A stretch of DNA of 34,075 nt from Pseudomonadota bacterium. GTDB taxonomy: Bacteria > Pseudomonadota > Alphaproteobacteria > Acetobacterales > Acetobacteraceae. Positions within the stretch are counted from its first letter, which is position 1, and each line of letters begins with the position of its first letter. The notes under the pieces were generated by a model. The model ran no database searches, was not told where the DNA came from, and saw only the letters and a program-made list of their open reading frames with translations. The stretch lies in contig JAKBBM010000022.1 in the NCBI GenBank assembly GCA_021808545.1, forward strand, positions 1-34,075. The letters are read 5' to 3'. Made by a program: the position numbers and the translations under genes. Below, piece after piece: positions 1 to 34,075 of the stretch.

Positions 1-1803
1 GCGCGCACGCAGCCGTTCACGCGCTAGCCCGTCGAGAAATTCAGAGGATAACACCTCGATCCCGGGCTTGAGGAAATTGTCCGAGCGCTTCAGCCGCGCA
101 ATACGCGCCCCCGCCCATTCGATCTGCCGGTCATCGGTCAGGGTAAAGGCGTCGTCGGCCGCGGTTTCGGCGCTTAAAATCCGGCGCGGCATTTCCTGAG
201 CCAGGGCCCGGCGGGCCGCGCGCAGCACCAGCTTTTTCTCTGCCCCTTGGGTTGCCGGGTCGGGGTGGAACTGGAACCCCTCAATCCGGCCGACCTCGTG
301 GCCCTCCACCAGAACCGTCCCGTTATTTGCCACCGCGGCTTGCAAATCCTGCGCCTCGGTCTCTTCCAAACGTCTCGTCAAATGTGCCGCCCTCTTATCC
401 ACAAACCGCGCCATTAATTTCTCATGCAGCGTATCGGAGAGGCGGTCTTCCACCGCCCGCGCGCGCATCGCCCAACTCCCGGCATCGCGCATCCAATCCG
501 CCCGTGCGGTTATATAGGCCCAAACGCGCACATCCGTCAGCCTCTGCATCAACGTATCGATATCGCCCTCGGTTTTATCGAGCGCCTCGATCTCGCGGGA
601 GACCCAATCGCTAGGCAGGGCGCCCTTGCCGCGCAGATGCGTAAAGATGCGCCCGCAAAGCTTGACATGCGCATCGGTCGCAAGCTTGCGGAAATCTGGA
701 ATCTGGCAGGTTTCCCACAATAATTTCAGTGCGGGCCGGCTGCCAGCCGCCTGCGCGATGCTGGAATCCTGGGCCAGGGCGGCCAAGGTCAGCACATCGG
801 CGGCATCATTGCCACGGGTCAGGCCTATGCGCGGGGGTGGGGCGGTCAGGCTCTCCAGCAGAGCGGGCAGGGATGAAAAATCAAGCGCGGTATTGCGCCA
901 GAAAAGCTGCTCCAGCGGCGGGAATTCATGCCGTTCCACCGCCGTGGCCAGATCTTCCTCCAGGGGCGCGCAATCGGCGGTGACGCCAAATGTGCCATCG
1001 CGCATGCCGCGCCCCGCCCGGCCTGCGATTTGCGCAACTTCCGCGGCGGTGAGGCGGCGGGGCTTATGGCCGTCAAATTTCTGCATCCCCGCGAAGGCGA
1101 CATGGTTCACATCCATGTTCAGCCCCATGCCGATCGCATCCGTTGCGACGAGGAAATCCACCTCTTTCTCCTGGTACAGCGCCACCTGGGCGTTGCGCGT
1201 GCGCGGCGAGAGCCGGCCCATCACCACGGCGCAACCGCCCCGGCGGCGGCGCACCGCCTCGGCGATGGCGTAAACCTCGGCCGCCGAGAAGGCGACAATG
1301 GCCGAGCGCGGCGGCAGGCGCGAGAGCTTGGCCGGCCCCGCATGGGTGAGCTGGGAGAGGCGCGGGCGTGTCTCGATCTCGGCGCCGGGGACCAGCTGGC
1401 GCAGCAGCGGGGCAATGGTCTCAGCCCCCAGGAACATGGTTTCCACCAGCCCGCGCGCGTTCAGCAGCCGGTCGGTGAAGACATGGCCGCGATCAGGGTC
1501 GGCGCAGAGCTGGATTTCATCGACGGCGATGAATTCCACCTTACGGTCGAGCGGCATGGCCTCCACCGTGCAGGAAAACCATTTGGCGCCGGGGGGGATG
1601 ATTTTTTCCTCGCCCGTGATCAGCGCCACGTTGCGGATGCCCTTGGCGGCGGCCATGCGCTCGTAATTCTCGCGCGCCAGCAGCCGCAGGGGAAAGCCGA
1701 TAATGCCCGACCCATGGCCAAGCAGGCGTTCGATGGCGAGATGGGTTTTGCCGGTATTGGTGGGGCCAAGCACGGCCTTCACCCTGGGCTGGAATCCGGA
1801 CAT
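1..1803 (-). CDS. SUV3-like DEAD/DExH RNA helicase family protein (C-terminal end cut by window start)
   Basis: Manual minus-strand translation from ATG (cat at 1801-1803): MSGFQPRVKAVLGPTNTGKTHLAIERLLGHGSGIIGFPLRLLARENYERM...ALITGEEKIIPPGAKWFSCTVEAMPLD...VEFIAVDEIQLCADPDRGHVFTDRLL...DFLVATDAIGMGLNMDVNHVAFAGMQKFDGHKPRRLTAAEVAQIAGRAGRG. Walker A (GPTNTGKT), DEIQ box and QIAGRAGR motif VI. Open to position 1, hence absent from the ORF track. Confidence 0.88.
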   Translation of the reverse strand, partial: MSGFQPRVKAVLGPTNTGKTHLAIERLLGHGSGIIGFPLRLLARENYERMAAAKGIRNVALITGEEKIIPPGAKWFSCTVEAMPLDRKVEFIAVDEIQLCADPDRGHVFTDRLLNARGLVETMFLGAETIAPLLRQLVPGAEIETRPRLSQLTHAGPAKLSRLPPRSAIVAFSAAEVYAIAEAVRRRRGGCAVVMGRLSPRTRNAQVALYQEKEVDFLVATDAIGMGLNMDVNHVAFAGMQKFDGHKPRRLTAAEVAQIAGRAGRGMRDGTFGVTADCAPLEEDLATAVERHEFPPLEQLFWRNTALDFSSLPALLESLTAPPPRIGLTRGNDAADVLTLAALAQDSSIAQAAGSRPALKLLWETCQIPDFRKLATDAHVKLCGRIFTHLRGKGALPSDWVSREIEALDKTEGDIDTLMQRLTDVRVWAYITARADWMRDAGSWAMRARAVEDRLSDTLHEKLMARFVDKRAAHLTRRLEETEAQDLQAAVANNGTVLVEGHEVGRIEGFQFHPDPATQGAEKKLVLRAARRALAQEMPRRILSAETAADDAFTLTDDRQIEWAGARIARLKRSDNFLKPGIEVLSSEFLDGLARERLRAR

Positions 1804-1858
1804 GGGTGAAGTGTAAGTGCCCCAGCCCGGTTTGCAAGCGCGCCTGTGTTAAGGCAGC

Positions 1859-2893
1859 TTAACGCCGGGCTGAAAAATCGAGCCGGGGGTCGAGCCAGGC
1901 CAACAGCACATCGCCCATGAGGCGCGCGGCCAGCCCCACCAGCATGTAAACGTAAAGCGTGCCGAAGATCACCGGATCGTCGCGCTGCAGCAGTGCCTGA
2001 TAGCCAAGCTGCCCCAGGCCGGGCAGGGAGAAGACGATTTCCACCATCAGGGCTGGCGAGAACAGAATGGCGGTGAAGGCGCCGGGCAGCGTGGCGGCGA
2101 TGACCAGCAGCGCGTTGGGCAGCGCATGGCGCAACAGGGCCTGGCGTTCGGACAAGCCCTTGGCGCGCGCGGCCAGCATGTAGAGTTTTTCCATCTCCGC
2201 CAGCACGGCGTTGCGGGTCAGCAGGGTGAGGGCGGCGAGACCGCCCGCTGTCAGCGCCAAGGTGGGCAGCACCAGATGCCAGGCATAGTCGCCCAGCCGC
2301 TCCGGCCATGGCCAGGACGCCGCCCCGGGTGTGGCCAGCCCGCGCAGGGGAAAAAGCGGCCACACCCCGCCGCCGGCGAACAGGATCAGCAGCAGCACCG
2401 CGAGTAGAAAGCCCGGTACTGCGTACAAGGCGAGGATGATGAGGGTGGAGGCGGTATCAAACCGCGAGCCGGCGCGCAGGGCTTTGAACAGCCCAAGCGG
2501 TATGGCCACCAAATAAGCGAGCAAGGTGGAGTAGAGCCCAAGTGCTAGCGAGACCGGCAGGCGCTCGCGGATCAGCCGCGCCACGGGCACGCCCGTGCTG
2601 AGGCTGGTGCCCAGATGAAAGGTGAGGTCGCCGCGCAGCATGGATAAAAAGCGCGTGAGCGGCGGTTTATCGAAGCCAAATTGCGCGGCGAGCTTTGCGC
2701 GTTCAGTGTTATCCAGCCCCGCCCCGCCGCGATAAAGCCCCGCTCCGGGTGGCAGGCCGGGTTTGCTTAAGGCCGCCTCCACCGGGCCGCCGGGGGCCAA
2801 TTGTGCCAGCCCAAAATTCAGCGCCAGGATGACAAACAGCGTGACCGGCAGCAGCAGCAGCCGTTTGAGGAGATAGCGCCTCATCGTGCCCAC
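1859..2893 (-). CDS. yejB: ABC transporter inner-membrane permease, YejB/DppB-like (microcin C/oligopeptide type)
   Basis: MRRYLLKRLLLLPVTLFVILALNFGLAQLAPGGPVEAAL...LARHALPNALLVIAATLPGAFTAILFSPALMVEIVFSLPGLGQLGYQALLQRDDPVIFGTLY: DppB-type permease with EAA loop. Start may be 2884 (MRRYLL). Confidence 0.82.
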   Translation of the reverse strand: MGTMRRYLLKRLLLLPVTLFVILALNFGLAQLAPGGPVEAALSKPGLPPGAGLYRGGAGLDNTERAKLAAQFGFDKPPLTRFLSMLRGDLTFHLGTSLSTGVPVARLIRERLPVSLALGLYSTLLAYLVAIPLGLFKALRAGSRFDTASTLIILALYAVPGFLLAVLLLILFAGGGVWPLFPLRGLATPGAASWPWPERLGDYAWHLVLPTLALTAGGLAALTLLTRNAVLAEMEKLYMLAARAKGLSERQALLRHALPNALLVIAATLPGAFTAILFSPALMVEIVFSLPGLGQLGYQALLQRDDPVIFGTLYVYMLVGLAARLMGDVLLAWLDPRLDFSARR

Positions 2894-4617
2894 CAGAGCG
2901 AGATGTCGTGTCCCATCATCACCGGTGCTGCGGGCTTAGCGACGCGGTTTTGCCAATAGGCCAGATGCTGCGCGACGGGGTGGAACCAGGGCACCATGTA
3001 AAACCCGGCCATCAGGCGCGCATTCAGCGCGCGCAGGGCTGTATCCCGGGCCGCTTGGGTGGCGGCGCTCAGCACGGCGTGGATTCCAGCCTCGATCGCG
3101 GGGCTGCACACCCCGGCCAGATTATAGCTGCCCTTGGTGCGCGCGGCGGCACAGCCCCAATAGCCTGTGAGCTCACTGCCGGGGATGGCGGATTCGGGAA
3201 AGCCTGCGGGCGTCATCTCAAAATCGAAATCGCGCAGCCGGGCGCGGTAACTTGCCGGGTCCATGAGGGTGATGTGCGCCGTAATGCCCAGCCGGGCGAG
3301 ATGCTGGATATAGGGCAGGACGAAGCGTTCATCGGCCGGATGATCGAGCATGATGTTCAACCGCATCTTCTGGCCCACCGCGTTCACCAGCCGCATATGC
3401 CGCACCCGCCAGCCTGCCGCGCGCAGCAAGGTCAGGGCCTGACGCAGGCGCGCGGTCTCCTGATCGGGCGCGCTGGCGGCGGCCAAGGCGGGCCTGCCCG
3501 GCGGGTTTGGGCCAAAATAATGGTCATCGCGGGCATCCATGCCGCCCAGCATGGTGCGGTTGATCCAGGGGAAATCGAACACAAGGCTCAAGGCTTGCCG
3601 CACTTTGGGGTCGCAGAGCGGGGGCATGCGCGTGTTCATCACCAGCCCGCGCATGCCAGAAGGCAGGGTGAGCGGGACGTTGTCCAGCCGGATCCGGCCG
3701 TTGCGTACGGCGGCCCAGCCATGCATGGCCCGCCAGAGTGCGGGTGAGGTCTCCACCCACACATCCACCAGCCCGGCCTTGAAGGCCTGCCGTGCGGCGG
3801 TTGTATCCTGAAAGAAAAGCTGCGTGATCCGCTTGAAATTATCGCAGCCCTTGTTGGCGGGCCGGTTTTGCGCCCACCAATGCGGCACATGGGTGTAGCT
3901 GATGGAAGCCCCCCATTGCACGGCGCTGATCTGGTAGGCGCCCGAGCCGGGTGGGGCGGCGCGCAGGGGGGCCGCAAAATCCCGCCCGGCCCAGAAATGC
4001 GCGGGCAATATATACATGGCGGCGAGGTTGAAGAGGGTTTGCGGCCCGGCCCCCGGTTTGAGCGTGAAGGTGACATCGCGCGCATCCCGCACGCGCACGC
4101 TCGCCACGTCCGCATATTCCGCCGCGTAAAAGGGAGCACCCTGGCTGATCAGGGTTTTATAGGTCCAGGCCACGTCATGCGCGGTGACCGGCGTGCCATC
4201 GGAAAAGCGCGCGGCGGGGTTGAGGTGGAACGTGACCTGGTTGCCCGCCACGCTCACGCTTTGGGCGAGGTCGGCATATTCGGTTTCGCTGTCCGTGTCG
4301 GAAAGCTTGAACAAGGGCTGCCAGATCCGAAACACCGAATCGGGGGGCGTGCCGCGCAGGATGAAGGGGTTGAGATTATCGAAACTGCCTTGCGCGGCGA
4401 GGGTGAGGCTACCCCCCTTGGGTGCGTTTGGGTTGGCATAGGGCAGGGCCTGGGTGAGCGGCGGGGCGCCATTCAGGCTGATGACGGTTTGCGGCGGCGG
4501 CTGGGATGCGGCCGCCGGACCAACGCCCAGGGCCAGGCAGAGCGCGAGCGCCTTAAGCCAGCGCCGCAAGGGCCGCCTGGTGCAGCGCCGCGTTGGCCGA
4601 GGCCAGCACCGAGCCAT
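2881..4617 (-). CDS. yejA: Extracellular solute-binding protein family 5, YejA-like
   Basis: Signal peptide-like N-terminus (LKALALCLALGVGPAAA) and SBP family 5 features (GGSLTLAAQGSFDNLNPFILRG, ARFSDGTPVTAHDVAWTYKTL, LSLVFDFPWINRTMLGG). Alternative TTG start at 4569 (MRRWLKALALCLALG) gives a cleaner signal peptide. Confidence 0.82.
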   Translation of the reverse strand: MARCWPRPTRRCTRRPLRRWLKALALCLALGVGPAAASQPPPQTVISLNGAPPLTQALPYANPNAPKGGSLTLAAQGSFDNLNPFILRGTPPDSVFRIWQPLFKLSDTDSETEYADLAQSVSVAGNQVTFHLNPAARFSDGTPVTAHDVAWTYKTLISQGAPFYAAEYADVASVRVRDARDVTFTLKPGAGPQTLFNLAAMYILPAHFWAGRDFAAPLRAAPPGSGAYQISAVQWGASISYTHVPHWWAQNRPANKGCDNFKRITQLFFQDTTAARQAFKAGLVDVWVETSPALWRAMHGWAAVRNGRIRLDNVPLTLPSGMRGLVMNTRMPPLCDPKVRQALSLVFDFPWINRTMLGGMDARDDHYFGPNPPGRPALAAASAPDQETARLRQALTLLRAAGWRVRHMRLVNAVGQKMRLNIMLDHPADERFVLPYIQHLARLGITAHITLMDPASYRARLRDFDFEMTPAGFPESAIPGSELTGYWGCAAARTKGSYNLAGVCSPAIEAGIHAVLSAATQAARDTALRALNARLMAGFYMVPWFHPVAQHLAYWQNRVAKPAAPVMMGHDISLWWAR

Positions 4618-5371
4618 CCGCCCCCAGCCGCAGCTTTTGGCCCTGCCAGTCGCTCACCACCCCGCCGGCGGCTTCCACCACCGGGGCCAGGGCCGCCCAG
4701 TCCCATGGTTTCAGCCCGCATTCGGCCACCACATCGATCTGCCCCAGGGCGAGCAGCCCGTACGCATAGGCATCGCCCCCCCAGTAAACGCGCTTGGCCC
4801 GGGCCTGGAGTTTGGCGAAGCGCGCCGCACCTTCCGTATCGAACATTTCCGGCGCGGTCGAGGAAAGTTCGGCCTGTTCCAGCGTGACATGCGCGCGCGT
4901 GCCGGGCGTGCCGCCCAGCGGGCCGGTAAAGCGCGCGGGCAGGCCGCACCCGCCGGCCCAGCGCTCGCGCGTGATGGGCTGGTCGATAAAGCCCAGCACC
5001 GGCACGCCATCCTCCAGTAGCCCAAGCAGGGTGCAGAAACTGGGACGCCCGGTGATGAAGGCGCGCGTGCCGTCAATCGGGTCGATCACCCAGACATATT
5101 TGGCGTCGGGCCTGTGGGCAGGGAATTCCTCGCCGATGATCCCGCATTCCGGGCAGGCATCCAGCAGCCGGGCGCGCAGCACGGTCTCGGCCTCGCGGTC
5201 GGCCTGGGTGACGGGGCTTTCATCCGCCTTGTCGTCGGCGGCAAGCCCCACGCGGAAATGCGGGCGGATGGCGACCCCGCTGGCATCCAGCGCCGCGTTG
5301 GCCGCGGCGATGAAACGCTCAAGGGAGCTTGGCGGGTGTGGCGGCGTTTTGGTTGAGGTAAGCAATGACAT
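4553..5371 (-). CDS. hisN: Histidinol-phosphatase / inositol monophosphatase family protein
   Basis: MSLLTSTKTPPHPPSSLERFIAAANAALD...DESPVTQADREAE..GIIGEEFP...VWVIDPIDGTRAFITGRPSFCTLLGLLEDG...KPWDWAALAPVVEAAGGVVSDW: IMPase motifs GEE, DPIDGT and WDxAA. Confidence 0.85.
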   Translation of the reverse strand: MSLLTSTKTPPHPPSSLERFIAAANAALDASGVAIRPHFRVGLAADDKADESPVTQADREAETVLRARLLDACPECGIIGEEFPAHRPDAKYVWVIDPIDGTRAFITGRPSFCTLLGLLEDGVPVLGFIDQPITRERWAGGCGLPARFTGPLGGTPGTRAHVTLEQAELSSTAPEMFDTEGAARFAKLQARAKRVYWGGDAYAYGLLALGQIDVVAECGLKPWDWAALAPVVEAAGGVVSDWQGQKLRLGADGSVLASANAALHQAALAALA

Positions 5372-6335
5372 CAGCCCGGGTCTGGTCGTTCTTGATGCCG
5401 GCGAACGACATGGCCGTACCTGGGGCATAGCTGTTAGGCGCTTTCAGCCAGGCGCTCAAGCGCGCGGGCGTCCAGGGCTGGCCGGCCTTGGCCTTCACCG
5501 CGCCGGAATAGGAGAACCCAGGGCGGGAAAACGCCTTGTCGCCGACAATGCCATATAAATTGGGGCCGATGCCGTTGGCCCCGCCCTTGGTGAAGGTATG
5601 GCAGGCCGAACATTCCTGCTGCGCCACCGCCTGGCCCTTGGCGGGATCGGCCTTGGTCAGAAGCTGGTCCAGGCTGGGCGCTGCGGGCACGGCGGCGGCT
5701 TGCGGTTGCGTGCCCCCGTTGGCGTTGGTTGGAGCGCTGGCTTGGGTGCTGGTTTGTGCGGCCTTGATCTCGGCGGGCGTGGGCAGCGCCATGGGGCTGG
5801 CGCTGAGCGTGCGCAGATAGGCCACCACATCGGCCCGGGTCTGTGTGTTGTGGATGCCGGGATAGGACATGGCGGTGCCTGGGGCGAATTTATTGGGCGC
5901 GGCCAGCCAGTCATTCATCGTGTCATAGGTCCAGTCGCCCTTGGCCTTGGCTTTGGCCGCATCCGAGAAGCTGAATCCGGCATGCGCGAACATCGGGCTG
6001 CCCAGCACGCCATATAAATTGGGACCAACGCCATTGGCGCCGCCCTGGGTAAAGGTATGGCAGGCCGCGCATTGCTGCTGGGCAAAGGCTTTGCCCTTGG
6101 CGGTATCGGCGCTGGCGAGCCGCGCGAGGATGCTGGCCGGGCCGGGTGCTGCGGTGGCGGTTTGCGGTGTGGTGGCACTGGGCAGGGCGGCGATGGCAAT
6201 GGCGGGGTGGTCTGGTGTGTCTTGGGGGATGAAAACCTGCGCGATGCGGTTGGCGCCCCAGAACACCAGCCCGGCGGTGAGCACGCTGGCGGCGATTTTG
6301 TTGCCAAGCAGACTATCCTTGCCGGATTTGCTCAT
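5319..6335 (-). CDS. Membrane-anchored diheme cytochrome c (two tandem class I c-type domains)
   Basis: N-terminal TM segment, then two CXXCH sites (QQQCAACHTFTQGGANGVGPNLYG and QQECSACHTFTKGGANGIGPNLYG), each with a GTAMSxxGI Met-ligand motif. Confidence 0.9.
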   Translation of the reverse strand: MSKSGKDSLLGNKIAASVLTAGLVFWGANRIAQVFIPQDTPDHPAIAIAALPSATTPQTATAAPGPASILARLASADTAKGKAFAQQQCAACHTFTQGGANGVGPNLYGVLGSPMFAHAGFSFSDAAKAKAKGDWTYDTMNDWLAAPNKFAPGTAMSYPGIHNTQTRADVVAYLRTLSASPMALPTPAEIKAAQTSTQASAPTNANGGTQPQAAAVPAAPSLDQLLTKADPAKGQAVAQQECSACHTFTKGGANGIGPNLYGIVGDKAFSRPGFSYSGAVKAKAGQPWTPARLSAWLKAPNSYAPGTAMSFAGIKNDQTRADVIAYLNQNAATPAKLP

Positions 6336-6462
6336 CTCTTTCCCCCTATTTTACGCCCATCTGCCCATGGCCGGCGGCGGCACGATTTTGGCGGTGATTA
6401 TTGCGCTTGACGGTAGAGCGATTTAGGCAGACCCGCAAGCAACGCTGCGAGAGATCAAGCCC

Positions 6463-7197
6463 GTGACGCCGATCATTCTTATTCCCGCCCGTCTGGGCTC
6501 GACCCCCCGGCCCGGCAAGGTGCTGGCCGACATTGCCGGCAAGCCGATGATCGCGCATGTGCTGGCCCGCGCGCAGGATTCGGGGCTGGGGCCCGTGGCG
6601 GTGGCGTGCGCCGAGCCGGAGGTGGCGCAAGCCGTGGAACGCCATGGCGGCCAGGCGGTGCTGACCGACCCGGACCTGCCCTCTGGCTCGGACCGGATTT
6701 TCGCCGCCTTGCAAAAGCTGGACCCGGATCAGCGGCATGATGTGATCATCAATCTGCAGGGCGATCTGCCGGCGATCGACCCGGCCGCTCTCGCCCAGGT
6801 GCTGCGCCCGCTGGAACAAGGGTACGATATCGGCACGCTGGTTGCCCCCATCACCAGCGATGAAGAGGCCAAGGCGCCCTCGGTGGTGAAATGCGTCTGC
6901 GCCTTTGTTGACGCGCAAATGGTGGCCCCGGCTTTGTATTTCTCGCGCCATCCGGTGCCCGCCGGCGCGGGGCCGCTTTGGCACCATATCGGCATTTACG
7001 CCTACCGGCGCGCGGCGCTGGCGCGGTTTGTGGGTCTGCCCCCCTCGGCGCTGGAGCAGCGCGAGAAGCTGGAGCAGCTGCGCGCGCTGGAAGCGGGCCT
7101 GCGCCTGGGGGCCGCGCGCGTGGCGCAAGCCCCCTTAGGTGTGGACACGCCAGCCGATCTTGCCCATGTCCGGCGGATTCTCGGAGCCAAATCATGA
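6463..7197 (+). CDS. kdsB: 3-deoxy-manno-octulosonate cytidylyltransferase
   Basis: MTPIILIPARLGSTPRPGKVLADIAGKPMIAHVLARAQDSG...DLPSGSDRIFAAL...INLQGDLPAID...ALYFSRHPVP...HIGIYAYRR...LEQREKLEQLRALEAG. Confidence 0.93.
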   Translation: MTPIILIPARLGSTPRPGKVLADIAGKPMIAHVLARAQDSGLGPVAVACAEPEVAQAVERHGGQAVLTDPDLPSGSDRIFAALQKLDPDQRHDVIINLQGDLPAIDPAALAQVLRPLEQGYDIGTLVAPITSDEEAKAPSVVKCVCAFVDAQMVAPALYFSRHPVPAGAGPLWHHIGIYAYRRAALARFVGLPPSALEQREKLEQLRALEAGLRLGAARVAQAPLGVDTPADLAHVRRILGAKS

Positions 7198-8033
7198 CCA
7201 TCATCGCCTTTCAGGGCCAGGCCGGCGCCTATTCCGACCTTGCCTGCCGCAACGCCTATCCGGGCGCGCGCACGCTCCCCTGCGAGACATTCCAGGCCGC
7301 GATTGACGCGGTGCATGCGGGCCGCGCCGATCTGGCCATGCTGCCGCCGGAAAATTCCATCGCCGGGCGGGTGTCCGATTTGCATGCCCTGCTGCCCGAG
7401 AGCGGGCTTTCCATCATCGGCGAGAAATTCCAGCGTATCGAGCATTGCCTGCTTACCCCGCGCGGCGCCACGCTGGCGGGCATCCGGCGCATCCATTCCC
7501 ACCCCGTGGCGCTGGGGCAGGTGCGCAAGCTCATTGCCCAATCCGGCGCCATGCCGGTCGCTGAATATGACACGGCCGGGGCGGCCGAGATTGTCGCGCG
7601 GCTGAACAACCCTGAAGATGCGGCGGTGGCCTCGTCTTTAGCGGGGGAACTGCACGGGCTGGAGATCCTGCGCCGCAATGTGGAGGATGAGCCACACAAT
7701 ACCACGCGCTTTTATGTGATGGCGCGCGAGGCCCTGGCGCTGGCGCTCGAGCAGCCCGGCCTGATGACCACCTTCGTCTTCAATGTCCGCAACGTGCCGG
7801 CGGCGCTGTACAAGGCGCTGGGCGGGTTTGCCACCAATGGCGTGAATATGACGAAAATCGAGAGCTATATGCTCAATGGCAGCTTTACCGCCACGCAATT
7901 CCTGGCCGAGGTGGAAGGGCACCCGGCCCAGCCCGCCTTGCGGCTGGCTTTTGAGGAGCTGGCCTTCTTCTCGACCGAGATTAAGATTTTGGGCACGTAT
8001 CCGGCCGATCCGTTCCGAAAACGCCAGGGCTAA
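7194..8033 (+). CDS. pheA: Prephenate dehydratase with C-terminal ACT domain
   Basis: MTIIAFQGQAGAYSDLACRNAYPG...AMLPPENSIAGRVSDLHALLPE...HNTTRFYVMARE...MTTFVFNVRNVPAALYKALGGFATNGVNMTKIESY. ATG overlaps the kdsB stop (ATGA at 7194-7197). Confidence 0.93.
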   Translation: MTIIAFQGQAGAYSDLACRNAYPGARTLPCETFQAAIDAVHAGRADLAMLPPENSIAGRVSDLHALLPESGLSIIGEKFQRIEHCLLTPRGATLAGIRRIHSHPVALGQVRKLIAQSGAMPVAEYDTAGAAEIVARLNNPEDAAVASSLAGELHGLEILRRNVEDEPHNTTRFYVMAREALALALEQPGLMTTFVFNVRNVPAALYKALGGFATNGVNMTKIESYMLNGSFTATQFLAEVEGHPAQPALRLAFEELAFFSTEIKILGTYPADPFRKRQG

Positions 8034-8034
8034 G

Positions 8035-8068
8035 CCGGCAAAAAATTTTCTGTTCTTGTCGGTTTTTT
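8035..8068 (+). terminator. Candidate rho-independent terminator downstream of pheA
   Basis: CCGGCAA (8035-8041) pairs with TTGTCGG (8056-8062, one G:U), followed by TTTTTT (8063-8068). Confidence 0.55.
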
Positions 8069-8093
8069 AATGAAGCGAGCCTTAAGAGGGCTT

Positions 8094-9749
8094 ATGCAGT
8101 ATCGCCGGTTGCTGGGCTCCGCCGAAGCCTTGCAAAAAATCATTAATATTATCCCCAGCCCCGTTTTCGTGAAGGATGCGGCGCATCGATGGGTGTTGGT
8201 CAATGACGCCGCCGTGGAGGCCTTGTGCCGGCCGCGCTCGTTTTTGCTCGGCCGTACCGAGCATGACGTGCTGCCGCCCGCCGAGGCCGCCGCGGCCCTG
8301 GCCTCTGACGAGGAGGTGTTTCGCACCGGCCGGACAGTGGAATGCGAGGAGACCCTGACCCTGCCGGATGGCACCAAGGGGGTGGTGCTGATCCGCAAGA
8401 CCTTGCTGCGTATTGGCGCGGGCGGGGGGGCGCCGTTTCTGGTGGGGGTGGTGGCGGATGTAACGGCCTATCGCCGGGCGGCGGTGGAGAATCATTTTCT
8501 GAGCCGGCACGATGTGCTGACCGGCCTGCCCAACCGTGTGCATTTTCTTGAGCGGCTGCGTGAGGCCGTGGCCCGCGGGGACGAGGCCGTGGATAAATTC
8601 GCGGTTATGCTCATCGATCTGGACGGGTTCAAGGCCGTGAATGACGGGTATGGCCACGCCGCCGGCGATGAGCTGCTGCGCGTGATCGCCATGCGCCTGC
8701 GCCAATCCGTGCGCCCCACCGACATGGCGGCGCGGCTTGGCGGCGATGAGTTTGGTATGCTGCTCTGTGGCGGCGCTTCCGTGCATGCGGTGGCGCCCGG
8801 CGTGGCGCGGCAGATTTGCGCTGAAGTGGCCAAGCCGGTCATGCTCGCGCATGGTCAGGCCCGGGTCTCCGCCTCGGTCGGGATTACTTATTTCAGCCGC
8901 GCGCAGCTCACGCCCGAGGAATTGCTGCGTCAGGCGGATCTGGCCATGTACAGCGTGAAGCGCGCGGGCCGGCATGGCCATAAGCTGTACGAGCCCGCAT
9001 TGGAGCGCGCGGCCAACCGGCAGCTGAACGCCGATTTGCACCATGCGCGCGCGCGCCAGGAATTGCGCGTGGTGTATCAGCCGCTTTGGAACCCGCCCGA
9101 TGGCCAGCTCACGGGGTATGAGGCGTTGCTGCGCTGGGCGCACCCGCATTATGGCGATATTCCGCCCGCCACGTTTATTCCCATTGCCGAGCAGAGCGGG
9201 CTGATTGGCGAGTTTGGGGAATTTGTGTTGCGCGCGGCCTGTGCGGCGGCCACCGGCTGGGCGCCGGAAACGCGGCTTGCGGTCAATGTATCTCCGGTGC
9301 AGTTGCTGGACCCTGAATTTCCCGCCCTGGTGCGCACGGTGCTGGCCGAAACCGGGCTCTCGCCCGCGCGGCTGGAGTTGGAGGTGACTGAAAGCCAGCT
9401 CGTGGCCGGGCAGGAGGAAGCGTTGTGCGCGCTGCGCGCGTTAAAGGCCGAGGGGCTCCATGTTGCGCTGGATGATTTTGGCGCGGGCACCGCCTCGCTC
9501 GACATGCTGCACCGTTTCGGATTCGATCGTATGAAGATCGACCGGCGCTTTGTGGCCGGTCTGCCGGACGATGAACGCGGCGCGGCGATTGTGGGCGCGC
9601 TCATCCGCCTGGCGCATGAGCTGGGGGTGAGTGTCACCGCCGAGGGCGTGGAACATATGGAGCAGGCGTTTAGCCTGGTGCAGCTGGGCTGCGATGAGAT
9701 GCAGGGTTATTTGTTCGGCCACCCGGAAGCCCCGCCGAGTGTGTTGTAG
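8094..9749 (+). CDS. PAS-GGDEF-EAL protein (diguanylate cyclase/phosphodiesterase)
   Basis: ORF track starts at 8070, but ATG 8094 has an AAGAGGG upstream and the 8070 ATG directly follows a T-tract. PAS-like IIPSPVFVKDAAHRWVLVNDAAVEAL; GGDEF in RPTDMAARLGGDEFGMLL; EAL in GYEALLRWAHP; plus LEVTES, LDDFGAG, KID, AEGVE, QGY. Confidence 0.92.
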   Translation: MQYRRLLGSAEALQKIINIIPSPVFVKDAAHRWVLVNDAAVEALCRPRSFLLGRTEHDVLPPAEAAAALASDEEVFRTGRTVECEETLTLPDGTKGVVLIRKTLLRIGAGGGAPFLVGVVADVTAYRRAAVENHFLSRHDVLTGLPNRVHFLERLREAVARGDEAVDKFAVMLIDLDGFKAVNDGYGHAAGDELLRVIAMRLRQSVRPTDMAARLGGDEFGMLLCGGASVHAVAPGVARQICAEVAKPVMLAHGQARVSASVGITYFSRAQLTPEELLRQADLAMYSVKRAGRHGHKLYEPALERAANRQLNADLHHARARQELRVVYQPLWNPPDGQLTGYEALLRWAHPHYGDIPPATFIPIAEQSGLIGEFGEFVLRAACAAATGWAPETRLAVNVSPVQLLDPEFPALVRTVLAETGLSPARLELEVTESQLVAGQEEALCALRALKAEGLHVALDDFGAGTASLDMLHRFGFDRMKIDRRFVAGLPDDERGAAIVGALIRLAHELGVSVTAEGVEHMEQAFSLVQLGCDEMQGYLFGHPEAPPSVL

Positions 9750-9770
9750 GGCGGGGGTTGGCCGGGAGCG

Positions 9771-9812
9771 GAATGGCCGCTTTCCGCGGAGCAATACAGA
9801 AAGCGGCCATTC
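9771..9812. repeat. Perfect 14-bp inverted repeat with 14-nt spacer
   Basis: GAATGGCCGCTTTC (9771-9784), spacer CGCGGAGCAATACA, GAAAGCGGCCATTC (9799-9812): exact reverse complements. Confidence 0.9.
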
Positions 9813-9835
9813 AGAGGTCACGTCCAGAGTTGGAC

Positions 9836-10468
9836 CTACACTTCCGTACGTTCCGCAAGTTCCAAGGCATCTTCTACATCGACACCCAGATACCGTACGG
9901 TGCTTTCGATCTTCGTATGCCCCAGTAGTATCTGCACGGCGCGCAAATTGCCTGTTTGTTTGTAGATGATCGAAGCTTTGGTCCGACGCAGGGAATGCGT
10001 TCCGTAATCCTCTCGGCGTAGGCCAATACCAGTGACCCATTCATGGACGAAGCGGGCGTATTGGCGCGCGCTCAAGTGGTCACCGTGATCTACACGACTC
10101 GGAAACATAAAATCGTCCAAGGTGCCGCCGCGCCGCTCAAGCCAAGCCAGAAGGCTGGTGCGGGCTGGTTCAAGCAACTCGAACTGCACTGGCCGTCCGG
10201 TTTTTTGCTGTACGATGATCGCGCGAGATTTGACGTGTCCGCTACTCACAAGATCACCGATCTTGATCTTCACCGCGTCGCAGCCGTGCAGCTTGCTGTC
10301 GATGGCAAGATCGAACAATGCTCGGTCGCGGACGCGTTGCTGGTGATCGAGCTAAAATCGGATGGACCAAACCTGTTGCGGCTTCAACGCACGTTTGGCA
10401 CCAAGCTTTCGACCAGCATTCCACGGACGACGATCCTTGAAGCCAGGATCAAACTCCGCATTTCCCAT
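9836..10468 (-). pseudogene. Small stand-alone tyrosine recombinase/integrase, interrupted by an in-frame amber codon
   Basis: Minus strand from ATG (10466-10468): MGNAEFDPGFKDRRPWNAGRKLGAKRALKPQQVWSIRF*LDHQQRVRDRALFDLAIDSKLHGCDAVKIKIGDLV...DYGTHSLRRTKASIIYKQTGNLRAVQILLGHTKIESTVRYLGVD. TAG at 10354-10352. The ORF track shows only the part after the stop (9836..10318, TTG start). Confidence 0.85.
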
Positions 10469-10630
10469 TGTTTTCTCCTATAGGCCAACAGGGCCGAGGA
10501 GGAAGTTTGCTCTATAAACTTTGAATAACACTCATTATTTTTGTTTTCTTACATCGCCGGTACAAGAACGTGTAGCCTAACATAGGTGAACGATACAGGA
10601 GCTGTACTGGTCCGGCTGGCCCATGAAAGC

Positions 10631-11308
10631 TTAGCTGTTATCGAGAAGACGATAGCCAACACCAGCTTCGGTGGCGATCAGTTTTGCCGCGCCATCGCCT
10701 AAATGCTTCCGGAGCTGGCCGATATAGACGCGTAAATAGGAGACGTCTTCGGTATGGGCCGGCCCCCACAAAGCGGTGAGAAGCTGCCTGTGGGTGAGCA
10801 CGCGGCCACGGTTGCGTGCCAGCAGCAGCAGCAGCGCCTGCTCGCGCTTGGTGAGCGGCAGCGCAACGCCGTTGCGCAGTGTGGCCTCGGGTGTGATGGC
10901 AAGCTCTGCAACATACAACGTGGCGGCAGGCGGCTCCGTGGCGCCTGCACGGCGCAAGGCGGAGCGGACGCGCGCCAGCAGCTCTCCCAGGGCAAAAGGC
11001 TTTTCCACATAATCATCGGCGCCGCTATCAAGTGCCGTGATCTTCTCGGCCTCACGGTCTCGCGCCGAGAGGATGATGACCGGCACAGCCGAAAAGGCGC
11101 GCAGGTGGCGCAGCGCCTCCTGCCCATCCATGTCCGGCAAGCCGAGATCGAGCAGCACAAGGTCAGGCGCCTGGGCGGCGGCCTGACGTAGGGCCTCAGT
11201 GGCATTGTCGGCGCGCAGCGGCGTGTAGCCGGCAGCGGTCAATGCGGGGGAGAGAAAACGCTGGATTTGCGGCTCATCGTCCACAACCAGTATACGTCCG
11301 GAAATCAT
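10631..11308 (-). CDS. kdpE: KDP operon response regulator
   Basis: OmpR-family receiver (VDDEPQIQRFL, DLVLLDLGLPDMDG) plus winged helix (LTKREQALLLLLARNRGRVLTHRQLLTALWGPAHTEDVSYLRVYIGQLRKHLG); adjacent to kdpD. Confidence 0.93.
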   Translation of the reverse strand: MISGRILVVDDEPQIQRFLSPALTAAGYTPLRADNATEALRQAAAQAPDLVLLDLGLPDMDGQEALRHLRAFSAVPVIILSARDREAEKITALDSGADDYVEKPFALGELLARVRSALRRAGATEPPAATLYVAELAITPEATLRNGVALPLTKREQALLLLLARNRGRVLTHRQLLTALWGPAHTEDVSYLRVYIGQLRKHLGDGAAKLIATEAGVGYRLLDNS

Positions 11309-13923
11309 GCGGCAGGAAGCTCCAGAGTGATAACCGTGCCGGGCTGTCCATCCGCCGGTAGGTCGGGGCGCGGGCTTTGCGCTGATATGCGCCCATCCAT
11401 GGCTTCGATGAAAGCCTTGGCGATGGCGAGGCCAAGCCCAGTGCCGGGTGCCACGCGGTCTCCCCGGCTAGCGCGGAAGAAACTATCGAAGATGGATTGC
11501 AGCTCGGTGGAAGGAATGCCCACCCCTTCATCAGCCACGCTTATACGGACGTTATTGCCCGTGCGCTGGGCAGCGATGCTGATGCGGCTGCCCGGCGGGG
11601 CGTATTTGACCGCATTGTCCAGCAGATTAACCAAAACCTGCTCCAGCAGGGCGGGGTCGGCACGTACATGGGTGGCATCGGGCGCGATGTTGAGGGCTGT
11701 ATAGAGCGCGCCCGGCGTGCGGGTAATGGCGGCCTCGGCCACTGTTTCCAGCAGCACGCGCGCGCGCTTTATGTCCAGCACGCCTGATTCAGCCCGCGCC
11801 ATGTCCGTGATGTTGGCGAGGAATTTGCCCATGCGGGTTGTGTCCTGGGTGATGGCGTTGAGCAGATCGGCGCGGGTGGCGGCGTCCAGTTTCTCGCCCA
11901 TGGTGACAAGCGTTTCGGCAGCACCCCGTATGCCTGTGAGCGGTGTACGCAGATCGTGACTGAGTGAGGAAAGCAGGGCGTTGCGGAGCTTTTGGCTGTC
12001 CTCATGTGCTTGCGTGCGGGCTGTCTGCATGGAAAGTCGGGCGCGTTCCAGGGCCAGGGCGGTTTGGTCCGCCAATGTGGCCAGGGTTTGCACAATGGGC
12101 GCCGGCGGCGGTACCGCGGCGTGAGCGCCCAGCACGCCCGCCACGGTACCTTGGCTGCGGAGCGGAAAGAAACGCCAGGGCACGGAAGGTAACGTGGCTG
12201 TGCCTGTGCCGGTTTCCATGTCATGTGTCAGGCACCATTCGGCGGCGGCCTGGGCAGCTTCATCCAGCACCGTATCGTCAGGGCGCCTCACCTCGGGCGT
12301 TAGCGCGCCGTTCTGGGCCAGAAGCACGATGCCGGCACTGGTGATCGCGGCGGCTTCCTCGGTGGCTGTGGTCATAACGTCCGACAGCGTGGCCGCGCGC
12401 GAAAGCCGCTGCCCGAATAGCGAGATGCGGCGCAGCGCCTCCACGCGCGCGGCAGCGGTCGCGGCCTCCTGCCGCACGCGACCAGCCAGCGTGCCGGTGA
12501 TGAGTCCCACCAGCAGGAAGACGAACAGCGCCACGACATCGCGCGGATCGGTTACGGAGAGGGTGAGATAAGGCGGCAGGAAGAAGAAATTCCACAGTAA
12601 GAAGCCCGCCACCGCCGTGAAAAGCCCAGGCGCGCGCCCGGCGCGGCTCGCCATGGCGGCGATGAGCCCGGTGAAGATGAGCCCCATCGCCTCCTGCGGC
12701 AGGAGATTGCGCAGAGAGGCGCCGGCGATGGTGATCGCGGCGAGCAGGCAGGAGGCGAGGATATAGGGGCTCCAGTCGCGCCTGGGTACGGGAAGCTTGA
12801 GGCGCGCAGGCGCTGCGGCGGGCACGGGCACGAAATGCAGTGTAAAGGCCAGGGCCTGGCGTGTCAGCGCCTCGGAAAAACGCCGCCCCAGTCTTTGCCT
12901 GCTCGCGGTGCGTCCCACAACGATATGGGTGATATTGTGCGCCGCTGCGTAGTCCAGCACGGCGCGCACCATGTCCGGTGCTGATTGCGTGACCACACTG
13001 CCTCCAAGCTGCACGGTAAGGTCCAATGCGGCCTGGACTTTTGGATCATCATCCGTACGCTCAATGTAAAAGCTGGTAAGGGGGGCTCGCAGGGCTTCCG
13101 CCAAGCGAGCAGCATGGCGCACGACGTTGGAGGCAACGTCATCCGATCCAATAAGCGCCAGCACCTTCTCCGCAACGGGCCATGGCCCCGGAATGGCGGA
13201 CGAGCGCATATAGCGCGCTACGTCCTTATCAATCCGCTGTGCTACGCGGCGCAGCGCGATTTCACGCAAGGCCCCAAGGTTGCCTTCGCGGAAAAAACCT
13301 TCCAGTGCGCGGGCGGCAACATCGGGCCGGTAGATATGGCCTTCCCGCAGGCGGGCCTGCAATTCGGCGGGGGGTAAGTCGATCAGCTCGATTTCGTCGG
13401 CCATGTCCAGCACAGTGTCCGGCACCGTCTCCCCCACGCGCACGCCGGTGATGCGGGCAACTTGATCGTTGAGGCTCTCCAGATGCTGGACATTCACGGT
13501 GGTCCAGACATCGATGCCCGCTTCCAGCACATCCTGAACATCCTGCCAGCGCTTGGCGTGGCGCAGGCCGGGGGCATTGGTGTGGGCCAGCTCATCGACT
13601 AACAGCAGTGCCGGGCGGCGTTTCAGCGCGGCATCCAAGTCAAATTCCTCCAGCATCTGGCCGCGATAGGGCACGGCAAGGCGGGGGATCTGCTCAAGCT
13701 CACCAATGGCTTGCGCCGTGCCGTCGCGGCCATGGGTCTCGATTAGCCCGGCCACCACATCAACACCCCTTTGGCGTTTGGCGTGCGCGGCGGTCAGCAT
13801 CTCCCAGGTTTTGCCAACACCGGGTGCTGCACCGAGAAAGATCTTTAAATGGCCGCGTTCGCTACGCTGCGCATTTGCCAGCAACGCATCCGGGTCCGGA
13901 CGGCCATCATCCCGATTTTCCAT
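11305..13923 (-). CDS. kdpD: Osmosensitive K+ channel sensor histidine kinase
   Basis: GHLKIFLGAAPGVGKTWEMLTAAH; LLLVDELAHTNAPGLRHAKRWQDVQDVLEAGIDVWTTVNVQHLESLND; H-box SSLSHDLRTPLTGIRGAAETL; C-terminal HATPase. 4-bp overlap with kdpE. Confidence 0.95.
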   Translation of the reverse strand: MENRDDGRPDPDALLANAQRSERGHLKIFLGAAPGVGKTWEMLTAAHAKRQRGVDVVAGLIETHGRDGTAQAIGELEQIPRLAVPYRGQMLEEFDLDAALKRRPALLLVDELAHTNAPGLRHAKRWQDVQDVLEAGIDVWTTVNVQHLESLNDQVARITGVRVGETVPDTVLDMADEIELIDLPPAELQARLREGHIYRPDVAARALEGFFREGNLGALREIALRRVAQRIDKDVARYMRSSAIPGPWPVAEKVLALIGSDDVASNVVRHAARLAEALRAPLTSFYIERTDDDPKVQAALDLTVQLGGSVVTQSAPDMVRAVLDYAAAHNITHIVVGRTASRQRLGRRFSEALTRQALAFTLHFVPVPAAAPARLKLPVPRRDWSPYILASCLLAAITIAGASLRNLLPQEAMGLIFTGLIAAMASRAGRAPGLFTAVAGFLLWNFFFLPPYLTLSVTDPRDVVALFVFLLVGLITGTLAGRVRQEAATAAARVEALRRISLFGQRLSRAATLSDVMTTATEEAAAITSAGIVLLAQNGALTPEVRRPDDTVLDEAAQAAAEWCLTHDMETGTGTATLPSVPWRFFPLRSQGTVAGVLGAHAAVPPPAPIVQTLATLADQTALALERARLSMQTARTQAHEDSQKLRNALLSSLSHDLRTPLTGIRGAAETLVTMGEKLDAATRADLLNAITQDTTRMGKFLANITDMARAESGVLDIKRARVLLETVAEAAITRTPGALYTALNIAPDATHVRADPALLEQVLVNLLDNAVKYAPPGSRISIAAQRTGNNVRISVADEGVGIPSTELQSIFDSFFRASRGDRVAPGTGLGLAIAKAFIEAMDGRISAQSPRPDLPADGQPGTVITLELPAA

Positions 13924-13929
13924 GCGGCT

Positions 13930-14505
13930 TTATGAAGCTGGCAGATGTTCCAGCGCAAGGTTGAGTTTCAGCACGTTCACATGGTCCGTGCCGATAATGC
14001 CAAGGAACGGATGATGCGCCATATTCTCCACCAGGGCGATGACGGTAGCGGTCGGCAAGTGCCGCGCTTTGGCTACGGCAGGGGCTTGGCGCAGTGCATT
14101 TTCCAGCGAAATATCCGGATCCAGCCCTGAGCCCGAGGCGGTAACGGCATCGGCCGGGACCGGGCCGGGACCAAAGGCTTGCAAATAGGCGGCAACACGC
14201 TGCTTCACACTAGCGAGAAGTGCCTTGCTGGTGGGGCCGAGGTTGGAGGCGCCGGATGTATCCTGCGTGTAAGGGCTGGGGCTGAGTGCTGAGGGACGCG
14301 GGACGAAATATCGCGGACCGGAAAAATTCTGGCCGATGAGTGCGGAGCCGACGACCTGGCCATTCTGCCTGATGAGCGAGCCATTGGCTTGCCAAGGCAA
14401 TACTGCCTGCATGGCGCCGGTAAAGATGCCGGGCAGGATAAGGCCTATAAGCAGGGTGAAAAGCACGACCAGGGAAATAGCTGGGCGGAGTTCGCGGAGG
14501 ATCAT
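13930..14505 (-). CDS. kdpC: K+-transporting ATPase subunit C
   Basis: RPAISLVVLFTLLIGLILPGIFTGAMQAVLPWQANGSLI...GSALIGQNFSGPRYFVPRPSAL; position after kdpB. Confidence 0.93.
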   Translation of the reverse strand: MILRELRPAISLVVLFTLLIGLILPGIFTGAMQAVLPWQANGSLIRQNGQVVGSALIGQNFSGPRYFVPRPSALSPSPYTQDTSGASNLGPTSKALLASVKQRVAAYLQAFGPGPVPADAVTASGSGLDPDISLENALRQAPAVAKARHLPTATVIALVENMAHHPFLGIIGTDHVNVLKLNLALEHLPAS

Positions 14506-14517
14506 TTTCTGCGTCCG

Positions 14518-16551
14518 TTACGAGAAGACGTGGAATAGGCCGAGGAGCATGTCGATAAGCTTGATGCCTATAAAAGGCGTGATCATGCCGCCAAGCCCGT
14601 AAATGAGCAGGTTGCGCTTGAGCAAAGCGGCAGCACCGATGGGACGGAATTTTACGCCGCGCAGCGCCAGCGGCACCAGTACCACGATGATGAGCGCGTT
14701 GAAGATAACGGCGGAGAGAATAGCACTCTGCGGCGTATTGAGCCGCATGATGTTGAGCGCGCCGAGCTGTGGATAGGTGGTGATAAAGATGGCGGGCAGA
14801 ATGGCGAAGTATTTCGCGATGTCGTTCGCGATGGAGAAGGTGGTGAGCGCGCCGCGCGTGATGAGGAGCTGCTTGCCAATTTCCACGATCTCGATCAGTT
14901 TCGTCGGATCACTGTCGAGGTCGACCATATTGCCCGCCTCGCGCGCGGCTTGGGTGCCGGTTTGCATCGCCACCCCCACATCGGCCTGGGCGAGCGCGGG
15001 GGCGTCGTTTGTACCGTCGCCGCACATGGCCACCAGGCGGCCCTCGCTTTGAACCTTCCTGATATAATCAAGCTTGTTTTGCGGATTGGCTTCGGCGATA
15101 TAATCATCCACCCCGGCTTCCGCCGCAATGGCAGCGGCGGTGATGCGATTGTCGCCCGTAACCATGACCGTGCGGATGCCCATGGCGCGTAGCGCCGCGA
15201 AACGCTCTTTTATACCGGGCTTTACGATGTCTTTCAGCTCGATGGCGCCAAGCAGCTTGCCATCTGCAGTAACGGCAAGCGGCGTGGAGCCCGCGCGGGC
15301 AATGCGGGCAATACTTTCGGTAAAGGCGGGGTCCGGCGCAACGCCAAGCGCGGCGAGGACCGAGTCCACCGCGCCCTTGCGATAGGATTTGCCGCCCGTA
15401 TCAACGCCCGACATGCGGGTATTGGCCGAGAAGGGAATGATGGCGGCATCATTCGGCGTGGCCAGGCTGATGCCGTAACGGTCGCGCGCGAAGGACAGGA
15501 TGGAACGGCCCTCCGGCGTGTCGTCACCTAAGCTGGCCATCACGCAGGCTTGCGCCAAAGCGCGTTCATTCACGCCCGGCACGGGATAAAAACCCGCGGC
15601 CATGCGATTGCCGAAGGTGATAGTGCCGGTTTTATCCAGCAGCAACGCATCCACATCGCCCGCGGCCTCTACCGCGCGGCCTGAAGTGGCAACGACGTTG
15701 AAGCGCACCAGGCGGTCCATGCCCGCAATGCCGATGGCCGAGAGCAGCCCGCCAATGGTGGTGGGGATAAGGCACACTAGCAAGGCCGCCAGCACCGGAA
15801 TGGAGAAGTGCGTGCCGGAATACTGGCCGAACCCGACCAACGTGACCACGGCGATGAGAAACACGATGGTCAAGCCCGCAAGCAATATGTTCAGCGCGAT
15901 CTCATTCGGCGTCTTGCGGCGTTGCGCACCTTCCACCAGGGCGATCATGCGGTCCAGGAAGGTTGAACCGGCATCGGCCGTGATGCGCACCACCAGCCAG
16001 TCCGACACCAGATGCGTGCCGCCGGTTACGGCGGAGCGATCGCCCCCGGCCTCGCGCACCACGGGAGCGGATTCGCCGGTGACCGCGCTCTCATTCACGC
16101 TGGCCACGCCTTCTATCACCTCGCCATCCGAGGGGATGAGATCGCCCGCCTCCACCAGCACCACATCCCCGCATCTCAAATCCGGCGCTGGGGTGGGTTT
16201 GAAAATCACGCGGTCGCGCGGGTCCACAAGCAGTTTCGACATCGTGTCAGACCGGGCGCGGCGCAGGCTCTCGGCACGGGCACGGCCGCGACCTTCCGCG
16301 ACAGCTTCGGCAAAGGTGGCGAAGATGACGGTGAGCCAGAGCCAGATGGCGATGGTAATGGAGAAACTGGCGGGGCGGTGGGTGAACAACGCCCCGATTC
16401 CCGTAGCGGTCACCAGTGCAGCAACGATTTCCGTGACGAAGATGACCGGGTTGCGGGCCAGCGTGACTGGATTCAGCTTTGCAAGTGAATCCAGTGCGGC
16501 GCGGCGGATAATGCCGGCATCAAACAGGGAGATGGTTTCAGCTTTTGACAT
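14518..16551 (-). CDS. kdpB: K+-transporting P-type ATPase subunit B
   Basis: [42 protein letters not shown]...[10 protein letters not shown]...[14 protein letters not shown]...[24 protein letters not shown] track over-extends the start to 16740. Confidence 0.95.
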
Positions 16552-16552
16552 C

Positions 16553-18247
16553 TCAGAAGCTCTTTCCAGCATAGAGCAGAAAATGCTCGGCGATTGGCCC
16601 AAGCGTGTCGGCTGGCATGAACTGGAGCCCGCCCAGGATGATGATGACGCCGATGAGCAGAAAAGTGAAAAGCGGACCGGAGGTGGGAAAAGTACCAGAA
16701 ATTTCATTAAGTTTTGGCTTGGAGGCCAGCGATCCGGCAATGGCGAGGATAGGGATCATGAAAGCGAAGCGACCGAACAGCATTGCCGTGCCCAGTCCGT
16801 AATCGAGTAAGGGGGTGTTGGCGGAGAGACCGGCAAAGGCCGAGCCGTTATTCTCTGTTGCAGAGGTCCAGCCATAGAGCATTTCGGATAGCCCGTGCGG
16901 CCCGGCATTTTCGAGCGAGCCAAGGCCGGATTTGGTCATTAGAGAAAGACTGGCCCCACAGAGGATGAGGGCGGTCAAAACCAACACAGCCAGCATGGCG
17001 AGCTTGATCTCCTTGGCCTGCACTTTTTTGCCCAGATATTCCGGTGTGCGCCCCACCATGAGGCCCGCGATAAACACCGAGAGCAGCGCAAATACGATGA
17101 TGGTATAGAAGCCCGATCCCACACCGCCGGGCGTCACTTCGCCAAGCTGCATCAGAAACATCGGGATGGCGCCGCCTAGGGGGGTGTAGCTGTCGGTAAA
17201 GCTGTCCACGGCACCTGTGGACGTGCCCGTGGCGGAAACATTGAAGGTGGTGCTTGCGGGAATACCGAAGCGCACCTCTTTTCCTTCCCAATTGCCGCTG
17301 GCCTGGACACCTGCTGCGATTTGCTGCGGGTTGCCTGCGGCTTCGGCCGCATAGGCGCCCACGCAGCCAAGGGCAAGGATGATGGCCATGGCGGCCATCA
17401 GGGTCCGGCCCTGCGCCTTGTCCTTTACCATATGGCCAAAGGCGATGGGCATTGAGAAGCCAATGACCAGGATCAACCAGGTCTCGAGGAGGTTGGTCCA
17501 GGCATTGGGATTTTCAAACGGATGCGCGGAATTGGCGTTGAAGAACCCGCCGCCATTTGTACCCAGTTCTTTGATGGCTTCCTGGAGCGCCACAGGCCCG
17601 ATGGCAAGCGGCTGGGTGCCTGATTGAAGCGTATGCAGTGGCACAGCCTGGACAAAGGTTTGTGGGCTGCCCGCCAGGACCAGCAGCGTGGCGGCAATCA
17701 GCGCGATGGGAATGAGCAAATAGAGCGTAATACGTGTGAGGTCCGCGTAGAAATTGCCAAGCGTTTTCAGCCCTCTGCCGGTAAAGGCGCGCATCACGGC
17801 TGCCGCCGCGGCAATACCGGCAGCGGCGGAGAGGAACATGTGTACGCATAAGCCCAGCATCTGCGCACCGTTGGAAATCTGTTGCTCCGGTGTATAAGCC
17901 TGCCAATTTGTGTTGGTGGTGAAGCTAGCTGCCGTGTTGAACGCTAGGCGCGGCGACATGCCCGCGATATGCAGCGGGTTAAAGGGCAGATAATATTGCA
18001 GCCGTAAAATGGCATAGAGCAGCGCGAAATGGATGACACTGAGCAGCAGCAGGGCGATGGCATAGGATTGCCAGCCCATCTGGCGCGTTGCATCGACACC
18101 AGCCAGGCGGTAGATGCCTGTTTCCAATGGGCGCAGCCAGGTTACGCGGCCTTCGAAAATGGCGGCTATATAGCGGCCAAGCGGGAAGGCAGCCCCCAGC
18201 ACCAGCGCGAACACCAGCGCAATATAGAAGAGACCATAGATTGTCAT
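16553..18247 (-). CDS. kdpA: K+-transporting ATPase subunit A
   Basis: [33 protein letters not shown]...[14 protein letters not shown]...[28 protein letters not shown]...[15 protein letters not shown] track over-extends the start to 18319. Confidence 0.95.
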
Positions 18248-18251
18248 GGGA

Positions 18252-18338
18252 TCAGAAATCCTCAGGCCGTAGCAAGGCCCAGACGAGATAGACGAGCAGC
18301 AGAGCGGAGATGGCGCCACCGGCGATAAGGTCGGGCAT
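18252..18338 (-). CDS. kdpF: K+-transporting ATPase small subunit F (28 aa)
   Basis: Manual translation: MPDLIAGGAISALLLVYLVWALLRPEDF*; single TM ending in the RPEDF-like tail typical of KdpF, directly upstream of kdpA. Below the ORF-track size cutoff. Confidence 0.88.
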   Translation of the reverse strand: MPDLIAGGAISALLLVYLVWALLRPEDF

Positions 18339-18421
18339 CACACGCGCGCGCAGGCCGGGACATAGAGAAGCAATAGAGCGAAAATGATAGCGCCCGCAGT
18401 TATGGAAATGAGATCACCCAT
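18338..18421 (-). CDS. 27-aa single-TM small protein at the head of the kdp operon
   Basis: Manual translation: MGDLISITAGAIIFALLLLYVPACARV*. SD-like AAAGGAG precedes the ATG; stop overlaps the kdpF start (TGATG). Confidence 0.72.
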   Translation of the reverse strand: MGDLISITAGAIIFALLLLYVPACARV

Positions 18422-18458
18422 GACAGGCTCCTTTCAGCCAGCTGGTGTGCGCGCGGTC

Positions 18459-18509
18459 GCATAAAATTTATATGTGGAATATCCATCTGCCGCATAAAGA
18501 GGGCATAAA
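18459..18509 (-). promoter_or_regulatory. Candidate kdp promoter/KdpE operator: three TTTATGC boxes with helical phasing
   Basis: TTTATGC on the minus strand (gcataaa on +) at 18503-18509, 18492-18498 and 18459-18465; start-to-start spacings 11 and 33 bp. TATAAA at 18467-18472 is a possible -10. Confidence 0.5.
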
Positions 18510-18658
18510 TCTTGGTATTTGTTTGATAGCAGCAAGCCAGTTCGGTTACCGTTTTGCTGATGGTGGCAACCGCTTACGGCTCTTAGGCTGGAGGCTATGG
18601 CTGCTTACTGGGAAGCCTCTCGCCTCTGGGAACGGCCATAATGGGCGCAAATTCCCCA

Positions 18659-19519
18659 TCACCCCACAGCGCGCTTGCCCAGCAGCAGGCACAGCGCCTG
18701 GGTTAAAGGTGCCCGGTTGAGCGTGTAGAAATGAAAATGCCGCACCCCTTCGGCCTGCAAGGCGCGGCATAAATCCGCGGCCAGTGTCGCAGCCACAAGC
18801 TGGCGGGTTTCGGGCTGTTCATCCAGCCCTTCCAGCACGCTGTTCATTGCCGGGGGAATGGCAGCACCGCATTGGGCCGCGAATTTGCGCGCCTGCGCGA
18901 CATTAACAATGGGCAGAATCCCCGGCACCAGCTCCGCCGTGATTCCCACTGCAACCGCGCGGTCGCGAAAACGCAAATAGGTTTCGGCGCTGAAAAAAAA
19001 TTGCGTGATCGCGCGGTCGGCCCCGGCATCGAGCTTGGCTTTTAAATTATCGAGATCAGCGGCGAGGTTTGGCGAATCCGGGTGGCCCTCGGGGTAAGCG
19101 GCAACCGAAATCTCGAACGGCGCCACCTGCTTCAGCCCCGCCACCAGGGCGGCGGCATTGGCGTAACCTTGGGGATGCGGCACGAACGGGCCGCCGCCGG
19201 GTGCATCGCCACGCAGGGCCACGATATGGCGCACCCCCGCCGCCCAGTAAGAGCGGGCGATGTCACCGATTTCGCTTTTATCCGCGCCAACGCAGGTCAG
19301 ATGTGCTGCGGCGGGCAGGGATGTTTCACGCACGATCCGTGTAACCGTGCCGTGCGTGCGCTCACGCGTGGAGCCGTCGGCGCCATAGGTTACGGAAACA
19401 AAACGCGGCGCCAGCGGGACGAGATGGCGCAACGACTCCCACAATGTTTCCTCCATCTTCTCCGTCTTGGGCGGAAAGAATTCAAACGAGACGGAAAGAT
19501 CGGAATCGGGGATGGTCAT
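18659..19519 (-). CDS. metF: 5,10-methylenetetrahydrofolate reductase
   Basis: LSVSFEFFPPKTEKMEETLWESLRHL...FVSVTYGADGSTRERT...AHLTCVGADKSEI...IVALRGDAP...AITQFFFSAETYLRFRDRAVA...VPGILPI. Confidence 0.95.
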   Translation of the reverse strand: MTIPDSDLSVSFEFFPPKTEKMEETLWESLRHLVPLAPRFVSVTYGADGSTRERTHGTVTRIVRETSLPAAAHLTCVGADKSEIGDIARSYWAAGVRHIVALRGDAPGGGPFVPHPQGYANAAALVAGLKQVAPFEISVAAYPEGHPDSPNLAADLDNLKAKLDAGADRAITQFFFSAETYLRFRDRAVAVGITAELVPGILPIVNVAQARKFAAQCGAAIPPAMNSVLEGLDEQPETRQLVAATLAADLCRALQAEGVRHFHFYTLNRAPLTQALCLLLGKRAVG

Positions 19520-20481
19520 AGAGAGGTTTCCTCCTGTGGGGGGCGTTGCCCGAGCCAGAGATGAACAGTGAGTTCCTCGCCAGCCAGGCGCTGGGGGGGA
19601 TGGGCGCGCAAGCCGGCGGCGGCAAACCAGGCGACGATTTGCGCATCGCTGAAGCCAAGTCTGGCATGGGCGTGGCGGTCGCGTAGATCCTCGCGTTCAT
19701 GCGGGCCGAAATCGGCGATCAGCAGCCGCCCATTGGGGGCCAGAATGCGCGCGGCTTCGGCCACCGCTGCCTCGGGCTGCTGGGCGTAATGCAAAACCTG
19801 ATGCAAAATCACGAGATCGGCCGAGGCGCTGGGCAGTGGCAGGGCGTACATATCGCCTTGGTGCAGTTCGGCCCGCGAGAGCCCGGCCTGGGCCAGCTTG
19901 GCGCGCGCCATGCGCAGCATTTCAGGGCTGCGGTCTATGCCCACGGCTCTATCAGCCGTGGCGCCGAACAGCTTAATCATCCGCCCGGTGCCGGTGCCGA
20001 TATCGACCAGCCGGCCAGGTGGTTCTGGGCCCAGAAGGTCGCGCATCGCGGCTTCCACCTCGGCCTCGGCCACATGCAAGGAGCGGATCGCATCCCACGC
20101 CGCCGCATGGGCGTTGAAATAATCCTCGGCCTGGCGGGCGCGCTCAGCCCGCACGGCGGCCAGACGGGCGCGGTCGGCAATGGTCCAATGGTCCTCGCCG
20201 CTGCCAGCGGTCCAGGAATCAAGCGCCTCCAGCAGCGGGCGGGTGCGCCCGGTCTCGCCCAGGCCCAGGAACGTCCAGCTGCCCTCGCGCCGGCGCGCGG
20301 CGATGCCGGCATCGGCCAGGATACGGATATGGCGCGAGACGCGCGGCTGACTCTGCCCCAAAACCTGAGCAAGCTCGCCCACAGACAGCTCCATCTCCCG
20401 CAGCAAGGCGAGGATGCGCAGGCGCGTGGGGTCGGCCAGGGCGGCGAAGATCTGGAGCGGGTCGGGCATTTCCATGCCCAT
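19516..20481 (-). CDS. ArsR-family HTH regulator fused to a SAM-dependent methyltransferase domain
   Basis: N-terminal wHTH (LADPTRLRILALLREMELSVGELAQVLGQSQPRVSRHIRILADAGIAARRREGSW), C-terminal class I MTase (RLVDIGTGTGRMIKLFG..AVGIDRSPEML; ADLVILHQVLHYAQQPEAAVAEAARILAPNGRLLIADF). 4-bp overlap with metF. Start could be 20481, 20475 or 20469. Confidence 0.9.
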   Translation of the reverse strand: MGMEMPDPLQIFAALADPTRLRILALLREMELSVGELAQVLGQSQPRVSRHIRILADAGIAARRREGSWTFLGLGETGRTRPLLEALDSWTAGSGEDHWTIADRARLAAVRAERARQAEDYFNAHAAAWDAIRSLHVAEAEVEAAMRDLLGPEPPGRLVDIGTGTGRMIKLFGATADRAVGIDRSPEMLRMARAKLAQAGLSRAELHQGDMYALPLPSASADLVILHQVLHYAQQPEAAVAEAARILAPNGRLLIADFGPHEREDLRDRHAHARLGFSDAQIVAWFAAAGLRAHPPQRLAGEELTVHLWLGQRPPQEETSL

Positions 20482-20497
20482 ATAAAGATATATTTAT
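20482..20497. promoter_or_regulatory. Near-perfect 16-bp palindrome abutting the ArsR-methyltransferase gene
   Basis: ATAAAGAT|ATATTTAT; 7 of 8 half-site positions are complementary. Confidence 0.5.
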
Positions 20498-20638
20498 GTG
20501 TGTGCAATCATCTCCGGGCGGAGGTGGCCAGACCGCATCCGCCGCACCGGTTAAGTTTGAGCGGGCGATCCGCCGGGCTTGATTGGGCTGCCTGGTTTCG
20601 CAGCACCCCATCGTGGCCAGCCGATCGCCCTTCTCCTG

Positions 20639-22351
20639 TCAGGCCGCACGGATTAGCCGGCCGGGCAGACAGCCGGTCAGTTCACCATGACGAGACACAA
20701 CCTGGCCGGCGATCATCGTCAGCTCATAGCCAATCGAACGCTGGATCAAACGGCGCCCGCCGGCGGGCAGATCGTGGCAAATAAGCGGGGCGCCAAGCCC
20801 CAGCCGCGCCAGATCGATCACGTTGATGTCCGCGCGCTTACCGGCAGCCAGTTCACCGCGATCATTCAGCCCAACCACCCGCGCGGTTGCCTGCGTTAAG
20901 CGGTGCACCATGTCAGCCACCGTCTTGCGGCCACGCTGCCGATCGCGCGCCCAGTGGCTGAGCGCGAAGGTGGAAAAGCTGGCATCGCAGATCGTGCCGA
21001 CATGCGCGCCGCCATCGCCCAGCCCAAGCACAATGTCAGGATGGGACAGAATCTCGCCGACCGCATCAAGGCTTCCATCGGCATAGTTTGCCATTGCCAA
21101 ATACAGCAGCCCACCATTTTCTCCCTCGGCCATCACGTCATACGCCAATTCTTCGGGGGTGATCCCGAGCGCGCGCGCCCGGCCCGCGATGCTGCGTTCT
21201 GGCGGCTGTTCGTAATCGGGCTCATCGCCCAGCAGAAACATATGCTCGAAATCGCGGACCGCGCGGCCCAGCACCAGGGCTGGGTCTGGATCGACCGGTT
21301 CGGCCAAAATCGCGGCGCGAATGTCTGGGCGGCGTAACTGCTCCAGGCGTGCCGCCAAGGGCAGGGCGGCGAGCCGGACAAAAGTGGGGGTGGTGTAAAA
21401 AGGGTTCAGCGTCAGATCAAAGCCCAGAATCATGCCAATCCCCCGCGGTATCAGCTGGCCTTTCATGACAAGCCCCTCCGCATTGGCTGCGGCAAGTTCG
21501 TTCAGCAGGCGCGGATAGCTGTAGGGACCGGTATTGCCGGTGCCGATGGAAAAGGTCAGCGGCCGTCCTGAGGCCCGCGCCAATTCGCGCATGGCATCCA
21601 GGTTGGCGTCTGGCAGGTGGATATCCTCGACAATCTGAAACACCCCCCGGCCCTTGGCCCGTAGAACCTCGGCAAACGCCAACAACTCGGCCTGTGCGGC
21701 CTGATAGGTCGGGATTGCCTTGCCGTCGCTGGAACGGTGGAACAAGCTGCGCGACGTGGCGATGCCCAGCGCGCCGTGATCAAGCGCCTGATCCAGCAGA
21801 CGGCACATTTCTTGGATGTCGGCGGGGGTCGCGGGCTCGCGGTTCGCGCCGCGCTGCCCCATGACGTAAACCCGCAGCGGCGCATGTGGAACATAAGCCG
21901 CCACATCCATGTCGTACTGGCGTGAGGCGAGAAAGTTGAGATAGTCGGGGAATGTCTCCCAGGTCCAGGGAAGCCCCTCGGTCAGGACCGGGTGCGGAAT
22001 ATCCTCGACCCCCTCCATCAGGCGCACCATGGCATCGCGTGATGCGGCATCGCCACGGCATGGCGCAAAGCCGACCCCGCAATTGCCGATCACCGCCGTG
22101 GTCACCCCATGGTAAGATGATGGCGACAGATGATTGTCCCAGGTGACCTGCCCGTCATAATGGGTGTGAATATCGACAAAGCCAGGTGTGACAAGCCGCC
22201 CCTTCGCGTCGATTTCGGTCTTGCCGGGAGCCAGGCCAAGGCCGATTTCGGCGATCAATCCACCCGCAATGGCCACATCGGCGACGAAGGGTGCGCGCCC
22301 CGTTCCATCAACCACCGTACCGCCACGAATCACGGTATCGAAAGCGCTCAT
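20639..22351 (-). CDS. N-acyl-D-amino-acid deacylase / D-aminoacylase (amidohydrolase family)
   Basis: [34 protein letters not shown]...[49 protein letters not shown]...; [41 protein letters not shown]. Confidence 0.85.
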
Positions 22352-23262
22352 GCCGGCATCTCCTCTTTGGCCGCGTTCGGTAAGACCCGCCCCATCGCGA
22401 CGCCGCCCTTGATCGTGGTGCGGTGGACCACCCGGATCTGATCGACCGGATGGCCCAAGGCGGCATGCATCGTGCGCCGGTTATCCCACAGCACCATGTC
22501 GTTATTTTCCCATTCATGGATGTACTGGAACCGTGGCTGCAGCGCGTGATCGATCAGCCGGCGGATCAGCGCGTCACCCTTTTCATTACGCTGTCCGATA
22601 ATATGGTCGATGTTCAGCGTGCTGACGTTCAACACCTTGCGTCCGGTTTCGGGATGAACCCAAACCAGCGGATTGGCGACCGGCGGGAAGTCGGGATACT
22701 GGTCCTTGCGCGGGGATAACCGGGTGCCCCCCTGCTGGTTGAAGCGCATTTCCTCTAACCCGGGGCGAAAGAGATAGACCGCTTCGAGGTCCGCGATCTC
22801 GTCCTTGGTGGCGTCATCCAGCTCATCATAGGCGGCGGCCGTGTCGAGCCATCCGGTCTGGCCGCCGGTTTCGGCCTTGCGGACCATCCGCAGCAACGCC
22901 CCCGCATTGGGCGTGGTTGTGAAGGCCAGATCGGTGTGCCACGGAATCCGCTGGGCGGTGGCCACGCCGTCAAACTCATAGACCGGGCCGCCCCCGCCCC
23001 CCTCGTTCGTGAGCAGGATCAGTTCCGGATAACCTTGCAAGCGAAATTTCTCGATCGGGTGGGGCTCAAGTTCGCCAAAGCAGCGGCTGAGTTCCAGTTG
23101 CACATCAGGCGACGTGCCAATGCCGCGAAAGACCAGCACGCCGTGGTCCAGCCAAACTTGCTTTAACGCCGCGGCGGTATCGGGCGTGATGCCGCCCGCG
23201 ATATCCAACCCCACGATTTCTCGGCCAAAGCCGCCATCTAGCTTGCGCACCTCAAAATTCAT
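22348..23262 (-). CDS. TauD/TfdA-family Fe(II)/2-oxoglutarate-dependent dioxygenase
   Basis: MNFEVRKLDGGFGREIVGLDIAGGI...HGVLVFRG...RIPWHTDLAF (HxD) ... WDNRRTMHAALGHPVDQIRVVHRTTIKG (distal His/Arg). 4-bp overlap with the deacylase. Confidence 0.88.
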   Translation of the reverse strand: MNFEVRKLDGGFGREIVGLDIAGGITPDTAAALKQVWLDHGVLVFRGIGTSPDVQLELSRCFGELEPHPIEKFRLQGYPELILLTNEGGGGGPVYEFDGVATAQRIPWHTDLAFTTTPNAGALLRMVRKAETGGQTGWLDTAAAYDELDDATKDEIADLEAVYLFRPGLEEMRFNQQGGTRLSPRKDQYPDFPPVANPLVWVHPETGRKVLNVSTLNIDHIIGQRNEKGDALIRRLIDHALQPRFQYIHEWENNDMVLWDNRRTMHAALGHPVDQIRVVHRTTIKGGVAMGRVLPNAAKEEMPA

Positions 23263-23322
23263 GTTTCTCCCCCGTCTTATGAATTGAATTTGCAAGGTCC
23301 ACATTGCGCGCCATTCAGCCCC

Positions 23323-23352
23323 GCCGCATCATCCAAATGCATGATGAGCGGC
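23323..23352. promoter_or_regulatory. Imperfect inverted repeat upstream of the dioxygenase gene
   Basis: GCCGCATCAT (23323-23332) versus ATGATgaGCGGC (23341-23352): complementary apart from a 2-nt bulge. Confidence 0.3.
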
Positions 23353-23397
23353 CGCCGGTTTTGTAAATCTCAGCCGCCAGGGGCGGCGGTGCCGGTG

Positions 23398-26004
23398 TCA
23401 GGAGCGTTTGGCCGCCAGCCAGACCACACCCTCATTGGCGACGAAGCTGGCGGCGGCGGCCAGGCAGGCCAGCAAAACTTGCCCCGCCGCCAGGGGGGCA
23501 AAGCCAAACAGGGCGCGCAGGCTAGGCACGGCGAGGCTGAGCGCCAGGGAGGGCAGCGCCAAACCCGCGACAATGCCAAGAGCCGCGTTGGGGCGTGTGA
23601 GGGCCGGCAGGGCGGGACCGCGCAAATGCCGGTTGCTCAGCACCAGCCCCAAATTGCCCAGCACCAGCGTGATGAAGGTCATGGCGCGGGCCGCCGCCTC
23701 GCCGCCAGGGGCGCTGGCTTGGAGCAGGAACACGGCCAGGGCGGCGGCCAGCACGCAAAGCCCCTGGCCAAAAGCGCGCCGCAGCAGGGCCAGGCTAAAG
23801 AGCGGCGTGCTGGTGCTGCGCGGCGGGCGGGACATGATATCCGCCTCTTCCGGCTCGGCCTCGAACACGATGGAGGAGACCGGGTCGATGATCAGCTCCA
23901 GGAACACGACATGCACGGGTCCCAGCAGCAGCGGCCCGCCGAGGAGCACCGGAATCAACGACATACCCGCGATCGGCACATGCACGGCAAGGATATAGGC
24001 AAAGGCCTTGCGCAGATTATCATCGATCCGCCGGCCCAGCCGGATGGCGCCGGCCAGGCTCGTGAAATCATCATCCAGCAACACCAGGTCCGCGGCGGCG
24101 CGGGCGACATCGGTGCCGCGCTTGCCCATCGCCACGCCAATATGCGCGGCCTTGAGCGCGGGGGCGTCGTTCACGCCATCGCCGGTCATCGCCACCACGG
24201 CGCCATTGGCCGCCATGGCCTGTACCAGGCGCAGCTTTTGTTCGGGCATGATCCGGGCGAACACCCGCACGCGGGCCACGTGCGCGCGCAAGGCGGCATC
24301 ATCCAGGGCGTTTATGTCCGGACCGGTGAGCACCTGTTTGGCCTCTATCCCCGCTTGCCGGGCAATGGCGCGGGCCGTGGCCGGATGATCGCCGGTGATC
24401 ATCGCCACTTCAAGGCCCGCCCGCCGGCAGGCCGCCACCGCCGCCGGCACGCCAGGACGTAGCGGGTCGGCCAGCCCCGCCAGACCCAGAAACGTGAAAT
24501 CGAAATCATGCTGCGAGTCGGGCCAGACACCATGGGCATGCACGCCCTTGGCCACGGCCAGCACCCGCAGCCCCTCGGCCGCCATGGCCGCCACATCCTG
24601 GCGGATGGCCGCCCGGGCCGACGCACCCAGATGGCACAGATCCGCGATGGCCTCGGGCGCACCCTTGGCGGCGATGATGAAGGGTGGGCCATCCGGTGTC
24701 CGCCAAGCCTGCGACACGGCCAGCAGCTCCGGCTGCAGCGGGTAGTTTTGCGCCAGTGCCCAAGCGCCGTGCAAATGCTCGGTCCCGGCCAGCCCGGCCT
24801 GCCCCAGCCGGTGCAGGGCCCGGTCCATTGGGTCGAACGGGTCGGGCTGGCTGGCCAGGATGGAAAATTCCAGCACCTCATGAAACGCTTCCGGCAAGCT
24901 ATCTGGCGCCGCGTCGGCCAATGTCAGGCTGCGCCCACCCGCCACCAGCCGCGCCACCATCATGCGATTTTGGGTGAGCGTGCCGGTTTTGTCGGTGCAG
25001 AGCATGGTGGCCGTGCCCAGCGCCTCGATCGCAGCACCGCGCCGGGCCAATACCCGCTGACGCGCCAGCCGGAAGGCGCCCAGCACCAGGAAGATTGTGA
25101 GAATGAGCGGTAATTCCTGCGGCAGCACGGCCATGGCCAAGGTAATACCGGCCAGCACCGCGCGCAGCCACGCGCCATGCAGCAGCCCATAGGCAATAGT
25201 GAGCAAGATAGCGGCGCTGAGGCCGGCACTGGCGAACAGCCAGACGAGGCGGCGCATCTGGCGTTGCAGCGGCGGTGAAGCGGTTTGCACCCCGCCAAGT
25301 GAGGCGCCAATACGGCCCATGGCGGTGCGCGCGCCAATGGCCGTGATCTCGGCGGTGCCTTGGCCGCTCACGATCAGGCTGCCGGCCCAGAGCTGGGAGC
25401 TGTCATCGCCGCCGGGCGGGGCGGCGCTGGCGGGGCCGGGGCGTTTGCGCACGGGTACGGATTCACCGGTCAGCAGGGATTCATCGGCGTGCAGGGCAGT
25501 GGCCGCGCACAGCCGCGCATCGGCGGGCACGCGCTCGCCCTCGGCCAGGCTGACCACATCGCCCACCACCAGCTCACGCGCGGGCAGGCGGATACGCTGG
25601 CCGTCGCGCCAGACCAGGGTGCTGGGCGCGGCCAAGGCGCGCAAGGCGGTAAGCGCGTGTTCGGCGCGCATGTCCTGCACCGCCACCAGGGCGATGTTGA
25701 GTAGCGCGAACCCCAGCAGGATCAGTGCCTCGGCCCGATCGCCCAGCAGCAGATAGATCAGGCCCGCCGCCAGCAGCAATTGCAGCATGGGCTCGCGCGC
25801 CGTCTCGGCCACGATGCGTGGCAGCGAGCGGCGCCGGTCATGGGGCAATTCATTGGGCCCATCGCGCCGCCGCCGCGCCGCGGCCTCGGCCGAGGAGAGG
25901 CCAAGGGGCGCCTGCTGGGTATCCGCCGCCGCGCTTGTGGCCAAATCTTCATCTCCGAATGACAATTCGTCACGATAAAACCGGTTTGCGGGCGTGACCG
26001 CCAT
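23398..26004 (-). CDS. HAD-type P-type cation-transporting ATPase
   Basis: DESLLTGESVPV; CTDKTGTLTQNRM; GDGVNDAPALKAAHIGVAMGKRGTDVARAAADLVLLDDDF; FLELIIDPVSSIVFEAEPEE. ORF extends to 26064; likely start MAVTPANRF. Confidence 0.88.
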   Translation of the reverse strand: MAVTPANRFYRDELSFGDEDLATSAAADTQQAPLGLSSAEAAARRRRDGPNELPHDRRRSLPRIVAETAREPMLQLLLAAGLIYLLLGDRAEALILLGFALLNIALVAVQDMRAEHALTALRALAAPSTLVWRDGQRIRLPARELVVGDVVSLAEGERVPADARLCAATALHADESLLTGESVPVRKRPGPASAAPPGGDDSSQLWAGSLIVSGQGTAEITAIGARTAMGRIGASLGGVQTASPPLQRQMRRLVWLFASAGLSAAILLTIAYGLLHGAWLRAVLAGITLAMAVLPQELPLILTIFLVLGAFRLARQRVLARRGAAIEALGTATMLCTDKTGTLTQNRMMVARLVAGGRSLTLADAAPDSLPEAFHEVLEFSILASQPDPFDPMDRALHRLGQAGLAGTEHLHGAWALAQNYPLQPELLAVSQAWRTPDGPPFIIAAKGAPEAIADLCHLGASARAAIRQDVAAMAAEGLRVLAVAKGVHAHGVWPDSQHDFDFTFLGLAGLADPLRPGVPAAVAACRRAGLEVAMITGDHPATARAIARQAGIEAKQVLTGPDINALDDAALRAHVARVRVFARIMPEQKLRLVQAMAANGAVVAMTGDGVNDAPALKAAHIGVAMGKRGTDVARAAADLVLLDDDFTSLAGAIRLGRRIDDNLRKAFAYILAVHVPIAGMSLIPVLLGGPLLLGPVHVVFLELIIDPVSSIVFEAEPEEADIMSRPPRSTSTPLFSLALLRRAFGQGLCVLAAALAVFLLQASAPGGEAAARAMTFITLVLGNLGLVLSNRHLRGPALPALTRPNAALGIVAGLALPSLALSLAVPSLRALFGFAPLAAGQVLLACLAAAASFVANEGVVWLAAKRS

Positions 26005-26069
26005 GATCTGGCGCAATAAAAAGTCCCGCCGCAAACCGCGGTGGATGAGCATGATAAGAGGCAAGTGTG

Positions 26070-26762
26070 ATGCAAGGCCATAGGGAAAACCACCTGATCG
26101 AGCGGACGGGCTGGCTGCGCGCGGCGGTATTGGGCGCGAATGATGGAATCATCTCCACCGCCAGCCTGATCATGGGCGTGGTCGCGGCGGCGGGCACAAG
26201 GCACGACGCGCTGGTGGCCGGGGTGGCCGGGCTGGTGGCGGGCGCCATGGCGATGGCGGCGGGGGAGTATGTGTCGGTCAGTTCCCAGGCCGATACCGAG
26301 CGCGCGGCCCTGGCCAAGGAACGGCACGAGCTGGCGCACGATCCCGCCTTCGAGGCGGAGGAACTGGCGCAAATCTATGCCGCGCGCGGGGTAGAGCTGG
26401 GTTTGGCCCGTGTGGTGGCGGGCCAGCTCATGGCGCACGATGCCCTGGGCGCCCATGCGCGCGACGAGTTGGGTCTCTCCGAGCTGACCGGCGCCAATCC
26501 GGTGCAGGCGGCCCTGGCCTCGGCCGTGACCTTTGCTGCCGGGGCCGCGGTGCCGTTGCTGGTGGCCTTGCTGGCGCCGCGCGGCTTGGTGCTGCCGCTG
26601 ATGGGTGCTGGCGCGCTGGCATGCCTGGCCGGCCTTGGCGCGCTGGGGGGCATGGCCGGCGGGGCGGCGCCTTGGCGGCCCGCCTTGCGCGTGGTGTTTT
26701 GGGGCGCCTTGGCGATGGTGGCGACCACCGGCATCGGCTGGTTATTTGGCGCCGCCATCTGA
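26070..26762 (+). CDS. VIT1/CCC1 family (Fe2+/Mn2+ transporter) membrane protein
   Basis: RTGWLRAAVLGANDGIISTASLIMGVVAAAG...AGAMAMAAGEYVSVSSQADTERAALAKERHEL...DALGAHARDELGLSE. Confidence 0.9.
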   Translation: MQGHRENHLIERTGWLRAAVLGANDGIISTASLIMGVVAAAGTRHDALVAGVAGLVAGAMAMAAGEYVSVSSQADTERAALAKERHELAHDPAFEAEELAQIYAARGVELGLARVVAGQLMAHDALGAHARDELGLSELTGANPVQAALASAVTFAAGAAVPLLVALLAPRGLVLPLMGAGALACLAGLGALGGMAGGAAPWRPALRVVFWGALAMVATTGIGWLFGAAI

Positions 26763-26803
26763 ACCGGTTTAGGCACACACCCGAAAGAGACGAAGGACCC
26801 CCT

Positions 26804-27367
26804 ATGGCAGTTTCCCCCCCCGGCACAGCGCTTGATGCCGCGCGCCACGACCATACGACGATCGCGCTGCATTGGCTGACCGCCTTGCTCGTGATTGTGC
26901 AATTCGCCCTGGCGGAGACATGGGATTTCTTCCCCCGGCCGGACCGGCATCTGATGATCGTGGGCCATATGTCATTTGGGATCGTGCTGACTTTGGTGAT
27001 TCTGCTGCGGCTGCTCTGGCGCAACCAGTCCGGGCGTCGCCTGTTCGAGACGGGCAGTGACCTGTTCGACCGTTTGGCCAAGGGGATGCATTATCTGCTC
27101 TATGTCCTGCTCGGCGCCGAGATCGTACTGGGCTTTCTCACGCGCTGGACCGGCAACCAGGCGATCAGCTTCTTTGGCCTGCTGATTCCCTCGCCCTTTG
27201 GGCATTTTTCCCGGGCGACGGGCGATGCCGTGGATGAGATCCACGACCTCAATGCCTGGCTGATCATGATTCTGGCGGGCGGGCACGCGCTGGCGGCCCT
27301 GTATCATCATTATTTGCTGCGCGATGGCGTGCTGCGCCGCATGTTGCCCTGGGGAAAGCGGGCCTAA
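26804..27367 (+). CDS. Cytochrome b561 family protein
   Basis: HDHTTIALHWLTALLVIVQFALAETWDFFP...LMIVGHMSFGIVLTLVILLRLLWR...HDLNAWLIMILAGGHALAALYHHYLLRDGVLRRMLP; SD-like AAGGA upstream. Confidence 0.85.
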   Translation: MAVSPPGTALDAARHDHTTIALHWLTALLVIVQFALAETWDFFPRPDRHLMIVGHMSFGIVLTLVILLRLLWRNQSGRRLFETGSDLFDRLAKGMHYLLYVLLGAEIVLGFLTRWTGNQAISFFGLLIPSPFGHFSRATGDAVDEIHDLNAWLIMILAGGHALAALYHHYLLRDGVLRRMLPWGKRA

Positions 27368-27374
27368 CCCGGCT

Positions 27375-27950
27375 TCAGGGTGTCTGCAGCGCGCTGCCGG
27401 CAACTGGCTGATGCATGAGCTTGGCGGCAGCTGGTGCCGGGGCGTGGGGCAGGGGGTCGACCTTGGGCTGGTAAGGTTTGGGCAGCAAGCCGACCAGGAA
27501 AACGGCCCCCTGATGCGCAGGCGGCAGAAACCGCGCATTGACCACGGCGGCAGGCCAGTCCGTCTGCGCCAGCCCGACCGAGAGCGCGATATAGGCGCAG
27601 GCGACGATGAGCGCGCCCCGCGCCGCGCCAAACACAAGCCCAAGCGAGCGGTCCAGCCCCGAGAGGGCTGAATCGCGCACCAGCCCGCCAATCAGCGCGC
27701 TGACCAGGCTGAGCACGATCAGTACCACCAGAAACACCACGCCCATGGCGCCGTAAATGGCGAAATGCTTCATCGAGCCCGGTAGCAGAGAGGTGATGGC
27801 CGGCATCAGCGGTTGGTAGAATTTCACCGCCGCCAGGGCCGCGCCAATCCAGGCGCCAACGCCCAGCACCTCGCGGACAAAGCCGCGCACGGTCGAAAAG
27901 GCGGCGGAGAGCACGACGATGATGAGAATGGCGGCGTCAAACCAGGTCAT
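27375..27950 (-). CDS. cvpA: CvpA family protein
   Basis: MTWFDAAILIIVVLSAAFSTVRGFVREVLGVGAWIGAALAAVKFY...SALIGGLVRDSALSGLDRSLGLVFGAARGALIVACAYI. Confidence 0.88.
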   Translation of the reverse strand: MTWFDAAILIIVVLSAAFSTVRGFVREVLGVGAWIGAALAAVKFYQPLMPAITSLLPGSMKHFAIYGAMGVVFLVVLIVLSLVSALIGGLVRDSALSGLDRSLGLVFGAARGALIVACAYIALSVGLAQTDWPAAVVNARFLPPAHQGAVFLVGLLPKPYQPKVDPLPHAPAPAAAKLMHQPVAGSALQTP

Positions 27951-29366
<1,416 letters not shown>

Positions 29367-29372
29367 GGCCCG

Positions 29373-30419
29373 TCAGCCTGGTTGCCAGCCGTAGCTTTTG
29401 GCCAGAAAGGCGCGCAGGCTGGCCTGGTCAGCCGGGCTCAGGGCCTGGGCGCTGAGTGACGCGGCCAGCACCGGGGCAGCTTGCAGTGAAATGGCGCTGG
29501 CCGAGGCGGCGGCGATGAGGCTGGGGCTGTCTGCGGCTTCATCGGCCGCCTGGCGCCAGAGGGCGATAGCGGATGGATCGATCAGGCGGGGCAGAACCAC
29601 CAGAAAATCGAGCCGGGCGGCCGCCGCCGCCGCTTGGCTTGCGACATTCAGAAAGGCTGGGCCCTGGCTGGGCGTGGCCAGAATATTGGGCAAGGCGGGA
29701 AAAAGCGGATCGGGGCCAAGCGTGCCCTCGGGGCCGAGCTGGCCGATGCTGAAGATGGCTTGCGCCCCGGCGGCGCTGAGCGGGGCGATATCCTCGGGCA
29801 CGCCCTCGCCGCAGATGAACACCGCATCCACCTCGCCGGCAATAAAGGCGCGGGTTTTGGCTTCTGTGCCACGCAACCCAAAGACCGGGCTAACCGGCAC
29901 GCCCAGCCGCGCCAGCGCCAGCAGGGCGGCCAAATCGTTGCTTTGCGGCTGGTCGGCGCCCAGGCGCAAAGGCGGCATATGCGCGGCCATGGCAATAAGG
30001 TCCGGTTTTGTGCCGGCGGGCGCGCGCATCATCAGCACGCCCGACTGGCTGCCTGCCAGAAGCGGGGTCCACCGCGTGGGATCGAAATGCACCCGGGGAT
30101 CGCTGGTAAGATAGGCAATGAGTGCCGCACCGGGCAGGAGGGCGGCGGTTTTGCCGTCAGGCACCACCAGCGCGTCCAGCCGGTTGGCGCCGGTCACGCC
30201 ATCGAGCCCGCCAATGGGCTGGGTGCGGATTTGCGGATGATGCGCAAACCGCGCGCTCAGGGCCAGGGCGAAGGCATCGCTCCAGCGGCTGATCCGCCCG
30301 TCCTGCGGCCCGCCAGTCAGCAGGGTAAGCGGCCCGCCAACGGCGGCGGCACGGCCCAAGCGCGGCGGTAGCGCCAGCCCCAAGCCCGCCAATGCCCGCA
30401 TGATCTGCCGGCGTTTCAT
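29373..30419 (-). CDS. Putative periplasmic substrate-binding protein, possibly tripartite tricarboxylate (Bug/TctC)-like
   Basis: MKRRQIMRALAGLGLALPPRLGRAAA (export signal); VHFDPTRWTPLLAGSQSGVLMMRAP... weak TctC-like layout. No transporter partner nearby. Confidence 0.45.
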   Translation of the reverse strand: MKRRQIMRALAGLGLALPPRLGRAAAVGGPLTLLTGGPQDGRISRWSDAFALALSARFAHHPQIRTQPIGGLDGVTGANRLDALVVPDGKTAALLPGAALIAYLTSDPRVHFDPTRWTPLLAGSQSGVLMMRAPAGTKPDLIAMAAHMPPLRLGADQPQSNDLAALLALARLGVPVSPVFGLRGTEAKTRAFIAGEVDAVFICGEGVPEDIAPLSAAGAQAIFSIGQLGPEGTLGPDPLFPALPNILATPSQGPAFLNVASQAAAAAARLDFLVVLPRLIDPSAIALWRQAADEAADSPSLIAAASASAISLQAAPVLAASLSAQALSPADQASLRAFLAKSYGWQPG

Positions 30420-30485
30420 GCGCGGGTCATTCCGAGGTTCCCGCCATGGAGAGTGGAGCAATCATCAGGGCGCTGCCGGATTTTA

Positions 30486-31001
30486 TCACTGGTCGTACTG
30501 GATGAGCGATTCGAACGGCACGTCGAGCTTAGCCCGGCCGTTGAGGAAGCTCAGCTCGATCAGGGCGGCCGCGGCCACCACCTCGGCGCCAGCCTGTTGC
30601 AGCAAGCGAATCCCCGCCGCCATGGTCCCGCCAGTGGCGAGCAGATCATCCACCACCACCACGCGCGCGCCCGGGGCCACCGCATCGGCCTGGATCTCGA
30701 TCCGGTCGGTGCCATATTCCAGCGCGTAATCCAGCCCCACCGTGGCGCCCGGCAGCTTGCCTGGCTTGCGCAGCATGATGAAGCCGCAACCCAGCTTCAG
30801 CGCCAAGGGGGCTGCGAGCAGAAAGCCCCGGCTTTCCACCCCGGCCAGCACGGTGGGATGGTAGGCGCGCACCATGTTGGCCAGGCGGCCCATGGCCACC
30901 TGCCAGGCATCGGCGTGGCGCAGCAGGGTGGAAATATCGTAGAACAGAATGCCGGGCTTGGGAAAATCCGGGATGCCGCGAATGTGATCTTTAAGGTCCA
31001 T
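30486..31001 (-). CDS. apt: Adenine phosphoribosyltransferase
   Basis: [27 protein letters not shown]...[15 protein letters not shown]...[29 protein letters not shown]. Confidence 0.95.
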
Positions 31002-31041
31002 GATGCTGTTCCTATAACCGGTCCGCTCCGGCGGGCAAATC

Positions 31042-31503
31042 TTAGCCGCCGATTTCATCCCAGGTGGCAGCGGCTGCCTCATCCTCAGCCCTCGCGCGCA
31101 CCCAGGCGGTGGTGCCGTCGGTGAATTCCTCGGCCTTCCAGAAGGGCGCGCCGGTTTTTAAGCGGTCGATGAGAAAGCCGGTGGCGGCCAGGGCGGCGGC
31201 GCGGTGGCGGCTGGCGGCGGCGGCGAGCACGATGGTCTCGCCCGGGGTCAGCCGGCCAATACGGTGGATGATCGTGCAGCCGGACAGATCCCAGCGGGTT
31301 TGCGCCGCCTTGGCCAGGCGGGTTAGGGCACGCTCGGTCATGCCGGGGTAATGTTCCAGCCGCAGGGCGGCAAGTGGGTGGCCATTGGCCGTGGCGCGCA
31401 CAAGCCCGGTGAAGCTGGCCACCGCCCCCGCCCCGTTCTGCCCCAGCGCTTCCAGCTCGGCCGTGATGTCGATAGGGGCTTGCTGGACCAGCACGCGGCG
31501 CAT
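31042..31503 (-). CDS. moaE: Molybdopterin synthase catalytic subunit
   Basis: [35 protein letters not shown]...[48 protein letters not shown]. Confidence 0.93.
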
Positions 31504-31504
31504 G

Positions 31505-31756
31505 TTAACCGCCCGTGACAGGGGGAAAAAAGGCAATCTCGCGCGCGGCGCCAAGCGGCGTGTCCAGTGTGCAGAATTCCTGGTCGAGCGCGCAGCGTAG
31601 GCAGGCAAGATCGCTAAAGGCGGCGCTATACGGGGCGCCCCGCGCGGCCAGATGCGCGATCAGGTCGCGCGGGGTGGTCGCCGAGGGCGGCGGGGTCAGC
31701 TCTTCCTCGCCCTGGCCAATGGCTTCCCGCAGGCTGGCGAAATACAGGACGCGCAT
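31505..31756 (-). CDS. moaD: Molybdopterin synthase sulfur carrier subunit
   Basis: MRVLYFASLREAIGQGEEELTPP...ALDQEFCTLDTPLGAAREIAFFPPVTGG; ubiquitin-like with terminal GG. Confidence 0.9.
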   Translation of the reverse strand: MRVLYFASLREAIGQGEEELTPPPSATTPRDLIAHLAARGAPYSAAFSDLACLRCALDQEFCTLDTPLGAAREIAFFPPVTGG

Positions 31757-32164
31757 TTACCGCGTGTGGCCCGGCACGGGCGGCGGAATTTGCGGCACGC
31801 CATTCTGGGTGGAATAGAGTTTGCCGTCTTTCAGCGGCGCGGCGCTGCTGGATTGCGGCGCCTGGCCCGGCGGATAGGGCGAGGGCAGAGAGGGTGTGTA
31901 CCCCTGGCCGAGCGGCAAATTGGCGTTTTGCTGGACCTGGCTTAAGGTCGGCATGGGCTTAACCGGCCCGGGCCAGACATCGCCGGCTTGCGGTTTCAGC
32001 GTGGGCAGGGCCGGATTATGGCCAAGGGCGCGCTGCGCGGTCTCGCTGGATGCCGCGGGGGCGTTGGGATTACCGAACGGCCAGATCGAATCATAGGCGA
32101 AATGCCGCTCGCTCGCGCAGCCGGAAAGACAAAGCGCCATGAGGCCAGCCAGGATCTTACGCAA
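31757..32164 (-). CDS. Hypothetical proline-rich lipoprotein
   Basis: MRKILAGLMALCLSGCASERHFAYDSIWPFG...: lipobox LSGC; Pro-rich, low-complexity mature region. Confidence 0.7.
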   Translation of the reverse strand: MRKILAGLMALCLSGCASERHFAYDSIWPFGNPNAPAASSETAQRALGHNPALPTLKPQAGDVWPGPVKPMPTLSQVQQNANLPLGQGYTPSLPSPYPPGQAPQSSSAAPLKDGKLYSTQNGVPQIPPPVPGHTR

Positions 32165-32186
32165 AATCTGTTCTCCTTGGGGGTCG

Positions 32187-32687
32187 TCAGCCCCTCTTTA
32201 GACGAAGAGCGGCGGTGAGGAAATCCGCGATCAGCGTGGGCTGGTTGAGGTCGAGCACCGGCACTGTGCAGGAAGGCAGGGGTGCATCGGCGGCCACCGC
32301 CAGCACCGGGATTTGCGGCCAGAGCGGCGGCTTGCCCAGGGCGGGGCGGAACACTTCCAGCCGGGGTAAGGGGTAGGATTTGAAGCCTTCGACCAGCACC
32401 AGATCGGCCGGGGCAAGGCGCGCCAGCAACGCCTCCAGCGGCGCGGCCGTGCGCGAAAATAAGGCAAAGCCCTGGTCCGAGGCTAAAATAACCTCGTGTG
32501 CGCCAGCTTCGGCATGGCGGAAACTATCTTTGCCGGGTGTGTCGAAGGCCAGCTTGTGGTGCGCGTGCTTGAGGGTGGAAACGGTAAGCCCGCGCGCGGT
32601 GAAGATGCCAATCAGCGCCGCGATGAGGGTGGTTTTGCCGCTGCCCGAGGCACCGGTGAGCGCCAAGGCCAGAGGCGATGGGCTCAT
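32187..32687 (-). CDS. mobB: Molybdopterin-guanine dinucleotide biosynthesis protein B
   Basis: LALTGASGSGKTTLIAALIGIFTARGLTVSTLKHAHHKLAFDTPGKDSFRHAEAGAHEVILAS...LVLVEGFKSYPLPRLEVFR. Confidence 0.93.
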   Translation of the reverse strand: MSPSPLALALTGASGSGKTTLIAALIGIFTARGLTVSTLKHAHHKLAFDTPGKDSFRHAEAGAHEVILASDQGFALFSRTAAPLEALLARLAPADLVLVEGFKSYPLPRLEVFRPALGKPPLWPQIPVLAVAADAPLPSCTVPVLDLNQPTLIADFLTAALRLKRG

Positions 32688-33268
32688 GCGGCGGGGCGTT
32701 GCGCGCCGGCATGGCGCAGCCCGGCGGTCAGATAATCCCATCCTGTAACAAGGGTAAGCACCGCAGCGATCCAGAGCAGCAACCCGCCAATCCAGCCCAT
32801 GGGCAGAAAACCAAGCCCGATGACCCGCGCGCCCGCGCCGCCCAGCAGCAGTAGCCCCAGCGCCACCATCTGCACACCTGTCTTCCATTTGGCGAGCCGG
32901 GTGACCGGCAGGCCCACCTTGATTTCGGCCAGATATTCACGCAGCCCACTGACCAGAATCTCGCGCAGCATGATGACGATGGCGGGATAAATGCCATACC
33001 CCGGCAGATGGCCAAGCCCGACCAGCGCCATCAGCGTGGCCCCGACCAGCAGCTTGTCGGCGATGGGGTCCAGCATGCGGCCAAAATCGGAGAGCATCTG
33101 GCGCTCGCGGGCGAGCTTGCCGTCCAGATAATCGGTGATGCCGGCCAGGGTGAAGAGCAAGGCGGCGAGCAGATTGGCCGTTGGCGCTTGCAAGGCCACC
33201 AGCAGCACCAGCAGCGGAATGGCGCCGATGCGCGACAGGGTCAGGATATTGGGCAGGTCGGTCAGCAT
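32684..33268 (-). CDS. pgsA: CDP-diacylglycerol--glycerol-3-phosphate 3-phosphatidyltransferase
   Basis: MLTDLPNILTLSRIGAIPLLVLLVAL...ITDYLDGKLARERQMLSDFGRMLDPIADKLLV (CDP-alcohol phosphatidyltransferase motif). 4-bp overlap with mobB. Confidence 0.94.
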   Translation of the reverse strand: MLTDLPNILTLSRIGAIPLLVLLVALQAPTANLLAALLFTLAGITDYLDGKLARERQMLSDFGRMLDPIADKLLVGATLMALVGLGHLPGYGIYPAIVIMLREILVSGLREYLAEIKVGLPVTRLAKWKTGVQMVALGLLLLGGAGARVIGLGFLPMGWIGGLLLWIAAVLTLVTGWDYLTAGLRHAGAQRPAA

Positions 33269-33278
33269 TGTTGCCACC

Positions 33279-33671
33279 CTAACCGGCTTTGCCGCCGGGC
33301 GGAACCGCCAATGCGGTCTCGAACCGCGAAAGAAACGAGGCGCCGCTGGCTTCGGTGGCGGCTTGCAGCCCGCGATAGGCGGCCAGAAGCTCGTGCCCAA
33401 GGGCGGTAAGCTGCGCGCCACCACCCCCCGCGCCGCCCTTGGTGGCCACAACCAGCGGGGTTTGGAACGTGCCGTTCATCGATTCCACCAGCGCCCAGGC
33501 GCGCTTATAGCTCATACCCATCTGCCGCCCCGCCGCGGCAATGGAGCCAGTTTGTTCGATCAACGCCAGCAAATCGGCCCGGCCCGGGCCCATCATGATG
33601 CCCTGTGCGCCCACCAGCCGCAGGCGCATGGCGAAATGCCGTTCCTCTGTCATGCTCATGGTTATAAGCAT
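33279..33671 (-). CDS. ModE-like regulator, N-terminal HTH domain only
   Basis: MRLRLVGAQGIMMGPGRADLLALIEQTGSIAAAGRQMGMSYKRAWALVESMNGTFQTPLVVATKGGAGGGGAQLTALGHELLAAYRGLQ; ends at about 130 aa with no TOBE/Mop domain. Start may be 33659. Confidence 0.85.
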   Translation of the reverse strand: MLITMSMTEERHFAMRLRLVGAQGIMMGPGRADLLALIEQTGSIAAAGRQMGMSYKRAWALVESMNGTFQTPLVVATKGGAGGGGAQLTALGHELLAAYRGLQAATEASGASFLSRFETALAVPPGGKAG

Positions 33672-33704
33672 GCCGCTCTGTGTTTGACGATGCAGTGAAA
33701 GGCC

Positions 33705-33728
33705 CGATATGTTTGCTCAAACATATCG
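33705..33728. promoter_or_regulatory. Perfect 24-bp palindromic operator candidate (Mo-box-like) between modE-like and modA
   Basis: CGATATGTTTG-CT-CAAACATATCG: 11-bp arms are exact reverse complements with a 2-nt spacer. Confidence 0.7.
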
Positions 33729-33738
33729 GAGTGCCGTC

Positions 33739-34075
33739 ATGTCTCTCCCCCGCCGCCGGCTCCTGACGCTGACGCCCGCCTTGGCCGCCGCTGGCTTGGC
33801 CGCGCCCGCCCATGCCGCCACGGCTTTAACAGTGGCGTTTGCCGGATCGATGGGTGTGCTGATGGACCAGGGGATCTCCCCGGCTTTTACCGCGAAGACC
33901 GGCACGCCCGTGCATGGCATTGGCGAGGGGGCGATGGCGCTGGCGCATTTGCTGGCCGGCGGCGCCATGACAGCGGATGTGTTCATGCCCGTCTCCGCCG
34001 CACCGGCGCGGATTGTGCAGGCGGCGGGCCTGGGTGGCCAGGCCGTGCCGGTGGCCAGCAGCGCCATGGTGTTGG
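33739..34075 (+). CDS. modA: Molybdate ABC transporter substrate-binding protein (3' end beyond window)
   Basis: MSLPRRRLLTLTPALAAAGLAAPAHAATALTVAFAGSMGVLMDQGISPAFTAKTGTPVHGIGEGAMALAHLLAGGAMTADVFMPVSAAPARIVQ; signal peptide; adjacent to ModE-like and moa/mob genes. Could alternatively be a tungstate-type SBP. Confidence 0.75.
   Translation, partial: MSLPRRRLLTLTPALAAAGLAAPAHAATALTVAFAGSMGVLMDQGISPAFTAKTGTPVHGIGEGAMALAHLLAGGAMTADVFMPVSAAPARIVQAAGLGGQAVPVASSAMVL

Follow-up and report, generated by a model that had tools for sequence, protein, structure and literature searches.

The kdp Locus of the Window

The window, a 34,075-nt stretch of DNA, carries on its minus strand a kdp operon in the order peptide ORF, kdpF, kdpA, kdpB (by position), kdpC, kdpD and kdpE (Table 1), and the nearest relatives of its KdpA belong to Acidocella species and related MAGs (80–90% identity), which marks the source as an Acidocella-type member of the Acetobacteraceae. 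Reading of the sequence places the ATG of the peptide ORF at 18421 and, after 27 codons, its TGA stop at 18340-18338. This direct reading bore out the original prediction of two adjoining small ORFs, with their coordinates and sequences, the Shine-Dalgarno sequence AAAGGAG and the TGATG overlap, and both family models confirmed that the second ORF is kdpF, the Pfam cut-off for Potass_KdpF being 21.2 bits. An AAGGAG-like sequence is kept at the Shine-Dalgarno position of the peptide in most Acidocella relatives, and the TGATG overlap is retained in most Acidocella copies, a few having 2–3 nt more. No obvious Shine-Dalgarno sequence of its own precedes kdpF in the window, which together with the overlap is consistent with translational coupling of kdpF to the peptide; kdpA follows kdpF after 4 nt. 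Upstream of the peptide lies a direct repeat, present in a relative as well (L016), that is a candidate binding site for KdpE. Rfam gave no match in the peptide region or in the whole window.

Table 1. Coordinates of the kdp operon features in the window.
Feature	Position	Strand	Description
Candidate KdpE box	18492..18509	-	direct repeat TTTATGC-CCTC-TTTATGC, ~70–90 nt before the peptide ATG
Shine-Dalgarno sequence AAAGGAG	18428..18434	-	6 nt before the peptide ATG
Peptide CDS	18338..18421	-	27 aa, single-span, MGDLISITAGAIIFALLLLYVPACARV; 84-nt ORF, read directly
TGATG stop/start overlap, peptide/kdpF	18336..18340	-	kdpF ATG at 18338, the A of the peptide stop
kdpF	18252..18338	-	28 aa, MPDLIAGGAISALLLVYLVWALLRPEDF; Pfam PF09604 (Potass_KdpF) 37.3 bits, TIGR02115 38.5 bits
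kdpA	16553..18247	-	564 aa; Pfam KdpA E=6e-219
kdpB	14518..16740	-	longest ORF, true start further in; identity inferred from its place between kdpA and kdpC
kdpC	13930..14505	-	Pfam KdpC E=2.3e-63
kdpD	11305..13923	-	Pfam KdpD, DUF4118, HisKA, HATPase_c
kdpE	10631..11308	-	Pfam Response_reg and Trans_reg_C; named by position

A Conserved Gene Under Purifying Selection

Not a single in-frame stop was found in 62 distinct copies of the peptide ORF (25 from the genus Acidocella and 37 from Sphingomonadales). Its pooled dN/dS (Nei-Gojobori, NG86) was ~0.26 in Acidocella and ~0.45 in Sphingomonadales, values that are approximate because synonymous sites are near saturation and with which the codon-position pattern agrees in both clades, nucleotide diversity following the order 3>1>2 in Acidocella and Sphingomonadales alike. 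For comparison, kdpF gave 0.20 and 0.21, respectively. In the other two sense frames of the region, dN/dS exceeded 1 and stops occurred in many copies. The amino acids of the peptide are under purifying selection, while its synonymous sites are free to change.

With a profile built from 52 members, 223 of 265 distinct loci (265 of 308 before removal of duplicates) gave a match no more than 500 nt upstream of kdpA, some matches in Actinomycetota, Deinococcus and Burkholderiales being partly by construction since those sequences had been added to the profile; on the opposite strand, none of the 308 upstream regions matched. The peptide ORF is thus confirmed as a real conserved gene, and the original prediction, which had named as checks a frame conserved upstream of kdpF and kdpA in relatives and the dN/dS of aligned copies, held in both respects. 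A chance ORF or an alignment artefact might be suspected in view of the short length, hydrophobic nature and usual lack of annotation of the ORF, but the strand control, the dN/dS values and the codon periodicity rule it out and leave it next to no probability.

Features of the Protein Family

Most copies are 27 residues long and share a layout in which Met, a small or hydrophobic residue and Asp are followed by a hydrophobic stretch of about 17 residues, which has a Phe around its midpoint, and by the C-terminus Tyr-x-x-small-Cys-[DE]-[RK]-[LVI]. Over about 100 effective sequences, conservation reached 0.65 at D3 and 0.60 at F14. The YxxACxR/DRL-like tail mentioned in the original prediction is real but degenerate (Y20 0.42, C24 0.45, R26 0.47, L27 0.50), and the window copy itself is atypical, with CARV where the majority of its relatives have CERV, CEKV or CEHV. 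A short polar tail is added in some copies from Gemmatimonadota and Acidobacteriota. No conserved face of the helix emerged from the family alignment (p=0.89).

The peptide matched no Pfam or NCBIfam model above cut-off and has no relative among the solved structures of the PDB; a comparison with phage families yielded only one weak match, from one member. No natural fusion joining the peptide in frame to either KdpF or KdpA was found among the loci surveyed. Descent from a KdpF paralogue was considered and rejected, as the peptide matches neither PF09604 nor TIGR02115, and hhalign returned a probability of 2.7% with one aligned column.

Occurrence and Linkage to kdpA

Of 119 loci around kdpA, 117 had the ORF upstream of kdpF in a stop-anchored search; one of the other two offered only 161 nt of upstream sequence. 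The peptide occurs in Acidobacteriota, Gemmatimonadota, Chloroflexota, Dormibacterota, Actinomycetota, Deinococcota and Bacillota as well as in beta- and gammaproteobacteria, at least eight bacterial phyla in all. In a sample of Pseudomonadota whose lineage names were inferred from the KdpF sequence, at most 2 of 41 alphaproteobacterial kdp loci were without it, one of these having a weak copy (E=0.07), and of the remaining proteobacterial loci about half had it; the E. coli-type and Pseudomonas-type kdpF operons of this sample had none. Named records with the peptide include Acidiphilium, Azospirillum, Rhizobium, Sinorhizobium, Sphingomonas, Paracoccus, Microvirga, Acetobacter, Mycetohabitans, Caballeronia, Burkholderia, Deinococcus, Nonomuraea, Streptomyces, Arthrobacter and Bacillus badius. 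The sampled kdp operons of E. coli, Listeria, Lactiplantibacillus, Halobacterium, Ideonella and Tsukamurella are without it, and its absence from the enteric-type, Listeria, lactobacillus and haloarchaeal operons indicates that the pump can work in its absence.

Annotation of the family is sparse. The peptide is usually uncalled in annotated plasmid records, weak evidence in itself since the gene tables of plasmids are incomplete, and in Arthrobacter it appears as a mis-started “hypothetical protein.” The 34-aa Mycetohabitans protein WP_212667346.1, a family member by position and sequence, is named “potassium ABC transporter ATPase,” a misnomer for a protein with no ABC transporter feature.

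Linkage to kdpA is tight. When 289 whole alphaproteobacterial genomes were searched with a 38-member profile, all 35 matches at E<1e-3 lay a few hundred bases 5′ of kdpA, and in each of ten genomes from Acidobacteriota, Gemmatimonadota, Chloroflexota and Dormibacterota the best match was the kdp copy (10/10), a weak second match being found in one acidobacterial genome (G526, E=0.0016). The next-ranked match after the 35 was an orphan copy away from kdp, found in one family, apart from which no significant full-length match was found away from kdp in the 289 genomes. This orphan, MIDIFYTAIATGLFIAACAYAWACAKI, lies beside a TauD-like dioxygenase gene (L227:3015-3110; L228, about 3030-3113) and is conserved in two species, both of which have a kdp copy as well.

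Variant Loci and Further Small ORFs

In most loci the peptide stands upstream of kdpF. The order kdpF-peptide-kdpA was found in three Burkholderiales-type loci, one of Burkholderia stagnalis (L240) and two proteobacterial ones (L301 and L303), where the peptide is still upstream of kdpA; this order argues that the peptide is not tied to the control of kdpF, and since L301 and L303 belong to the same family and L240 to a Burkholderia, the swap may have been a single event. At two loci (L222 and L327) the peptide precedes kdpA without a recognisable KdpF. The former is the second kdpA copy of its genome (G040), with the peptide-like ORF AVLLASLAIASVAALLFISACDRLTTTDPLNSKDKS directly before kdpA. 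On plasmid pMP1 of Deinococcus radiodurans (L328:3794-10020) the kdp cluster is rearranged, kdpB lying upstream and apart, and the order peptide-kdpF-kdpA-kdpC is followed by a KdpD reduced to its KdpD and Usp domains; the peptide is thus kept at a locus whose KdpD has no membrane or kinase domain.

Other small ORFs were encountered in kdp operons. Between kdpF and kdpA, a third small membrane protein of 46 aa is encoded in Acidiphilium (L140:1057-1197, on A. cryptum pACRY03, and L068), where it is recorded as WP_155856319.1, “hypothetical protein.” A different short hydrophobic ORF, of which MTTLAAIVLAFLATAALLVVLLRVLLPAR is an example, is alike in several alphaproteobacterial genomes belonging to one family and occupies the same interval at L313, L260 and L264 and, in another form, at L261, L263 and L314. 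Some kdp operons may therefore hold at least three tiny membrane proteins. In Acidisoma (L066), a small hydrophobic ORF, MLNLIVVILCLSALLALLALAAIREEQRLQRQRAPRRF, lies upstream of the peptide, ~410 to 293 nt before kdpA.

Possible Functions of the Peptide

On balance, and with a modest degree of confidence, we favour the view that the peptide is a conserved single-span inner-membrane protein serving as a second small accessory of KdpFABC beside KdpF. Selection on its amino acids, the swapped gene order, the KdpF-less loci and the truncated KdpD of D. radiodurans together point to a protein working on or in the pump. Of the original proposal, an accessory peptide of the pump or of KdpD signalling, the second kdp membrane peptide stands on conservation, selection, linkage and overlap, and between the two targets the evidence leans toward the pump. 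The peptide gene would head the kdp mRNA, and its stop-start overlap would pass translation on to kdpF, so that it would be made in step with the pump once KdpDE switches the operon on. The Asp near the N-terminus and the Arg or Lys at the C-terminus suggest an N-out, C-in topology; within the membrane the helix would probably pack on KdpA/KdpB, its Tyr-x-x-small-Cys-acid-Arg-Leu end facing the cytoplasm, and the peptide may stabilise KdpFABC or tune its activity. Weighing against this view are the working pumps that do without the peptide, the lack of a conserved helical face and the orphan copy away from kdp. Sharing an operon is moreover no proof of physical association with the pump: the data show the gene with its conservation, selection and linkage, and from these we infer membrane insertion, topology, pump binding and effect. 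A bolder version, to which we give a little less than an even chance, is that the peptide, in the majority of bacteria other than the enteric model, is an ancient single-span fifth Kdp subunit, seated in KdpA/KdpB, translated before KdpF and unrelated to it in sequence, the E. coli KdpFABC being a reduced form.

Three other functions were weighed against an accessory of the pump. The ORF could be a translated leader whose translation, rather than its product, controls kdpF and kdpA through coupling, ribosome position or access of Rho. Its place as the first ORF of the operon and its overlap with kdpF agree with this, as do the ~100-nt “highly structured” 5′ UTR inferred before kdpF in Caulobacter and the possible Rho-dependent attenuation there, where RNA-seq coverage falls after kdpF (PMC8552747). 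In a leader, however, the product is dispensable and a codon run or an RNA structure is conserved instead, whereas here the amino acids are under purifying selection, the sequence is conserved from phylum to phylum and contains no run of a single sensing codon, and no Rfam element lies in the region. A leader would also be expected always to lie in cis upstream of the gene it regulates; the orphan copy without kdp and the kdpF-peptide-kdpA loci, in which the ORF still precedes kdpA, may likewise speak against a leader, which we consider unlikely. Across the family the peptide starts ~80–100 nt before kdpF, so that the “5′ UTRs” of Caulobacter and of Mycobacterium smegmatis could hold a predicted copy. 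In the latter, transcription of kdpF begins 120 nt ahead of the gene, within the annotated ORF MSMEG_5391, which the authors dismissed (PMC5401905); this ORF, upstream of kdpA, spans the “120-nt 5′ UTR” and kdpF, a place at which the loci of other Actinomycetota lead us to expect a copy of the peptide.

A membrane-peptide regulator of KdpD, acting as MgrB does on PhoQ and feeding back on pump synthesis, is in our judgment quite unlikely. For M. tuberculosis, a two-hybrid test showed binding of KdpF to KdpD (PMC3618439), and the KdpD-type membrane domain DUF4118 is present in 44 of 45 peptide-bearing genomes; KdpD being near-universal in these genomes, that count does not discriminate, and dependence on the KdpD membrane domain was set aside as a test. 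Against such a regulator stand the D. radiodurans locus, with the proviso that a KdpD-like kinase may be encoded elsewhere in that genome, and the absence of the peptide from Enterobacterales and Listeria, which possess KdpD. It is more improbable still that the peptide acts outside Kdp, on another K+ transporter, a protease or a lipid, and is merely co-expressed with the pump: the orphan next to the TauD-like gene, conserved in two species, fits this, but beyond that family the 289 genomes yielded no significant full-length non-kdp match, and the only other such signal is the weak second match in G526.

Significance and Comparison with Known Systems

KdpFABC is a model pump whose known structures and kinetics come from the E. 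coli complex, and the sampled E. coli kdp operon is without the peptide. Many bacteria may therefore carry a part or regulator of the pump that has so far been overlooked; should the peptide prove to be a subunit or a regulator, work on rhizobia, acidophiles and actinobacteria would have missed a component, and the 5′ UTRs published for kdp mRNAs would need to be re-read as coding sequence. Tractable hosts, among them Sinorhizobium, Sphingomonas, Azospirillum and Deinococcus, lend themselves to a direct genetic test. In the main texts of the open-access literature no paper was found that describes the peptide, nor any relevant paper on kdp genes named kdpX, G, H, Q, Y or Z, and a search of open-access papers for peptide strings returned one unrelated match; the main texts of small-protein papers on S. 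meliloti and D. radiodurans do not mention the ORF. While the tiny accessory membrane protein is a known kind, this family and its breadth appear to be undescribed.

The closest comparison is with KdpF, a stabilising subunit of KdpFABC. Like the peptide, KdpF has 27–30 aa and one membrane span and is encoded in the same operon, in an adjacent and often overlapping ORF, and the two coexist side by side in most operons; KdpF has the tail RPE-x-F, whereas the peptide has C-[DE]-R-L. With its conserved short ORF, hydrophobic span, selection at the protein level and genomic association with one transporter, the peptide resembles the class of small single-span transporter accessories. Indeed, AcrZ (AcrB), CydX (cytochrome bd) and MgtR/MgtS (MgtA) are likewise tiny hydrophobic proteins that annotation misses (PMC7267776, PMC4325964), and they are encoded with, or act on, a large membrane complex; the peptide differs from them in matching no Pfam or NCBIfam model above cut-off.
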